NCBI GenBank assembly: GCA_017792445.1
Contig: CP051232.1
Coordinates: 2,640,001-2,704,000 of the forward strand
Reading direction: 5' to 3'
Source of the DNA: Maritimibacter sp.
Lineage (GTDB): Bacteria > Pseudomonadota > Alphaproteobacteria > Rhodobacterales > Rhodobacteraceae
Length of the DNA stretch: 64,000 nucleotides
A program made the position numbers and the translations under genes. The notes under the pieces are model-generated. The model saw nothing but the letters and a program-made list of their open reading frames with translations, was not told the DNA's origin and did not search any database. Positions within the stretch are counted from its first letter, which is position 1; each line of letters opens with the position of its first letter. Positions 1 through 64,000 of this stretch are shown here, in pieces.

Positions 1-42
1 CCCTCCCGGCGCGCTTTTTCGTGTGGGAAGGGCGGCGGCGCG

Positions 43-579
43 TCAGCCGATTTCCAACGTGTAGAGGTCGCTGTCCGGCGTCGAAAGTCGCGGGTCCGCG
101 GCGAAGCCCGCCTTTTGCAGCACCCGCGCCGAAGCCGGGTTGTCGCGGCCCACCCCGCCAAGAAGCCTTGCGGGCGGTCCCGTCCGCAACATGGACACAA
201 GACCCCTCAGAAGCTCGGTCGCCGCCCCGTTGCCCCAGGCGTGTTCGGCAAGCAGATAGCCGACGTGGACATCGCGCCGGCCCTCGGTGTCGTCCCCGGC
301 GGCCAGGATGATCAGCCCGACAAGGCCCGGGGCGGTCCGCGATGTGACGACCATGACTTCGCTTTCGGCCTTTCGCGCGTCGATCCAGGCCGACGCCGCG
401 TCGGGTGACGGTGCCAGTTGCATGGAGGGTGGAAGGTGCGCCAGTACCTTCGGGGTCAGGATCGCCGCCAGGTCCTCTTCCAGAGCTTCGCGATCCGTGG
501 GGCGGTCCGTCAGCGGGCGCCAATCCACGACCCGGAACCTGTCGGTGGAAAACGCGGTGACGTGCAATGCCGTCGCCAC
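43..579 (-). CDS. GNAT-family N-acetyltransferase
   Basis: A 178-residue protein of the GNAT acyl-CoA N-acyltransferase fold. The visible core is a central strand with HVGYLLAEHAWGNGAATEL, which is the acetyl-CoA pyrophosphate-binding region (usual Q/RxxGxG/A; here WGNGAA), followed by the C-terminal DNPASARVLQKAGF segment typical of RimJ/RimL-like members. The start is GTG, three bases after the stop of the prepilin peptidase gene, so it is probably the last gene of the tad transcript. The substrate cannot be inferred; linkage to the pilus locus may be only positional. Confidence 0.8.
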   Translation of the reverse strand: MATALHVTAFSTDRFRVVDWRPLTDRPTDREALEEDLAAILTPKVLAHLPPSMQLAPSPDAASAWIDARKAESEVMVVTSRTAPGLVGLIILAAGDDTEGRRDVHVGYLLAEHAWGNGAATELLRGLVSMLRTGPPARLLGGVGRDNPASARVLQKAGFAADPRLSTPDSDLYTLEIG

Positions 580-582
580 CGC

Positions 583-1074
583 TCAGCCGTTCAGCAGGCC
601 GAGGATAAGATAGAAGATCAGCGCCGGACCCAGCGCGAGACCCATCGGGAAATCCTGGATTGCGAAGGATTTCCAGTCGGTTGCACGCTGCATCGCCGGG
701 ATGGCCCGGAAGGCGCGGTGGGTGACGTAGGCGGCCAGCAGGACCGCGCCGAACAGGAAGGCGAAGGGGCGCGCATCGGCCAGCGGGATGAAGGGGGCCA
801 TGGCGGCGGCGAACTTGGCGTCACCGGCGCCGATCATGCCGACCATGTTCATCAAGAACCCGACCACCAGCACCACAACCAGCTGCAAAAGCCGCCAGGG
901 GTATTCCGCCAGCGGCACCGCGATCAGCCCGACCACAAGGAACACCAGCGTCAGGGCGTAGACCGCCTTGTTCGGGATTTTCATGAACTTGACGTCGTTC
1001 CACGCCACCCAGATGCCGATGGGCACCGCGAAGGGCAGGAACCAGAGCGCTTGGCTTGCGGGCAGGGTCAGCAT
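583..1074 (-). CDS. cpaA: Prepilin peptidase of the tad locus (A24 family, TadV/CpaA)
   Basis: Inner-membrane aspartyl protease expected to remove the 16-residue leaders of the Flp pilins encoded at the other end of the locus. The 163-residue protein is almost entirely hydrophobic with about six membrane segments. Both catalytic aspartates are recognisable: Asp27 in NDVKFMKIPN and Asp85 in the GxGD motif GAGDAKF. Like other TadV/CpaA enzymes it lacks the N-terminal methyltransferase domain of PilD, so it should cleave but not N-methylate. It lies downstream of the two TPR lipoprotein genes in the same direction. Confidence 0.93.
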   Translation of the reverse strand: MLTLPASQALWFLPFAVPIGIWVAWNDVKFMKIPNKAVYALTLVFLVVGLIAVPLAEYPWRLLQLVVVLVVGFLMNMVGMIGAGDAKFAAAMAPFIPLADARPFAFLFGAVLLAAYVTHRAFRAIPAMQRATDWKSFAIQDFPMGLALGPALIFYLILGLLNG

Positions 1075-1118
1075 CGCGGGGGTCCGTGCGGCTGACGGGG
1101 CCCGCAGGCCCCGCCGGA

Positions 1119-1976
1119 TCAGTTGGTGACGTTCGCTTCCAGCGCGCGCAGCGAGCGCACGGCGGCCTCGAAGTGCTGCGGATGCGTGTCGATTGCCTCG
1201 CGCAGCAGGCCCTTGCCGATCTCGATGTCGCCTTGCTTGACGGCGGACAGGCCAAGCGTGTGCAGAAGCTGCGCCCGCTCGATCTGCGACATCGGAACCA
1301 CCGGCAGCTCGTAGTCGCGCTGCGCGCCACGGGCGAGGGCCAGGTTGTTCTTCGCGGTGAACAGGCTGTCGTCATAGGTGATGGCTTCGCCGAACAGGCG
1401 TTCCGCCTCGGCGTATTCGCCGCGCGACAGCTTCGAGTAGCCCCAGTTGTTCAGCACGCTGCCGGGTTTGGTGGTCAGACCGACCGCGATCTCGTAGAAC
1501 GCGTCGGCGTCCTTCCACTCCTGATTGGAGTCGGCGATCATCGCTTCCAGCTTGTAGCGCTTGAAGGTCTCGTAGGTCGGCGGGATCTTGTCCAGCGCCG
1601 CCTCTGCGGTGTCCCAGTCGCCGGTGCGGATCAGCGCGTCGGCATATTCGACCCGGTCGGAATTGGTGACTTCCGCGTGGTCGACAACCGCTTTCCACGC
1701 CACCGCACCTTCGGTGTTCCGCTTGGCGCGGACCAGCGACAGCGCGTGGCCCCGCAACAGGTCGATCCGGTCCGGATGCTCGGCCAGCGAGCGCCTGAAA
1801 TAGTTCACCGCCTCGTTCGGGTCCGCGACCGTCAGCATGATGTCGTTGAGATTGCTCTCGTCGATCACATTCACGGTGTCGAACGCACGTTCAACATCCG
1901 CGTCGCCCGCCTTGTCGCCACAGGCCGACAACAGCACGGCGCTGCCGAGGCAGACCACCCCAACCAACTTGCGCAT
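1119..1976 (-). CDS. TPR-repeat lipoprotein of the tad locus (TadD-like)
   Basis: Start placed at the ATG giving a lipoprotein signal peptide (MRKLVGVVCLGSAVLLSACG, lipobox LSAC); the frame stays open 35 codons further upstream but that stretch overlaps the preceding gene and looks non-coding. The 285-residue product has several tetratricopeptide repeats with the AEAERLFGEAITYD type of helix pair, suited to scaffolding. TadD proteins are outer-membrane-anchored TPR pilotin-like factors needed for Flp pilus biogenesis, and that role is inferred here from family and position. A second TPR lipoprotein gene lies immediately upstream, so the locus has a tandem tadD pair. Confidence 0.85.
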   Translation of the reverse strand: MRKLVGVVCLGSAVLLSACGDKAGDADVERAFDTVNVIDESNLNDIMLTVADPNEAVNYFRRSLAEHPDRIDLLRGHALSLVRAKRNTEGAVAWKAVVDHAEVTNSDRVEYADALIRTGDWDTAEAALDKIPPTYETFKRYKLEAMIADSNQEWKDADAFYEIAVGLTTKPGSVLNNWGYSKLSRGEYAEAERLFGEAITYDDSLFTAKNNLALARGAQRDYELPVVPMSQIERAQLLHTLGLSAVKQGDIEIGKGLLREAIDTHPQHFEAAVRSLRALEANVTN

Positions 1977-1989
1977 CTTTGGCGTCCTT

Positions 1990-2568
1990 TTACTGCTCGC
2001 TCTCCGCCTCCGGAGTGGAGAGAAGCAGGTACTCCCCGCCTCCCCGCCGGACCAGGGCGAATTGGGTATTGTTTTCCGCATCGTAGTCCGGATTTTTCAT
2101 TTTTGCGAGCGCTAAGCGCAAATTGTCCCGAATTGCGCTGCTTTCCCCGTTATCCAGCGCGAATGCGGTATGAAAGACACGCTCGGCCTCGGGAATTTGA
2201 CCCAGTTCCATCAGGACGACGCCAAGGTTGTTCCACGCGGGAACGAAGGTCTGATCCTCTTCGACGGCGCGGCGCAAGATCTTTTCAGCCTGATTGAGCC
2301 GCCCGAGCCGTAGGTTGGCAGAGCCGATGGCGGACAGAACGTCGACGTTAAGCCCCTGATCGGCGGCGGCGCGGTAGTAGGCGCGCAGCGCCAGTTCGTA
2401 TTCGCCCGACGCCATCAGCCGATGGCCCACAAGCAGACCGTCGACATCCTCGCCGCTGCGATCCACGGAAGGCGCGTAAAGCCCGTCTCCGGGCGTGCGA
2501 AGACCGCCCGGTGTGCAGGCGGTCAGCGCGAGGACGACCAGGAGCAATCCCGGCCAGCTATGTGACAT
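1990..2568 (-). CDS. tadD: TPR-repeat lipoprotein of the tad locus (TadD-like)
   Basis: A 192-residue lipoprotein: signal peptide with lipobox LTAC at about residues 15-18, then roughly four TPR motifs, including ADQGLNVDVLSAIGSANLRL and an LNQAEKILRRAVEEDQTFVPAW-like repeat. By family it would be a periplasmic/outer-membrane scaffold for secretin or pilus assembly. It sits 13 bases after the tadC stop and 13 bases before the second TPR lipoprotein. The two TPR proteins are not close copies of each other, so the split probably reflects an old duplication or distinct tadD roles. Confidence 0.88.
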   Translation of the reverse strand: MSHSWPGLLLVVLALTACTPGGLRTPGDGLYAPSVDRSGEDVDGLLVGHRLMASGEYELALRAYYRAAADQGLNVDVLSAIGSANLRLGRLNQAEKILRRAVEEDQTFVPAWNNLGVVLMELGQIPEAERVFHTAFALDNGESSAIRDNLRLALAKMKNPDYDAENNTQFALVRRGGGEYLLLSTPEAESEQ

Positions 2569-2581
2569 TGCAGAGCCCTGC

Positions 2582-3544
2582 CTAGTAACCCGTCTGCGTC
2601 GCCGTCAGCGTCAGGTAGATCCCGTAGACCGAGGGGCCCACGAGGATCACCAGAAGCGGCGGAACCGTAAGCATCATTGTGGCAAGGGTCATCTTGGTGG
2701 GCAAGGTGTTCGCCTTCTCTTCTGCCCGCATCACGCGCTTGTCACGCATCTCGGCCGAGAAGACCCGCAGCGCTTCGGCGATCGAGGTACCAAAGCTTGC
2801 GGACTGGATCAGAACCGTCACGAAGCTGGCCACATCCGGCACGCCGCAGCGCTCGGACATATCGCGCAGAACCGAGATACGGTCCTTGCCGGCCTTCATC
2901 TCTTGGCTGACGGTGTCGAACTCGTCGGCCAGCGCCGGATAGCCCGCGCGGATTTCCCGGGCCACGCGCAGGATCGCCTGATCGAGCGACTGACCGGCCT
3001 CGACGCAGACCAGCATCATGTCCAGCGAGTCAGGGAAGCCGTTGACGATCTCTTCCTCGCGGCTCTGGACGCGGCGGTTGACCCAGTACTTCGGCGCCAT
3101 GTAGCCGGCGGCGCCGGGGATCAGGATCGACAGGATGATCTGCTGCGTGGTCGGGTCCTGCGTCATCTGCAAAAGCAGCGCATAGGCCGTGCCCAGCACC
3201 AGACCGCCCGCACCCAGCGCGAACTGGGCAAAGTGGTACATCCGCACCGCGTTCTTCTGGCGATAGCCGGCGCGCAGCAGCTTCAGCTGGATCGCCGAAT
3301 ATTCCTCGGCGTCCTTGGGTTCGAGGAAGTCCGAGTACTTCTCGAGCTTGTCCTTCTTCGTCTGCGCGCGCAGCTGCGCCTCGGGGCGCGAGCTTGGCGC
3401 CTTTGCCTGTTCCTTCAGGCGGTCCAGCGGGTCTTTCTGCTTTTTCAGGAAGACGGGCAGGGCGATGAGGATCAGCAGGATGCCGAGGAACCCGGCGGCC
3501 AGCAGCGGGCCCAGCGGGCCGAAAGTGTCGGTCAGAAAGCTCAT
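2582..3544 (-). CDS. tadC: Tad inner-membrane platform protein TadC (T2SSF family)
   Basis: A 320-residue polytopic inner-membrane protein of the type II secretion F (GspF/PilC) family. An N-terminal membrane anchor is followed by a basic linker (KKQKDPLDRLKEQAKAPSSR), paired membrane segments near the middle, the T2SSF helical domain (GFPDSLDMMLVCVEAGQSLD and RVMRAEEKANTLPTKMTLA, both hallmark TadC sequences) and a C-terminal hydrophobic hairpin. With TadB it forms the platform that couples the CpaF ATPase to pilin extrusion. Twelve bases separate it from tadB. Confidence 0.95.
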   Translation of the reverse strand: MSFLTDTFGPLGPLLAAGFLGILLILIALPVFLKKQKDPLDRLKEQAKAPSSRPEAQLRAQTKKDKLEKYSDFLEPKDAEEYSAIQLKLLRAGYRQKNAVRMYHFAQFALGAGGLVLGTAYALLLQMTQDPTTQQIILSILIPGAAGYMAPKYWVNRRVQSREEEIVNGFPDSLDMMLVCVEAGQSLDQAILRVAREIRAGYPALADEFDTVSQEMKAGKDRISVLRDMSERCGVPDVASFVTVLIQSASFGTSIAEALRVFSAEMRDKRVMRAEEKANTLPTKMTLATMMLTVPPLLVILVGPSVYGIYLTLTATQTGY

Positions 3545-3556
3545 GGCGGCTGCTCC

Positions 3557-4525
3557 TCAGACCTTGATGTTGACCAGCATCTTCATGACGAAGACGTTGG
3601 CGATCAGGAAGCCCGCGACGACGAGACAGGCGGGAATGAACACCGGGGTGCCCATCACCTGATCGTAGTAGTTCGGCTGTGCGACGTTGATGCCGACCAG
3701 CGCCAGCAGCGGGAAGCCCGACAGGAATTTGCCGGACCATTTCGCTTCGGCGGTGATCGCGGTCACCCGGCGGAACAGCTTGAACCGCGAACGGATCACC
3801 TTGGCGAGACCTTCGAGGATTTCCGCAAGGTTACCACCCGAGGTCTGCTGGATCGTCACCGCGACCGCGAGGAAGCGAAGGTCCTGCATGTCCAGACGTT
3901 CGGCCATGGCCTTCAGCGCCTCGCCCACGTCGCGGCCATAGGCGGCCTCGTCGGCGATCATGCCCATCTCGGTTCCAAGCGGGTCGGGGACTTCTTTGGC
4001 GACGATGTTCAGGGCCGAGCTGAAGGGGTGGCCGACGCGCAGGCTGCGGACCATCAGTTCAACCGCGTCGGGAAGCTGTTCTTCCAGCAGCTTCATCCGC
4101 TTGGTGGCCTTGTTGTTGATCCAGACATACACCGCGCCGATGCCCATCAGCACCGAGACTCCGATGCGGATCTGGATCGAGGCGCCGGTGCCGATGGTCA
4201 GGCCGACGAAGGCCACCATCGAAAGCAGGCCCATCACCATGATCAATTGCACCGGGGTGAAGGCGATGTTCGCCTTCTGCGCCTTCTCGGCAAGGATCGC
4301 GTACAGCGGGATCGAGCGCGACTTGAGGTGCTGCGACATCTCCTTGCGAAGCTGCTCCAGCACCTGCTCGCGGCCGACGCCCTTTTCCAGCATTTCCATC
4401 CGGCGGTTCAGCCGGCTGTTCAGGCTGATGGATTTGCCGAAGACGGTCAGGTAGATGCCTTCGACAAGAACCAGCACGGCCACGAAGATTAGGCCGTAGA
4501 TGATCAGTTCTATGGGGACGCCCAT
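3557..4525 (-). CDS. tadB: Tad inner-membrane platform protein TadB (T2SSF family)
   Basis: A 322-residue T2SSF protein paired with TadC. An N-terminal membrane segment is followed by a charged cytoplasmic stretch (SLNSRLNRRMEMLEKGVGRE), two central membrane segments, the F-domain (QLPDAVELMVRSLRVGHPFS and QQTSGGNLAEILEGLAKVIR, typical of TadB) and a final membrane hairpin. It serves as half of the inner-membrane assembly platform. Its start is three bases after the cpaF stop, consistent with coupled translation. Confidence 0.95.
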   Translation of the reverse strand: MGVPIELIIYGLIFVAVLVLVEGIYLTVFGKSISLNSRLNRRMEMLEKGVGREQVLEQLRKEMSQHLKSRSIPLYAILAEKAQKANIAFTPVQLIMVMGLLSMVAFVGLTIGTGASIQIRIGVSVLMGIGAVYVWINNKATKRMKLLEEQLPDAVELMVRSLRVGHPFSSALNIVAKEVPDPLGTEMGMIADEAAYGRDVGEALKAMAERLDMQDLRFLAVAVTIQQTSGGNLAEILEGLAKVIRSRFKLFRRVTAITAEAKWSGKFLSGFPLLALVGINVAQPNYYDQVMGTPVFIPACLVVAGFLIANVFVMKMLVNIKV

Positions 4526-4528
4526 GAA

Positions 4529-5992
<1,464 letters not shown>

Positions 5993-6020
5993 TTGGCAGC
6001 TCTCCCGAAAGGGGTTCTTG

Positions 6021-7268
6021 TTACTCGGCCTCTAGCGCGGCCTGTTCGACGTTGTGCTGGTGGATCGACCCGGCGAGCTTCGCGAGTTCCTTCCGCAGCG
6101 GGTTCTTCCCGGCGGCCGAAGCCAGCGGCGTGCCATGGTCACAGGCCTGCATCACCTGCTTGCCGCCGTCCGGCATCAGGATCTCGATGTCGATATCCAG
6201 GCTTTCCGCCATCCGCTTGACCCGGCTCTTGCCGGTCAGGTCGGTGAACTTCGGCGACCGGTTCAGGATGTAGCGCAGCTTTTGGTGCGGCAGGTCCTCG
6301 GACTTCAGCGCGCGCAGCATCCGCAACGCGTTCTGCGCCGACCGCATGTCCAGCTCCAGCCCGGCAAGGTAGACGTGGCTTTCGTTCAGCACCGTCTCGG
6401 TCCAGTTGACGATGGTGGTCGGCATGTCGATCACCACGTAGTCGAAGTTGGACGTCGCCACTTCAAGCAGGCGCTCGATGTCTTCGGGCGTGATGAAGTC
6501 CAGCGGCAGGATGTCTGCGGGCGCGGTCAGCACGTGCATCTTGTCCTGATACGAGGCCAGCGCATGCACGAAGGCTTCGGCATCCATCGAGGCGGTGTCC
6601 GACAGCAGCTCGTACACCGCTTCGCGGCGGGGCAGGTCCAGGTAGGTCGAGACCGAACCGAACTGCAGGTCGAGGTCCAGCATCGCCACGCGGGGCGGCT
6701 TCTTGTCGTCGATGTTCGCCAGCTCCCACGCGAGGTTGGTCGCGATGGTCGTGGCGCCGACGCCGCCGGCCAGCCCATGCACCGTCACGATCACGCCGTT
6801 GCGGTCATGCTTGCTGGGGTGGGCGGTGTTGATGTTCGCGATCTCGCCGCCGGTCGGTTCGGGCTTGCGCAGGCGCTCGATGGCGTCGTGCAGCGTGCCT
6901 TCGGGAAGCGGGTAGGGACAGAACTCGCGGGCGCCCAGCCGCAACAGCTGGTGCAATGCGATGGGGCTGACGTTCTCGGCGATCAGGATCACCTTCAGCC
7001 CGTTGGCGTTCGCGGTCTCGATCAGGTCGGCGATGCCGGCGAGGTTGGTCTCGTCCTGCTCGTCGATCGCGATCGCGACGAATTCCATGAATTTTGCATC
7101 TGGCTGGGTAAAAAACACCCGCGCGTCGTCGAATGACAGGTCACCCCAGGCTTCGCCCAGCTCGGTTTCCATATCCTCGATGAGAAGATCGAACTTCTGC
7201 ACGTCACGCGCGACGGTGCACGCGAGGATCGGTTCCGGATCGCTCTGCAAGGCCGCGTTTGAACTCAT
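6021..7268 (-). CDS. cpaE: Pilus assembly ATPase-like protein CpaE/TadZ
   Basis: A 415-residue protein with an N-terminal receiver-like domain (about 1-135) and a C-terminal MinD/ParA-type domain (about 155-400). CpaE/TadZ localises the Tad machine at the cell pole. The deviant Walker A reads GLAGGVGATT (about 165-174): both the signature lysine of ParA proteins and the usual P-loop lysine are replaced, as in many TadZ proteins with weak or no ATPase activity. Later motifs include MLDLDLQFGSV and YVVIDMPTT. AAGGGA precedes the ATG. A 384-base intergenic region separates it from the upstream OmpA-like gene, so it may have its own promoter. Confidence 0.93.
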   Translation of the reverse strand: MSSNAALQSDPEPILACTVARDVQKFDLLIEDMETELGEAWGDLSFDDARVFFTQPDAKFMEFVAIAIDEQDETNLAGIADLIETANANGLKVILIAENVSPIALHQLLRLGAREFCPYPLPEGTLHDAIERLRKPEPTGGEIANINTAHPSKHDRNGVIVTVHGLAGGVGATTIATNLAWELANIDDKKPPRVAMLDLDLQFGSVSTYLDLPRREAVYELLSDTASMDAEAFVHALASYQDKMHVLTAPADILPLDFITPEDIERLLEVATSNFDYVVIDMPTTIVNWTETVLNESHVYLAGLELDMRSAQNALRMLRALKSEDLPHQKLRYILNRSPKFTDLTGKSRVKRMAESLDIDIEILMPDGGKQVMQACDHGTPLASAAGKNPLRKELAKLAGSIHQHNVEQAALEAE

Positions 7269-7435
7269 CGTCTAAATCCCTTCTGCCCGAAACGGCCGAA
7301 AAGGCGCAGGTTCTTGCACCCCGGCTGCACCGGTAATCGGCCCCCCTCGGGCCGAAAACACTGCTCCGATGCTGTTAATCTGCTGAGAAATGTGGGCGAG
7401 ATTGCGGCCAAAAAATCATCATTATTCGGTCTTTT

Positions 7436-7468
7436 GGAACGGAGCCCGCCAGACTGGCGGATTGTTCC
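7436..7468. repeat. Nested inverted repeat upstream of cpaE
   Basis: CCGCCA and TGGCGG flank a three-base loop, and GGAAC/GTTCC form an outer pair, giving a nested dyad about 33 bases long. No T-run follows on either strand, so it is not an obvious intrinsic terminator. It lies about 170 bases upstream of the cpaE start and could be a regulator-binding site or an RNA hairpin. Confidence 0.5.
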
Positions 7469-7503
7469 TGACCTGATGAAACAGGCGGTCGTACAAGGAA
7501 TGC

Positions 7504-7529
7504 GGGCCGCCCTTGGTGAAAGGCGGCCC
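7504..7529 (-). terminator. GC-rich hairpin downstream of the OmpA-like gene
   Basis: An eight-base perfect stem (GGGCCGCC/GGCGGCCC) with a ten-base loop. On the minus strand it is followed by GCATTCCTTGT, a weak T-rich tail. It may end or attenuate the cpaB-cpaC-ompA transcript, but the poor tail keeps confidence low. Confidence 0.35.
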
Positions 7530-7652
7530 GAGTTCGCTGTCCCTTGCGGCCGTTTTCGGCCCTTCTTGCGCCGTCCCCGGCGATGGTCCCCGCGCCATCC
7601 TGGCGGCGCAACCCTTGGAAAAGGGTGGGGAAATGCCTGACCGTTTCCGGTG

Positions 7653-8306
7653 CTAGAAGTTCGACTCGGCAGAGCCGCCCGGCGGAAGCTCGGTGGCGCT
7701 GGCGACGTATTCGCGGAAGATCACCTCGGCATACTTGCCGTTCAGGATCAGCGGATGGTTCTTGACGAAGCCGGTGACTTCGGTCACGGCGCGACGGTTC
7801 CGCATCTCGGGCTGGTCGGTGTAGATGATCGGCTGCGTCTCGCCGAAGGACACGACGGCCTCAAGCCGCGAGCGGCTGATTCCGCGGCTGACAAGGAAGT
7901 TCACCACCGCGTTCGCACGCCGCAGACCAAGCGCCTTGTTATAGGCGGTCGAGCCGACAAGGTCGGTATGGCCGTAGACGCGGAAGCGGACCTCGGGGAA
8001 CTGGGCGATCCAGCGCGCCTGCGCATCAAGCGCCAGCCGCGCGGCGTTGGTGATCTGCGCCGAGTTGAACTCGAACTCGACCACCGTCGGGACCTCGCGG
8101 TTGAACCGGGCGTTCAGGTTCAGCACGTACGACAGATCGCCGTTCTGGATGCCCGTGTTGTTCATCGTGGCGTTGCCGAAGCCGCCCTCGTCGATGAAGG
8201 CCCCGGCTTCCTCGTGCCAGCTGGAAAAGACCTTGCGGTCGCCGCAGGCGCCGAGCGCCAGCAGGCTGGTCGCGGCGAGAAGGATCTTGGTGCGTTGGCT
8301 GGCCAT
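7653..8306 (-). CDS. OmpA-family lipoprotein in the CpaD position of the tad locus
   Basis: The start is set at the ATG of MASQRTKILLAATSLLALGAC, a lipoprotein signal with lipobox LGAC; the frame continues open upstream only as antisense-like sequence inside cpaC. The 217-residue product has an N-terminal part (NATMNNTGIQNGDLSYVLNL, then ARFNREVPTVVEFEFNS) that resembles CpaD, and a C-terminal OmpA peptidoglycan-binding domain (RFRVYGHTDLVGSTAYN and LGLRRANAVVNFLVSRGIS). It occupies the slot where cpaD lies in Caulobacter-type loci, between cpaC and cpaE. It probably anchors the secretin to the cell wall. Confidence 0.85.
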   Translation of the reverse strand: MASQRTKILLAATSLLALGACGDRKVFSSWHEEAGAFIDEGGFGNATMNNTGIQNGDLSYVLNLNARFNREVPTVVEFEFNSAQITNAARLALDAQARWIAQFPEVRFRVYGHTDLVGSTAYNKALGLRRANAVVNFLVSRGISRSRLEAVVSFGETQPIIYTDQPEMRNRRAVTEVTGFVKNHPLILNGKYAEVIFREYVASATELPPGGSAESNF

Positions 8307-8311
8307 TGGTC

Positions 8312-9718
8312 CTACTCCATCACATAGCCATAGGACCCGTCGAAGTCCTGTTGCGAGACTTCTCCGGCCGGTCCGGGCGCGGGCCTGTTGGGGTCGCCAA
8401 CGGTCTTGCCGAACAGGAACAGTTCGGATTCGGTCGGCGGGCGGATGCGGTCGGTCGGAAGCGCCAGGGCGTCTCCGCGTGTGGGCGTCACGAGATGCGG
8501 GGTGATGATGATCACCAGTTCGCTTTGCGAGCGCTGATAGCTGGCCGAGCGGAACAGCGAGCCCAGCACGGGCACGTCGCCCAGCCACGGCACCTGGCTG
8601 TTCAGGTCCTCGAAGTCGTCTTGCAGCAGGCCCGCGATGGCAAAGCTTTCCCCGTCGCGCATCTCGACCACGGTCGACGTCTCGCGGCGGCGGAAGGCGT
8701 TCACCGAGATGCCCGACTGTTCCACCGTGATCGACGGGTCGATGCCCGACACGGCGGCGTTGAGCTGCAGGTTGATGCGGTCCTTGTCGACCACGCGCGG
8801 GGTGAATTTCAGCTCGATACCGAAGGGCTTGTACTCGATCGTGACCGAGCCGTCGTTGTCGACGACCGGGATCGGGTATTCGCCACCGGCGAGGAAGCTG
8901 GCTTCCTGCCCCGAAAGGGCGGTGAGGTTCGGTTCTGCGAGCGTGCGCACGACGCCCTTGCTTTCCAGCGCCTCCAGCAGGATCCCGAATTCGAACGACC
9001 CGGCCGAGAAACCAAGCGCCAGCGCGCCGTTGGTGCCGGCGGTCACTTCGATCGGGTTGCCAAGGCCGTTGTCGCCGTCCAGCCACGTGCCGCTTTCACC
9101 CGCGATACCGAAGTCGGTGCCGCCGTTGATCGCCAGCGAGGACGAAAGGCTTTTCGAAACCGAACGCTCCATCTCGGCGAAGCGGACCTTCAGCATCACC
9201 TGGTGGGTGCCGCCGACGACCATCAGGTTCGACACCCGGTCGGGGGCGTAGCGGTTGGCGAGGTCCAGCGCGCGGTCGAGCTTCTCGATGCTCGACACCA
9301 CGCCCGACAGGACGATGCCGTCGTTCGCGGTCCGCACCTCGATCTGTTCGCCGGGAAGGATCTGCTGCAGGCGTTCCTTGAACTCGGCGACGTCGGGCGC
9401 GACCTGTACTTCGACGTTGGCGATCAGGTCGCCTTCGACACCAAGAAGGGTCAGCGTGGTGCGCCCCGGTGCCTTGCCGAGCACGTAGATCGTGCGGTCG
9501 GAGAGGGTGGAGATGTCCGCGATGGAAGGGTTGGCGATCGAGAGTTCCGCGAAGGGAACGTCGCTTTCAACCACCACGGCCCTGTTCATCGGAACGTTGA
9601 GACTGCCAGAGGCAGCCCCTCGAAGGACACGAAGATTCTGTGCCGATGCTTCCGGGACGGATGTGCTCAGGACGGACAGCCCCAGCAGGGCCATCCCAAG
9701 GTATTTCGCAATGTGCAT
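8312..9718 (-). CDS. cpaC: Tad outer-membrane secretin CpaC/RcpA
   Basis: Outer-membrane channel for the Flp pilus. Start chosen at MHIAKYLGMALLGLS, with GAGGCAGG in front of the ATG, giving a clear signal peptide that ends near ASAQN. The 468-residue protein has a pilus-secretin N domain (about 35-105), a BON-like segment (about 110-180) and the secretin beta-barrel domain (about 220-420; GSFEFGILLEALESKGVVRT, then VPWLGDVPVLGSLFRS, the classic secretin motif). The C-terminal Pro-rich tail may contact the neighbouring OmpA-like lipoprotein. Five bases separate it from that gene. Confidence 0.95.
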   Translation of the reverse strand: MHIAKYLGMALLGLSVLSTSVPEASAQNLRVLRGAASGSLNVPMNRAVVVESDVPFAELSIANPSIADISTLSDRTIYVLGKAPGRTTLTLLGVEGDLIANVEVQVAPDVAEFKERLQQILPGEQIEVRTANDGIVLSGVVSSIEKLDRALDLANRYAPDRVSNLMVVGGTHQVMLKVRFAEMERSVSKSLSSSLAINGGTDFGIAGESGTWLDGDNGLGNPIEVTAGTNGALALGFSAGSFEFGILLEALESKGVVRTLAEPNLTALSGQEASFLAGGEYPIPVVDNDGSVTIEYKPFGIELKFTPRVVDKDRINLQLNAAVSGIDPSITVEQSGISVNAFRRRETSTVVEMRDGESFAIAGLLQDDFEDLNSQVPWLGDVPVLGSLFRSASYQRSQSELVIIITPHLVTPTRGDALALPTDRIRPPTESELFLFGKTVGDPNRPAPGPAGEVSQQDFDGSYGYVME

Positions 9719-9876
9719 GTGACCTGCCTCTATGATCACTCGAGTCCCGGTCGTTTCGCCGGATTACGTGAAAAGTGCAGGAGTTTTAGAATTTAATCAA
9801 GAATCAAGTATTTGGAGAGGACTTCTTATGTGGGTATCCCGCAACAGAATCGCTTAATTTGTACATATTCAACAGA

Positions 9877-9903
9877 ATGGGCCCCGCATGTTGCGAGGCC
9901 CAT
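9877..9903 (-). terminator. Hairpin downstream of cpaB
   Basis: ATGGGCC and GGCCCAT form seven perfect pairs with further partial pairing (CGCA/TGCG) inside the loop. It lies just after the cpaB stop; on the minus strand the tail is TCTGTTG, only weakly T-rich. It is probably a terminator or RNA-stabilising hairpin separating cpaB from cpaC. Confidence 0.5.
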
Positions 9904-9925
9904 GAATGTTCGAATCGTACTATGG

Positions 9926-10783
9926 TCAGTTGGTGCAGGGGATCGGCGTCTCGATGTACTGACCGCCGCGGCTGACGCGGATGGTGCAGACTTCGGGCGC
10001 TTCGACCTCGGCGACCTCGGGTGCTTCCTCGACCTCGATGATCTCTTCGATGCCCAGCAGGCGGTTCTGGTCGATCTCCACCTCGTTCTCGACCACCGAA
10101 GTGTCGGTGGCACCCAGCAGCGACAGCGACAGACGGCCGGTGCTTTGGGCCTGCGCCAGCGCGGCGACCTCGATCGGCGAGGCCTCGACCGTGACGGTGC
10201 GGGCGATGGTGGGGGCGGCGCGGTCGCCGTCCGCGGTCTGGTCGACCGCGACAAGCGTGATGCCTGACAGGATCAGTTTGGTCACGTCGCGGTCGCCGCT
10301 GCTGGCGCGGCCCGGAAGCTGGCCGGTCCAATACACGTCGACCCGGTCACCCGGACGCAGGAAGCCCGACACGCCCGAGGCGACGTCGACCTTGATGGCG
10401 AAGGCGCGCATGCCCTTGGTCAGGCGGGTGCTTACACCGGCATCCTGTCCGGGCTCGGTGATCTTGACCACCATCAGCGGCTCGTCCTTTTCGATGGTGC
10501 GCAGCGCGGTGCGCACGATCTCGGGGCCCTTGCTGAACACGGCGTCGACCGAGGGGAACGCACCCTCGGGGATCGAAGAGGCCGGCCATCGGATCACGCG
10601 GATGTCTTCCGCCTTGATCGGTTCGCCGTACTTCAGTTGCTTGTTCGCGACGACCACATCGACCGTCGGCACGATCTGGTCGCGGGCGACACGCTCGCTC
10701 TCCAGGTAATCCTTGGCCATGTATACGGCAAAGCTCGCAAGTCCGAGACCCGCGATCAGTACCAGTCCGAAAATCGCTCTCAT
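9926..10783 (-). CDS. cpaB: Flp pilus assembly protein CpaB/RcpC
   Basis: A 285-residue periplasmic/inner-membrane protein of the CpaB family. Start set at MRAIFGLVLIAGLGLASFAV, a membrane anchor preceded by AAAGGGACCGG; an earlier in-frame start eight codons upstream is less well placed. A SAF domain follows (VVVANKQLKYGEPIKAEDIR), then the RcpC/CpaB domain (MRAFAIKVDVASGVSGFLRP and GDRVDVYWTG). The acidic tail (IIEVEEAPEVAEVEAPEV) ends in a short Cys-containing stretch. It is required for Flp pilus assembly in known systems, probably by stabilising the secretin. Confidence 0.93.
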   Translation of the reverse strand: MRAIFGLVLIAGLGLASFAVYMAKDYLESERVARDQIVPTVDVVVANKQLKYGEPIKAEDIRVIRWPASSIPEGAFPSVDAVFSKGPEIVRTALRTIEKDEPLMVVKITEPGQDAGVSTRLTKGMRAFAIKVDVASGVSGFLRPGDRVDVYWTGQLPGRASSGDRDVTKLILSGITLVAVDQTADGDRAAPTIARTVTVEASPIEVAALAQAQSTGRLSLSLLGATDTSVVENEVEIDQNRLLGIEEIIEVEEAPEVAEVEAPEVCTIRVSRGGQYIETPIPCTN

Positions 10784-10975
10784 TCCGGTCCCTTTCCCAA
10801 AAGGCACTTGCGCACCGCGCCTCGGCGCGGCGGGCGTATCTCTCCCCTATCCGGCAAAGCTTGCTATCGGATTGCGGCGAAAGCATGCAGGGGCGACGGC
10901 GAAGCTGTGATTTCTCCACGCTCCGGTAACAGTCGCGCGAGTTCCGTCGCACTGGTCCGGGCCGCTTCGGGGGGC

Positions 10976-11011
10976 ATAAAGTGCGGGCCGGCGCGGTGCG
11001 GACGCCGGCCC
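10976..11011 (-). terminator. Hairpin after flp1
   Basis: A nine-base perfect stem (GGGCCGGCG/CGCCGGCCC) with a nine-base loop lies 20 bases past the flp1 stop and is followed on the minus strand by GCACTTTATG. It fits an intrinsic terminator with a short T-tract, or an RNA stabiliser that keeps pilin mRNA abundant relative to cpaB. Confidence 0.6.
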
Positions 11012-11031
11012 GGTCGATCCGGTGTCCCGGG

Positions 11032-11226
11032 TCAGTAGGAGGTCTTGATGCCCTGCGACGACAGGTGCGAGCCGATGGTCTCGCCATAGTCGTCGGTGGC
11101 GCCGCCGACGGTCGTCAGCACGGCGATGCCGAGGCCCACGATGGCGGCGGTTAGCACGACCCAGTCGACGGTCACGGCGCCGGCCTCTTCCCGGTCGAAC
11201 CGGCGGATCAGGCTCAGGATCTTCAT
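11032..11226 (-). CDS. flp1: Flp-type type IVb pilin (first copy)
   Basis: A 64-residue prepilin: 16-residue leader MKILSLIRRFDREEAG, then the mature pilin starting AVTVDWVVLTAAIVG, a hydrophobic polymerisation helix and a short hydrophilic tail ending IKTSY. Cleavage is expected after Gly16. The usual Flp Glu5-Tyr6 pair is Asp5-Trp6 here. The ATG chosen gives the canonical leader; the frame is open for 50 more codons upstream, which look non-coding. It is a tandem paralogue of the next gene: 46 of 48 mature residues are identical, but only 8 of 16 leader residues are. Confidence 0.92.
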   Translation of the reverse strand: MKILSLIRRFDREEAGAVTVDWVVLTAAIVGLGIAVLTTVGGATDDYGETIGSHLSSQGIKTSY

Positions 11227-11392
11227 GGTGTCTTGCTCCGAATACTGCTCGATCATTTGTCCCGCCCCTTGGTCGGGCGGCTGCCGGTCAGCATGGCGCG
11301 GCAAATGCGGCGGGATTGGGGCAGGTCGGGAACAATGCGCGCGGGCCGCCGGGCACTTGTGTCCCCGTGGCAACAATGGCGTCAGGCAAGAG

Positions 11393-11420
11393 AAAAGCCG
11401 CGCCCCCGGTGGGACGCGGC
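11393..11420 (-). terminator. Intrinsic terminator between the two flp genes
   Basis: A ten-pair stem (GCCGCGTCCC with GGGGCGCGGC, one G-T pair) and a four-base loop are followed on the minus strand by TTTTCTCTT. It lies 22 bases past the flp2 stop. It should end or attenuate flp2 transcription and so make flp1 either independently transcribed or expressed at a lower level. Confidence 0.75.
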
Positions 11421-11442
11421 CTTGGAAGGTTCGCTCAGACGA

Positions 11443-11637
11443 TTAGTAGGTCGTCTTGATGCCCTGCGACGACAGGTGCGAGCCGATGGTCTGGCCGTAG
11501 TCGTCGGTGGCGCCACCAACGGTGGTCAGAACGGCGATGCCGAGGCCGACGATGGCAGCGGTCAGCACGACCCAGTCGACGGTCACGGCGCCATCTTCGT
11601 CGGCGCGGAAGCGATTGATCAGGTTGAACAGTTTCAT
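11443..11637 (-). CDS. flp2: Flp-type type IVb pilin (second copy, promoter-proximal)
   Basis: A 64-residue prepilin: leader MKLFNLINRFRADEDG, mature part AVTVDWVVLTAAIVG onward, ending IKTTY. The ATG is preceded by the strong ribosome-binding site GGAGAGAG. It is nearly identical to the first copy in the mature region (differences Gln33/Glu33 and Thr47/Ser47) but its leader differs at half its positions. It is the first gene of the tad locus in transcription order, with a long intergenic region carrying an inverted repeat upstream. Likely the major pilin. Confidence 0.93.
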   Translation of the reverse strand: MKLFNLINRFRADEDGAVTVDWVVLTAAIVGLGIAVLTTVGGATDDYGQTIGSHLSSQGIKTTY

Positions 11638-11986
11638 GGTTTTCTCTCTCTCCAAAAGCAAAGACGCTTGTCTCGATTACCGCCACAAGCGTCGGGAAAG
11701 TTCTTAACCCGTTGCCCGTCTTGGCATGCTGTCATTACACGTTTGGATTTGGGCGACACTGTGTCTGGCATCGTACATTTTCGGCCCGGCCTCATGGTAT
11801 TTTAAGGGAAGTTCAAACCAGCAGTTTCCCGCTCAGAACGCCTGTTTCCTTGGCGATATCGGGGGGCAGAATGTCAATTTTGACACATCGGCCGTCCAAT
11901 GCCCCCTGTCCGAGGTGAAGAACTGGCCTTGCTTCATGGCTTTTGCAATGCAGAAGCAGGGCAGTTACGGGGCAAGGCGCACCCCT
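11638..11986. promoter_or_regulatory. Divergent intergenic region between flp2 and the lytic transglycosylase
   Basis: About 350 bases, visibly less GC-rich than the flanking genes, must hold the promoters for the pilin transcript (minus) and for the transglycosylase (plus). No gene was recognised: the plus-strand frame is open through it in phase with the transglycosylase, but its sequence looks non-coding and lacks a signal peptide. A nine-base inverted repeat lies close to flp2. I could not confidently assign -35/-10 boxes. Confidence 0.55.
11663..11693. promoter_or_regulatory. Inverted repeat upstream of flp2
   Basis: Perfect nine-base arms GACGCTTGT and ACAAGCGTC are separated by 13 bases (31 bases overall), 26 bases from the flp2 ATG. 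The centre-to-centre spacing of the arms, 22 bases, is about two helical turns, as expected for a dimeric repressor or activator; it could also form a leader hairpin in flp2 mRNA just before the ribosome-binding site. Confidence 0.55.
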
Positions 11987-12811
11987 ATGATGAAAATCAT
12001 TTCGATACTGGCGATTGCCGGCGCCGCGGCGCTGTCGTCTGCCGGTGCATCCGCGCAAGAGCCGCCTGCCTTCCGGGAATTCACCTTCAAGCGCGTCAAG
12101 CCGCCGTCGGGCGCGGGCCCCCGCATCACGGTCCAGATCGAGCCGCAGCCGGATCTTCCCGCCGCACCAGAGCCCGAGCCAGAGGCCGAGGTCGCCGCAC
12201 CGCCGGTCACCGGCGCGTTCGCGTGGTACTGGGAGAAAGTGCGGCCGGAACTCGAGGCCGCCGGCCCCGGTCGGCTGGAGACGGCGTTGAACGAGCTGGT
12301 GAACGGCCCCGGCGTGCCGACGCCGCGGCTGGCTTCGATGCAGAAGATTGCCGACCTCTACGGGCGCGAGATCCTTGCCGCCACCATCGGCACCAAGGTC
12401 TCGCCCGCGCTGGTGCTGGCGGTGATCGGGATCGAAAGCTCGGGACGGGTGGATGCCATCAGCGGCAAGGGGGCGACGGGGCTGATGCAGCTGATGCCCG
12501 CCACCGCAGAGCGCTTCGGCACCACCGACATCACCGACCCGGCCGACAACATCAAGGGCGGTGTGGCCTATCTTGACTGGTTGATGGGCGAGTTCGGCGA
12601 GGACCCGCTGTTGGTGCTGGCCGGATACAACGCGGGCGAGGGGGCCGTGTGGAAACACGGCGGCGTCCCGCCCTATGACGAGACGCGGGCCTATGTGCCG
12701 AAGGTGCTTGCTGCATGGACGGTGGCGCGGGGGCTGTGCCAGTCGCCGCCGATGTTCGTCAGCGACCCCTGCGCGTTGCGGATCGTGGACAGGATGGCTG
12801 CGGATGAGTGA
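11987..12811 (+). CDS. Lytic transglycosylase (SLT family), periplasmic
   Basis: Cleaves the glycan strand of peptidoglycan. Start set at MMKIISILAIAGAAALSSAG, a signal peptide ending near ASAQ; the adjacent ATG three bases on is equivalent. After a Pro/Glu-rich linker (PAAPEPEPEAEVAAPP), the SLT domain shows catalytic Glu150 in VIGIESSGRVD, then GATGLMQLMPATA, NIKGGVAYLDWLM and LAGYNAGEGAV, all hallmark motifs. The length is 275 residues. The gene overlaps the HAD-UbiA gene by eight bases, so the two are co-translated. It could clear peptidoglycan for the neighbouring pilus machine, but that is only suggested by position. Confidence 0.92.
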   Translation: MMKIISILAIAGAAALSSAGASAQEPPAFREFTFKRVKPPSGAGPRITVQIEPQPDLPAAPEPEPEAEVAAPPVTGAFAWYWEKVRPELEAAGPGRLETALNELVNGPGVPTPRLASMQKIADLYGREILAATIGTKVSPALVLAVIGIESSGRVDAISGKGATGLMQLMPATAERFGTTDITDPADNIKGGVAYLDWLMGEFGEDPLLVLAGYNAGEGAVWKHGGVPPYDETRAYVPKVLAAWTVARGLCQSPPMFVSDPCALRIVDRMAADE

Positions 12812-14237
12812 AGGAAGGCCGCTGGTGCTGGACGTGGATGGCACGTTCCTGCGCACGGATATGCTGTATGAATGCTTCTGGGGCGGGCTGGGCCGCGACC
12901 CCATCCAGACGATCCGCACCGCCGCGGCGCATTTCAACGACCGCTCGGTGCTGAAGCGGCGGATGGCCGAGATCGCCACGCTGCGCACCGACCTGCTGCC
13001 GGTGAACGAGGGTGTCCGCCAGCTTGCCCTGCAGGCGCAGGCCGAGGGGCGCGAGGTGGTGCTGGCCTCGGCGTCCGACAGCGCGCTGGTGCAGGCCGTT
13101 GCCCGCGAATTCGGCCTTTCGCCCCGCGTCTTCGCATCAGAGCCGGGCCACAATCTGAAAGGCGCGGCCAAGGCCGACGCGCTGGTCGAGGCCTACGGCG
13201 AGGGCGGCTTCGACTATGCCGGGAACGAGACGGTCGACAAGGCGATCTGGGACCGCGCGCATGGCGCGGTGATCGTCGGCGACCACCCCGAGATCGCCGC
13301 CGAGCTGGAAGCCAAGGGCAAGCCCGTCACCGTGATCGAGGACGGCTGGACCGCGCGCGGTCTGCTGAAGGCGCTGCGTCCGCACCAGTGGGTAAAGAAC
13401 ATCCTGCTGATGGTGCCGATGATCGCGTCGCACTATTTCGACTGGTCGACGCTGTTCACGGTGCTGATGGGGATGGTCGCCTTCTCCTTCGCGGCGTCCT
13501 CGATCTATATCGTGAACGATCTACTCGACCTCGAGGCCGACCGTCTGCACGCGACCAAGCACAAGCGTCCCTTCGCCAGCGGGCGGGTGCCGATCAGCGT
13601 TGGCATGGCGACGTGGGCGGTGCTGACCGTGCTGGCGGTGGGCATCGGGCTGGCGATCAGTCCGGGCTTTCTTGGCGTCGTGGTGCTGTATATGCTGCTG
13701 TCGCTCAGCTATTCGCTGAAGCTCAAGCGGCTGCGTTGGGTGGATATCGCCACGCTGGCGGGGCTTTACACCCTGCGCGTCGTGGCTGGCGCGCTTGCGG
13801 TGGACGTCTACGTGTCCGGCTATCTCTTGGTGTTCATCTTCCCGACCTTCGTGACGCTGGGCTGCGTGAAACGGCTGACCGAGGTGACGCTGGCCACCAA
13901 CGACGAGCGCCTGCCGGGGCGGGGCTATGGCCGCCCGGATCGGGGCGATCTTTTGAACGTTGCGTGGCTGGGCACCTTCGGGTCGCTGCTGACCTTCTTC
14001 CTGTACAGCTTCACCGAGCAGGCGCACGAACTTTACCCGACGCGGTGGCTGTTGTGGGTCGCGATGGTGCCGTTGTTCCTGTGGCTGTGGCGCATGGTGC
14101 GGCTAGGCTATCAGGGCAAGCAGGATTACGACCCCATCGTCTTCGCGGTACGCGACAAGCACGGGCTGGGGCTGATCTTCATCATGCTGGCGGTCATGTT
14201 CTACGCCGCCGGGCTGTGGCAGGTCTGGTTCGGCTGA
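12804..14237 (+). CDS. Fusion of HAD phosphatase and UbiA-family prenyltransferase
   Basis: A 477-residue protein. Residues 1-180 are a HAD hydrolase (VLDVDGTFLRTD with DxD at 10/12; VVLASASDS; VIVGDHPE, the later acidic motif). Residues 185-477 are a UbiA membrane transferase with LRPHQWVKN at about 191-199, the first Asp-rich motif NDLLDLEADRLHATKHKRP at about 238-256 and about eight membrane helices. LRPHQWVKN is characteristic of decaprenyl-phosphate phosphoribosyltransferases (mycobacterial Rv3806c-like). The inference is that the UbiA half makes polyprenyl-phospho-phosphoribose and the HAD half removes the phosphate. It starts inside the transglycosylase gene. Confidence 0.85.
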   Translation: MSEGRPLVLDVDGTFLRTDMLYECFWGGLGRDPIQTIRTAAAHFNDRSVLKRRMAEIATLRTDLLPVNEGVRQLALQAQAEGREVVLASASDSALVQAVAREFGLSPRVFASEPGHNLKGAAKADALVEAYGEGGFDYAGNETVDKAIWDRAHGAVIVGDHPEIAAELEAKGKPVTVIEDGWTARGLLKALRPHQWVKNILLMVPMIASHYFDWSTLFTVLMGMVAFSFAASSIYIVNDLLDLEADRLHATKHKRPFASGRVPISVGMATWAVLTVLAVGIGLAISPGFLGVVVLYMLLSLSYSLKLKRLRWVDIATLAGLYTLRVVAGALAVDVYVSGYLLVFIFPTFVTLGCVKRLTEVTLATNDERLPGRGYGRPDRGDLLNVAWLGTFGSLLTFFLYSFTEQAHELYPTRWLLWVAMVPLFLWLWRMVRLGYQGKQDYDPIVFAVRDKHGLGLIFIMLAVMFYAAGLWQVWFG

Positions 14238-14243
14238 TCGGCC

Positions 14244-14759
14244 TCAGACCTCGGGAAACAGCCCCTCGGGCGGGTCGGCCACGATACGGCCTGTGGTCAG
14301 GTCGACCGTGGGGACCGCCTGCATCGTGAACGGCAGCAGCACGGGTTCCGCGATGCCGGGGCCCGTGACCTCCAAAAGGTCGGTCGCGCCGTGGTTCAGC
14401 ACCGCCTTCACGTGTCCCAGCAATGCACCGCCGGTGTCGCGGACCTCCAGCCCGATCAGGTCGGCGTGATAGTATTCATCGTCCGGCAGGACGGGCAGGG
14501 CATCGCGGTCGGCGTACAGCCGCACGCCCTTCAGCGTGTCCGCCTGTTCCTTGGTCTCGATGCCAGAGACGCGGGCGGCGAAGCCCGTCTTGATCGCCTG
14601 CGTGATGTGCAGGGTAAAGCTGCGGTCTCCCGCCTCGGTCCACAACGGGCCATAGTCGGCGATGGCCTCCGGCTCGGCGCAGAAGCTTTTCAGCCGCACT
14701 TCGCCACGGACACCGAAAGAGCCCGACAGGGCGCCGACGCAGATGCGGGAGTCGGTCAT
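14244..14759 (-). CDS. rimM: Ribosome maturation factor RimM
   Basis: Assists 30S assembly by binding S19 and the 16S 3' domain. The 171-residue protein has the N-terminal RimM domain ([20 protein letters not shown]) and the C-terminal PRC barrel ([19 protein letters not shown] and LLHV-type strands, ending in [17 protein letters not shown]). Its ATG overlaps the stop of the EVE gene by four bases. It is last in its cluster, ending six bases from the convergent HAD-UbiA gene; trmD and rplS, which often follow rimM, are not here. Confidence 0.96.
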
Positions 14760-15175
14760 GGCTGCACCTCCAGCGCGGTGGCGATCGTGCGGTAGTCCGC
14801 TTCGGAAATCTCGAACTTCCCGCGCCGGAAGGCCATGCCCCAGTAACGCGGGTCTTTGACGAAGCTCAGGTCCTCGAGCATTGGGCGCACCGGAGCGGGC
14901 GTCACGTCGTCATAGGACGCATCGCGGCACCAGCCTTCGCCCATCGGAAACTCGCGGATGTAGGGGGCGTCGCCGGTGACCACGGCATGGGCCACGAAGG
15001 CCTGCACGGGGTCACCGTCGAAGTCTTCCCGGGGCGCGTACAGCACGACCCGGTCACCCGGCGAAAGATCCTTCACCGGCGCTTCACGCCCGTGGCTGAA
15101 CGCGACGATACCCGCCTCGCGGGCATAGCCGGCCTGCCGGGCGTGGACCACGCCGATGAAGGAACGGACCGCCAA
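14756..15175 (-). CDS. EVE-domain protein (UPF0310-like)
   Basis: A 139-residue protein matching the EVE domain throughout: [16 protein letters not shown], a [20 protein letters not shown] core and the C-terminal [22 protein letters not shown] domains share the PUA-like fold and bind modified bases in DNA or RNA. The likely start is TTG just 15 bases after the rpsP stop; no good ribosome-binding site is visible, so translation may depend on coupling from rpsP. It lies between the ribosomal protein S16 gene and rimM, which suggests an RNA-related role, but this is inference. Confidence 0.85.
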
Positions 15176-15190
15176 GTCAGGTGGCGCGGA

Positions 15191-15598
15191 TTACTCCGCG
15201 CCTTCCTCTGCGGGCTCTTCGGCCGGCTCTTCCGCCGGAGCGGCAGCGGCTTCGGCCGCGGCAGCAGCCTTGGCGGCTTTCTCTTCAGCGCGCTCTTCGG
15301 CTTTCTTGCCCGGCTTCGCCTTGTTCGGGTTGCTGCGCTCTTTCTTGGTCAGAACGCCGGCAGCTTCCAGCATGCGCTGGATGCGGTCGGTCGGCTGCGC
15401 GCCCTGGTCCAGCCAGTACTGCACGCGCTCCATGTTCATCTTGACGCGGTCTTCCGAGTCTTTCGCCAGCAGCGGGTTGTAGGTGCCCAGCTTCTCGATG
15501 AAGCGGCCGTCGCGCGGCATGCGCGAGTCGGTGGCCACGATCGAGTAGTGGGGGCGCTTCTTGGAGCCGCCGCGGGCCAGTCGGATCTTCATTGCCAT
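15191..15598 (-). CDS. rpsP: 30S ribosomal protein S16
   Basis: The S16 core is unmistakable ([54 protein letters not shown]). At 135 residues it is far longer than the E. coli protein (82). The extra C-terminal part is a basic patch ([15 protein letters not shown]) followed by an Ala/Glu/Pro-rich tail with tandem AEEP units, a form usual in alphaproteobacteria. AAAGGAG precedes the first ATG with good spacing; the second ATG two codons on is the alternative. Confidence 0.97.
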
Positions 15599-15644
15599 TG
15601 TTGTTCTCCTTTGAATGGCGGTCGTTTGGCGCGAGTGTGCGCCG

Positions 15645-15941
15645 TCAGGATTGGTGTTTCTTGTGATGACGGATCACTTCCTCGATCACGAAGGCCAAAA
15701 AGGCCTTCGCGAAATCGGGGTCGAGACCCGCCGCCTTGGACAGCGATTCCAGCCGCGCGATCTGGATTTCCTCGCGGGCTGGGTCGCTGGGGGGCAGGTC
15801 GTGGGTGGCCTTCAGGACCCCCACTTCCTGCGTATGCTTGAACCGTTCGGCCAGCGTGTAGACGAGGATCGCGTCCAGACGGTCGATGCTGGCGCGGTGG
15901 TCGGCCAAGATCTCTGCGGCGCGGGCGGCGTCTGTGGTCAT
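15645..15941 (-). CDS. Chorismate mutase (AroQ class)
   Basis: Converts chorismate to prephenate for Phe/Tyr synthesis. The 98-residue all-helical protein has the AroQ pattern: [19 protein letters not shown] (helix 1), [15 protein letters not shown], then a long C-terminal helix [18 protein letters not shown]. It is a free-standing monofunctional type. The start overlaps the stop of the preceding GNAT gene (ATGA), and about 45 bases precede rpsP, so it is part of the ffh-rpsP cluster, an arrangement I recall from Rhodobacteraceae. Confidence 0.93.
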
Positions 15942-16522
15942 GCGGTGGCTCCGGTCAGGTCGTAACGATAGACGTTGGTGTCGTTGCGGTCGGGCTCGGG
16001 CAGCAGGTCCTCTGCCGCCGCATCGCGCGCGCCGCCAAGACGCAGCGCCAGCGAGATCGAGCGGGCATTGTCGCGGGCGACGTAGCTGACCAGCGTGGTC
16101 ATCCCCAGCGTCTCGCGGGCGTGGGTCATCACGGCACGGGCGGCTTCATAGGCGAAACCATGGCCTTCCGAGGCGGCGTCGAACATGAAGCCCAGCTCGG
16201 GTTCCATGTCGCCCGGCTCGAAGCCGATCTGCGCGAAACCGATGGCGCGGCCGCCGTTGCAGACCGTCCAGCACCCGGTGCCGCGCAGGTACCATGTGCC
16301 GGTCATCTGCATGAACTCGGACCACGCGGCTTCGCGCGACATCGGGCCGCCCATTCCGGCGGCGCGTTCCGAGCAGGCGATCTCGGCGAACAGGTCGAAG
16401 TCGTCGATCCGAGGCGCGCGCAGCAGCAGGCGGTCGGTGCCCAGAACCGGGACCATCGACTGCATCCGGTCGGCCAGACCGGCGGCGGGGCCCATCGGGG
16501 AGAATTCGTGCGGATGGATCAT
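15938..16522 (-). CDS. GNAT acetyltransferase (third of three in tandem)
   Basis: A 194-residue RimJ/RimL-type GNAT: VLGTDRLLLRAPRIDDFDLF at the N-terminus, GFMFDAASEGHGFAYEAARA as the acetyl-CoA-binding segment and YVARDNARSISLALRLGGAR near the C-terminus. The start shown overlaps the stop of the preceding GNAT by four bases; an internal ATG before VPVLGTDRLLL would also be possible. It is paralogous to the two upstream genes. RimJ/RimL members acetylate N-termini of ribosomal proteins S5, S18 and L12, and location beside rpsP and rimM makes a ribosome-related target conceivable but unproven. Confidence 0.85.
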   Translation of the reverse strand: MIHPHEFSPMGPAAGLADRMQSMVPVLGTDRLLLRAPRIDDFDLFAEIACSERAAGMGGPMSREAAWSEFMQMTGTWYLRGTGCWTVCNGGRAIGFAQIGFEPGDMEPELGFMFDAASEGHGFAYEAARAVMTHARETLGMTTLVSYVARDNARSISLALRLGGARDAAAEDLLPEPDRNDTNVYRYDLTGATA

Positions 16523-17088
16523 GCGTAGGCCTCCATTCCGCCCGAGGCGTCGGTGCCGTCGGGGCGGGCGTGGCGATAAACAAGAAGGTCGGTATACCCG
16601 TCGGGTTGCGCGGCCGTCGCGTCGACCGCCGCGCCCATGCGCTGCGCCAGCGCGATGGACCGGGCGTTGTCGGCGTCGATGTAGCTGACGCAGGTGTCCC
16701 AGCCGAGCACGTCGAAGGCGTGGCCGATCACGGCGCGCGCCGCCTCGGCGGCATAACCCTTGCCCTCGGCTTCCGGGGCCCAGATCGACCAGCTGATTTC
16801 GCGCTCGGGCCAGCCGTCCGGATACCACGGGCCGACGCCGCCGACGGTCTTGCCGGTGTCGCGTTCGACGATGGCGAAGATGCCGAAGCCATGGATCGCC
16901 CAGTGACCGATCAGCGACGCAAAGGCGCGCCACGCCTTGCCACGCGGGAAATCCGCGCCGCCGCCGACGAAATGCCCGCGCTCGGACATCAGGAAGGACA
17001 CGAACACGTCGCGGTCCGACGCCTGCACGGCGCGCAGCGTCAGGCGCTCGGTCTCAAGCACGGGGGTTCCGGTCAGCTGAACGGTCAT
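16519..17088 (-). CDS. GNAT acetyltransferase (second of three in tandem)
   Basis: A 189-residue RimJ/RimL-type GNAT. Key segments are LETERLTLRAVQASDRDVFV at the N-terminus, SIWAPEAEGKGYAAEAARAV around the acetyl-CoA loop (AEGKGYAAEA) and SYIDADNARSIALAQRMGA. It overlaps the flanking GNAT genes by four bases on both sides (ATGA). The substrate is unknown. Divergence from its neighbours is considerable outside the core motifs, so the three probably have separate targets rather than being a recent amplification. Confidence 0.85.
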   Translation of the reverse strand: MTVQLTGTPVLETERLTLRAVQASDRDVFVSFLMSERGHFVGGGADFPRGKAWRAFASLIGHWAIHGFGIFAIVERDTGKTVGGVGPWYPDGWPEREISWSIWAPEAEGKGYAAEAARAVIGHAFDVLGWDTCVSYIDADNARSIALAQRMGAAVDATAAQPDGYTDLLVYRHARPDGTDASGGMEAYA

Positions 17089-17621
17089 GCCGGCAACTCG
17101 CTTGGATGACGCCAGATCTCGACGGCCTTGCCACTATCGGGGTCGCCGAAGGGTTTGCCGGTGTTCTTCGCGCCAAGGCGGTCCGCCAGCTTCGCCGAGC
17201 GGACGTTCGACGGCGCGATCAGGCTGATCGCCGTGGTCCAGCCCAGCGTCTCGTAGGCCCAGCGGCGCACGGCGGCGACCGCCTCGTAGGCGACGCCCCG
17301 GCCCTCGGCACTGGCAAACACCGACCACGCGAGTTCCGGCTCGGGCCAGCCCTCGGGATAGTAGGGGCCGACGATGCCCAGCGGTTCGTCCGTGTGGCGG
17401 TCGGCGACAAGGAACCGGCCGAAGCCGCGCATCTGCCAGTGACCGACGATCTCGGACAACTGGCTGAACGCGGTATTGCGCGAGAACGGGCCGCCAAGGA
17501 AGGCGGTGCGCTCGGCATCGCCACGGAAGGCCGCATATGCCTCGAAATCCTCCCAGCGCGGGGCGCGGAGGGTCAGGCGCTCGGTTTCGAGCGTGGGGAT
17601 ATGCAGCGTGGTGCCGGTCAT
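17085..17621 (-). CDS. GNAT acetyltransferase (first of three in tandem)
   Basis: A 178-residue RimJ/RimL-type GNAT with LETERLTLRAPRWEDFEAYA, then AWSVFASAEGRGVAYEAVAA as the cofactor loop and SLIAPSNVRSAKLADRLGAK near the end. Its ATG overlaps the stop of ffh by four bases, so it is translationally coupled to the signal-recognition-particle gene. Substrate unknown. A nucleotide-level comparison with the next two genes would date the duplications. Confidence 0.85.
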   Translation of the reverse strand: MTGTTLHIPTLETERLTLRAPRWEDFEAYAAFRGDAERTAFLGGPFSRNTAFSQLSEIVGHWQMRGFGRFLVADRHTDEPLGIVGPYYPEGWPEPELAWSVFASAEGRGVAYEAVAAVRRWAYETLGWTTAISLIAPSNVRSAKLADRLGAKNTGKPFGDPDSGKAVEIWRHPSELPA

Positions 17622-19135
17622 TTCTTCTTGCCGAAGCCCGACAGGCCGGGGGGCAGAGCGGAACCGGCGCCGGGCATGCCCGGGAAGCCCTTGGGCAGAC
17701 CGCCGGCCATCCCGCCGGGCAGGCTGCCACCGGCGCCCATCTGCTTGGCGGCGGCTTCCATCTCGGCCTCGGACGGCATGCCGGACTTGCCGAACATGCC
17801 CTTCATGGCCTGTTTCAGCATCCCGCCCTTCATCTTGCCCATCTTCTTCATCATGTCCGACATCTGCCGCTGCATCTTCAGCAGGCGGTTCAGTTCGGAC
17901 ACTTCCATGCCGGCACCGGCGGCGATGCGCTTCTTGCGGCTGGCCTGAAGGATCTGCGGGTTGGCGCGCTCCTTCTTGGTCATCGAGTTGATCAGGGCGA
18001 TCTGGCGGCGCAGGACGGTGTCGTCCATCCCGGCCTCGTCCATCTGGCCCTTCATCTTCTTCATGCCGGGCATCATCGACATGATGCCTTCCATGCCGCC
18101 CATCTTCATCATCTGCTCAAGCTGCATCTTCAGGTCGTTCATGTTGAACTGACCCTTCTGGAAGCGCTTCATCATGCGCTCGGCCTGCTCGGCCTCGATG
18201 GTCTGCTGAGCCTTTTCCACCAGCGAGACGATGTCGCCCATGCCAAGGATGCGGCCGGCGATCCGCTCGGGGTGGAATTCCTCGAGCGCGTCCATCTTCT
18301 CGCCAAGGCCGACGAACTTGATCGGCTTGCCGGTGACGGCGCGCATCGACAGCGCCGCGCCGCCGCGTCCGTCGCCGTCCATCCGGGTCAGCGCGACGCC
18401 GGTGATGCCGATGTCGCGGTCGAAGGCTTCGGCCACGTTCACCGCGTCCTGACCGGTCAGGCCGTCGACGACAAGGATCGTCTCGCGCGGGTTGGTGATG
18501 TCGCGGACCTCGGCAGCCTGCTGGATCAGTTCCGCGTCGATGTGCAGACGGCCAGCGGTGTCCAGCATGTAGACGTCATAACCGCCAAGGCTGGCCTGCG
18601 TCTTGGCGCGCTTGGCGATCTGCTGCGCAGTCTCGCCCTTGACGATGGGCAGGGTGTCGACGCCGATCTGCTGGCCAAGGATCGCCAGCTGTTCCATTGC
18701 CGCCGGGCGGTTGGTGTCGAGCGACGCCATCAGTACGCGCTTGCCGTTGGTCTGGGTCAGGCGGCGGGCCAGCTTGGCGGTCGTGGTCGTCTTGCCCGAG
18801 CCCTGCAGGCCGACCATCAGGATCGGCGCGGGCGGGTTGTCGATCTTCAGTTCGCCCGGGTTCGCATTGTCGCCCGCCAGCACGTCGATCAGCGCGTCAT
18901 GGACGATCTTGACGACCTGCTGGCCCGGCGTCACCGACTTGGTGACGGCCTGCCCGGTCGCCTTGTCCTGCACCGCCTTGACGAAATCGCGGGCCACGGG
19001 AAGCGAGACGTCGGCCTCAAGCAGCGCGACGCGCACCTCGCGCAGGGCGGTCTTGACGTCATCCTCCGACAGCGCCCCTTGCTTGGTGAGGCGGTCGAAG
19101 ACGCCGGAAAGGCGGTCTGACAGGGTCTCGAACAT
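17618..19135 (-). CDS. ffh: Signal recognition particle protein Ffh
   Basis: GTPase that with 4.5S RNA targets nascent membrane proteins to FtsY. Start set at MFETLSDRLSGVFDRL, the family-standard N-terminus; the frame is open 37 codons upstream without support. The 505-residue protein has the N domain (1-90), the G domain (G1 VGLQGSGKTTTTAKLARRL; MLDTAGRLHID; TRMDGDGRGGAA) and a methionine-rich M domain (MMKRFQKGQFNMNDLKMQLE, then repeated Met/Lys/Gly) ending in a Gly/Pro-rich tail. It leads the ffh-GNATx3-chorismate mutase-rpsP-EVE-rimM cluster. Confidence 0.98.
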   Translation of the reverse strand: MFETLSDRLSGVFDRLTKQGALSEDDVKTALREVRVALLEADVSLPVARDFVKAVQDKATGQAVTKSVTPGQQVVKIVHDALIDVLAGDNANPGELKIDNPPAPILMVGLQGSGKTTTTAKLARRLTQTNGKRVLMASLDTNRPAAMEQLAILGQQIGVDTLPIVKGETAQQIAKRAKTQASLGGYDVYMLDTAGRLHIDAELIQQAAEVRDITNPRETILVVDGLTGQDAVNVAEAFDRDIGITGVALTRMDGDGRGGAALSMRAVTGKPIKFVGLGEKMDALEEFHPERIAGRILGMGDIVSLVEKAQQTIEAEQAERMMKRFQKGQFNMNDLKMQLEQMMKMGGMEGIMSMMPGMKKMKGQMDEAGMDDTVLRRQIALINSMTKKERANPQILQASRKKRIAAGAGMEVSELNRLLKMQRQMSDMMKKMGKMKGGMLKQAMKGMFGKSGMPSEAEMEAAAKQMGAGGSLPGGMAGGLPKGFPGMPGAGSALPPGLSGFGKKK

Positions 19136-19256
19136 GGGCCACGGGCCTTTGCGTCTTGTTTCGGTTGCTCCCCACGTAAGGAGCGAACCGGAATGCGCCA
19201 AGCGCCCCTGCGGGCGAAACTCGCTGGCAGGGGGCGATCTTTGCAATACGCAAAGA

Positions 19257-19314
19257 CCGGAAGCTTTGGCACTTCCGGAAAGTCGACCGGTCCTTAGGGC
19301 AGGGCAGGGACCGG
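19257..19314 (-). terminator. Two hairpins between the SLC13 permease and ffh
   Basis: The first has CCGGAAG/CTTCCGG arms (19257-19263 and 19272-19278) and is followed on the minus strand by TCTTTG. The second has CCGGTCC/GGACCGG arms (19287-19293 and 19308-19314). Both lie after the permease stop and before ffh, and both are best read as weak terminators for the permease transcript. Confidence 0.5.
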
Positions 19315-19343
19315 AGTCAAGGCTATAGTCAGGTCAGACAGGC

Positions 19344-21149
19344 CTATTGCGACAAGGGGAAGAAGATCGAAATCGCAATCACCGCCGCGATGCCCGCCAC
19401 GATGTTCATCGGCACGCCGACCTTCAGAAAATCGGCGAAGCGGTAGTTGCCCGCGCCGTAGACCAGCGTGTTGGTCTGGTAGCCGATCGGCGTGGCGAAC
19501 GACGCGCTGGCCCCCATCATCACCGCCATCACCATCGAGCGCGGATCATAGCCAAGCTGCGCGGACAACGCGATCACGACAGGGGTCAGCACCACCGCGA
19601 CCGCGTTGTTGGTCACCGTCTCGGTCAGCACCGACGCGGTGGCGTACACCACCGCCAGCACCAGCCACGGCGGCAAGTTCTGCAACAGTGGCGCGATGGC
19701 GCCCACGACCAGCTCGACAGCGCCGGTCAGTTCCAGCCCCTTGCCGACAATCAGCATAGCGAAGATCAGCACCAGGATGCCTGCGTCGATGGAATCCCAC
19801 GCCTCGTCGTTGTCGATACAGCGCAGCACCAGCATCGCCGCCACCGCCAGCAGCGCGGCAATCAGGATATCGGCCATGCCGATCGCCGACAGCGCGACCA
19901 CGAGGATCAGCGCCAGCAGGGCCAGCGGAGCCTGACGGCGGCGATAGGCGCGGCCCGAGGTGCGGGTGATCGCGACCACATCGCCTTTCTGGGCCAGCTG
20001 GTCGAAGCTTTCGGGCGGCCCTTCCATCAACAGCCTGTCGGCGGCGCGCAGGCGGACCGAGTTCAGGTCCGCGCCGGCCACATGGTGCGGACGGTGGACG
20101 CTCAGCAGGCGGATGCCATACCGCGACCCAAGGCCCAGTTCCGACAGCCGCGCACCCACCGCCGCGCGGGCGGGGGTCACGATGGCCTCGACACGCACCA
20201 GCTTGGCGTCATCCGCCCGCCGCGCCTGGTTCGGCGGGTTGCGGCGCAGGCCGACGCGCAGGCCCTTCGTCTCGTGCAGGGTCAGGACCTCGGCCATGTG
20301 ACTGACGACGATCAGCGCGTCGCCGACCTGCAGCACCTCTTCCGACAGGTCGCCGCGCCGGATGCGTCCGCCGCGTCGCAGGCCGGTGATGCGGATGCCG
20401 GGCCGGTTCAGGGGCGCCACCTCGGACAACTGCACGCCCTCGTAGGGTGAGTCGTCCGCCACCGTCACCTCTGTCAGGAAGGGCGAGCCGTCCATCTTGT
20501 CGTCGATCACGCCCGCGTCGTCCCGGGCCGGAAGCAGGAAGCGGCCCGCGAACAGCATGAACCCCATGCCTGCCGCCGCCGTCACCAGCCCGACCGGTGC
20601 GATTTCGAAAATGCCGAACCCGTCCATCCCCGCATCCTGCGCGACGCCGTTGACCAGAAGGTTGGTCGAGGTGCCGATCAGGGTGCAGGTGCCGCCAAGG
20701 ATCGCGGCATAGCTGAGGGGGATCAGGTACTTGGTCGACGGGCTGTGCCGCGCCTGCGCCAGCTTGATGACCACCGGGATCAGGATCAGCACGACCGGCG
20801 TGTTGTTGACGAAGGCCGACGCCACCATCGTCGAGCCGAAGAACAGCGCCAGCGTCTGGATTGGCCGCTGTTCCGCGCGCGAGACGATCATCTGCGCCAG
20901 CGCGTCCAGCAGACCCGTCCGCACCAATGCGCCCGAGATCACGAACATCGCCGCGATCGTCAGCGGCGCGCCGTTCGAGAAGGCCGCCGACACCTCGCGC
21001 GCGGGTACGAAGCCCATGACGATGAACACCGCGGCTCCGGCGGTGGCGGTCACTTCGGGGGGATAGAGTTCTGCCACGAAGGCTGCGAACAGCAGGACCA
21101 GCAGTCCCAGCGCGATCACGGCCTCGTGGCCGGCGATCAGGTCGAACAT
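19344..21149 (-). CDS. SLC13-family anion permease with two TrkA-C domains
   Basis: A 601-residue inner-membrane transporter. Membrane segments fill residues 1-205 and 395-601; between them are two TrkA-C (RCK-C) domains at about 215-300 and 310-390 (EVTVADDSPYEGVQLSEVAP and EAIVTPARAAVGARLSELGL). This arrangement is typical of bacterial DASS-like permeases for sulfate or other small anions (SLC13/ArsB superfamily). Conserved re-entrant motifs are visible: FVNNTPVVLILIPVVIKLAQ and TETVTNNAVAVVLTPVVIAL. Substrate cannot be fixed from sequence. It is divergent from the methyltransferase/glycosyltransferase pair. Confidence 0.88.
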   Translation of the reverse strand: MFDLIAGHEAVIALGLLVLLFAAFVAELYPPEVTATAGAAVFIVMGFVPAREVSAAFSNGAPLTIAAMFVISGALVRTGLLDALAQMIVSRAEQRPIQTLALFFGSTMVASAFVNNTPVVLILIPVVIKLAQARHSPSTKYLIPLSYAAILGGTCTLIGTSTNLLVNGVAQDAGMDGFGIFEIAPVGLVTAAAGMGFMLFAGRFLLPARDDAGVIDDKMDGSPFLTEVTVADDSPYEGVQLSEVAPLNRPGIRITGLRRGGRIRRGDLSEEVLQVGDALIVVSHMAEVLTLHETKGLRVGLRRNPPNQARRADDAKLVRVEAIVTPARAAVGARLSELGLGSRYGIRLLSVHRPHHVAGADLNSVRLRAADRLLMEGPPESFDQLAQKGDVVAITRTSGRAYRRRQAPLALLALILVVALSAIGMADILIAALLAVAAMLVLRCIDNDEAWDSIDAGILVLIFAMLIVGKGLELTGAVELVVGAIAPLLQNLPPWLVLAVVYATASVLTETVTNNAVAVVLTPVVIALSAQLGYDPRSMVMAVMMGASASFATPIGYQTNTLVYGAGNYRFADFLKVGVPMNIVAGIAAVIAISIFFPLSQ

Positions 21150-21290
21150 TTATCGGGCGCTCCGCCTGTTCCGTTCATTGCCGTCCGCAACGCGCCCGTC
21201 TACCACGGTGGCCGAGCCGGTGCGAAGAGGGAAACGCACGATGGACCACGGCGGTTCCGTCCCGTTTGCGGCATCGGCGGAGGAGGGCGC

Positions 21291-22004
21291 ATGGACAACG
21301 GCTGGGACGCCTCGGCAGAGGCCTGGATCGCGGATCAGGGCGATGCTGGCGACTTCTCGCGCCGCTACGTGCTGGACGCGCCGATGCAGGCGCGGGTGCG
21401 TCTGGCGGCGCCGGGGCGCGTGCTGGATGTCGGATGCGGCGAGGGGCGGTTCTGCCGCTGGCTGGCGTCCGAGGATATCGCCTGTGTCGGCGTGGAGCCG
21501 GCGGCGGGCCTGCTGGCCGAGGCGCAAAGGCGCGATCCGGCGGGCGACTACCGCCCGGGGCGGGCAGAACAACTGCCGTTTGCGGACGCCAGCTTCGACA
21601 TGGTCGTGTTCTATCTGACGCTCATCGACATCGAGGATATCCACGCGGCCCTTGCCGAGGCCGCGCGGGTTCTGACACCGGGCGGTCGCATCCTGCTCGC
21701 CAATCTCCAGCCCTACAACACGGCGGCGGACGCTTTCGAGAAGCTGGACGGCGGCGAACGGCGGCTGGTGATGGCGCGTTATCTCGAAGAGCACGACCGC
21801 TGGGACGAATGGCGCGGCATCCGCATCCGCAACTGGCACCGTCCGCTGTCGGCTTACATGACGTGCCTGCTCGATCTTGGTCTTGGTCTGACCTGTTTCG
21901 AGGAACCTGCCGCTACGGGTGGTCCGGACCGGGCCCGTGTTTCGTATAACCACGTGCCGTATCACTTCATGATGGAGTGGCGGTTGCCGGTAGCGGCCGG
22001 CTGA
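21291..22004 (+). CDS. Class I SAM-dependent methyltransferase
   Basis: A 237-residue methyltransferase with the Rossmann SAM motif VLDVGCGEGRF at about 44-54, an acidic motif II (CVGVEPAAG), PFADASFDMVVFYLTLIDIE and the post-motif EAARVLTPGGRILLANL, all typical of Methyltransf_11. ATG is preceded by GGAGGAGGGC, a strong ribosome-binding site. It is followed 14 bases later by a glycosyltransferase gene, which suggests a joint role in decorating a surface or secondary glycan. The acceptor is not predictable. Confidence 0.88.
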   Translation: MDNGWDASAEAWIADQGDAGDFSRRYVLDAPMQARVRLAAPGRVLDVGCGEGRFCRWLASEDIACVGVEPAAGLLAEAQRRDPAGDYRPGRAEQLPFADASFDMVVFYLTLIDIEDIHAALAEAARVLTPGGRILLANLQPYNTAADAFEKLDGGERRLVMARYLEEHDRWDEWRGIRIRNWHRPLSAYMTCLLDLGLGLTCFEEPAATGGPDRARVSYNHVPYHFMMEWRLPVAAG

Positions 22005-22018
22005 CGCGGGAGGCGGGA

Positions 22019-22774
22019 ATGCGGAATGGCGTGATCTACGTGGCGACGGGCGAGGATTACCTCGACCTCGCACGGGCCTCGGCAGAGAGCCTTCGCCAGA
22101 CCAACCCCGGCCTGCCCGTGGACCTGTTCACCGACCGGCCACAGGCCGACGGGCTGGGCATGTTCGACAGGGTACACCGCATCGACCACCCCCATGCGCG
22201 CAGCAAGCTGGACTGTCTGCCGCTGACCCGGTTCGAGCGGACCCTGTTTCTTGATGCCGACACGCTGGTGCTAAGGCCGCTGGGCGACCTGTTCGATGTG
22301 CTCGACCGGTTCGATCTGGCGCTGGCCCATGACGTCCGCCGCGCCTCGGCTCTGGTGCAGCAGGGGTTGCGCCACCGGACGCCCTACGCGGTGCCGCAGT
22401 TGAACTCCGGCGTCTTGCTGTACCGCCGGTCCGACCCGATGCTGTCGTTCCTGCGCGAATGGGCGGCGCGGTTCCACGCCGAGCCGTCGCTGGACCGCGA
22501 TCAGGTGATCCTGAAGGACATGCTGTGGGAAGGCGATCTGCGCTTCTGGGTGCTGCCGCCGGAATTCAACCTGCGCCGCGTGACCAAGCTTGGCGCGTGG
22601 GAGCCGCTGGATGTGCTGCCGACGATCCTTCACAGCCATCGGCTGCTGGATCACCTGCGCGCGCCCGGCGCGGCGCGGGTCCGGTCGCTGGCCGAGGTGG
22701 TGCGGCTGGAACGCCTTGCGCTGGAAGAGGAATGGACGGCAGCCGGAGGGCGCCCGCCTGACTGGGGCTGGTAG
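22019..22774 (+). CDS. Nucleotide-sugar glycosyltransferase (GT-A-like)
   Basis: A 251-residue GT-A-fold protein. The N-terminal strand VIYVATGEDYLDLARASAES leads to the metal-binding DxD motif in RTLFLDADTLVL (Asp79/Asp81), followed by PQLNSGVLLYRRSDPM, which resembles glycogenin/GT8- or GT77-like donor-site regions. No signal peptide or membrane segment is seen, so it is cytoplasmic. GGGAGGCGGGA provides the ribosome-binding site. It is probably co-transcribed with the methyltransferase. Confidence 0.8.
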   Translation: MRNGVIYVATGEDYLDLARASAESLRQTNPGLPVDLFTDRPQADGLGMFDRVHRIDHPHARSKLDCLPLTRFERTLFLDADTLVLRPLGDLFDVLDRFDLALAHDVRRASALVQQGLRHRTPYAVPQLNSGVLLYRRSDPMLSFLREWAARFHAEPSLDRDQVILKDMLWEGDLRFWVLPPEFNLRRVTKLGAWEPLDVLPTILHSHRLLDHLRAPGAARVRSLAEVVRLERLALEEEWTAAGGRPPDWGW

Positions 22775-22825
22775 CCCGTGGCGTCATGACAATCCCATGA
22801 CCCTGCAAGTTGCCCTTGCTTCCGC

Positions 22826-22858
22826 GAACATGCATCTATTATTCGAACATAAGATGTT
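22826..22858. promoter_or_regulatory. Repeated GAACAT sites upstream of the LysR gene
   Basis: GAACAT occurs twice, 19 bases apart, and the second copy forms an inverted repeat AACAT-aag-ATGTT. The elements lie 19-51 bases before the LysR gene start in an AT-rich stretch. This geometry suits autoregulation by a LysR-type dimer, though the classical T-N11-A box is not exact. Confidence 0.4.
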
Positions 22859-22876
22859 TATGGGCGCACAGAACAC

Positions 22877-23764
22877 ATGGCCGTAGGAAACTGGGATGAA
22901 GTCCGCACCGCGTATCAGGTGGCGCGGCTGGGAACCGTCAGCGGCGCGGCAAGCGTGCTGGGCGTCCACCACGCCACGGTGATCCGCCACATCGACGCGC
23001 TAGAGGAACGGCTGGGCGTCAAGCTGTTCCAGCGTCACGCGCGGGGCTACACGCCGACCGAGGCGGGGCGCGACCTTTTGCAGGTGGCGCAGGCGACCAG
23101 CGACCAGTTCGGGCAACTTGCCAGCCGCATCCGTGGGCGGGGCGAGGAAGTCACCGGCGAGTTGCTGATCACCACGCTGGCCGGGGTCGTTCCGGCGATC
23201 ATGCCGGTGCTGGTGAAGTTCCGCGCCGCGCATCCGGGCCTCATCGTGCGGCTGCTGACGGGCGAACGCCTGTTCCGGCTGGAATACGGCGAGGCGCATG
23301 TCGCGATCCGCGCGGGCGCCGCGCCGGAAGAACCCGACAACGTGGTGCAGTCGCTGGGTCGCGAGATGGGGACTTTCTTCGCGGCGAAAAGCTATGCCGA
23401 CGCGCACGGTCTGCCGAAGGACGAGACCGAGGCCGACAAGTTCGATTTCGTCAGCAGCGATGTCGATGTCCCGCGCGCGCCCTTCGATATCTGGCTGCGG
23501 AACACCGTGCCTCTGGACCGGATCGTGTTCCGGTCCACCGATCAGTCGGTCACGAAATCCGCGATCCGGGCCGGAGCGGGCATCGGCTATATGCCGCTGT
23601 GCGAGGGCAGGGGCGATCCCGAGCTTGTCGAGGTCTGGCCCGCGCGCGAGGAATGGGCCGCCCCGCTTTGGCTGGTCACCCACGTCGACCTGCACCGCAC
23701 CATGAAGGTACAGGCCTTCACCAGTTTCCTGAAGGAAGAGGCGAAGACCTGGCCGACCTGCTAG
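22877..23764 (+). CDS. LysR-family transcriptional regulator
   Basis: A 295-residue regulator: winged helix-turn-helix at about 5-65 (VARLGTVSGAASVLGVHHAT, then VIRHIDALEERLGVKLFQRH) and a LysR substrate-binding domain at about 90-290 (TGELLITTLAGVVPAIMPVL). The gene ends six bases from the convergent acyl-CoA synthetase gene, so the two are not co-transcribed, and the target cannot be derived from neighbours. The length and architecture are typical. Repeated GAACAT elements just upstream may be its own binding site. Confidence 0.92.
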   Translation: MAVGNWDEVRTAYQVARLGTVSGAASVLGVHHATVIRHIDALEERLGVKLFQRHARGYTPTEAGRDLLQVAQATSDQFGQLASRIRGRGEEVTGELLITTLAGVVPAIMPVLVKFRAAHPGLIVRLLTGERLFRLEYGEAHVAIRAGAAPEEPDNVVQSLGREMGTFFAAKSYADAHGLPKDETEADKFDFVSSDVDVPRAPFDIWLRNTVPLDRIVFRSTDQSVTKSAIRAGAGIGYMPLCEGRGDPELVEVWPAREEWAAPLWLVTHVDLHRTMKVQAFTSFLKEEAKTWPTC

Positions 23765-23770
23765 GGCGTC

Positions 23771-25399
23771 TCAGCCGCCCCGGACCAGATTACGCAGCTC
23801 GAACTTCTGGATCTTGCCGGTCGAGGTCTTGGGCAATTCCTGAAACACCACCGCTTTCGGTGTCTTGAACCCGGCGAGTTCCGATCGCGCGAAGGCGATC
23901 AGGTCCGCCTCGGTCACTTCGTGTCCCGGCTTCAATTCGACGAAGGCGCAGGGCACCTCGCCCCATTTCTCGTCGGGCTTCGCGACCACGGCGCACAGCA
24001 GCACGGCAGGGTGGTGCATCAGCACGTCTTCCACCTCGACAGACGACACGTTCTCGCCGCCCGAGATGATCACGTCCTTCGAGCGGTCGACGATCTTCAT
24101 GTAGCCGTCCGGGTGCTGGATCGCGATGTCGCCCGAGTGGAACCAGCCGCCGCGAAAGGCCTCGGCGGTTGCCACGGGGTTCTTGTAATACCCTTTCATC
24201 ACAGCGTTGCCGCGAAACATGATTTCGCCCTGCGCCGTGCTGTCCATCGTGACCTGCGCGCGGCTTTCGGGGTCCAGCACCGTGCAGTCCTCTAGCATCG
24301 GCATCACCACGCCGGTGCGCGCCTTGATCGCGTAACGCTCTTTCGAGGGAAGCTCGTCCCACGCGTCCTTCCACAGGCATTCGGTGCCGGGGCCGTAGAC
24401 CTCGGTCAGGCCGTAGACCTGCGTGACGTTGAACCCCAAGGGCTCGATCGCGGCCAGCGTTGCGGCGGGAGGGGGAGCGCCGGCAGTGAACACCTCGACC
24501 ACGTGGTCGAAGGTGCGGCGGTCGGCGTCGTCGGCATGGATCAGGGTGTTCAGCACGATGGGCGCGCCGCCGAAATGGGTCACGCCCTCGTCCGCGATGG
24601 CGTCGTAAATCGACTTGGCGTCCACATGGCGGCAGCAGACCACGGTGCCTCCCAGCAGCGGCATCATCCATGTGTGGCACCAGCCGTTGCAGTGAAACAG
24701 CGGCACGATGGTCAGGTAGACCGGGTGCAGCACCATGCGCCACGACACGACCTGTCCCATGGTCGACAGGTACGCGCCGCGGTGGTGGTAAACGACGCCC
24801 TTCGGGTGGCCGGTGGTGCCGGAGGTGTAGTTGAGCGCGATGCTCTCCCATTCGTCCTCGGGCATAATCCATGCGTAGTCCGGCGCGCCACCCGCGATGA
24901 AATCCTCGTACTCGGGATAGCGCCCGGTGGCCGGGAAACCCGCGCCGGGGTCGGCGACCTCGACGATCTGCGGCGGGTGGCCCTCCATCGCGTCGACGGC
25001 GGCTTCTGCCAGCGGCAGGAACTGGGTGTCGACCAGCACCAGCTTCGCCTGCCCGTGGTCGAAGATGTAGGCCACCGTGTGCACGTCGAGACGGATGTTG
25101 ATGGTGTTCAGGATCGCACCGGCCGCCGGCACCCCGAAATGCGCCTCGGCCTGCGCCGGGATGTTCGGCAGCAGCGTGGCCACGACCTCGCCCGGCAGTA
25201 CACCCGCGCCCGCCAGAGCCGAGGCCAGACGGGACACGCGCGCGTGGTACTCGGCATAGGTGTGACGGGTCTGGCCGTAGACCAGCGCCTCGCGTTCGGG
25301 GAACAGGCGGGCGGCGCGGTTCAGATGCGACAGCGGCGTCAGCGCCACGTGGTTCGCGGGGCATTTGCCCAACCCGGTCTCGTCTGCCAGCCAGCCCAT
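23771..25399 (-). CDS. AMP-dependent acyl-CoA synthetase
   Basis: Activates a carboxylic acid to its CoA thioester through an acyl-adenylate. Start set at MGWLADETGLGKC, preceded by the near-perfect GGGAGGTGA; a GTG three codons upstream is the alternative. The 542-residue protein has the ANL motifs LNYTSGTTGHPKGVVYHHRG (P-loop), QVYGLTEVYGP, GWFHSGDIAIQHPDGYMKI and the C-terminal PKTSTGKIQKFELR, whose lysine is catalytic for adenylation. It resembles medium/long-chain or DmdB-like 3-methylmercaptopropionyl-CoA ligases; substrate uncertain. The beta-oxidation locus lies 2 kb on. Confidence 0.92.
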   Translation of the reverse strand: MGWLADETGLGKCPANHVALTPLSHLNRAARLFPEREALVYGQTRHTYAEYHARVSRLASALAGAGVLPGEVVATLLPNIPAQAEAHFGVPAAGAILNTINIRLDVHTVAYIFDHGQAKLVLVDTQFLPLAEAAVDAMEGHPPQIVEVADPGAGFPATGRYPEYEDFIAGGAPDYAWIMPEDEWESIALNYTSGTTGHPKGVVYHHRGAYLSTMGQVVSWRMVLHPVYLTIVPLFHCNGWCHTWMMPLLGGTVVCCRHVDAKSIYDAIADEGVTHFGGAPIVLNTLIHADDADRRTFDHVVEVFTAGAPPPAATLAAIEPLGFNVTQVYGLTEVYGPGTECLWKDAWDELPSKERYAIKARTGVVMPMLEDCTVLDPESRAQVTMDSTAQGEIMFRGNAVMKGYYKNPVATAEAFRGGWFHSGDIAIQHPDGYMKIVDRSKDVIISGGENVSSVEVEDVLMHHPAVLLCAVVAKPDEKWGEVPCAFVELKPGHEVTEADLIAFARSELAGFKTPKAVVFQELPKTSTGKIQKFELRNLVRGG

Positions 25400-25517
25400 T
25401 CCGATCACCTCCCTGTCCCTGATCGATGGAAACGTTAGTGCCCTTCCGGGAAAGAGGGAATGCCGGACCTGCGGCTTTGCCGTTCCGCGCCGGTCACGGG
25501 TTTGCTAGCGTCCGTCC

Positions 25518-26165
25518 ATGATCATTTCCCACGGCCGCCGCTATGTTTTCGTCCACATTCCCAAGACCGGCGGCACCGCGCTGTCGCTGGCGCTGGAGGC
25601 GCGGGCGATGAAGGACGACATCCTGATCGGCGACACGCCCAAGGCGAAGCAGCGGCGCGGTCGGCTGAAGGGGGTGCAGACCCGCGGCAAGCTGTGGAAG
25701 CACGCGACGCTGGCGGATATCGACGGCCTGATTTCGCCCGAGGAGCTGGACGGCATGTTCGTCTTCACGCTCGTGCGGAACCCGTGGGACCGGATGGTCA
25801 GCTATTATCACTGGCTGCGGGATCAGGAGTTCGACCACTCCGCCGTCCGTCTGGCAAAGCGGCTGTCCTTCGGGGCCTTCCTGCAGCACCCCGCCACGCA
25901 GTTGTCGATCGGGGCTTCAACCACCGCGAGCTACGTGACCGACGCGACAGGCCGCGAGCACTGTGACGCCTTCGTCCGGCTGGAGCATCTGGCCGAGGAT
26001 CTGGCCCCCGTAGAGGCGCATCTGGGTTTCGCCCTTGAGGTGCCACATTTCAACGCTTCAAGGCGCGCTAAGGACTACCGTCAATACTATGATGATAAAT
26101 TGACAGAAACGGTCGGGTCCCTTTGTCGCCACGATCTGAAGCGCTTTAACTATACCTTCGGGTAG
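25518..26165 (+). CDS. Sulfotransferase-family protein
   Basis: A 215-residue soluble protein with the two PAPS-binding elements of the carbohydrate sulfotransferase family: the 5'-phosphosulfate loop HIPKTGGTALS (about 13-23) and the 3'-phosphate-binding LVRNPWDRMVSYYHW (about 86-100). No membrane anchor is visible, so it is cytosolic. The C-terminal sequence (KDYRQYYDDKLTETV, then FNYTFG) is typical of Sulfotransfer_2 proteins. The acceptor may be a surface polysaccharide or small molecule. It is oriented divergently from the acyl-CoA synthetase. Confidence 0.88.
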   Translation: MIISHGRRYVFVHIPKTGGTALSLALEARAMKDDILIGDTPKAKQRRGRLKGVQTRGKLWKHATLADIDGLISPEELDGMFVFTLVRNPWDRMVSYYHWLRDQEFDHSAVRLAKRLSFGAFLQHPATQLSIGASTTASYVTDATGREHCDAFVRLEHLAEDLAPVEAHLGFALEVPHFNASRRAKDYRQYYDDKLTETVGSLCRHDLKRFNYTFG

Positions 26166-26335
26166 AAAACCGTTTCCTCGCAGGAAAGTATCACCGTTAG
26201 GCAGGGTTGACTAAAAACCACGTCGAAACTGTGACACATTCTTACCGTTTTCGCGCCGAACTCCCGTCGTCCGAATCAAACGTACTGTTGATCAAGCAAT
26301 GGCACACGCCACACGAACGACACGGAGAGACAAAC

Positions 26336-27049
26336 ATGTTCGGCCTCGGCAAGGCTGCGTCCGCAACAAAAACCCGCACGCTTCGGCAGGAGACGGGTGA
26401 AGGGCTGGGCGCCGACCGGATCAAGGCTATGCCCACGGTTGTTCCGGGCATGCTTGCCGGTACCAAGGTTGCGACGGCCAAGGGCTGGTGCCCGGTCGAA
26501 ACGCTGACCGAGGGCGATCTTGTCCTGACCTTCGACCGCGGCCTTCAGCCGCTGCGTCGCGTCACCAAGACCCGCAGCTCTACCGGCCAGAACGTGCCCC
26601 AATCGGAATGGCCGCTGTTCGTGCCGAAGGACGCGCTGGGCAACAGCCAGCCGCTGATGCTTCAGCCGACGCAGCCCGTGATGATCGAATCCGATGCCGC
26701 CGAAGTGCTGTACGGCGACCCCTTCGCGCTGATCGACGCTTTCGTACTGGACGGCTATCGCGGCATTGCCCGCCTGCGGCCCGAAGGCCCGGTCGAGACC
26801 ATCGGCCTGTGCTTCGATCAGGACGAGGTCGTTTTCGTGAACGACGGCGCGCTGGTCTTCTGCGGTTCGGTCCGCGAGATCGCGGTCGAGGACCTTCTGT
26901 CCGGCGGGCTTCTGCCCGGTACCTATCGCAAGCTGGACGCGGACGAGGCGCTTTACCTCGTCGAGTGTCTCGAAACGGTTGACGCCATCGAAGACGGCGT
27001 TCTGCGTGACCCCCACGGCGGCCAGACCTTCTCGGCCCTGTTCGCCTGA
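26336..27049 (+). CDS. Stand-alone Hint (hedgehog/intein) domain protein
   Basis: Start set at MFGLGKAASATK, preceded by GGAGAG; the frame is open 43 codons upstream from a TTG without ribosome-binding site. Of 237 residues, about 38-190 match the Hint_2 domain (GTKVATAKGWCPVETLTEGD, LVLTFDRGLQPLRRV, then LMLQPTQPVMIESDAAEVLY). In autoprocessing Hint domains a Cys, Ser or Thr opens this block in a CFTPGT-type motif; here the aligned position is Gly38, so self-cleavage is unlikely. The partner or target is unknown. A strong terminator follows. Confidence 0.82.
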   Translation: MFGLGKAASATKTRTLRQETGEGLGADRIKAMPTVVPGMLAGTKVATAKGWCPVETLTEGDLVLTFDRGLQPLRRVTKTRSSTGQNVPQSEWPLFVPKDALGNSQPLMLQPTQPVMIESDAAEVLYGDPFALIDAFVLDGYRGIARLRPEGPVETIGLCFDQDEVVFVNDGALVFCGSVREIAVEDLLSGGLLPGTYRKLDADEALYLVECLETVDAIEDGVLRDPHGGQTFSALFA

Positions 27050-27104
27050 CAATTCAGATTTCGCTTCGGATTTCCCTCACACTCACAACACCAAGCGAAA
27101 CTGG

Positions 27105-27132
27105 AAAGGGCGGCCCTGGGGGCCGCCCTTTT
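27105..27132. terminator. Bidirectional intrinsic terminator
   Basis: An eleven-pair stem (AAAGGGCGGCC/GGCCGCCCTTT) with a five-base loop, followed by a T-run on the plus strand and, on the minus strand, by T-residues encoded by the A-run. It lies between the convergent Hint and fadJ genes and can serve both. Confidence 0.88.
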
Positions 27133-27156
27133 CGATTCTCTCAAGACGGCGGCCCG

Positions 27157-29364
<2,208 letters not shown>

Positions 29365-29376
29365 GTCGCTTGCTCC

Positions 29377-30588
29377 TCACACGAGCTCGATGATGGTGGC
29401 CGCGCCCATGCCGGACGCGACGCACAGCGTGGCTAGGCCGGTGCCCTTGCCGGTGCGCTCCAACTCGTCCAGCAGGGTGCCGAGGATCATCGCCCCGGTT
29501 GCGCCCAGCGGGTGGCCCATGGCGATGGCACCGCCGTTCACGTTCACCCGGTCGGCGTCGACGTCGAAGGCCTGCATGAAGCGCAACACGACGGCCGAGA
29601 ACGCCTCGTTCACCTCGAACAGGTCGATATCGCCGATGGACATGCCGGTCTCGGCGAGGATCTTCTCGGTCACCGGAACCGGGCCGGTCAGCATGATCGT
29701 CGGATCGGTGCCGATCTTGGCGCTGGCGCGGATGCGCGCGCGGGGCTTCAGGCCGTGCGCCTCGCCGAACTCTTTCGATCCGATCAGCAGCGCGGCGGCG
29801 CCGTCCACGATGCCCGAGGAATTCCCGGCGTGGTGGATGTGGTTGATCCGTTCAAGGTGCGGGTACTTCATCAGCGCAAGCTGGTCGAAGCCGGGCATTA
29901 CCTCGCCCATGTCCTTGAACGAGGCTTTCAGTGCGCCAAGCGCCTGCATGTCGGTGCCCGGACGCATGTACTCGTCCTTCGACAGGATCGGCAGGCCGTT
30001 GATATCCCGGATCTCGACGATGGACTTGTCGAACCGGCCGTCTTCCCACGCCTCGGCCGCGCGGGCCTGGCTGCGGACGGCGAAGGCGTCGGCGTCGTCG
30101 CGGCTGAAACCGTATTCGGTTGCGATGATGTCCGCCGAGATGCCCTGCGGCACGAAGTAATGCGCCATCGCGACCGAGGGATCGACCGCGACGGCGGCGC
30201 CGTCCGAACCCATCGGCACACGGCCCATCATCTCGACCCCGCCGGCGATATAGGCCTGGCCCGCGCCGCCGCGCACCTGGTTGGCGGCAAGGTTCACCGC
30301 CTCCAGCCCGCTGGCGCAGAAGCGGTTGATGGCAAGGCCCGGCACCGCCTCGTCCAGGTCCGAGGCCAGCACGGCAGTACGCGCAAGGCAGCCGCCCTGT
30401 TCGGCGACCTGGGTGACGTTGCCCCAGATCACGTCCTCGACGCCGCGGCCGTCCAACCCGTTGCGGTCGTTCACCGCGTTCAGGATGTCCGCCGACAGCT
30501 TGACGGCGGTCACCTCGTGCAGCGCGCCGTCCTTGCGGCCCTTGCCGCGCGGAGACCGCACGGCGTCGTAGATATAGGCTTCAGTCAT
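29377..30588 (-). CDS. fadA: Acetyl-CoA acyltransferase (beta-ketothiolase)
   Basis: Final step of beta-oxidation: thiolytic release of acetyl-CoA. The 403-residue protein has the active-site Cys in AINRFCASGLEAVNLAANQV (about 84-103), the His-containing VNGGAIAMGHPLGATGAMIL and the final Cys motif TLCVASGMGAAT. Length and motifs are typical of FadA/FadI-like thiolases. It is followed by fadJ; a GST gene lies upstream in the same direction. The first part of a translation unit for beta-oxidation is likely. Confidence 0.95.
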   Translation of the reverse strand: MTEAYIYDAVRSPRGKGRKDGALHEVTAVKLSADILNAVNDRNGLDGRGVEDVIWGNVTQVAEQGGCLARTAVLASDLDEAVPGLAINRFCASGLEAVNLAANQVRGGAGQAYIAGGVEMMGRVPMGSDGAAVAVDPSVAMAHYFVPQGISADIIATEYGFSRDDADAFAVRSQARAAEAWEDGRFDKSIVEIRDINGLPILSKDEYMRPGTDMQALGALKASFKDMGEVMPGFDQLALMKYPHLERINHIHHAGNSSGIVDGAAALLIGSKEFGEAHGLKPRARIRASAKIGTDPTIMLTGPVPVTEKILAETGMSIGDIDLFEVNEAFSAVVLRFMQAFDVDADRVNVNGGAIAMGHPLGATGAMILGTLLDELERTGKGTGLATLCVASGMGAATIIELV

Positions 30589-30607
30589 GGGAAGCGTCCT
30601 TCCTTCG

Positions 30608-31243
30608 TCAGGCCCGGTCAGAGGGGTTGCCGGGCATCAGGTCGTAGGGGTGTTTCCAGCCGTCGAGCGACTGGATGTTCGAAAGCCAGCGGTCGATCGC
30701 GGGATAGGCCGCGCGGTCGAAGCCGAAGGGCTCGGGATAGAAAAGGTAACCGCAACAGGTCAGGTCGGCGTTGGTCACGGCGTCTCCCACCAGCCAGTCG
30801 CGGTCTTCGAGGTGCTTGTCGAGGATGCCATAGGCGCCGCTCAGCCGGCCCTGCAGAAAGGTGATGGTGTCGGCGGGGCGCTTGTCTTCTGGCAGGAAGT
30901 TCATCAGGAACCGGGTGATGCCCGCGAAGCTGGAAAGCTTGTGGTTGTCCCACAGCACCCAGCGCAGCACCTCGTATTTCTCGGCGCCGTCACCGGCCAG
31001 TTTGCCGGTCTTGTCGCTGAGATACTGCTGGATCACGCCCGACTGCGTCAGCCGCACATCGCCGTCGACCAGCACCGGCGCCTCGCCCATCTCGTTCACC
31101 TCGGCGCGGTAGGCGTCTGACCGGGTCTCGCCGTTGAAGAAGTCGACGAAGACCGGTTCCCAGTCGAGCCCCTGCACCTGCAACGCCAGCGCCGCCTTGT
31201 AGGAATGCCCGGATTCGCCGAAGCAATAGAGTTTGATCGTCAT
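30608..31243 (-). CDS. Glutathione S-transferase family protein
   Basis: A 211-residue GST: thioredoxin-fold N-terminal domain (MTIKLYCFGESGHSYKAALA; glutathione-binding GEAPVLVDGDVRLTQSGVIQ region, with the cis-Pro and Gln-Ser pair) and an all-helical C-terminal domain (DWLVGDAVTNADLTCCGYLF). Start set at the ATG before TIKLYCF; an upstream 16-codon extension is not supported. Placed between the thiolase and acyl-CoA dehydrogenase genes, it may handle electrophilic acyl-CoA products, or be a bystander. Confidence 0.9.
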   Translation of the reverse strand: MTIKLYCFGESGHSYKAALALQVQGLDWEPVFVDFFNGETRSDAYRAEVNEMGEAPVLVDGDVRLTQSGVIQQYLSDKTGKLAGDGAEKYEVLRWVLWDNHKLSSFAGITRFLMNFLPEDKRPADTITFLQGRLSGAYGILDKHLEDRDWLVGDAVTNADLTCCGYLFYPEPFGFDRAAYPAIDRWLSNIQSLDGWKHPYDLMPGNPSDRA

Positions 31244-31270
31244 GGTCTGGTCCCTGTAATCGGCCGCGGA

Positions 31271-31322
31271 GTGGGGGTTTCGCACCCCCACACCCCCGCG
31301 AGGTATTTCCCAAGAGAAGAAG
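31271..31322. repeat. Short dispersed intergenic repeat (copy in inverted orientation)
   Basis: A hairpin GTGGGGG-tttcgca-CCCCCAC is followed by ACCCCCGCGAGGTATTTCCC and AAGAGAAGAAG. Its reverse complement shares CTTCTTCTCTT and AAATACCTC with the copy 150 bases on, in opposite orientation. Elements of this sort between genes are recalled from Rhodobacteraceae genomes; function unknown. Confidence 0.6.
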
Positions 31323-31469
31323 GGGCCCGTTTACGAGCCGTTAATGATGTTCGCGCAGGCTCGGCGGCGCGGTACAGGCTGAGGAGCCGATGACCGCAAG
31401 AGGAGAAGCCTCGCCGGTATCCGCGACTGCTGTGCGCGGACCGGCGGGGTGGACAGGCGGCGTCCCCTG

Positions 31470-31502
31470 CTTCTTCTCTTTCCAAATACCTCCGCCGGAG
31501 GC
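31470..31502. repeat. Short dispersed intergenic repeat (33-base copy)
   Basis: CTTCTTCTCTTTCC followed by AAATA and CCTCCGCCGGAGGC; the last part is a palindrome around a central C. It matches 24 of 33 positions of the copy near 38.4 kb and mirrors the inverted copy 150 bases upstream. With that copy it flanks a stretch that holds no recognisable gene. Confidence 0.6.
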
Positions 31503-31529
31503 GTCCCGCAGTCTCGGCGCGCGCGGCGG

Positions 31530-32684
31530 TCATGGTTTGGCACCTGCGAAGCCACGGGCGATCAGTTCCTTCATGATCTCGTTGGTGCCGCCGTAGATCC
31601 GCTGAATCCGCGCGTCGGTCCACATCTCGCCGACCTCGTATTCGGTCATGAAGCCATAGCCGCCGTGAAGCTGGACGCATTCGTCGAGGATCTCGCCCTG
31701 CGCCTCGGACAGCCACAGCTTCGCCATGGCCGCCTTTTCGACCGACAGTTTCCCCTCGAGGTGTTCCGCGATGCATTCGTCAAGGAAAGCGCGGCTGACG
31801 GCGGCCCTGGTCTGGCATTCGGCCAGCTTGAACCGGGTGTTCTGGAACTGCATCAGCGGGCCGCCGAAGGCCTGCCGCTCGCGGCAGTAGGCCATCGTGC
31901 GGTCCAGCCCACCGTCGATCGCGCCCATCGCGGTGCAGGCGATGATCAGGCGTTCCTGCGGAAGCTGCTGCATCATCTGGTAAAAGCCCTGGCCCTCGGC
32001 CTGGCCCAGCAGGTTCTCGGGCGGGACCTCGACATTGTCGAAGAACAGCTCGGACGTATCCGAGGCGTGGCAGCCGATCTTGTCGAGGTTGCGGCCGCGG
32101 GAGAAGCCCTCGGCGCCGTCGGTCTCGACCACCACCAGCGAGGTGCCCTTGGCGCCCGCCTTGGGGTCGGTCTTGGCGGCGACGACGATAAGGTTGGCGT
32201 GCTGGCCGTTGGTGATGAACACCTTCTGGCCCGAGACGCGATAGGCATTGCCCTCGCGCACCGCCTTCGTCTTGATCGCCTGCACGTCAGAGCCCGCCGC
32301 CGGTTCGGTCATCGCCAGCGCGCCGACCAGTTCGCCCGACACCATCTTCGGCAGCCAGCGTTGTTTCTGCTCTTCGGTGCCGTAGGCGAGAATGTAATGC
32401 GCGACGATGCCCGAGTGGATGCCGTGGCCCCAGCTGGCGAGGTTGGCGCGGGTCTGTTCCATCAGGATCACCGCCTCGTGGCCGAAATCGCCGCCGGCGC
32501 CGCCGTATTCCTCGGGGATCGAGGGGCACAGCAGACCCAGTTCGCCCGCCTGCGCCCAGGTCGAACGGTCCATCTCTCCCTGTTCGCGCCAGCGCGCGAA
32601 GTGGGGTTTCCATTCTTCGGTGATGAACTTGCGCGTCATCTCGGCGAGCATCTCATGCTCGTCCGTCCTCCAGCTGCCCGGCAT
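31530..32684 (-). CDS. Acyl-CoA dehydrogenase
   Basis: FAD-dependent alpha,beta-dehydrogenation of an acyl-CoA. The 384-residue protein has the three acyl-CoA dehydrogenase domains: N-terminal helices, a beta domain ([17 protein letters not shown] and [16 protein letters not shown], flavin contacts) and a C-terminal helical domain with the catalytic-Glu region ([20 protein letters not shown], and [16 protein letters not shown]). This form is close to ACAD9/short-chain or FadE13-like actinobacterial dehydrogenases; substrate uncertain. GGAGGAAAG precedes the start. Confidence 0.93.
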
Positions 32685-32701
32685 GCCCAGTCTTTCCTCC
32701 C

Positions 32702-32914
32702 TTACCGTTTGCGCGCTTCGAGCTCCGAGTTGAACAGCCGCAGCCGCGCGACGAGGTTGTCCTCGTTCGTCACGCTGTCGAAATGTTCGAACAGGAAGGA
32801 CAGCGCCTCGCCCTCGGTCAGTCCCGCCTCCTGCGAGAACTTGCGAAGGCGGCGATAGCCGTCCTCGGTCATGCCGACGGTGAAGTGGCGTGTCAGTCGG
32901 AACCGCTTTGGCAT
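32702..32914 (-). CDS. Small basic protein, ribbon-helix-helix-like
   Basis: A 70-residue basic protein not assigned to a family with certainty. Its N-terminus ([19 protein letters not shown]) followed by helices ([19 protein letters not shown]) has the strand-helix-helix pattern of RHH DNA-binding proteins. AAGGAGGGGAG before ATG is a very strong ribosome-binding site, so it is surely translated. It lies between the two acyl-CoA dehydrogenase genes, 17 bases from the downstream one, and could be a local regulator of the pathway. Confidence 0.65.
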
Positions 32915-32962
32915 CTCCCCTCCTTCCCGGTGCGACCGGACCGGCGGGGAGAGCCCCGCGTC

Positions 32963-34741
32963 CTAGAAGCCGCTTGCGTCCAGCGCCATCACCGGGTCCG
33001 CGCCGGACTGGATCCGGGCGAGGTGCGTGGCGGTCGCTGGCAACTGTCGTGCCATATAGTAGCGCCCCGTGGCGAGTTTCGATTCGTAGAACGCTGCGTC
33101 ACTGGTTCCGGCGTCCAGCGCGGCCCGTGCTGCCTTCGCCATCCGGGCCCACATCAGGCCAAGACAGACGTGTCCGAACAGCAGCATGAAGTCGTAAGAG
33201 CCCGACAGCGCATTGTTGGGGTTTTTCATGCCGTTCTGCATGAAAAACATCCCCGCGGCCTGCAGGTCCTTGGACGCCGATTTCAGCGGATCGAGGAAGC
33301 CGTCCTTCAGGTCGGCATCGCCCTCGTTTTCCTTGATGAAGGTCTTCACGAGGTCGAAGAACGCCATCACCGTCTTGCCGCCGTTCTGCGCCAGCTTGCG
33401 GCCGACGAGATCCAGCGACTGGATGCCGTTGGTGCCCTCGTAGATCATGGTGATCCGGGCGTCGCGGACGAATTGCTCGATGCCCCATTCGCGTGTGAAG
33501 CCCGAGCCGCCCAGCGTCTGCTGCGCCAGCACGGTGGTCTCGAACCCCTTGTCGGTCAGGAAGCCCTTGATGACCGGGGTCAGCAACGAGATCAGCGCCT
33601 CGGCGTCCGCGTCTTCGGCCCGGTGCGCCTGGTCGATCAGCATGGCGCCCCAGTACATGAAGGCGCGGCCGCCCTCGACAAAGCTCTTCTGGTCCAGAAG
33701 GCCGCGGCGCACGTCCGGGTGGACGATGATCGGGTCGGCGGGGCCGTCGGGGTTTTTCACCCCGGTCACGTCGCGGCCCTGCAGGCGGTCCTGCGCGAAG
33801 CCAAGCGCGTTCTGGTAGGCGACCGAGCCCTGGGCGAGGCCCTGCACGCCGACGCCCAGACGCGCCTCGTTCATCATGGTGAACATCGCGCGCATGCCCT
33901 TGTGAAGCTCGCCCACGAGGAAGCCCTTGGCCCCGTCGTAGTTCATCACGCAGGTGGCGTTGCCGTGGATGCCCATCTTTTCTTCGAGACCGCCGCAGGA
34001 CACCGCGTTGCGGTCGCCCAGCGAGCCGTCGTCGTTCACCATGAACTTGGGCACGATGAACAGCGAGATCCCCTTGGTGCCTTCGCCGCCACCGGGGGCT
34101 TTGGCCAGCACAAGGTGAATGATGTTCTCGGAAAGGTCATGTTCGCCGGCCGAGATCCAGATCTTCGAGCCGGTGATCAGGTAGCTGCCGTCGTCCTGCG
34201 GTTCCGCCTTGGTGCGGATCAGCCCGAGGTCGGTGCCGCAGTGCGGCTCGGTCAGGTTCATGGTGCCGGACCAGCGGCCCTCGACCATGTTGGGAAGGTA
34301 CATGGCTTTCTGCTCGTCCGATCCATGCGTGTGGATCGCCGAGTAGGCGCCATGCGTCAGCCCCTGGTACATGTTGAACGCCATGTTCGCGGAGACGAAC
34401 ATCTCGCCAACAGCAGAGGACAGGAGGAAGGGCATGCCCTGACCGCCATACTCCGGATCGGCATCCAGCCCCATCCAGCCACCTTCGCGCAGCTGGTCGT
34501 AGGCGGATTTGAAGCCATCCGGAGTCCGGACCACGCCGTTCTCCAGCGTGCAACCCTGACGGTCGCCTACCGCGTTCAGCGGCTGAAGCACCTCGGACGC
34601 GATCTTGCCGGCCTCTTCCAGAACCGCACCGGTGAAGTCCCGGTCCAGTTCGTCGTAGCCGGGAATCCCGGTCTCGGTGACCTTCAGAACCTCATGCAGA
34701 AGAAACTGCTGGTCCTTGAAGGGCGCAGTATAGCTGGGCAT
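32963..34741 (-). CDS. Large acyl-CoA dehydrogenase, DmdC-like
   Basis: A 592-residue protein of the long acyl-CoA dehydrogenase subfamily that includes 3-methylmercaptopropionyl-CoA dehydrogenase DmdC of DMSP degradation. Diagnostic sequences are [19 protein letters not shown] at the start, the flavin region [20 protein letters not shown] and the catalytic-Glu segment [20 protein letters not shown]. The C-terminal extension (about 450-592) is typical. Several close paralogues usually exist per genome with differing acyl substrates, so DmdC activity is not proven by this sequence alone. Confidence 0.9.
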
Positions 34742-34769
34742 TTCGGGCCTCCCTCCCGTCTTGACCGTA

Positions 34770-35168
34770 TTACTCGGCGGCGGCCTGCTGGCTGTAGGAC
34801 GTCAGCACGTTGGCGCTCCACTCGATCTCGGATTTGAGCTCTTCGATGGTGCCGCTCAGTTCGTCGCGCTGGCGTTCCATCTCGGACAGGCGCTCTTTCG
34901 CGGCGTCGTGCGCACGCTTGAGTTGCGCCTGCTCGCCGCCGTCGGACTCGTACAGGTCCAGGATCTGGCGGATCTCCTCGAGCGAGAAGCCGAATTTCTT
35001 GCCGCGCAGGATCAGTTTAAGCCGGGCGCGGTCGCGGCGCGTGAAGAGCCGTTTGCTGCCTTGGCGGATCGGGGCAAGGAGTTCTTTGGATTCGTAGAAC
35101 CGCAGCGTGCGTGGGGTAACATCGTACTCGTCGCACATCTCTCGGATGGTCATGACTTCATCGGTCAT
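34770..35168 (-). CDS. MerR-family regulator
   Basis: A 132-residue MerR protein: N-terminal winged helix ([20 protein letters not shown], then [17 protein letters not shown]), a dimerisation coiled coil and an acid/Gln-rich C-terminus. There are no metal-binding Cys residues of MerR/CueR type. Start set at [10 protein letters not shown], with GAGG upstream; 12 further upstream codons are unsupported. It probably controls the beta-oxidation locus it precedes by 28 bases, on which it would be carried as the first gene of the operon. It is paralogous to the next gene. Confidence 0.9.
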
Positions 35169-35284
35169 GTTGGCCTCATCTCTTTTTATGTTCAGACGCC
35201 CCACATGACCGCAGATCCGAAGCGCTTCAAGCGCGGTTGACCCTAGGGCCGGTGTAACGTCACGTCATTTGTGAAGGTTGCTGG

Positions 35285-35653
35285 CTACGCCAAATCGGAT
35301 GCTGTTTCATCCCGCAGAGTCTGCAATTCGGCGATGGCTGTCTCTAGATCTTCGCGCTGAGAATTCAGGACTTTAAGCTGGCGGTCGGCCATCTCGACAA
35401 GCACTTCCATCTGCGCACGCGTCCCCGATCGTTCGTAAATTTCAAGCCATTGGCGGATCTCTTCCAAGGAGAAGCCCCAACGGCGTCCGCGCAGGATCAG
35501 GGTCATCCGCGCGATCTCTTTCGGTCCGTAGAAACGTGAGCGGCCCTCCTTCTCGGGCGAAAGCAGCTCGATGTACTCGTAATACCGCAGCGTGCGCGCG
35601 GTCACGTCGAACTTGGCGCACATGTCTTTGAAGTTCAGCCGCGGGTCAGACAT
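35285..35653 (-). CDS. MerR-family regulator (paralogue)
   Basis: A 122-residue MerR protein. Its N-terminal domain (LNFKDMCAKFDVTARTLRYY) and the helix [20 protein letters not shown] closely parallel the adjacent paralogue ([20 protein letters not shown]), so the pair arose by duplication. Start set at MSDPRLNFKD with GGGAG in front. It has no metal-binding Cys pair. With the paralogue it likely forms a two-tier control of the acyl-CoA locus. A 116-base gap separates the two, room for a promoter. Confidence 0.88.
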   Translation of the reverse strand: MSDPRLNFKDMCAKFDVTARTLRYYEYIELLSPEKEGRSRFYGPKEIARMTLILRGRRWGFSLEEIRQWLEIYERSGTRAQMEVLVEMADRQLKVLNSQREDLETAIAELQTLRDETASDLA

Positions 35654-36106
35654 CGGTAACTCCCTCGTATGGAAATAGATAATGGGGCGGGCGACAAGGA
35701 TCAATTGTCATCCGCACCGGCACGGGAACCGGCAGATAAATGTGCAGGCTCGCGATCGAAGCGGCGTGAGTGGCAACCGCTGATCCGCCCGCCATATGGG
35801 GTGTCATTCCACCGCCGGAAAGCGGGGTGCGACGAAATGGATGCGTGCCGCCTGATTTTCGGGTCCGGACGCGCTGTGGGATAGGCCACGACAGGTTGGC
35901 CGGCGTTGGCTGCGGGCCGGAAACAAACTCTTGTATTTAATAAAGATTGTGCAATTTGGCGCCCAGCGGCGGCGGGCCGGATCGACGCGCGCTGCAAAGC
36001 GCGTGTGCGATACCCTGTGCAACTGCCTCTTGCGGCTTGTACGCCAAGGGTCGATTAATCGGCGTCGGCCAAAGGGCTGCATATCACACAGGATACGAGA
36101 CCTGAC
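35654..36106. promoter_or_regulatory. Divergent intergenic region between a MerR gene and the thioesterase gene
   Basis: About 450 bases with no supported gene; open frames on both strands lack ribosome-binding sites and family resemblance. An AT-rich stretch around 35925-35965 (TTGTATTTAATAAAGATTG) is the likeliest promoter area. No dyad of MerR type was recognised with confidence. Confidence 0.5.
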
Positions 36107-36541
36107 ATGACCTCGGATCAGCAAGCGAAAGACCGGATCATCCGCCAGTTCATCGAGGCGCTGCCCCATGCGCAGGCGCTGGGGATGCGGCTGGTCGCGC
36201 TTGGTCCGGGCGTGGCCGAGGTGGCGATGCCCTACGACGAACGCCTGATCGGCGACCCGGCGCGCGGCACGATCGCGGGCGGTGCGGTCTCGGCGCTGAT
36301 GGATACCTGCAGCGGCGCGGCGGTGATGAGTCATCCAGAAAGCCCCGCGATGACCGCGACGCTGGACCTGCGGATCGACTACATGCGCGGCGCGACCCCG
36401 GGGCAAGAGATCGTGGCGCGGGCGGAATGCTATCACGTCACGCGCTCGGTCGCCTTCGTGCGGGCGCAGGCGATGGACGACGACCGCGACAATCCGGTCG
36501 CCGCAGCGACCGGCGCGTTCACGGTGGAGCGCACCGCATGA
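36107..36541 (+). CDS. Hotdog-fold thioesterase (PaaI family)
   Basis: Hydrolyses acyl-CoA thioesters. The 144-residue protein has the hotdog pattern of PaaI thioesterases: [20 protein letters not shown] at about 55-74 (substrate-binding helix with the usual GG/S-x-L-D), [18 protein letters not shown] and a final strand [11 protein letters not shown]. It overlaps the next gene (ATGA), so the two hotdog proteins are made together, perhaps as a heteromer. Confidence 0.9.
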
Positions 36542-37050
36542 GCCGCCCGCGTCCCGAACCCGTTCAGGTGGTGAAGCAACGCCGTGACGCCGCGCTTCGG
36601 GCGCTGGTGGACGGCGTGCCCTACATGCGGTTCCTTGGCATCAGCTTCGAGCGGCACGGCGACGAGCTGACCGGGCTGCTGTCCTATTCCGACAAGCTGA
36701 TTGGCAACCCGATGCTGCCCGCGCTGCATGGCGGCGTGACCGCCGCTTTCCTGGAATTCACCGCCATCGTCGAGCTGTCGTGGTCCTTCCTGTGGAAAGA
36801 CATCGAAAGCGGGCGGCTGGATCCGGCGACGATCAGTCCCGGCAACCTGCCGCGCCTGCCGAAGACGATCGACTTCACGGTGGATTACCTGCGCTCGGGC
36901 TTGCCGCGCGACGCCTATGCCCGCGCGCGGGTGACCCGGTCGGGCCGGCGTTACGCCAGCGTTCAGGTCGAGGCGTGGCAGGACAACCGCGCGCGGCCCA
37001 TCGCGCAGGCGGCGGCGCACTTCCTGATGCCCCAGTCGGCGCAGTCATGA
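36538..37050 (+). CDS. Hotdog-fold thioesterase-like protein
   Basis: A 170-residue second hotdog protein. After a basic N-terminus come [39 protein letters not shown] (hotdog helix, with the HGG of PaaI-type enzymes), an insert [18 protein letters not shown]-like and [20 protein letters not shown]. It starts inside the stop codon region of the first hotdog gene and its own stop overlaps the MATE start, indicating tight coupling. Substrate unknown. Confidence 0.85.
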
Positions 37051-38381
37051 CCGCACAACAGGTCGGAGCCCTGACGCACGCCCGCGTGCTGCGGATCGCG
37101 CTGCCCATCGTGCTGTCGAACGCGACAGTTCCGATCCTTGGCGCGGTGGATACCGGCGTCGTGGGCCAGATGGGGGCCGCGGCGCCGATCGGGGCGGTCG
37201 GGATTGGCGCGGTGATCCTGACGACGATCTACTGGGTCTTCGGCTTTCTCAGGATGGGCACTACCGGAATGGTGGCGCAGGCCAAGGGGGCGGGAGACAC
37301 CTCTGAAACCGGCGCGTTGCTGATGCGCGGCCTGCTGTTCGGAGCCGCCGCGGGTGCCGCGCTGGTGGTTCTGCAAGTGGCGCTGTTCTGGGGCGCCTTC
37401 CGCCTCGCGCCCGCGTCCGAGGAAGTCGAGACGCTGGCCCGCCAGTACCTTGCTATCCGCATCTGGGGCGCACCCGCCGCCATCGGGATCTACGCGCTGA
37501 CCGGGTGGCTGATCGGGATGGAGCGGACGCGCGGCGTGCTGGCGCTGCAGCTTTGGATGAACGGGCTGAACATCACGCTGGATCTGTGGTTCGTGCTTGG
37601 GCTTGGCTGGGGTGTCGAGGGCGTGGCGGTCGCGACGCTGATCGCAGAGTACACGGGGTTGGCGCTGGGCCTCTGGCTGTGCCGCGCCGCTTTCGCGGGC
37701 GACCAGTGGCGGGACTGGGCGCGGGTGTTCGACCGGACGCGGCTGAAACGGATGCTGGCTGTGAACACCGACATCATGATCCGCTCGGTGATCCTGTCGG
37801 TGTCCTTCACCACCTTCCTGTTCCTCGCCTCCGACCTCGGCGACGTGACACTGGCGGCGAACCAGGTGCTTGTGCAGTTCCTCGAAATCACCGCCTTCGC
37901 GCTGGACGGTTTCGCCTTCTCGGCCGAGGCGCTGGTCGGCGCGGCGGTGGGCGCGCGCGACCGGACATCGTTGCGCCGCGCGTCGATCATCAGTTCGCAA
38001 TGGGGCGTTGGCGGCGCGGTGGTGCTGGGGCTGGTGTTCTGGCTCGCGGGCGGCGCGATCATCGACCTGATGACCACGTCCGAAGCGGTCCGGGCCGAGG
38101 CGCGCGTCTATCTGCCGTGGCTGTGCGCCGCGCCGCTGATCGGTATCGCGGCGTGGATGCTGGACGGCATCTACATCGGCGCCACGTGGACGCGCGAGAT
38201 GCGCGTCGCCGCGCTGCAGTCGGCCGCAGTCTATGTCGTGGCGCTGGCGGTGCTGCTGCCGCTGATGGGCAACCACGGGCTGTGGCTGGCTCTGATGATC
38301 CTCAACGCGACGCGCGGGCTGACGCTGTGGGCCAAGTACCACCGCAAGGAAGCGGGCGTGTCCGAGCCAGTGCCCGGCTGA
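37047..38381 (+). CDS. MATE-family multidrug efflux transporter
   Basis: A 444-residue inner-membrane exporter with about 12 membrane segments in two repeated halves. MATE signatures are present: LRIALPIVLSNATVPILGAV at the start of the first half, QLWMNGLNITLDLWFVLGLG and the paired VNTDIMIRSVILSVSFTTFL of the second half. It is likely driven by Na+ or H+. DinF-like organisation is suggested by length. Coupled to the two hotdog genes (ATGA overlap), so it may export a product of their reaction, an inference from operon structure only. Confidence 0.93.
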   Translation: MTAQQVGALTHARVLRIALPIVLSNATVPILGAVDTGVVGQMGAAAPIGAVGIGAVILTTIYWVFGFLRMGTTGMVAQAKGAGDTSETGALLMRGLLFGAAAGAALVVLQVALFWGAFRLAPASEEVETLARQYLAIRIWGAPAAIGIYALTGWLIGMERTRGVLALQLWMNGLNITLDLWFVLGLGWGVEGVAVATLIAEYTGLALGLWLCRAAFAGDQWRDWARVFDRTRLKRMLAVNTDIMIRSVILSVSFTTFLFLASDLGDVTLAANQVLVQFLEITAFALDGFAFSAEALVGAAVGARDRTSLRRASIISSQWGVGGAVVLGLVFWLAGGAIIDLMTTSEAVRAEARVYLPWLCAAPLIGIAAWMLDGIYIGATWTREMRVAALQSAAVYVVALAVLLPLMGNHGLWLALMILNATRGLTLWAKYHRKEAGVSEPVPG

Positions 38382-38384
38382 CAG

Positions 38385-38417
38385 CTTCTTTGGTCCGGAA
38401 ATATCCCCGCCGGAGGC
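38385..38417. repeat. Short dispersed intergenic repeat (33-base copy)
   Basis: CTTCTTTGGTCCGG followed by AAATA and TCCCCGCCGGAGGC. The ends and the AAATA core match the copy at 31.5 kb. It fills the gap between the convergent MATE and ArsC-like genes, where transcription from both sides meets. Confidence 0.6.
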
Positions 38418-38424
38418 AAGAAAA

Positions 38425-38772
38425 CTAAAGGATCTCCAGCACCGCTTCGGGCGGACGGCCCAGGGCCGCGCGACCGTTGGCGAAGACCACCGGACGCTCG
38501 ATCAGTTTCGGCGTGGCGGCCATCGCCGCGATCAGCGCCGCGTCGTCGGTGTCCTTCGTCAGCCCCTGCGCCTTGAACTCGGCTTCCTTGGTCCGCATCA
38601 GTTTGATCGCCGGTACGCCCAGCAGATCCAGCGCGTCGCGGATCTCTGCCTCGGTCGGCGCATCGTCGAGATAGCGGCGCTCGGTGATGTCGCAGCCCTT
38701 GTCCTGCAACAGCGCCAGCGTCTCGCGCGACTTGGTGCAGCGCGGGTTGTGCCAGATCGTAACCTTGGTCAT
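38425..38772 (-). CDS. ArsC/Spx-family protein, arsenate reductase-like
   Basis: A 115-residue thioredoxin-fold protein with the CX5R-like active region reading [18 protein letters not shown] (Cys12 in NPRCTKS) and [20 protein letters not shown] at the C-terminus. This matches glutaredoxin-dependent arsenate reductases, whose catalytic Cys is followed by an RxxR/N pattern. No arsenic resistance genes are adjacent; it is coupled to pyrD (ATGA). It may act in arsenate reduction or as a general redox protein. Confidence 0.88.
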
Positions 38773-39827
38773 AGCCAGTCCTTCCGGTTGGTGCCCACCG
38801 CCTCGGCGACCGAGGCGAAGCCTTCGCGCGCCAGCAGCGTGTCCAGGCCGTGTGCGATACCGGCGGCCAGCGACAGGCCGTGGAACACCATCGCGGTGTA
38901 AAGCTGCACCGCGCTGGCGCCGGCACGGATCTTGGCAAAGGCCTGTTCCGCGCTGGCGATGCCGCCAACGCCGATCAGCGGCACCGCGCCGCCGGTCTCC
39001 TCGGCCAACCGCGCCAGAACGCGGGTCGATTTCTCGAACAGCGGCGCGCCGGACAGGCCGCCGGTCTCGCCCTTGTGGGGGCTTCGCAGACCATCGCGCG
39101 ACAGGGTCGTGTTGGTGGCGATGATCGCGTCCAGCCCGGCCTCGATGGCGACGCCCGCGATCTCGGCGATCTCGGCCTCGGTCAGGTCGGGCGCGATCTT
39201 CAGGAAAACCGGCACCCGCCGGGCCAGCGCGTCGCGGGTCTCGATCACACCGGCGAGCAGCCCCTTCAGCGCGGCGGCGCCTTGAAGGTCGCGCAGCTTC
39301 TCGGTGTTGGGGGACGACACGTTGACGGTCGCGAAGTCGATGTGCGGCCCCGCCACGCGCAGCACCTCGGCGAAGTCGCGGGCGCGGTCGGCGCTGTCCT
39401 TGTTCGCCCCAAGGTTCAGGCCGCGCGGGATGCCGGTCGGCGTGGCGGCAAGGCGGGCGGCAATCGCCTCGGCGCCGTCGTTGTTGAACCCGAAGCGGTT
39501 GATCGCGGCCCGGTCCTCGGTCAGCCGGAACAGGCGCGGCTTGGGGTTGCCCGGCTGCGGACGAGGCGTCGCGGCGCCCAGTTCCAGAAAGCCAAAGCCT
39601 GCGCGGGACAGCCCGGCGGTGGCAGTCGCGTTCTTGTCGAAGCCCGCCGCCAGACCGACCGGGTTCGGCAGCGCCATTCCTGCCAGCGTGGTCGCCAGAC
39701 GGGGCGACGTGACGGGGCCGGGCAGGGGCGCCAGCCCGGACCGGACCGCCTGCAACGCCAGCCCGTGCGCCCGTTCGGGGTCGACGGCGCGCAGAAGCGG
39801 CAGGCCGATGCGTTCGAGAAGGCTCAT
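38769..39827 (-). CDS. pyrD: Dihydroorotate dehydrogenase (quinone), class 2
   Basis: Oxidises dihydroorotate to orotate in pyrimidine synthesis, passing electrons to quinone. The 352-residue protein has the N-terminal amphipathic membrane-associating region typical of class 2 enzymes, then [34 protein letters not shown], the FMN-binding ANKDSAD region, VNVSSPNT with the catalytic Ser and [10 protein letters not shown], and the final [15 protein letters not shown]. The start overlaps the DUF952 stop by four bases and its stop overlaps the ArsC-like start. Confidence 0.97.
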
Positions 39828-40162
39828 ACCATCTCTGCCGGGAACTTGTGGCTGCCGTCTTCCAGTGGCAGCGGCCATGCCCAGACCACGTCGTCCAGCC
39901 GCAGCGGACGGTACAGGTGCGGGAACAGCGCGCCGCCTCGGGACGGCTCCCATTTCAGATCGTCGCCCAGCGTGTCGGCCTCGACCGCAGCCAGCCACAG
40001 CCCCTCGACCCCGGCGAAGTGCTTCGCGGCGGTTTCGGCGGCTTGTTCGGCGGTCGAGAAGTGGATGTAGCCGTCGGTCAGGTCGATCGGCGCGCCGTTG
40101 GTCGAGCCATCAGCCTGCAGCGCCTGCCATTCGGGGGTACGGAAAATCTTGTAGATCAGCAT
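39824..40162 (-). CDS. DUF952 family protein
   Basis: A 112-residue protein of the DUF952 family: [17 protein letters not shown] at the N-terminus, [20 protein letters not shown] as the signature, and [20 protein letters not shown] near the end. The fold is reported as a glutathione S-transferase-unrelated ART-like domain by recollection; function unknown. It is first in a coupled run DUF952-pyrD-ArsC-like. Confidence 0.88.
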
Positions 40163-40285
40163 GGGGTCAGATGACCGCCAATTTCGCGCGGGTCAAGCGG
40201 CTGTGGACCGGGGACGTACGGGAATCGGCTTGTGCGCCGGTCCGCGATTGGATAGCCGGGGCGCTTTCTCAAAAGGGCGCGCGCC

Positions 40286-41521
40286 ATGGCCTCCGACATT
40301 CTTTCGATAGACTTCGGCACCTCCAACTCCGCCGCCGCTGTGGCCGCAGGCAACGGCATTTACCGCATCCCCATCGAACATGGCGCCGAGACGCTGCCGA
40401 CCGCCGTGTTCTTTCCGCTGAACGGCAACATGCGCATCGGCTCTGCCGCCGGTTCGGCGCTGATCGCGGGCGAAGAGGGGCGGTACATGCGTGCGCTGAA
40501 AAGCGTGCTGGGCCTGCCGCTGCTGCACGAACCCCGCGTGCTGGGCGGCGAGCGGCGCACGCTGGCCGATGTGATCGCCGTCTTTCTGGCCGAGGTGAAG
40601 ACGCGGGCCGAGGCGGCGACGGGCATGACCTTCCGTCGCGCCCTGTCGGGCCGTCCGGTGCATTTCCATACTGCCGCGCCGGAGAAGGACGCGCAGGCCG
40701 AGGCGGACCTCCGCGCCTGCTATGCCGCTGCCGGGTTCGACGAGGTTTCCTTCCTCCCCGAGCCCGAAGCGGCGGCGGTCGCCTGTCACGGCATGGGCGG
40801 CGGTGCGGGGCTGGGTCTGATCGTCGACATCGGCGGCGGCACCTCTGACTTCACCGTGTTCCGGGGCGGGTCCGACGGGGCGGAGATCCTTGCCAGCCAC
40901 GGCATCCGGCTGGGCGGCACCGATTTCGACCACGCCGTATCGATGACCCATGCGATGCCGGTGCTGGGGCTAGGCGGCGAACTTCGGCGCGAGATGGGTT
41001 CGGGTCTGCTGCCGGTGCCGCGTGCGCCTTACGTCGACCTTGCGACATGGGCGAAGATCCCGTTCCTCTACACCGCCGAGACCCGCCGGATGGTGGCGGG
41101 CATGGTCCGCGCCGCGGTGGATCGCCCCGCGATGGCGCGGTTCGCCGAAGTGCTGGACCTCGAGCTTGGGCACGAACTGGCCTTCGCGGTGGAGCGGGGC
41201 AAGATCGGGGCGAATGGCGACAGCGGCGCGGGGCGGATCGCGATGGAGTTCATCGAGCCGGGCCTGTCGGTGCCGGTCACGGGCGAAACGCTGGACGCGG
41301 CGCTGGCCGAGAACCGCGCGGCGCTGCGAGGGGCCGCGGCAGAGACGCTTGCGCTGGCCGGTGTGTCCGCATCCGACATCAGCCGCGTGATCCTCGTCGG
41401 CGGATCGAGCCTGATGCGGTTCGTGTCAGACGAAGTTTCGCACCTGTGCCCGGACGCGGCGCTGCTGCGGTCCGAGGCGTTCACGGCGGTGGTCGACGGT
41501 CTGGCGCTGGCGGCGCGGTAG
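40286..41521 (+). CDS. Hsp70-family protein, YegD-like
   Basis: A 411-residue protein with only the actin-like nucleotide-binding domain of Hsp70: phosphate 1 IDFGTSNSAAAVAA at about 7-20, connect/phosphate 2 IVDIGGGTSDFTVF at about 180-193 and adenosine motif VILVGGSSLMRFV at about 370-382. The peptide-binding C-terminal domain of DnaK is missing. YegD-like proteins have this shape; the role is unclear. It is divergent from DUF952 and followed by a convergent GST gene. Confidence 0.9.
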   Translation: MASDILSIDFGTSNSAAAVAAGNGIYRIPIEHGAETLPTAVFFPLNGNMRIGSAAGSALIAGEEGRYMRALKSVLGLPLLHEPRVLGGERRTLADVIAVFLAEVKTRAEAATGMTFRRALSGRPVHFHTAAPEKDAQAEADLRACYAAAGFDEVSFLPEPEAAAVACHGMGGGAGLGLIVDIGGGTSDFTVFRGGSDGAEILASHGIRLGGTDFDHAVSMTHAMPVLGLGGELRREMGSGLLPVPRAPYVDLATWAKIPFLYTAETRRMVAGMVRAAVDRPAMARFAEVLDLELGHELAFAVERGKIGANGDSGAGRIAMEFIEPGLSVPVTGETLDAALAENRAALRGAAAETLALAGVSASDISRVILVGGSSLMRFVSDEVSHLCPDAALLRSEAFTAVVDGLALAAR

Positions 41522-41533
41522 GCGCGGCGCGTC

Positions 41534-42328
41534 TCAGACCAGCCCGAGTTCGGCGTCGCTGGCGATGCGGTCGTACTTGTCGCGCGGCGGCATCGGCCGG
41601 TCGGGCCAGTCGGGGTCGAAGGCAAAGCTCGACTTCGTGCGGCCGTCCGGCAGCGCGCCATTCCCGGCGCCGACGGCATAGTCGTAGTACAGTTTCACGA
41701 TGCGGTCGTAGCTGACCTGCTGCGCCGCCGGGTGCGCGAGGCAGGCCTCCTGCCACGCGCGGACCCGCGTGTATTCGGGGCCGGGGGGAAGGTCGAAGCC
41801 TTCGTAATAGTCGAGGAACCAGAACCGCATCATCAGCGGGGTATAGACCGCCTCGGCCAGCCCGAACCGGTCGAACAGGAACGTGCCGCCCGGATTGTGG
41901 TGGTCGAGGAAGTCCGACAGCCACGCGTAATGCTCTAGCAGCGCGGCCTTCTTCGTCTCGGACGCGTCGCGGTCGCGGTTCATCACGTACAGGTAACCCG
42001 CCATCCCGAATGGCCCTTCGCGGGCGATCATCAGGCGTTCGATGGCGCGTTCATAGGCATCCTCGCGCGCCACCTTCGGGCCGCCAAGCGCCTCTTCGAC
42101 ATAGCGCAGGATGACAAGGCTTTCCTTCAGCACGCGGCCATCGCCAAGGTCCATGATCGGCAAAGCCGTGGTGCCGCGCGACAGTTCCAGCAATGCGGGG
42201 TCGCGCGGCTTGGTGATGTCGACGACGCGAAACTCGATCGCGTCGCGCAGGCCTTTCAGCTCCAGCAGGATCTCCAGCCGCTGCGAGAACGGGCAAACGG
42301 GTATGTGGTAGACGACCGGCTTGCCCAT
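41534..42328 (-). CDS. Glutathione S-transferase family protein
   Basis: A 264-residue GST-like protein. The thioredoxin domain begins MGKPVVYHIPVCPFSQRLEI, with CPFSQ in place of the usual active-site Ser/Tyr, giving a Cys-type (omega/beta-like) enzyme, and continues to ALPIMDLGDGRVLKESLVIL. The helical C-terminal domain includes FLFDRFGLAEAVYTPLMMRF. It is slightly longer than average. Start chosen at MGKPVVYH; 39 upstream codons overlap the MORN gene and are unsupported. Confidence 0.88.
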   Translation of the reverse strand: MGKPVVYHIPVCPFSQRLEILLELKGLRDAIEFRVVDITKPRDPALLELSRGTTALPIMDLGDGRVLKESLVILRYVEEALGGPKVAREDAYERAIERLMIAREGPFGMAGYLYVMNRDRDASETKKAALLEHYAWLSDFLDHHNPGGTFLFDRFGLAEAVYTPLMMRFWFLDYYEGFDLPPGPEYTRVRAWQEACLAHPAAQQVSYDRIVKLYYDYAVGAGNGALPDGRTKSSFAFDPDWPDRPMPPRDKYDRIASDAELGLV

Positions 42329-42332
42329 CGGG

Positions 42333-43853
42333 TCACTCGGTCGCGTCGTCCGCGCCGCTGATCTCGGCGGTGCTGGGGTCCAGCACGCCATCGTTCCACG
42401 TTCCCGTCGCAACCTCGCCCGAGGCGTACTGGATCGTGCCTTCACCCTGACGGCGGCCGTCCTCGAACTCGCCCTCGTAAACGTCGCCGTTGAAGTAGAT
42501 CGCGCGGCCCGTGCCTTCGATCTTGCCGCCGGCCCATTCGCCTTCGTAGGTGAAGCTCTCGTCGTCCTCGGTCTCGGGGTTGTCGGGGATGGTGATCTTG
42601 CCCATGCCCTCGCGTTGGCCGTTCACGAAGCCGCCTTCGTAGACGGTGCCGTCGGCATAGGTCGCGGTGCCCTGTCCATGGCGCTGGCCGTCCTGCCACT
42701 CACCGGTGTAGGTATAGCCGTCGGTGTAGGTCATCGTGCCTGTGCCGTGGTTGCGGGCGTTCAGGAACGTGCCCTCGTAGACCAGCCCGTTCGCGTATTC
42801 CGCGCGGCCTTCGCCCTCGATCACGCCACCGCGCCATTCGCCTTCATAGGACGAACCGTCGGGATAGATGATCCGGCCCTGACCGGCGGCCACGTCATCG
42901 CGGAACTCGCCCACGTAGATCGATCCGTCGGGGTAAGTGACCTGACCCTCGCCCTCGATCCGGCCCGCGACCCACTCGCCAAGATAGGCGTAGCCGTCGG
43001 TGCCGTAGAATGTGCCCTGACCATGGCGGCGGTCGTTGAGGAACTGGCCCTCGTAGATGTCGCCGTTGGCATAGGTGACCTTGCCCTGTCCCTGCCGCTC
43101 GCCATTCACGAACTCGCCTTCGTAGACGTCGCCGTTGGGCTGGGTAAGGGTGCCGGTGCCGTTGATCTGGCCGCCGGACCATTCGCCTTCGTAGGTCAGG
43201 CTTTCGTCGGCTTCGGTCTCGGGGTTGTCGGCGGTGACAAGGCGGCCCTGGCCCTCGCGCTGACCGTCGACCAGTGTGCCGGTATAGACCGAGCCGTCGG
43301 GGTAGGTGATGGTGCCTTCGCCCTGCTTGACGCCACCGACCCACGTGCCTTCGTAGACATAGCCGTTGGGGCTTTCCATCCGGCCCTGACCGTCGTGCAT
43401 CGCATCGACGAAACCGCCGGTGTAGGTCACGCCGTTGGCATAGACCGCGGTGCCCTGTCCGTTGATCTTGCCGTCGACCCAGTCACCTTCGTAGGTGCCG
43501 CCGTCGGCGAAGGTGATCTTGCCGAGGCCCGAGGGTTTGCCGGCCTCGAAGTTGCCTTCGTAGACGGACCCGTTGGGAAAGCGCGCCACGCCTTGACCGC
43601 GGATCTCTCCCTCGACCCATGCGCCGGTGTACTCGTAGCCGTTGGGCAGGCGGTAGGTGCCGGTGCCGTGCTGCTTGCCGTCCTGAAACGTGCCCTCGTA
43701 GACGCCGCCGTCTTCGTACTGTTTGACCTGAACGTCGCCGTCCTGCGCGAAGGCCGTCCCGGCCATCAGCAGGATCGCGCCGCTCAGCGTCAGAGTTTGA
43801 AAACGATTGTTCCGGTCGCGTTTAGCCCGGTAATTCTGCACCCTGCCTCCCAT
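42333..43853 (-). CDS. Secreted MORN-repeat protein
   Basis: A 506-residue protein with an N-terminal signal-like segment (FQTLTLSGAILLMAGTAFAQ) after a basic stretch, then 18 full MORN repeats of 23 residues (consensus YEGxWxDGxxxGxGxxxYxDGxx) plus a partial nineteenth. Repeats 7 and 16 have the same eight-residue expansion, and repeats 10-18 mirror 1-9. A GTG four codons upstream is an alternative start. Secretion to the periplasm or outside is inferred; MORN repeats bind lipids or partners, usually in eukaryotes, so the bacterial role is unclear. It is divergent from nadE. Confidence 0.9.
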   Translation of the reverse strand: MGGRVQNYRAKRDRNNRFQTLTLSGAILLMAGTAFAQDGDVQVKQYEDGGVYEGTFQDGKQHGTGTYRLPNGYEYTGAWVEGEIRGQGVARFPNGSVYEGNFEAGKPSGLGKITFADGGTYEGDWVDGKINGQGTAVYANGVTYTGGFVDAMHDGQGRMESPNGYVYEGTWVGGVKQGEGTITYPDGSVYTGTLVDGQREGQGRLVTADNPETEADESLTYEGEWSGGQINGTGTLTQPNGDVYEGEFVNGERQGQGKVTYANGDIYEGQFLNDRRHGQGTFYGTDGYAYLGEWVAGRIEGEGQVTYPDGSIYVGEFRDDVAAGQGRIIYPDGSSYEGEWRGGVIEGEGRAEYANGLVYEGTFLNARNHGTGTMTYTDGYTYTGEWQDGQRHGQGTATYADGTVYEGGFVNGQREGMGKITIPDNPETEDDESFTYEGEWAGGKIEGTGRAIYFNGDVYEGEFEDGRRQGEGTIQYASGEVATGTWNDGVLDPSTAEISGADDATE

Positions 43854-43992
43854 CGGACGGTTCACATCCCCGATCGTGTCGCCATGGGCGAAACCTAAAG
43901 GCTCACCATTGACCTAGCAACGCTTTTTGCCGCTATCGGCTTTCCATGGCCGAGTGTTCTGCTAAGACGCAACTCACGATGCGGAGAGTGAT

Positions 43993-45651
43993 ATGGCCGA
44001 CAGGTTTCGTCTGACCCTGGCACAATTGAACCCGACTGTCGGGGCCATCGGCGACAATGTCGATGCCGCCCACGCGGCATGGTTGAAGGGCAAGGAGGCG
44101 GGCGCCGACATGGTGGCGCTGCCGGAAATGTTCGTGACCGGGTACCAGACGCAGGACCTTGTCATGAAGCCCGCGTTTCACCACCACGCGATGCAGGCGG
44201 TCGAGGCTTTGGCCGTCACCTGCGCCGACGGTCCCGCGCTGGGTATCGGCGGCCCGTGGGCCGAGGACGGCGCGCTGTTCAACGCATATTTCATCCTCAA
44301 GGGTGGCAAGATCGCCAGCAAGGTTCTGAAGCACAACCTGCCCAACGATCATGTCTTCGACGAGGTGCGCCTGTACGACGCCGGTCCGCTGGGCGGCCCC
44401 TATGCCGTCGGCAACACCCGCGTCGGCACGCCGATCTGCGAGGATGCATGGCACCCCGAAGTATCGGAAACGCTGGCCGAGACCGGGGCCGAGTTCCTGC
44501 TGGTCCCGAACGGCTCTCCCTACTATCGCGGCAAGCTTGAGACGCGGCTGAACCACATGGTCGGCCGCGTGGTCGAGACCGGGCTGCCGCTGATCTACCT
44601 GAACATGGTGGGCGGGCAGGACGACCAGATATTCGACGGCGCGTCCTTCGCGCTGAACCCGCATGGCGAGCTTGCGATGCTGATGCCCGCCTTCGACGAG
44701 GAAATCCGCACCATCGAACTGGCGCGCGGCGACGAGGGCTGGCGCATCCTGCCGGCGGGCGAGACGCACCAGCCGGACGAGTGGGAGCAGGACTATCGCG
44801 CGATGGTGCAGGCCACCCGCGATTACTTCCGAAAGACCGGGTTCAAGAAGGCGCTGCTGGGCCTGTCGGGCGGCGTCGACTCGGCGTTGGTGGCGGCGGT
44901 CGCGGTGGATGCGCTGGGCGCCGACAACGTGCGCTGCGTGATGCTGCCCTCCGAGTACACCAGCCAGCATTCGCTTGAGGACGCCGAGACCGTCGCGAAG
45001 GCGCTGGGCTGCCGCTATGACTACGTCCCGATCAGGGGCCCGCGTGCGGCGGTGACCGAGGCGCTGGCGCCCCTGTTCGAGGGCACGACGCCGGATGTGA
45101 CAGAGGAAAACGTCCAGTCCCGCCTGCGTGGCTTGCTGCTGATGGCGCTGTCCAACAAGTTCGGCGAAATGCTTCTGACCACCGGCAACAAGTCAGAGGT
45201 CGCGGTGGGCTACGCCACGATCTACGGCGATATGTCCGGCGGATACAACCCGCTGAAAGACCTGTATAAAACCCGCGTGTTCGAGACCTGCCGCTGGCGC
45301 AACGCGAACCACCGCGACTGGATGATGGGCCCCGAGGGCGAGGTGATCACGCCCCGCGTCATCGACAAGCCACCATCGGCCGAACTGCGCGAGGATCAGA
45401 AGGACGAGGATTCGCTGCCGCCCTACGAGGATCTCGACCAGATCCTCGAGGCGCTGATCGACGACGAGAAATCAGTGGCCGAGGTCGTCGCCATGGGCTT
45501 CGAGCGCGACGTGGTGAAGAAGATCGAGAACCTGATTTACATCAGCGAATACAAGCGCTTCCAGTCCGCGCCCGGCGCACGCCTGACCAAGCGCAGCTTT
45601 TGGCTGGATCGACGCTATCCCATCGTGAACCGCTGGCGCGACCCCAGCTAA
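43993..45651 (+). CDS. nadE: Glutamine-dependent NAD+ synthetase
   Basis: Amidates nicotinate adenine dinucleotide to NAD+ using ammonia from glutamine. The 552-residue protein has an N-terminal nitrilase-type glutaminase (about 1-265; catalytic Glu in [14 protein letters not shown], Cys in [12 protein letters not shown]) and a C-terminal synthetase (about 285-552; PP-loop [58 protein letters not shown]). All catalytic parts are present. GGAGAGTGAT precedes the start. Its stop overlaps the convergent hydrolase gene stop. Confidence 0.97.
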
Positions 45652-46553
45652 TCGCCAAGCGGCAGGTGCGCCTCGTCGGCTGAAAGCATCTCGCGCCGGG
45701 CGACGTCGAAAGCACCTTCCAGCAACCTGCGCAGCCGCCGGGGCTTGCGTTCTATCGCCATGCGGACGGCATCGGTGAGCATCTCTTCGTCCTTGAGGCG
45801 CTGGACCAGATTGTGCCCTTCCCCCCGGAAGATGAAATGGTGCAGGCGCGGGTCCTGCGGGAACCGTTGCCAGTGGATGCGCTCCAGCACCGTGTTGCCG
45901 TGAAAGACGAAGTAGTCCCTTTGACTGGGGTCCAAGGCTTCTACGGTCGGGAAGCGGAATTCTTTGATGCGGTCTCGCCATCGCGACCAACGCACTTCTT
46001 CGGGGACGTGAAGGCTGCTCATGGAATACTGCGGAGAAAACGCAATGACGCAATCGACACGGGTCAGTTGCGGCAGGTTCAGCGCCATGTATGCGCCCAT
46101 GCTATTGCCAAGGCAGACGATGTCACGGATGGACAACTGCTCGACCAGCGTCTCGATCTGCCTGACGAGTTCGCCAGAGTATGCGGCGTCGTTCAACCAT
46201 GATCTGCGCCGCTCTGTGGCGAGCAAAACGTGGTTGCGACCTTGGTCCCAAGCGGTTCCCATGAATTCGAAAGGCGGCAGTTCCTTCGGCTGGGCACCAA
46301 CACCTGCCAGCGACACCACCAGCCGATCCGACGTGCCCGCCATGTAGCTGATGCGGTGGTCACGGGTATCGACGAGGGGCCGGAGTTCGGCTGTTGCCAG
46401 AGGCTGCGACAAGCGGGACGCCTTGCGTGTCAGTGTGGGGTCTGGGCTGTCATAGCGGGTTTGGGCGTGCGGGCTCAAAGCAAATCCGCGGCGCGGGACG
46501 GCGCGGGGCGCACCCGTTGCAGCACGGTCGCCCCGACTGGCCGGAACGCGCAT
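45648..46553 (-). CDS. Alpha/beta-hydrolase-like protein
   Basis: The longest frame encodes 301 residues, but the start is uncertain: conserved-looking sequence begins near [20 protein letters not shown] at about residue 71, and the N-terminal part is Arg/Pro-rich. The nucleophile elbow [18 protein letters not shown] (GxSxG) and late [20 protein letters not shown], supplying the catalytic His, support an alpha/beta-hydrolase fold. I did not recognise the subfamily; similar proteins occur near polysaccharide genes. It overlaps the nadE stop tail to tail. Confidence 0.65.
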
Positions 46554-46805
46554 AAATCTGGCGTGATCGAAGGGTCAAGGGGCGGTGGCCGGCCCCATAT
46601 GCGGATGGCGGAAGCGCACAGCAACGAAAGCCGGGCCACCCTCCGCACCCCGATCCAACGGGGGCGGGTCCTGTCTCTTTCCCTCTGTCTTGCAGGTGTC
46701 CGGCACCCTGTGCGTTTCCGCACGTTCTTCGCGCCATGCCGCACGGAACTCTCGCTGTACGCACGACTTAAGGTGGTGAATGTTCAGCGGAAAGGAGATC
46801 CATTC

Positions 46806-47396
46806 ATGACCGCACCGAAAATCACCATCGCCTTCTACTCCACCTATGGCACCAACCATCAGGTCGCGCTTGAAGCGAAGGCCGCCGCGGAAGCCGCCGG
46901 CGCCGAAGTCCGCCTGCGCCGCTTCGCCGAAACCGCCCCGAAAGAGGTGGTCGAGGGCCAGGAGGCCTGGAAAGCGCAGCTGGAAAAAACCAGCGATATC
47001 CCCGAAATCAACCACGACGACATGGAATGGGCCGATGGCTATTTCTTCCTGTCGCCGACCCGCTACGGTCAGGCTGCCAGCCAGGTCCGGGCCTTCATCG
47101 ACACTCTGGGTCCGCTGTGGCAGGCCGGCAAGCTGGTCAACAAGACCTTTACCGCCACCACCAGCGCGCAGACCCTGCACGGCGGGCACGAGATGACCAC
47201 GATGGGGCTTTACGTCTCGGCTATTCACTGGGGCGCGATCATCGTGACGCCGGGCTACACCGACCCGATCCTGTTCGAGACGGGCAACCCCTATGGCTAT
47301 TCGGCCATCGCGGGCGAACTGCCCGAGAACGGCAAGAAAGCCATCGCGCATCAGGCCAAGCGGCTTGTCGAGATCACAGCGAAAATCGCCGCCTGA
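46806..47396 (+). CDS. wrbA: NAD(P)H:quinone oxidoreductase WrbA
   Basis: FMN-dependent two-electron quinone reductase that limits redox cycling. The 196-residue protein has the flavodoxin-type phosphate loop [20 protein letters not shown], the WrbA hallmarks [20 protein letters not shown] and [20 protein letters not shown], and [12 protein letters not shown] near the end. AAGGAGATCCATTC precedes ATG. Starting codons upstream in frame belong to the non-coding leader. It is a single gene unit ended by a strong terminator. Confidence 0.96.
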
Positions 47397-47427
47397 TCCT
47401 CAGCTGTCGGACAGCAGACTGTCCAAT

Positions 47428-47458
47428 GCCCGCCGGGTTCGCACCGGCGGGCTTTTTT
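47428..47458 (+). terminator. Intrinsic terminator after wrbA
   Basis: A nine-pair GC stem (GCCCGCCGG/CCGGCGGGC) with a seven-base loop, then six T residues. It stands between wrbA and the convergent PfkB-type kinase gene. Confidence 0.92.
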
Positions 47459-47470
47459 GTGCCCGGTTCG

Positions 47471-48421
47471 TCAGACGCGGCCCAGCTCGCAGGCGGGCAG
47501 CAGTTTCTCGACGGTCTGCATCTCGCACAGGCGCGTGCCCTCGGTGGTGCAGGCGGCGGCCGCTGCGGCCACGCCGAACCGCAGGCAGGCGGGCAGCGTC
47601 TCGCCCCGCGCCAGCGCAAGGGTGAACGCGCCGACGAAACTGTCGCCCGCGCCGACCTTGCTGACGACGTCCACGGTCGGCGACACGGCGTGCCATGCCT
47701 CGCTTTCGGTGGCCAGAACCGAGCCATCGGCCCCGCGCGCGATGATCACGATCCGCGCCGATCCCCGCATCACCAGTTCGCGGGCGAAGGCGGCTGTGTC
47801 TTCGCGGGTGGTCAGGGCGCGGCCTGCCAGTTCCTCGGCCTCGACATCGTCCATCCGCAGCACGTGGATCGCCTCGTAGGTGCCGCGCACGAGGTTGAAC
47901 AGCGCAGGTCCAGAGGTGTCCACGATCAGCCGCGCGCCGCGCCCTTCAAGGTGCTGCGCGAGGATCGACGGGAATTCCTTCGCCACACCCGGCGGCTGGC
48001 TTCCCGACAGGACCACCAGCGTGCCGTCCGCCGCCGACTGGTCGATCGAGTTGATCCCGCGTTCCACGTCCGCCTCGCCCCAGATCGGGCCGGGCATGAC
48101 AAATCGGTACTGCTCGTTCGTGGCCTGATCGGTCACGGAGAACGATAGCCGCGATTCGCCGGGGCCCTGAAACGCCACTGTCGGCACGCCTTCTAGCGCC
48201 AGAAGTTGCAGCAACTGCGCGCCCGCGCCGCCGCCGATGGCGATCATCGCGGTGGCCTGTCCGCCCAGTTGCCGGACCGCCCGCGCGACGTTGATGCCGC
48301 CGCCGCCCGGGTCGATATGCGGCTCGGTGCAGCGCAGCTTGTGCTCGGCGAAGACCTGCGGCGAAGAGGTCGCGAAGTCGACGGTCGGGTTCAGGGTGAC
48401 AGTGACGATATCGGTGCGCAT
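47471..48421 (-). CDS. PfkB-family hexose kinase (phosphofructokinase-like)
   Basis: A 316-residue ribokinase-fold sugar kinase: VTVTLNPTVDFATSS and GGGGINVARAVRQLGGQATA (substrate site of the fructose kinase/tagatose kinase group), then the anion hole VSKVGAGDSFVGAFTLALAR with catalytic Asp. The NPTVD start and GGGGINVAR match 6-phosphofructokinase II and 1-phosphofructokinases. Start set at MRTDIVTV with CAGGAG upstream. No transport or regulatory gene is adjacent, so the sugar phosphate is inferred only by family. Confidence 0.88.
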   Translation of the reverse strand: MRTDIVTVTLNPTVDFATSSPQVFAEHKLRCTEPHIDPGGGGINVARAVRQLGGQATAMIAIGGGAGAQLLQLLALEGVPTVAFQGPGESRLSFSVTDQATNEQYRFVMPGPIWGEADVERGINSIDQSAADGTLVVLSGSQPPGVAKEFPSILAQHLEGRGARLIVDTSGPALFNLVRGTYEAIHVLRMDDVEAEELAGRALTTREDTAAFARELVMRGSARIVIIARGADGSVLATESEAWHAVSPTVDVVSKVGAGDSFVGAFTLALARGETLPACLRFGVAAAAAACTTEGTRLCEMQTVEKLLPACELGRV

Positions 48422-48485
48422 GGAAACTCCTGCCGGGCGGTCGGGGCCGAGAGTGGACCGAGCCGCCCCGGCCCGCAAGCCATGC

Positions 48486-48896
48486 TCATTCCCACCAGCG
48501 GTCTATCGCGGCGATGTCGTCGTCAGACCACCCCAGATGATGCGCGATCTCATGCACCAGCACATGCGTCACCAGCGCGCCAAGCGCCACGTCGCCCCGG
48601 TCGATCCACTCGTCAAGGATCGGTCGGCGGAACAGCCAGACGGTATCCGGCTGCAACGGCTGATCGAAGCTGGATTTCTCGGTCAGGGGGATGCCGTCAT
48701 AAAGGCCGGTCAGCGCGAAAGGGTCCTCGATCCCGAGGTCCTCCAGCAAGTCGTCGGGCGCGAAATCCTCGACCCGGATCGCGACACCGTTCACGGCGCG
48801 GGCGAAGGGCGCGGGCAGGGCGGCAAGCGCCGCATGGGCCAGTTGCTCGATCCGGTCGAGGTCGGGGGCGACAAGGTCTGCGGCGGTATCTGTCAT
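48486..48896 (-). CDS. Small metallopeptidase-fold protein (zincin-like)
   Basis: A 136-residue protein ending with an HExxH motif, LVTHVLVHEIAHHLGWSDDD, at about 110-129, and preceded by GIPLTEKSSFDQPLQPDTVW. Such mini-metalloproteases (DUF1025-type family, by recollection) are found widely in bacteria. His-Glu-x-x-His and the later Asp could bind zinc. Start set at MTDTAADLV. The substrate is unknown. It lies downstream of nothing in the same direction except the DUF1801 gene start in the opposite direction. Confidence 0.85.
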   Translation of the reverse strand: MTDTAADLVAPDLDRIEQLAHAALAALPAPFARAVNGVAIRVEDFAPDDLLEDLGIEDPFALTGLYDGIPLTEKSSFDQPLQPDTVWLFRRPILDEWIDRGDVALGALVTHVLVHEIAHHLGWSDDDIAAIDRWWE

Positions 48897-49068
48897 GCGG
48901 CGGATAGTGGCGCGGGGTAGCGGCAGGGGAAAGAGGCATTCGGCCGATTGGGCGGGGCTGGGTCCGGTCGGGCATTCCGGCGAAAATGGCCGGTCCGGGG
49001 CGACAACTGGCGGGCGGATGCGGTACTCTGGTGGCCACGGGCGGGACCGGATGGGACAGGGGGCCGGG

Positions 49069-49497
49069 ATGAGCGAGAACAAGACGCAGGCGACAGGCGC
49101 CGAAGTCGGCGATTTCCTCGACACGGTGGAACCGGAGCGCAAGCGCGACGAGGCCCGGCGTCTGGACGCCATCTTTCGCGAGGTCACGGGCTTCGCGCCG
49201 GTGATGTGGGGGCCGTCGATCGTGGGCTATGGCCGCTATCACTACGTCTACAAAAGCGGGCGCAAGGGCGATTTCCTCGCGACAGGCTTCAGCCCCCGCA
49301 AGGCGGCGCATTCGATCTACATCATGCCGGGCTATGCCGACTTCGGCGAGATCCTCGGCCGGCTGGGCAAGCACAAAATCGGCAAGTCCTGTCTTTACGT
49401 GAACAAGCTGGCCGATATCGACGAGGACGTTCTGCGGGAGCTGATCCGTGCCGGGCTGGCCGACCTTGCGACCCACTGGCCGGTCGAACCGACCTAG
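49069..49497 (+). CDS. DUF1801 family protein
   Basis: A 142-residue protein matching DUF1801: ATGAEVGDFLDTVEPERKRD, then GFAPVMWGPSIVGYGRYHYV and the C-terminal GKSCLYVNKLADIDEDVLRE. The family is small, with a cystatin-like/YdhG fold by recollection, and no assigned function. Two ATGs are possible six codons apart; the downstream one is preceded by a G-rich Shine-Dalgarno-like stretch. It runs divergently from the mini-metalloprotease gene and converges on the carbonic anhydrase gene. Confidence 0.85.
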   Translation: MSENKTQATGAEVGDFLDTVEPERKRDEARRLDAIFREVTGFAPVMWGPSIVGYGRYHYVYKSGRKGDFLATGFSPRKAAHSIYIMPGYADFGEILGRLGKHKIGKSCLYVNKLADIDEDVLRELIRAGLADLATHWPVEPT

Positions 49498-49509
49498 CCG
49501 GGCCGGGCG

Positions 49510-50292
49510 TCATTCGATTTCCGACAGCAGTTCCGGCGCGGTGACAAGTTGCCGGACGCCGTGCGAGTGGGTTTCGTTGAACACGTTGCCCGCCTCGGCC
49601 CAGCGGTGCAGCGAACCGATGTCGAGTTTCATGCAGGCGGGACGGACCGACCACGTGACCTGAAGTGGCGAACAAACCGACTGGGTGAAGGACGGCCCTG
49701 TGGTCGAGCCAAGAAAGACGACCGGTCGTCCGGTGCCGTCGGGCAGGGCGCGGGGCTGGTGCAGGCCGTGGCGCACGGTGCCGGCATATGCGAAATCGGC
49801 GAAGTCGGCGGCGTCGGGATCGTTCACCACAAGAAACACCTGCGCCTCGACCCGCAATTCCGGGTTGGCGCAGGTGTCGGACAGACACGCGCCCAGCCCT
49901 TCGCCGGGGCGGACGTCGCACGAGGAGAAGACCCAGTGCACCTCGATCGTGTCGCCGGGAACGACGCCGTGGAACGCGCCGTGCCCGTGGGTCGGATCCT
50001 CAAGTTCTTCCGGGGACAGTTCTGCGGTGCCATGACAGCGCCAGCCGCCGTGTTCGCCGTCGCCCGCGGGCAGGAAGAAGCCCGGACCCCGGTGTTCGGC
50101 GTTGGTGTGGGTGTGGATGTTGCACAGATTCATCCGGGACGGCGGCGGTGCGGGAGACCAGACGCGGCGGTTCGCGCCTTCGGGGTTGCCGATGTCGCGC
50201 GGGGACTGCGGGCCGTAGCCATGGCAGATGCCCTGCGCCGCCGCGGGGGCGGCGAACAGGGCGAACAACAGGCAAAGCACGACGCGGCGCAT
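49510..50292 (-). CDS. Delta-class carbonic anhydrase, secreted
   Basis: Interconverts CO2 and bicarbonate. The 260-residue protein has a signal peptide (MRRVVLCLLFALFAAPAAAQ) and the delta-CA pattern: GYGPQSPRDIGNPEGANRRV, the zinc-binding region NLCNIHTHTNAEHRGPGFFL, the following CHGTAELSPEELEDP, GDTIEVHWVFSSC, and a late ETHSHGVRQLV. Several Cys may form disulfides in the periplasm. GGAGG precedes the start. Delta-CAs were first known from marine diatoms and dinoflagellates, so a bacterial one is worth notice. Confidence 0.85.
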   Translation of the reverse strand: MRRVVLCLLFALFAAPAAAQGICHGYGPQSPRDIGNPEGANRRVWSPAPPPSRMNLCNIHTHTNAEHRGPGFFLPAGDGEHGGWRCHGTAELSPEELEDPTHGHGAFHGVVPGDTIEVHWVFSSCDVRPGEGLGACLSDTCANPELRVEAQVFLVVNDPDAADFADFAYAGTVRHGLHQPRALPDGTGRPVVFLGSTTGPSFTQSVCSPLQVTWSVRPACMKLDIGSLHRWAEAGNVFNETHSHGVRQLVTAPELLSEIE

Positions 50293-50458
50293 CAAGACCT
50301 CCGGCTGCGGGACCGGCGCCGGAAAGACGCGACTCGCCCGCCTGCTCAACTAAGCGGCAAGCCATGAGCAAAGGGTGAACGGCACCGCCTTGGCGTGGCC
50401 CCGATGTGGACAAGCCCGCGGCCTTGTGACAGAGGAGCGCGCAAGGAGATCACGCGCC

Positions 50459-51781
50459 ATGACCATCACCCGTTTCGCCCCGTCCCCCACGGGTTACATC
50501 CACATCGGCAACCTGCGCACGGCGCTGATGAACTACCTCATCGCGCGCAAGGCCGGCGGCACCTTCATCCTGCGGATCGACGACACCGATCCGGAGCGGT
50601 CGAAAGAGGAATACGTCGACGGCATCAAGCAGGATCTCGAGTGGCTGGGCCTGACGTGGGACCGCTTCGAGCGCCAGTCCGAGCGGCTGGACCGCTACGC
50701 CGAGGCGGCGGACGAACTGCGGGCGAAGGGCCGGTTCTACGAGGCGTTCGAGACGCCGACCGAACTGGACCTGAAGCGCAAGAAGCAACTGAACATGGGC
50801 AAGCCGCCGGTCTATGACCGCGCCGCGCTGGCGCTGTCGGACGACGAGAAGGCGAAGCTGCGCGCGGAACGCTCGGGCCACTGGCGGTTCAAGCTGGACC
50901 ACGAGCGGATCGAGTGGGCGGACGGCATCCTTGGCGACATCTCGATCGACGCGGCTTCGGTTTCGGACCCGGTGCTCATCCGGGGCGACGGTCAGGTGCT
51001 GTACACGCTGGCGTCGGTGGTCGACGACATGGACATGGGCGTCACCAACATCGTCCGCGGCTCGGACCACGTGACCAACACCGCGACGCAGATCCAGATC
51101 ATCGAGGCGCTGGGCGGCACCGCTCCGTCCTTCGCGCACCATTCGCTGCTGACCGGCCCGCAGGGCGAGGCGCTGTCCAAGCGTCTTGGCACTCTGGCGC
51201 TGCGCGACCTGCGCGAGCGTGGGGTCGAGCCGATGGCGCTGCTGTCGCTGATGGCGCGGCTGGGCTCGTCCGACCCGGTAGAGCTGCGCGGCTCGCTGGA
51301 CGAACTGGTCGAGGGCTTCGACATCACCCGCTTCGGCTCTGCCCCGACGAAGTTCGACGTCGAGGACCTGTTCCCGCTGACCGCCCGCCATCTTGCGTCG
51401 CTGCCCTACGAGGCGGTCGCCGCCGACGTGCGCGCGCTGGGGGTGCCGGACGAACTGGCCGAGCAGTTCTGGAACGTCGTGCGCGAGAACATCACCGTCA
51501 AGGCGGACATGGCCGGCTGGTGGGATCTGTTCCGCAAGGGCGCGGAAGGGGCGGAACTGTCCGACGAGGACCGCGCATTCGTCGGCGAAGCCTTCGCGAT
51601 GCTGCCGCCGCTGCCCTACACGCCCGAGACGTGGGGCGCATGGACGTCCGAGGTCAAGGAAAAGACCGGCCGCAAGGGCAAGCAGCTGTTCATGCCGCTG
51701 CGCCTTGCCATCACGGGCCGCGCGCGCGGCCCGGAAATGGCGGACGTGCTGCCGCTGTTGCAGACCGCTCCGAAGCTCTGA
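50459..51781 (+). CDS. gltX: Glutamyl-tRNA synthetase
   Basis: Charges tRNA-Glu (and often tRNA-Gln) with glutamate. The 440-residue class I synthetase has FAPSPTGYIHIGNLRTALMN with HIGN in place of HIGH, ILRIDDTDPERSKEEYVDGI and the KMSKS-equivalent ALSKRLGTLALRDL. Anticodon-binding helices follow (TFREG-like part replaced by DLFPLTARHLASLP). The slightly short length fits the alternative alphaproteobacterial GltX2. Ribosome-binding site GCAAGGAGATCACG is strong. A terminator follows. Confidence 0.95.
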   Translation: MTITRFAPSPTGYIHIGNLRTALMNYLIARKAGGTFILRIDDTDPERSKEEYVDGIKQDLEWLGLTWDRFERQSERLDRYAEAADELRAKGRFYEAFETPTELDLKRKKQLNMGKPPVYDRAALALSDDEKAKLRAERSGHWRFKLDHERIEWADGILGDISIDAASVSDPVLIRGDGQVLYTLASVVDDMDMGVTNIVRGSDHVTNTATQIQIIEALGGTAPSFAHHSLLTGPQGEALSKRLGTLALRDLRERGVEPMALLSLMARLGSSDPVELRGSLDELVEGFDITRFGSAPTKFDVEDLFPLTARHLASLPYEAVAADVRALGVPDELAEQFWNVVRENITVKADMAGWWDLFRKGAEGAELSDEDRAFVGEAFAMLPPLPYTPETWGAWTSEVKEKTGRKGKQLFMPLRLAITGRARGPEMADVLPLLQTAPKL

Positions 51782-51802
51782 AACCGCGCTTTGGCAACAG
51801 GG

Positions 51803-51830
51803 GTCCCGGGTCAAGCCCGGGACTTTGTGT
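51803..51830 (+). terminator. Intrinsic terminator between gltX and the GH13 gene
   Basis: An eight-pair stem (GTCCCGGG/CCCGGGAC) with a five-base loop, followed by TTTGTGTTT. It lies between convergent genes; the plus-strand T-run marks it as gltX's terminator. Confidence 0.85.
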
Positions 51831-51839
51831 TTCGGGCCG

Positions 51840-53426
51840 TCAGCCCAGCTTCGCGATCATCACGCCGTTCGGACCCAGCGCAAGCTTTCCGCCAGTCACC
51901 TCTGCCGCTTCCGACAGAAGCGGTTCGGCCTCGCCCGGCAGCGTGTAGCTTGCCTTGTCGCCCGACAGGTTGAAGACGCACAGGATGTCGTCTCCCCGCG
52001 TGTAGGCCAGCACCGGCTCTTTTGCATCCAGGAACGTTTGCGGTCCGGTCCGCAGCGAAGGCTCTGCGTTCCGCAGGGCAAGCATCGCCTTGTAGAACGT
52101 CAGCACGCTGTTTTCGCCCTGCTGCGCAACTCCGCGATCCAGTTGCGGCTGTTTCACCGGCAACCACGTCTTGTTCGCGGTCGAGAAGCCTCCGTTCGAC
52201 GCCTTGCCGTCCCACACCATCGGCGTGCGGCAGCCGTCGCGGCCTTTCACCTCGGGCCAGAAGTTGATGCCGTCGAGGTCAGTCAGCTCGTGGTATTCCA
52301 GCTCTGTCTCGACCTGCCCCAGTTCCTCGCCCTGATACATGCAGACCGAGCCCTCGAAGGTCAGCAGCAGCCCAGCCGCGACCTTGGCGACCGAGGCGGT
52401 CGTGGGCCCGTGTTCGGTCCACCGTGACACGTGGCGCATCACGTCGTGGTTCGAGAAGGCCCAGCACGGCCAGCCATCGGGCGCGCCCTTGAAGAAGGCC
52501 TCGATCCGCGAGCGGAAGAACTCGGCCGAGAAGGGCGGGCCGAGCAGTTCGAACGAATAGGCCATGTGCAGCCGTTGGCCGCGCGTGTACTGGCCCATCA
52601 GGTCGATGGAGTGATGGCTGTCGCCAACCTCGCCCACCATGGCGCGGGCGTCGTATTCGTCCAGCAGCGCACGCATCCGCTTGAGATAATCAAGGTTGTC
52701 GGGCTGGTTCTTGGAATGCAGGTGATACTGCATGTCGTAGGGCTTGTTCGCCGGGCTGTCGCGCTTCACCGGGTCCGCCGGGTCGTCGGGCAGGCGTGCG
52801 TCGTGGAAATAGTAGTTCACCGTGTCCAGCCGGAACCCGTCGACGCCGCGGTCCAGCCAGAAGCGCATGTTGTCGAGGTGGAAGTCCTGGACCTCGGGGT
52901 TGTGGAAGTTGAAGTCCGGCTGCTCTTTGGCGAAGTTGTGGAAGTAATACTGCCGCCGCCGCGTGTCCCATTCCCACGCCGGGCCGCCGAAGATCCCTTG
53001 CCAGTTGTTCGGGACGGACCCGTCCGGCTTGGGATCGGACCAGACGAACCAATCCGCCTTGGGGTTGTCGCGCGAGCTGCGGGATTCCTCGAAAGCCGGG
53101 TGCTGGTCCGAGCAATGCGACAGCACCTGGTCGATGATCACCTTCAGGCCAAGGTCATGCGCCACCTTCACCATGGCGTCGAAATCCTCGAGCGTGCCGA
53201 AGACTGGATCGACCCCGCGATAGTCGGCAACGTCGTAGCCCATATCGCGCATCGGAGAAGTGAAGAACGGGCTCAGCCAGATCGCGTCGACGCCAAGGTC
53301 GGCCACATATGGCAGGCGTTCGGTGATGCCGGGCAGGTCGCCCACACCGTCGCCGTTGCTGTCCATGAAGGAGCGCGGGTAGATCTGGTAGGTGACGGAT
53401 CCGCGCCACCAGTTCTCATCGGTCAT
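51840..53426 (-). CDS. GH13 alpha-glucosidase
   Basis: Hydrolyses alpha-glucosidic bonds in oligosaccharides. The 528-residue protein starts MTDENWWRGSVTYQIYPRSF, a typical GH13 N-terminus, with a (beta/alpha)8 barrel: region I IIDQVLSHCSDQHPAF, nucleophile Asp201 in DGFRLDTVNYYF, acid Glu266 in AMVGEVGDSHHS and region IV WAFSNHDVMRHVSR. It is in GH13_23-like form of marine alphaproteobacteria by overall length. No signal peptide is seen, so it is cytoplasmic. The associated sugar importer is not adjacent. Confidence 0.93.
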   Translation of the reverse strand: MTDENWWRGSVTYQIYPRSFMDSNGDGVGDLPGITERLPYVADLGVDAIWLSPFFTSPMRDMGYDVADYRGVDPVFGTLEDFDAMVKVAHDLGLKVIIDQVLSHCSDQHPAFEESRSSRDNPKADWFVWSDPKPDGSVPNNWQGIFGGPAWEWDTRRRQYYFHNFAKEQPDFNFHNPEVQDFHLDNMRFWLDRGVDGFRLDTVNYYFHDARLPDDPADPVKRDSPANKPYDMQYHLHSKNQPDNLDYLKRMRALLDEYDARAMVGEVGDSHHSIDLMGQYTRGQRLHMAYSFELLGPPFSAEFFRSRIEAFFKGAPDGWPCWAFSNHDVMRHVSRWTEHGPTTASVAKVAAGLLLTFEGSVCMYQGEELGQVETELEYHELTDLDGINFWPEVKGRDGCRTPMVWDGKASNGGFSTANKTWLPVKQPQLDRGVAQQGENSVLTFYKAMLALRNAEPSLRTGPQTFLDAKEPVLAYTRGDDILCVFNLSGDKASYTLPGEAEPLLSEAAEVTGGKLALGPNGVMIAKLG

Positions 53427-53632
53427 CGCTGTCTCTTTCCAGACCGCCGCGGTGGGATTCATTCGGATTCCCCGTGGGATACGGGCGGTGTCAGGTTCGA
53501 GACAAAAGGAAACCGAAGCGCCGATCAACCGCGGATGCACAGCGCCGTTCAGTTTTGCGTGAAAGCGCCGGGGCTCCGCCTTTGAAACGGGCGTGACCGG
53601 AACAATCAAAGACGGCGGGCGGTGGGAGGAAA

Positions 53633-53708
<76 letters not shown>

Positions 53709-53794
53709 ACTGGCGCGCTATGTGTCGGTTTTCGGGGGCGGTGTCAAGCGGTGCGGGCGCCGCTGTCGGGGCCACGTGGCAAGGCCAGAAAGGG

Positions 53795-54010
53795 TCAGTC
53801 TTCGTTGGCCCGCGCGCGGACTGCTTCATCGTCCCAGACGATGAAGAACTCCCACAGACAGAACAGCCCGATGACCGCGAAAATGGCCGCCCAGCCGGGA
53901 TGGCCCATTGCCAGTTCCAGACCGCCCCAGCCAAGACAGGCCGCCACCGTCGCGACGCGCCGCCAGACGGGAAGGAAAAACGGGTGTTGCAGGTCGAAGA
54001 ACTGTCTCAT
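53795..54010 (-). CDS. Small inner-membrane protein
   Basis: A 71-residue protein with two hydrophobic segments, WRRVATVAACLGWGGLEL and GWAAIFAVIGLFCLWEFFIV, and a charged C-terminus (WDDEAVRARANED). The Trp-rich border suggests membrane orientation. I recall similar uncharacterised proteins next to tRNA genes in Rhodobacteraceae; no function can be assigned. Translation start at MRQFFDLQHPFF has only a weak ribosome-binding site. Confidence 0.7.
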   Translation of the reverse strand: MRQFFDLQHPFFLPVWRRVATVAACLGWGGLELAMGHPGWAAIFAVIGLFCLWEFFIVWDDEAVRARANED

Positions 54011-54236
54011 GCCGCCGTTCTACAGTGCCGCGACGGCCGACGCCATCGGGCTGTAAATACACATCCGCCAGGGGAGCCCACGCCCAGGCGGCTGTGCGGA
54101 AATGCCGTATCCATGCGAAAACCTTATGTAATTCCGGTGAAGCCGAACCCGATCCGGAAATTTGCTTTCAATTCAATGTTTTTTGTCTCATTTTCCTTGC
54201 CTGGGGGCGATTTTAACGCATGTTCTAACGGCGATA

Positions 54237-54821
54237 ATGCCGGGGTTAGGATTGTCTGTGTCTCACGACGAGAATTTGCGCACCCGTCTCAGGGTGGGCA
54301 CGCGGGAAGAACACGAAGCACTGGATGCAAAGCTGTCGGAACTGGATCTTCGGTCCCCCGACGGTCTGTCGCGTTTCCTGCAGTTGCAGGCGGCAGCGCT
54401 GCCGTGCATCCGCATCTCTGAGGGCGTGGCGCGCTCGGCGGACCTTGCGGACGATCTGCTTGCCTGCCTGCGGCTGGACCTTGCGGTGCTCGGCGTCGAC
54501 GAATTGCCGGGCGGCCCGGTGGTCGAGGTGCATGCGCTTGCGATGGATTACGTCGTGCTTGGCTCACGGCTGGGCACGGCGGTGCTGCGCCGGCACTGGG
54601 CCGATGCGGCCGACCCGTTGGTGCAGCGGGCCAACCGATATTTCGACACCCCCGCCCGGCCCGATCTGTGGCGCGCTTTCTGCGTCGAGACCGCAGAGAT
54701 GGCGGGAGAAGGCGACTTTGCGGACCGCATGGTGCGCGACGTGCGTGCGCTTTTCACACTTTACGATGATTGCGCAGGCATGGCGCTGAAGGCAGGACGA
54801 CCCATTGATGAATTCACCTGA
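54237..54821 (+). CDS. bphO: Biliverdin-producing heme oxygenase (BphO)
   Basis: Opens heme to biliverdin, the chromophore of the adjacent bacteriophytochrome. The 194-residue helical protein has the heme-oxygenase N-terminal motif RLRVGTREEHEALDAKLSEL with the proximal His in EEHEALD, and ALAMDYVVLGSRLGTAVLRR as the distal-helix GSxxG equivalent. The ATG shown has little ribosome-binding site; a GTG at 54258 after TTAGGA is a good alternative. It overlaps bphP by 14 bases, so the two are co-translated. Confidence 0.88.
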   Translation: MPGLGLSVSHDENLRTRLRVGTREEHEALDAKLSELDLRSPDGLSRFLQLQAAALPCIRISEGVARSADLADDLLACLRLDLAVLGVDELPGGPVVEVHALAMDYVVLGSRLGTAVLRRHWADAADPLVQRANRYFDTPARPDLWRAFCVETAEMAGEGDFADRMVRDVRALFTLYDDCAGMALKAGRPIDEFT

Positions 54822-57369
54822 TCGCGGTGCGACCGACTTCGCAGTAGATCTGACCAACTGCGATCGCGAGCCGATCCATGTACTTGGCCGGGTGCAGTCC
54901 TACGGCTGTCTTCTTGCGGTGTCTCCGGACTGGTTCGTGGCGCATCTTTCGGCGAACTGCCAGGACATGCTGGGTCTCGACCCCGACGCCGTTCTGGGTG
55001 TGCCGCTGACTGAATTCCTGCCCATGCAGACCGTCCACCTGCTGCGATCCAAGCTGCAGCTTCTCGACGCTGGTGACAGCGTGGGCCGGATCTTTGCTCT
55101 GGACGTGTTCGAAGACGGTCGCCTGTTCGACGCGTCGCTGCACAGGTCCGGGCATTTCTACATCTTCGAGTTCGAGCCCCGCGCCGGAGACTCGACCGAC
55201 GGCAGCGAAATGGCGATGGTGCAGGGCCTGATTTCCCGCGTGCAGCGCAATCGCACGGTCGAGGAAATGGCGCATGACGCGGCCCGCGGTCTGAAAGCGC
55301 TGATCGGCATTGATCGGGTCATGGTCTACCGGTTCGAAGAGGACGACAGCGGCACGGTCATCGCCGAGGCGCGGGAACCGCAGCTGGAGTCGTACCTCGG
55401 CCTGCACTACCCGGCGAGCGACATCCCGAAGCAGGCGCGCGAGCTTTACACCCGCAGCCCGCTGCGGCTGATCGCCGATGTGAACGACACGCCCTCGCCG
55501 GTGGTTCCCGCGGTCGGTCCTGACGGCAAGCCGCTGGACCTGTCTTTGGCGGCGACGCGGGCGGTAAGCCCGATCCATCTGGAATACCTGCGCAACATGG
55601 GCGTGGGGGCGTCGCTTTCGGTGTCGATCCTGCGGCGTGGCAAGCTGTGGGGGCTGTTCGCCTGCCACCACTATTCGCCGTTCTACATCGGCTACGACCT
55701 GCGCAGCGCCGTCGAGTTGTTCGCGCAGCTGTTCAACTACGAACTGGCACAGGCCGAGACCGATGCCGAACTGGCCGAGATCGACCGCGCGCGGGGGATG
55801 CACGACCGCGTTCTGGCGCAGATGTCCGACGGTCAGGACCTGATGGACACGTTCGATTTCGTCGCGCGCGAGATGGCTGACGTGATCCCTTTCGACGGGA
55901 TCGCCATCTTCTCGAACGGCCACTACCGCGCACGGGGTCTGGCGCCGACCGAGGAAGAGTTTCTTGGACTGGCGCGGTTCCTCAACACCGCGCAGATGAG
56001 CCAAGTCTACGCCACCGACTGCATCTCTGAACGTTACCCGCGTGGTGCGGATTTCTCAGAGCGCGCGGCGGGTCTGCTCGCGTTGCCGATCTCGCGCTCT
56101 CCGCGCGACTATATCGTGCTGTTCCGGCAGGAAGTGGCGCGGACGGTGACATGGGCCGGCAACCCGGAGAAACCGGCGGAGCTTGGGCCGAACGGTGTAC
56201 GGCTTACCCCGCGCAAGAGCTTCGAGGCGTGGCAGGAGGTCGTGAAGGGCCACAGCGCCGCGTGGAAACCGGGCGAACGCCGGGCGGCGGATACGTTGCG
56301 GGTGACGCTTCTGGAGATCGTTCTGAAGCTGACCGACGAGGCGGCGGACGCGCGTCAGAAGGCGAACGACCAGCAGGAACTGTTGATTGCCGAACTGAAC
56401 CACCGGGTGCGCAACATCCTGAACCTGATCCGAGGCCTTGTGAGTCAGGGCAAGGGCGATGCGACGAATATCGAGGTCTACGGTCAGGTGCTGGACGCCC
56501 GCATCCATGCGCTTGCGCGCGCGCACGACCAACTGACGCAGAAAGAATGGCACTGGGTCTCGCTCAAGTCGCTGATCCGCACCGAGGTGCGCGCCTTCCT
56601 GTCGGAAAAGGCCGAACGGGTGCACATTCAGGGTCCGGACGTCGACCTGTCGCCGACGGCCTTCACCACGATGGCGCTGGTGGTGCACGAACTGGTGACC
56701 AACTCTGCGAAGTATGGCGCGCTCAGCGACAGCTCTGGCTCGGTCGAGATCCTCATCGCGCAGCGCCCCGATGGTGGCGCCGAATTGGGGTGGCGCGAGA
56801 AGGGCGGCCCGCCGGTGCAGGCGCCCACCCGCAAGGGGTTCGGCACCACGATCATCGAACGCTCCGTGCCGTTCGAACTGAAGGGGACTGCGCATATCGA
56901 GTACAAGGTGACGGGTCTTGAGGCTCAATTCGGCATCCCGACGGCGCATGCCGAACCTGCCGAGGCGCAAGCCGATGGCGATGCTGGCGACACCACGGAC
57001 GCACCTGTGCCAAGCGGTCGCCTGACCGGTCCCGCGATGGTGGTTGAGGACAACATGATCATCGCGATGGACGCGGCTGACATGCTTGAACATCTTGGCG
57101 CGTCTTCGGTGCGCACGGTGGCGGGCGTGGCCGACGCGCTGAAGGCGCTGGACGATACCGTCCCGGTGTTCGCCCTTGTCGACGTGAACCTTGGTGACGA
57201 GAATTCGCTGCCGATCGCGGAACGGTGCCGCGAACTGGGCGTGAAATTCGCGCTGGCGACCGGCTATGGCGCCAGCGACGACATCGTCGAGTCCTTCCCG
57301 GACGTGCCGATCCTCAAGAAGCCCTATACCATCGAACATATCGGCGAGGCACTGGCAGAGCTTTTCTGA
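54808..57369 (+). CDS. bphP: Bacteriophytochrome: PAS-GAF-PHY-HWE kinase-receiver
   Basis: Red/far-red photoreceptor kinase, 853 residues. Domains in order: PAS (about 15-115) with biliverdin Cys18 in LTNCDREPIH; GAF (about 140-320) with LHYPASDIPKQARELY and CHHYSP; PHY (about 330-510) with tongue PRKSFEAW; HWE-type kinase (about 525-700) with phosphoacceptor His532 in ELNHRVRN and N-box HELVTNSAKYGAL; C-terminal receiver (about 740-853), phosphoacceptor Asp792 in FALVDVNLGDEN. The ATG was chosen over the adjacent upstream TTG. All elements appear intact. Output may be phosphotransfer within the protein or to another partner. Confidence 0.96.
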   Translation: MNSPDRGATDFAVDLTNCDREPIHVLGRVQSYGCLLAVSPDWFVAHLSANCQDMLGLDPDAVLGVPLTEFLPMQTVHLLRSKLQLLDAGDSVGRIFALDVFEDGRLFDASLHRSGHFYIFEFEPRAGDSTDGSEMAMVQGLISRVQRNRTVEEMAHDAARGLKALIGIDRVMVYRFEEDDSGTVIAEAREPQLESYLGLHYPASDIPKQARELYTRSPLRLIADVNDTPSPVVPAVGPDGKPLDLSLAATRAVSPIHLEYLRNMGVGASLSVSILRRGKLWGLFACHHYSPFYIGYDLRSAVELFAQLFNYELAQAETDAELAEIDRARGMHDRVLAQMSDGQDLMDTFDFVAREMADVIPFDGIAIFSNGHYRARGLAPTEEEFLGLARFLNTAQMSQVYATDCISERYPRGADFSERAAGLLALPISRSPRDYIVLFRQEVARTVTWAGNPEKPAELGPNGVRLTPRKSFEAWQEVVKGHSAAWKPGERRAADTLRVTLLEIVLKLTDEAADARQKANDQQELLIAELNHRVRNILNLIRGLVSQGKGDATNIEVYGQVLDARIHALARAHDQLTQKEWHWVSLKSLIRTEVRAFLSEKAERVHIQGPDVDLSPTAFTTMALVVHELVTNSAKYGALSDSSGSVEILIAQRPDGGAELGWREKGGPPVQAPTRKGFGTTIIERSVPFELKGTAHIEYKVTGLEAQFGIPTAHAEPAEAQADGDAGDTTDAPVPSGRLTGPAMVVEDNMIIAMDAADMLEHLGASSVRTVAGVADALKALDDTVPVFALVDVNLGDENSLPIAERCRELGVKFALATGYGASDDIVESFPDVPILKKPYTIEHIGEALAELF

Positions 57370-57416
57370 CCTCTGCCACGACAACGCGAATCTTCCGGCG
57401 CTGGCTGGAACCGATC

Positions 57417-57448
57417 AAAGCCGCCGGCGAAATGCCCGGCGGCTTTTT
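57417..57448 (+). terminator. Intrinsic terminator after bphP
   Basis: An eleven-pair stem (AAAGCCGCCGG/CCGGCGGCTTT) with an eight-base loop and five T residues. Confidence 0.92.
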
Positions 57449-57555
57449 CGTTTCGCGGTGCGTTCGGCGTCGCCCGGCAGAATAGTGCGCCGCGCCCCGG
57501 CGCTCTTGCCTGAACCCAACCCGCTGAACGTGTTTAATTTTCTCCGTCCATGTCA

Positions 57556-57615
57556 TTACGTCTGACATAGTTTCAATCTTTGTCCGACAAAGTGGATTGA
57601 CTTTGTCGGACATTG
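57556..57615. promoter_or_regulatory. Three tandem FadR/GntR operator-like sites
   Basis: A perfect 15-base palindrome CTTTGTC-c-GACAAAG (57578-57592) is flanked by two degenerate copies, TTACGTCTGACATAG (57556-57570) and CTTTGTCGGACATTG (57601-57615). Centres are 22 and 23 bases apart, about two helical turns. The TTGTccgACAA core fits the FadR-subfamily consensus TnGTn3ACnA. The last copy ends 15 bases before the regulator start, so autoregulation is likely. Confidence 0.75.
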
Positions 57616-57630
57616 TGAGACGGTCAGGCC

Positions 57631-58338
57631 ATGAGCGACGACACCCCCGAACTTGGATCCGGCAAACCGCGCGAGGTTCTCGACGCGGTGGCCGAGATGA
57701 TCGTTGCCCGCGGCATCGGCGTGGGCGACCGGCTGCCGCCCGAGATCGAACTGGCGCGCGAGCTTGGCGTCGGCCGCTCGACGGTGCGCGAGGCGCTGCG
57801 GTCATGGCAGTCGATGGGCATCGTCACCCGGAACAAGGGCGCGGGCACCGTGCTGCGCGCCCCGATCCACGCTCAGTCGATGCAGTTCCCGCTGTCGATC
57901 TCGCTGGAGGCGCAAAGCCTGATGCGGACGCTTGAAGTGCGCCGCCCGCTGGAAGTCGACTCGGCCCGGCTGGCCGCCCTGCGCGCCGACGAGCGCCAGC
58001 GGCACGAGATCATGACCCGCATGTACGAACTGATGGACGCGCTGGAAGCCGGGGAAGACTGGCGCCCGCAGGACCACGCGTTTCACGCCGCGATCCACGA
58101 TGCGACGGGCAACCCGCTGTACAAGCAACTGGTCGATCAGCTTCAGCACGCATTCCACGCCGTCTACGAGGCGCCGTTCGGCGAACCGCAGCTTGGCACC
58201 GACACGATCCCGCTGCACCGGCCGCTGGCCGAGGCGATCCGCGACGGCGACGCGGACGAGGCGGCGCGGATCATGAACCAGATTCTCGACCTAGTGGAAA
58301 AGGCCACGCAGGCAAAGATCGGAGAGACCGACGCATGA
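57631..58338 (+). CDS. GntR-family regulator, FadR subfamily
   Basis: A 235-residue regulator: winged helix-turn-helix at about 15-80 (IGVGDRLPPEIELARELGVG, GRSTVREALRSWQSMGIVTR) and a C-terminal all-helical FCD effector domain at about 95-225 (MRTLEVRRPLEVDSARLAAL; DHAFHAAIHDATGNPLYKQL, metal/ligand-binding His residues). It heads a run with the PLP enzyme (ATGA overlap) and ABC importer; FCD regulators commonly sense carboxylated metabolites. Three operator-like repeats precede it. Confidence 0.93.
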   Translation: MSDDTPELGSGKPREVLDAVAEMIVARGIGVGDRLPPEIELARELGVGRSTVREALRSWQSMGIVTRNKGAGTVLRAPIHAQSMQFPLSISLEAQSLMRTLEVRRPLEVDSARLAALRADERQRHEIMTRMYELMDALEAGEDWRPQDHAFHAAIHDATGNPLYKQLVDQLQHAFHAVYEAPFGEPQLGTDTIPLHRPLAEAIRDGDADEAARIMNQILDLVEKATQAKIGETDA

Positions 58339-59483
58339 CCGACGACAGCATCGATACCTTCCTGGCCCAGCCGTTCGGCGGGGGCGAAGGATCGGTGACA
58401 CCTCCGATTTACCAATCGTCGCTGTTCACCTTCGACGACTTCTCGGCCTTCGAGGCGCGGATGTCGGGGCAGGGCAACCGCACGCTGTATTCCCGCGTGC
58501 AGAACCCGACGCAGGATGCCTTCGAGAAGATGATGGCGAAGCTGGAAGGCGGCGAGGCCGCGGTGGGTTTCGCCAGCGGCATGGCGGCGATCTCGTCGGT
58601 GCTGTTCGCTTTCCTGAAGCCGGGCGACCGTCTGGCCTGCGTCGAGCACGTCTACCCCGACGCCTACCGCCTGATGGAGCGAATGCTGGGCCCGTGGGGC
58701 GTAGAGGTCACGTATCACTCGGTGACCGAGTTGCAGGACAACCCGGACACGCTGAAGGGCGCGGCGCTGGCGTATCTGGAAAGCCCGAACTCGATGATGA
58801 TGCAGGTGATGGACCTGCGGAAGGTGGCGGATCACGCGAAGGCGCATGGCTGCCTGACGGTGGTCGACAACAGCTGGGCGACGCCGGTGTTCCAGACCCC
58901 GCTGGCGCTGGGCATCGACATCGTGCTGCACTCGGCCTCGAAATACATTTGCGGACATTCGGACACGGTGGCCGGTGTGGTCGTGGCGTCCGACGAACAC
59001 ATTGCCCGCATCCGTGACCTGACCCTGCCGCTGCTGGGTGGCAAGCTGGCCCCGTTCGAGGCGTGGCTGCTGGTGCGCGGGCTGCGCACGCTGCCCGCCC
59101 GGATGCGCGAGCACCAGCGGACCGCCGATCTTTTCGTCGACCGGCTTGGCGCGCGGCCCGAGGTCGTGGCCGTCAACTCGCCCGGCCCCAACTCGGTGCC
59201 CGGTCTCAAGGGCCGCTCGGGCCTGATGTCGATCGAGTTCACCAAGGACATCGACGTCCGCAAATTCGCCGACGCGCTGAACCTGTTCCACTACGGCGTC
59301 AGCTGGGGCGGCTTCGAAAGCCTGATCGTGCCGACCGCGATCACGCTGGCGCAGGCCGGTCCGAAGAATTCGCTGCAAGCCTTCGGCGTGCCCGACACGA
59401 TGGTCCGCATCTCGCTGGGTCTCGAGGACGCCGAGGCGCTTTGGGCCGATTTCGAATCCGCTCTGGTCAAGGCCGGACGCTGA
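58335..59483 (+). CDS. PLP-dependent Cys/Met-metabolism enzyme
   Basis: A 382-residue fold-type I PLP enzyme of the cystathionine gamma-synthase/beta-lyase superfamily. PLP-lysine Lys203 is in LHSASKYICGHSDTVAG; Asp178 in VVDNSWATPVF holds the pyridine nitrogen; Tyr108 in VEHVYPDAYRLM is the usual ring-stacking residue. The family includes lyases for C-S bonds, methionine gamma-lyase and transsulfuration enzymes; the substrate is not settled. Coupling to a FadR-like regulator and a sugar-type ABC importer suggests catabolism of an imported sulfur or amino compound. Confidence 0.88.
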   Translation: MTDDSIDTFLAQPFGGGEGSVTPPIYQSSLFTFDDFSAFEARMSGQGNRTLYSRVQNPTQDAFEKMMAKLEGGEAAVGFASGMAAISSVLFAFLKPGDRLACVEHVYPDAYRLMERMLGPWGVEVTYHSVTELQDNPDTLKGAALAYLESPNSMMMQVMDLRKVADHAKAHGCLTVVDNSWATPVFQTPLALGIDIVLHSASKYICGHSDTVAGVVVASDEHIARIRDLTLPLLGGKLAPFEAWLLVRGLRTLPARMREHQRTADLFVDRLGARPEVVAVNSPGPNSVPGLKGRSGLMSIEFTKDIDVRKFADALNLFHYGVSWGGFESLIVPTAITLAQAGPKNSLQAFGVPDTMVRISLGLEDAEALWADFESALVKAGR

Positions 59484-59545
59484 ACAAGAAGGGCCGCAAA
59501 GGCTCCGTATTCAACAAACCCCATTCAACAGGGAGCTAGAGAAGA

Positions 59546-60796
59546 ATGAGAAGACTGACAGGAACCACTGCGCTTGCGCTGCTGCTCGCCACCGGCGCGC
59601 AGGCGGCCGATCTGAAGCTGGTCGAGGTGATCACCAGCCCCGAGCGCACCGAGACCCTGACGGAAATGGTCTCGGCGTGGGAAGCAGAGACCGGCAACAC
59701 GGTCGAGATCGTCTCGCTCCCGTGGGGACAGGCGTTCGAGAAGTTCGCGACCATGGTCGCGGGCGGCGATATCCCCGACGTGGTCGAGATGCCGGACCGC
59801 TGGCTGGCCCTGTACGGCCCGCAGCTGATGGACCTGCAACCCTATTTCGATGGCTGGGAACATGCCGACACCCTGACCGAGACGACGGTCAACATGGGCT
59901 CGGCCACCGCTGACGGGTCGTTCAAGGAAATCCCCTACGGCTTCTACCTGCGCGCCATGTTCTACAACAAGGACCTGCTGGCCGAGGCCGGCGTGGAAAG
60001 CGTGCCGGAAACGATGGCAGAGTTCCGCGACGCATCCGCCAAGGTGTCCGAGCTGGACGGCAAGTACGGTTACTGCCTGCGCGGTGGTCCCGGCGGTCTG
60101 AACGGCTGGATGATGATGGCCGCGAACATGATGGGCTCGTCGGACTTCTTCGACGCGGAAGGCAAGGCCACCATCAACTCGCCCAAGGCGGTCGAGGGCC
60201 TTCAGTTCCTGATCGACATCTATCAGGACGGGCTTGCGCCGCGTGACGCCGTATCGTGGGGCTTCAACGAGATCGTCGCGGGCTTCTATTCCGGCACCTG
60301 CGCCTTCCTCGACCAGGACCCGGACGCGCTGATCGCCGTGGCCGACCGGATGGACGCCGAAAGCTTCGCCGTCGCACCGATGCCGAAGGGCCCGGACGGC
60401 AAGTCGTTCCCGACCATCGGCTATGCCGGCTGGGCAGCGTTCGACAGCTCTGCCGCGAAGGACGAGGCATGGTCGCTGATCGCGCACCTGTCCAGCCCCG
60501 AGCAGAACAAGACCTGGGCCAAGCGGGTGGGGGTGATCCCGATCCACAAGGGCGCCGACCAGGACCCGTACTTCCAGTCCGAACAGTTCTCGGGCTGGTT
60601 CACGGAACTGAACGACCCGGCATGGGAACCGCTGACCATGCCGACGTACCTCGAGGGCTTCGGCTATTTCGCCGACTCGATCGCGCTCGAGACGTCCCAG
60701 CAGGCGCTGCTGGGTGAAATCTCCGCCCAGGACATGGCCGACGAATGGGCCGCGTTCCTGACCGAAGAGTACGAGAAGTATCAGGCGGCGAAGTGA
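59546..60796 (+). CDS. ABC importer substrate-binding protein (CUT1-type)
   Basis: Periplasmic solute receptor, 416 residues. A signal peptide (MRRLTGTTALALLLATGAQA) is followed by KLVEVITSPERTETLTEMVS and other features of the extracellular solute-binding family 1 (MalE/UgpB-like): GGDIPDVVEMPDRWLALYGP, IPYGFYLRAMFYNKDLLAEA and a late GYAGWAAFDSSAAKDEAW. No lipobox. GGGAGCTAGAGAAGA precedes ATG. Overlap with the first permease is four bases. Confidence 0.93.
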   Translation: MRRLTGTTALALLLATGAQAADLKLVEVITSPERTETLTEMVSAWEAETGNTVEIVSLPWGQAFEKFATMVAGGDIPDVVEMPDRWLALYGPQLMDLQPYFDGWEHADTLTETTVNMGSATADGSFKEIPYGFYLRAMFYNKDLLAEAGVESVPETMAEFRDASAKVSELDGKYGYCLRGGPGGLNGWMMMAANMMGSSDFFDAEGKATINSPKAVEGLQFLIDIYQDGLAPRDAVSWGFNEIVAGFYSGTCAFLDQDPDALIAVADRMDAESFAVAPMPKGPDGKSFPTIGYAGWAAFDSSAAKDEAWSLIAHLSSPEQNKTWAKRVGVIPIHKGADQDPYFQSEQFSGWFTELNDPAWEPLTMPTYLEGFGYFADSIALETSQQALLGEISAQDMADEWAAFLTEEYEKYQAAK

Positions 60797-61734
60797 CTCC
60801 ACTCACGGACACAACTGAGGCGACCGGGGGCATCCCCCGGTCGCGCTTTGGCCGGGCCTATCTGCGCTATGCGGTAGAGCCCTGGATGTACCTGTCACCG
60901 GCGGTTCTGCTGATCTGCTTTGTGATGCTGATCCCGCTGGCCATCGGGATTTCCTATTCGGTGCAGTCGATCAACCTGCTGCGCCCCTTCGACACCGGCT
61001 ATGTCGGGTTGGAGAACTTCGCCGATCTCGGCGATGACCGCAAATTCTGGCTCGCCTTGAGCAACACCTTCTGGTGGACCTTCGGCTCGGTGACGCTTCA
61101 GTTCTTTCTTGGCCTCGGGCTGGCCCTGCTGCTGTCGCGGCCGTTTCACGGCAAGCGCGTGGTTCAGGCGCTGGTGTTCCTGCCGTGGGCCGTTCCGACC
61201 TTCCTGATCGCTCTGACGTGGTCGTGGCTTCTGAACCCGGTGATCGGGCCGCTGCCGCACTGGTGGGCGGCGATGGGTATCCTCGACGAGCCCTACAACA
61301 TCCTGTCGAACCCCGACACGGCGATGTGGGGACCGATCATGGCGAACGTCTGGTACGGCGTTCCGTTCTTCGCGATCACCCTGCTGGCCGCGCTGCAATC
61401 CATCCCGCACGAACTGTACGAGGCGGCCGAGATCGACGGCGCCTCGCGCTGGCAGAGCTTCACCAAGATCACGCTGCCCTTCCTTGGGCCGATGATCGCG
61501 ATCACGGTGATGCTGCGCGCGATTTGGATCGCCAACTTCGCCGACCTAATCTTTGTCATGACCGGCGGCGGGCCAGCCAATTCTACGCAGATCCTGTCGA
61601 CCTACATCTTCACGACGGCGTTCCGGAAGCTGGACTTCGGCTATGCCTCGGCCATCGCCGTCGCGCTGCTGGCGGTGCTGCTGGTTTATGCCGCGATCCT
61701 GCTGTTCATCCGCGCGAAACTGGTGAAGACCTGA
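60793..61734 (+). CDS. ABC importer permease (MalF-like)
   Basis: A 313-residue permease with about six membrane segments and the cytoplasmic EAA loop LYEAAEIDGASRWQSFTKIT at about 205-225, the contact point with the ATPase. Sequences such as WLALSNTFWWTFGSVTLQFF and LVFLPWAVPTFLIALTWSWL are typical of UgpA/MalF-type subunits. GTG start (GTGA overlap with the receptor gene) gives MTPLTDTTEATGG. It is coupled to the following permease by a one-base overlap. Confidence 0.93.
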   Translation: MTPLTDTTEATGGIPRSRFGRAYLRYAVEPWMYLSPAVLLICFVMLIPLAIGISYSVQSINLLRPFDTGYVGLENFADLGDDRKFWLALSNTFWWTFGSVTLQFFLGLGLALLLSRPFHGKRVVQALVFLPWAVPTFLIALTWSWLLNPVIGPLPHWWAAMGILDEPYNILSNPDTAMWGPIMANVWYGVPFFAITLLAALQSIPHELYEAAEIDGASRWQSFTKITLPFLGPMIAITVMLRAIWIANFADLIFVMTGGGPANSTQILSTYIFTTAFRKLDFGYASAIAVALLAVLLVYAAILLFIRAKLVKT

Positions 61735-62576
61735 TGACAAGCCTGTCCCGACCCTCCCCGCTGATGGTGGCCGGCAAGTATCTTGCCGTCGCGGCCTACG
61801 TGATCTTCGCGCTGTTCCCTTTGTACTGGCTGCTGAAGATCGCGCTGACGCCGGACCGGATGATCTATTCCGAGGGTACCGCGCTGTGGCCTTCGACACT
61901 GACGTTCGAGAACTTCCGCGCCGTGATCTTCGCGTCGGACTTTCTGGCCTACTTCAAGAACTCGGTCATCGTGTCGCTGTCGACCGCGGCCATCACGGCG
62001 CTGGTCGCCGCCGCCGCGGGCTATGCCTTCTCGCGTTTTCACTTCCGCGGCAAACGCTGGGTGATCGTGCTGATGCTGCTGACCCAGATGTTCCCGCTGC
62101 TGATGATCATCGCGCCGATCTACAAGATCGTGGCCGGGCTGGGGATGCTGAATTCGCTGACCTCGCTGATCGTGGTCTACACCGCGTTCAACGTGCCCTT
62201 CGCGACCTTCCTGATGCAAAGCTTCTTCGACGGCATCCCGAAGGACCTTGAAGAGGCCGCGATGATCGACGGCTGCACCCGGTTTCAGGCGCTGTGGAAA
62301 GTGATCCTGCCGCTGACGCTGCCGGGCCTTGGCGCGACGCTGGGCTTCGTGTTCACCGCCGCGTGGTCCGAACTGCTGTTCGCCCTCATGCTGATCAACT
62401 CGAACGACGCGATGACCTTCCCGGTGGGGCTGCTGACCTTCGTCAGCAAGTTCTCCGTCGACTGGGGGCAGATGATGGCCGCCGGCGTGCTGGCGCTGAT
62501 CCCGTCCTGTCTCTTCTTCCTGTTCATCCAAAGGTACCTTGTTCAGGGCCTGACCAGCGGCGCCGTGAAAGGATAA
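61734..62576 (+). CDS. ABC importer permease (MalG-like)
   Basis: A 280-residue permease with six membrane segments. The EAA loop is IPKDLEEAAMIDGCTRFQAL (about 163-182); MalG/UgpE hallmarks include FPLYWLLKIALTPDRMIY near the N-terminus and QMFPLLMIIAPIYKIVAGLG. It pairs with the MalF-like permease and the UgpC-like ATPase four bases downstream. Nothing appears missing. Confidence 0.94.
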   Translation: MTSLSRPSPLMVAGKYLAVAAYVIFALFPLYWLLKIALTPDRMIYSEGTALWPSTLTFENFRAVIFASDFLAYFKNSVIVSLSTAAITALVAAAAGYAFSRFHFRGKRWVIVLMLLTQMFPLLMIIAPIYKIVAGLGMLNSLTSLIVVYTAFNVPFATFLMQSFFDGIPKDLEEAAMIDGCTRFQALWKVILPLTLPGLGATLGFVFTAAWSELLFALMLINSNDAMTFPVGLLTFVSKFSVDWGQMMAAGVLALIPSCLFFLFIQRYLVQGLTSGAVKG

Positions 62577-62580
62577 TCCG

Positions 62581-63639
62581 ATGGCCGAGATGGAGCTGAA
62601 ATCCGTTCGCAAAGCCTATGGCCCGACAGAGGTTCTGCGCGACATCGACCTGAAGATCGAAGACGGCGAATTCGTCGTGCTGGTCGGCCCCTCAGGCTGT
62701 GGCAAGTCCACCCTGTTGCGCATGATCGCGGGGCTGGAGCCGATCTCGGGCGGCGAGTTCACCATCGGCGGCAAGCCGATGAACGATGTGGCGCCGCGTG
62801 ACCGGGACATCGCGATGGTGTTCCAAAGCTACGCGCTTTACCCGCATATGTCGGTCGAACGGAACATGGGCTTCTCGATGGAGATCCGGCGCGAGCCCGC
62901 GTCCAAGCGCAAGGCCCCGGTGGCCGAGGCGGCGCAGACGCTGGGCCTTGGCAAGCTGCTGGACCGCTTCCCCAAGGCGCTGTCGGGCGGCCAGCGGCAG
63001 CGCGTCGCGATGGGCCGCGCCATCGTCCGTGACCCGAAAGCCTTCCTGTTCGACGAACCGCTGTCCAACCTCGACGCTGCCCTGCGGGTCGAAATGCGGC
63101 TTGAGATCGCCAAGCTGCATCAGCGGCTGGGTGCGACGATGGTCTACGTCACCCACGATCAGGTCGAGGCGATGACGCTGGCCGACCGGATCGTCGTGCT
63201 GAACGGCGGCGACATCCAGCAGGTCGGCTCTCCGCTGGAGCTGTACGAGACGCCTGCCAACCTGTTCGTCGCGCAGTTCATCGGCTCGCCCAACATGAAC
63301 GTGTTCGAGGTCACTCCGGCCGAGGGCGGCGTTCGTCTGGGCAACGGATCCGTGATTCCGGGGCCCGCAGACGCGCGCTACATGGGCATCCGGCCAGAGC
63401 ATATCGATATCGTGGAAGGCGAGGGCGACGTCACCGCGACGGCGCAGTTGGTCGAGCGTCTGGGCTCGGACACCAATATTTACACGGATATCGAGGGTGT
63501 CGGGCCGCTTCTGGTGCGTGTCAGTGGCAACGTCGCGTTGAAGCCCGGCGAACAGGTGACGCTACGTTACAACCCTGGGAAGCGACATTTTTTCGGGGCC
63601 GATGGCGTCGCCTTGGTGCGCAACGTGCCCCTGGGTTAG
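62581..63639 (+). CDS. ABC importer ATPase (UgpC/MalK-like)
   Basis: A 352-residue ATPase: Walker A VGPSGCGKSTLLRMIAGLE at about 36-54, signature LSGGQRQRVAMGRAIVRDPK, Walker B FLFDEPLSNLDAALR and His-switch VTHDQVEAMTLADR. The C-terminal TOBE domain (about 240-352; MGIRPEHIDIVEGEGDV) is of the UgpC/MalK type. Such subunits energise carbohydrate or polyol importers, so a sugar-like substrate is expected for the complex. Confidence 0.95.
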   Translation: MAEMELKSVRKAYGPTEVLRDIDLKIEDGEFVVLVGPSGCGKSTLLRMIAGLEPISGGEFTIGGKPMNDVAPRDRDIAMVFQSYALYPHMSVERNMGFSMEIRREPASKRKAPVAEAAQTLGLGKLLDRFPKALSGGQRQRVAMGRAIVRDPKAFLFDEPLSNLDAALRVEMRLEIAKLHQRLGATMVYVTHDQVEAMTLADRIVVLNGGDIQQVGSPLELYETPANLFVAQFIGSPNMNVFEVTPAEGGVRLGNGSVIPGPADARYMGIRPEHIDIVEGEGDVTATAQLVERLGSDTNIYTDIEGVGPLLVRVSGNVALKPGEQVTLRYNPGKRHFFGADGVALVRNVPLG

Positions 63640-63684
63640 TTTAAGTCCCTGATTTAAAATAATTTAAGTGCGATATGATGTAGG

Positions 63685-63702
63685 GCTATCCGAAAGGATA
63701 GC
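63685..63702 (+). other. Perfect hairpin with GAAA tetraloop
   Basis: GCTATCC-GAAA-GGATAGC gives seven base pairs capped by a GNRA tetraloop, in an AT-rich region upstream of the small gene pair. No T-run follows, so it is not a plain terminator. It may be an mRNA leader structure. Nearby CGCTTAAG and TGCTTAACC are short direct repeats of unknown role. Confidence 0.55.
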
Positions 63703-63787
63703 TGTACTAAGGGATATGTATGCGCAGGTGATTAACTCGCTTAAGACGTGCGCCGTGGGGTGCTTAACCAACGAGTGAGTGAAAGAA

Positions 63788-63865
63788 ATGTCGCTGTTCA
63801 AGTCCTTTAGCCTGCCGGTCGTCGAGATCGCCTTCTTCATCGTTCTGATCGGAGTGTTTGCGTGA
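63788..63865 (+). CDS. 25-residue membrane microprotein candidate
   Basis: Encodes MSLFKSFSLPVVEIAFFIV then LIGVFA: a basic N-terminus and a single hydrophobic segment long enough to cross the membrane. GAGTGAGTGAAAGAA precedes the ATG, with a purine-rich Shine-Dalgarno-like GAAAG. Its stop codon overlaps the next start (TGATG). It is too short for a routine gene call; presence of tight overlap supports translation. Function unknown. Confidence 0.5.
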   Translation: MSLFKSFSLPVVEIAFFIVLIGVFA

Positions 63866-64000
63866 TGACCATGCTGTCCCGTGAGTTTGTCGCCGCCGAG
63901 GCCGTCAACCAGCCGCTTGCTGCCCGCCTCGAAGAACTGCGCGCCGCGCAAATGCCCGTCGTTCCCGGCATGCCGCACCCGCCGCGTCAGCGTCGCGAAT
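63865..64000 (+). CDS. Start of a small hypothetical protein, cut by the window edge
   Basis: The frame begins at the ATG overlapping the previous stop by one base (or the ATG two codons later) and is still open at the end of the window after 45 codons. The visible sequence reads MTMLSREFVAAEAVNQPLAA, then RLEELRAAQMPVVPGMPHPP and RQRRE: a helix followed by a Pro/Arg-rich region. Not recognised. Probably translated with the preceding microprotein. Confidence 0.5.
   Translation, partial: MTMLSREFVAAEAVNQPLAARLEELRAAQMPVVPGMPHPPRQRRE

Follow-up and report, generated by a model that had tools for sequence, protein, structure and literature searches.

The six-gene operon described here may be dedicated to the uptake and cleavage of an alpha-amino acid that carries a sugar, most likely O-glycosyl-threonine or O-glycosyl-serine with mannose as the sugar, a reading that we favor tentatively and place somewhat short of an even chance. 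According to the proposed mechanism, the GntR/FCD protein would bind the tandem palindromes and repress this operon alone until an acid-type ligand releases it. The CUT1 importer would take in the glyco-amino acid, and the PLP enzyme, judging from the chemistry of its family and from the neighboring genes, would form an aldimine with the substrate amino group, remove the alpha proton, and expel the sugar from C-beta, leaving aminocrotonate or aminoacrylate, which would hydrolyze to 2-oxobutyrate or pyruvate and ammonia. The sugar would be passed in relatives to mannose/lyxose-type isomerases and the keto acid to a 2-oxo-acid dehydrogenase E1. With a little less confidence, we consider it possible that this route is non-hydrolytic, i.e., that the PLP lyase, served by its own importer, beta-eliminates the intact sugar from O-glycosyl-threonine/serine and replaces a glycosidase. 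Proteolysis of O-glycosylated proteins should yield glyco-amino acids; no dedicated bacterial route for these compounds is known to us, and the literature searched contained no paper on the catabolism of mannosyl-serine/threonine. If this reading is true, the transsulfuration fold would have a new use, in a lyase that splits the bond between sugar and amino acid with no glycosidase involved, and the operon of rhizobia, roseobacters, and Pantoea would be accounted for, with a substrate that is directly testable.

All six open reading frames and three operator palindromes are present at positions 57557-63639 of the window, i.e., the whole 64 kb stretch of DNA that was analyzed (Table 1), and Pfam and NCBIfam profile searches confirmed the family assignments of the genes. 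The sequence-only reading had described three palindromes before a FadR-type gene, then a Cys/Met-type PLP enzyme, and after it all components of a CUT1 importer; this observation (open reading frames, families, and operators) was borne out, and the overall interpretation found partial support. Its statement that the genes follow one another without gaps holds at all junctions save one, since the receptor starts 62 bp past the PLP stop. The regulator and PLP genes overlap as ATGA, and the frame of permease 1 opens at 60745, with a likely GTG start that overlaps the receptor stop as GTGA.

Table 1. Features of the operon (positions in the window; profile scores in bits, cut-offs in brackets).
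Feature	Position	Strand	Evidence and remarks
Operator-like palindrome 1, TACGTCTGACATA	57557..57569		Also in L015; no counterpart at the same place in the 81% relative L016
Operator-like palindrome 2, TTTGTCCGACAAA	57579..57591		Pair with site 3 also precedes the regulator gene in many relatives
Operator-like palindrome 3, TTTGTCGGACATT	57602..57614		Partner of site 2 in the operator pair
FadR-type GntR regulator, FCD domain	57631..58338	+	Pfam FCD 81.4 (24.3), GntR 56.6 (27)
PLP enzyme, Cys/Met family, PRK05968 subfamily	58335..59483	+	PF01053 321.4 (27); NF004627 527.8 (508)
CUT1 solute-binding protein	59546..60796	+	SBP_bac_1 142.5 (26); alignment; N-terminal signal-peptide-like stretch by eye
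Permease 1, MalF/UgpA type	60793..61734	+	BPD_transp_1
Permease 2, MalG/UgpE type	61737..62576	+	BPD_transp_1
CUT1 ATPase with TOBE domain, UgpC subfamily	62581..63639	+	NF008653 467 (432)

With its SBP_bac_1 receptor, two BPD permeases, and MalK/UgpC-type ATPase carrying a TOBE domain, the importer is a CUT1 system of the same composition as Ugp and MalEFGK. It differs from the Ugp glycerol-phosphate importer in falling below the cut-offs of the UgpB, UgpA, and UgpE models (37.8 vs. 411, 106.7 vs. 335, and 97.2 vs. 297, respectively), and the receptor showed no close match to the known CUT1 substrate groups. The receptor structure predicted from three sequences had a pLDDT of 41, too low to be of use for the binding pocket. 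Excerpts of two papers on rhizobial CUT1 systems contain no mention of the operon (PMC3333776, PMC3454389).

The PLP enzyme belongs to the PF01053 family and to its PRK05968 subfamily, and the active-site alignment shows that it keeps the catalytic Lys203 together with Tyr107, Asp178, Arg358, and Trp324, the last position being Trp in MetC and Leu in methionine gamma-lyase (MGL) and MetB. The equivalents of the PLP lysine, Tyr111, Trp340, and Arg372 of E. coli MetC are thus retained, and we count the MetC-type Trp, Tyr, and Arg in favor of the glyco-amino acid reading. The enzyme nevertheless differs from E. coli MetC in sequence (29% identity), in its score with the MetC model (TIGR01324, 217.4 vs. 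a cut-off of 365.9), and in the location of its gene outside a methionine context; it also missed the cut-offs of the MGL model (TIGR01328, 292 vs. 549.7) and of the MetB model. A housekeeping MetC/MetB identity, which the sequence-only reading had named, in combination with a receptor for an ordinary sugar, as fatal to its proposal, is therefore unlikely, the more so because the genome holds three other full-length PF01053 enzymes, two above the MetZ and MetY cut-offs and a third (L180) with no model match at the 1e-90 limit. The genome gave three further PF01053 matches, of which two were weak but above the cut-off (at about 34 bits) and the third was below.

The nearest homolog of the PLP enzyme with a described function is, by sequence comparison, VbsL, the vicibactin epimerase, which acts on an ornithine derivative. 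The R. johnstonii enzyme of an NRPS hydroxamate cluster, which we take to be VbsL, shares the PRK05968 subfamily, a Trp-Gly-Gly motif, and 44% identity with the PLP enzyme. The genes differ in context: VbsL-like genes belong to hydroxamate NRPS clusters, in most of which a MATE exporter is encoded, and are not accompanied by GntR and a CUT1 importer, and inspection by eye found no hydroxamate NRPS cluster genes among the open reading frames flanking the operon. VbsL-like enzymes nest within the operon PLP clade in the tree, which suggests that the siderophore epimerase and the catabolic enzyme share an ancestor, and which makes an epimerase or racemase the main rival explanation. Such an enzyme would take an imported D-amino acid, or an amino-acid derivative, and invert it at the alpha carbon for use in the ordinary L-pathways, with no bond cleavage; we judge this rather unlikely. 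It draws on the description of VbsL as an acyl-hydroxyornithine epimerase in the excerpt consulted (PMC12971057), on the nesting and identity just given, and on Ala/Glu racemases being the second NCBIfam match and a near PDB match of the PLP enzyme. However, racemization does not produce 2-oxo acids, and a 2-oxo-acid-type E1 has nonetheless come to lie next to the operon on three or four occasions (see below). Moreover, racemase side activity is found in MetC-type lyases (E. coli MetC is annotated so), and VbsL may thus be a lyase-type enzyme whose substrate has no leaving group. Because VbsL is an epimerase, the name C-S lyase leaves the chemistry of the PLP enzyme unfixed.

The gene set was compared across 390 genomes of the order, 41 of which were PLP-positive; 7 were set aside as VbsL-like, six after their neighborhoods had been read by eye and the seventh (G361) by identity and genus alone. 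The importer is present in 30 of the 34 PLP-clade genomes, and this gene-context check upheld the proposal of a single catabolic unit, with the PLP gene directly upstream of the receptor in every one of the 30 receptor-bearing genomes (for 26 of them the reading covered all six genes, and for G101, G130, G264, and G314 a narrower region). The operon is distributed among rhizobia, roseobacters, and Pantoea, and an equivalent six-gene set occurs on Rhizobiaceae and Pantoea plasmids.

Directly behind the ATPase, an AceE-like E1 lies on the same strand in 10 of the 30 operon genomes and convergently in 1. The E1 tree showed four label changes, i.e., three or four separate placements at the operon, one of them being the convergent L147, which carries the operon label; the tree excluded the G319 operon copy and also L230, which nearly duplicates L127, and L223 was labeled MGL-linked from its sister genomes. 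Genome-wide, E1 was found in 25/34 PLP-clade genomes vs. 6/20 listed negatives (Fisher p 0.004, kinship uncorrected). Away from the operon, E1 is accompanied by MGL at 15 of 21 places, and the pair occurs also in R. pomeroyi and Leisingera, the Leisingera copy with E2 and E3. Since MGL is the usual partner elsewhere and E2/E3 accompany the Leisingera copy, the operon-linked E1 is probably of the 2-oxobutyrate type. A sugar transketolase is unlikely in view of the same partners, although the AceE match is far below its cut-off. The MGL/E1 units, which we take to resemble mdeA-mdeB, share with the operon the PLP lyase family and, in relatives of the window, the adjacent 2-oxo-acid-dehydrogenase-like E1; they differ in having an Lrp-type regulator and no CUT1 importer, and the genome of the window lacks E1. 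Genus g76 carries three E1 copies 14.5 kb off the operon, and the two that were read each lie behind an MGL-like gene.

A gamma-type lyase acting on a homoserine or homocysteine derivative (e.g., sulfur- or glyceryl-substituted) and releasing 2-oxobutyrate directly, as MGL does, would fit these E1 partners, and glycerophosphodiesters are also CUT1 cargo. The predicted structure of the PLP enzyme (pLDDT 83.6) likewise gave MGLs as the best 23 of the 50 fold matches shown, with the racemase 9iz5 (TM1270) at rank 24, although this ranking fits a lyase and an epimerase alike. We nevertheless regard this explanation as improbable, given that Trp324 is as in MetC rather than Leu, that Asp stands at the MGL Cys116 position, and that the mannose-type isomerases and the GH38 case described below would be left unexplained. 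No recurrent sulfur gene was found either among the flanking families seen at least three times in relatives, and a sulfur compound was rejected as the substrate; MGL itself was seen as the usual E1 partner elsewhere, in a single genus at a distance of about 10 kb past the operon. Hence, the suggestion of a sulfur- or amino-bearing sugar-like substrate gained support for its amino-bearing sugar half, through the neighboring genes, and none for its sulfur half.

Three unrelated mannose-type isomerases were found at the downstream slot of the operon in relatives. In 9 of the 30 genomes, a mannose-isomerase-like AGE gene follows the operon or, where present, its E1, a count that includes a partial frame in G101, and in 2 it is convergent; its top PDB names include NAG isomerase/epimerase and sulfoquinovose isomerase. 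L142 has a D-lyxose/D-mannose isomerase at this slot, and in G192, AGE directly follows the PLP gene and the importer is absent. The genome-wide association of AGE was weak (19/34 PLP-clade genomes vs. 6/20 listed negatives, Fisher p 0.09, kinship uncorrected). Counted against the main reading are the AGE gene adjoining another CUT1 importer, the divergent AgaS isomerase and GlcNAc-type kinase adjoining the operon in L134, and the galactonate dehydratase and DHDPS-family gene adjoining it in Mameliella. Both E1 and AGE lie beside the operon in only 5/30 genomes and neither in 13/30. The genome of the window has no AGE-family gene and no E1 copy (E 1e-150); therefore, the substrate evidence derives from relatives.

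An orthologous importer on a Maritalea plasmid, nested in the operon clade of the receptor tree (built without four near copies), is accompanied by a PF01050 mannose-6-P isomerase domain, a ROK kinase, and a GH38 alpha-mannosidase, and the 15 kb examined there contain no PLP gene. A glycosidase occupies the PLP slot in this related plasmid, which is one record. It could be taken to mean that the importer carries a plain alpha-mannoside (an oligosaccharide or a mannosylglycerate-like compound) while the PLP enzyme catalyzes a separate reaction that merely shares the regulator, and GH38 includes mannosylglycerate hydrolase, whose NCBIfam model the Maritalea protein matched weakly (93.8 vs. 1138). 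We assign this explanation a low probability, as the PLP enzyme is the sole constant enzyme, directly before the receptor in 30/30, and as PLP and AGE are kept together without the importer in G192.

Returning to the glyco-amino acid reading, the regulator, with its GntR helix-turn-helix and FCD domain, has Asp148, His152, and His196 invariant in 42/42 aligned sequences, a putative metal/carboxylate site that we count in favor of such a substrate. The palindromes are spaced by 22 and 23 bases, as the sequence-only reading had stated. GTCNGAC occurs 30 times in the window, with three copies inside 60 bp at the regulator only, and the pair TGTCNGACA-N11-15-TGTCNGACA has a single copy in the 4.68 Mb genome, at the operon, and none in the reversed control. 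One exact pair per genome, at the operon only, was found in 19 of the 28 operon-bearing genomes searched (all except G242 and G368), in agreement with the local regulation proposed earlier; a wider regulon was thus rejected for the exact pair, the search for which added no pathway genes. Upstream of the 42 regulators, a set that includes near copies and possibly misplaced start codons, at least two GTCNGAC sites occur in 22 cases, one in 15, and none in 5. Among the regulators compared, the evenly spaced triple site is confined to the window and to L015, which is closely related, and L135 and L158 have a third GTCNGAC site at a different spacing.

The six genes listed in the table almost certainly form a single import-plus-PLP catabolic unit. 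The window's genome is one contig (4.68 Mb), and the nearest named relative at the operon locus is a Maritimibacter MAG (99% PLP enzyme identity). The regulator and PLP genes overlap by 4 bases, the receptor (solute-binding protein) and permease 1 genes by GTGA, provided that permease 1 starts at 60793, and the final two junctions are of 2 and 4 bases; the sequence-only reading, which described the genes as running without gaps, holds at all junctions except that between the PLP and receptor genes, where 62 bases form the sole gap. The ATPase lies above the UgpC subfamily cut-off (NCBIfam), and the receptor and both permeases reach no cut-off in the NCBIfam lists.

Coordinates and domain content of the operon and its flanking features
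Feature	Window position	Sequence, domains or remarks
Operator-like palindrome 1	57557	TACGTCTGACATA
Operator-like palindrome 2	57579	TTTGTCCGACAAA
Operator-like palindrome 3	57602	TTTGTCGGACATT
Six-gene operon	57631-63639	all on one strand
Regulator		GntR + FCD
PLP enzyme		PF01053
Receptor		SBP_bac_1
Permeases 1 and 2		BPD_transp_1 each
ATPase		ABC_tran + TOBE_2
Phytochrome-type HWE histidine kinase	54162-57369	upstream neighbour of operon

A PLP homologue (E 1e-90 or better) was found in 41 of 390 genomes of the order; seven of these, six of them read, were set aside as carrying PLP genes like VbsL, the vicibactin acyl-hydroxyornithine epimerase, leaving 34 PLP-clade genomes. The receptor gene lies 52-111 bases downstream of the PLP gene in 30 of the 34, the other four being without the importer, and no receptor (E 1e-80) occurs without the PLP gene among the 390, which bears out the expected conservation of the PLP gene beside the importer. 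The regulator-PLP-CUT1 order seen in the sequence recurs as well: of 26 fully read operon genomes, 25 carry all six genes in order (no regulator match in G212). In a 385-genome class sample, PLP and receptor genes occur in the same six genomes, and among 17 genomes around G795 the receptor is present in four, each with the six genes in order. Annotated plasmids carry the operon in Rhizobium sp. WL3, R. etli CFN42, Phyllobacterium, Pantoea dispersa, Alloyangia, R. tumorigenes, Sinorhizobium meliloti, Mameliella, Tritonibacter, and Palleronia. In R. leguminosarum CB782, the other five genes are present with no adjoining regulator, and PLP and receptor searches did not find the operon in G449, a genome of the window's own genus. 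The parts belong to known families; their combination is conserved and, as far as our searches go, undescribed. In Paracoccus litorisediminis (L019:8380-9760), both the regulator and the PLP gene look broken, with split frames and only part of the PLP enzyme matched, and no importer match comes after the PLP gene.

The window holds 30 copies of GTCNGAC; three of them fall inside 60 bp solely ahead of the regulator, where the three operator-like palindromes of the sequence-only reading were recovered. At least two such sites are present in the 200 bases upstream of 22 of 42 regulators, one in 15, and none in five, the usual multi-site form being two WWTGTCNGACAWW copies 21-23 bases apart. Rhizobial-type orthologues have one differing operator of the ATGTCAGACCAA kind, shared as GATGTCAGACCAA upstream of the regulator (L128, L129, L147, L155, L156, L173, L177). 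The search for the operator pair covered 28 operon genomes and four that have the PLP gene but not the importer, 32 in all. The pair was found in 19, all operon genomes, in one copy each, 0.72-0.88 kb ahead of the PLP match, i.e., immediately before the regulator; the reversed pattern, serving as a control, had no match in the 32 genomes. Since the pair, where present, occurs once per genome and always at this place, the regulator looks local to the operon, judging from this search for the pair pattern. Its FCD residues Asp148, His152, and His196 are kept in all 42 aligned regulators, and an FCD Asp/His site suits an acid-type ligand.

The PLP enzyme, whose catalytic residues are conserved, scores 527.8 bits against the PRK05968 subfamily (cut-off 508), named merely 'hypothetical protein'. 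It falls short of the NCBIfam cut-offs of MetC, MetB, and methionine gamma-lyase, and the housekeeping MetC/MetB role considered earlier loses ground accordingly. The window genome encodes three further full-length PF01053 enzymes, two of which exceed the O-succinylhomoserine-sulfhydrylase and O-acetylhomoserine-sulfhydrylase cut-offs, with no model match at 1e-90 for the third. Position 324 is Trp in 43/43 operon enzymes, as in MetC, whereas methionine gamma-lyase and MetB have Leu; the same Trp is found in VbsL-like enzymes and in PDB 9iz5 (titled multifunctional PLP-dependent enzyme TM1270, named Ala/Glu racemase). In the PLP tree (quick search, midpoint root), the VbsL-like enzymes form a clade (98% SH-aLRT) nested among those of the operon, adjoining the Phyllobacterium enzyme. 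PMC12971057 assigns VbsL to vicibactin synthesis as its acyl-hydroxyornithine epimerase. This nesting, together with the epimerase role of VbsL, weighs most heavily against a lyase. From its cluster, we infer that the R. johnstonii PLP gene is VbsL. VbsL-like PLP genes (L149-L154, L174-L176) belong to NRPS clusters for hydroxamate siderophores, most of which include a MATE exporter.

A PLP enzyme producing a 2-oxo acid is favored by separate placements at the operon of E1, an AceE-like 2-oxo-acid-dehydrogenase-like thiamine enzyme: in the E1 tree (39 rows), the operon label takes four changes, which corresponds to three or four independent arrivals, the convergent one included. E1 scores 171.9 bits against aceE, far under the cut-off of 859.9; it directly follows the ATPase on the same strand in 10/30 operon genomes and is convergent in 1/30. 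The 35 E1 places in 54 genomes comprise 11 beside the operon, three in genus g76 about 14.5 kb from it, and 21 elsewhere, 15 of these with methionine gamma-lyase (14 adjoining, one at 1.8 kb). A methionine-gamma-lyase-like gene precedes E1 in the two g76 genomes read, as does an annotated methionine gamma-lyase in R. pomeroyi; the Leisingera cluster also contains E2 and E3, and no methionine gamma-lyase adjoins E1 in the records read from Azospirillum, Agrobacterium, and Cereibacter. E1 most likely belongs to a 2-oxobutyrate dehydrogenase. Genome-wide, it occurs in 25/34 PLP-clade genomes versus 6/20 others (p 0.004, uncorrected). A unit of Lrp, methionine gamma-lyase, and E1 recurs in Rhodobacterales (L189, L194, L203, L204, L206-L209, L211-L213, L215, L216, L219-L221, L241) and is likely a 2-oxobutyrate dehydrogenase; public records annotate its E1 as transketolase or DXS-like.

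Other neighbors point to a sugar. A mannose-isomerase-like (AGE) gene follows the ATPase or E1 on the same strand in 9/30 operon genomes (G101 partial) and is convergent in two; E1 and AGE occur together in 5/30, and neither in 13/30. In G192, AGE is directly 3' of the PLP gene, with an amidase ahead and the importer absent. The sole NCBIfam match of AGE is D-mannose isomerase (304 and 307 bits in the two proteins scanned, cut-off 600), and its PDB matches include NAG epimerase/isomerase, YihS, and sulfoquinovose isomerase. Its genome-wide co-occurrence is weak (19/34 PLP-clade genomes versus 6/20 others, p 0.09), and it adjoins another importer as well. At L142, a D-lyxose/D-mannose isomerase (PF07385; 213 bits, cut-off 350) replaces AGE. 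A Maritalea plasmid carries an orthologous importer (receptor 61.6%, permease 2 79%), its receptor falling inside the operon clade of the receptor tree (98%), with no PLP gene within the 15 kb read. The plasmid has instead a ROK kinase, a mannose-6-phosphate isomerase C-terminal domain (PF01050), and, in the PLP place in this single record, a GH38 alpha-mannosidase with Ams1 as its closest PDB match; alpha-mannosidases of this type are intracellular. Because one slot is shared by an alpha-mannosidase and three mannose-type isomerases unrelated to one another, mannose or a close epimer appears to be freed inside the cell; the arrangement is otherwise hard to explain. Other sugar genes occur at single loci (L134, L125).

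PLP enzymes require an amino group on the substrate, here presumably that of an alpha-amino acid, and the neighbors would call for a free sugar plus a 2-oxo acid, with 2-oxobutyrate preferred. All these demands would be satisfied by O-mannosyl-threonine (or -serine), whose beta-elimination yields mannose, 2-oxobutyrate (or pyruvate), and ammonia. We therefore offer only tentatively, at somewhat below even confidence, the composite reading of O-mannosyl-threonine/-serine import, PLP beta-elimination, and an acid-type regulator ligand. Counting against this reading are the weak genome-wide co-occurrence of AGE and its presence next to another importer, the other sugar genes at single loci, the restriction of the mannosidase case to one record, and the four PLP-clade genomes that are without the importer. 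Our literature searches listed no paper on mannosyl-serine/threonine catabolism, which counts neither for nor against it. No E1 copy (E 1e-150) and no AGE gene were found in the window genome, where the products would thus pass into general metabolism.

A 300-nt unit occurs four times in direct orientation shortly after the operon (window 63702 onward; L002:6703-10607), the other copies being 70-88% identical to the first. Every copy has a 68-nt leader, and the spacings are 715-726 and about 2,090 bases. Upstream, the receiver domain match of the HWE histidine kinase is under its cut-off, and the ORF ahead of the kinase is heme oxygenase-like by eye.
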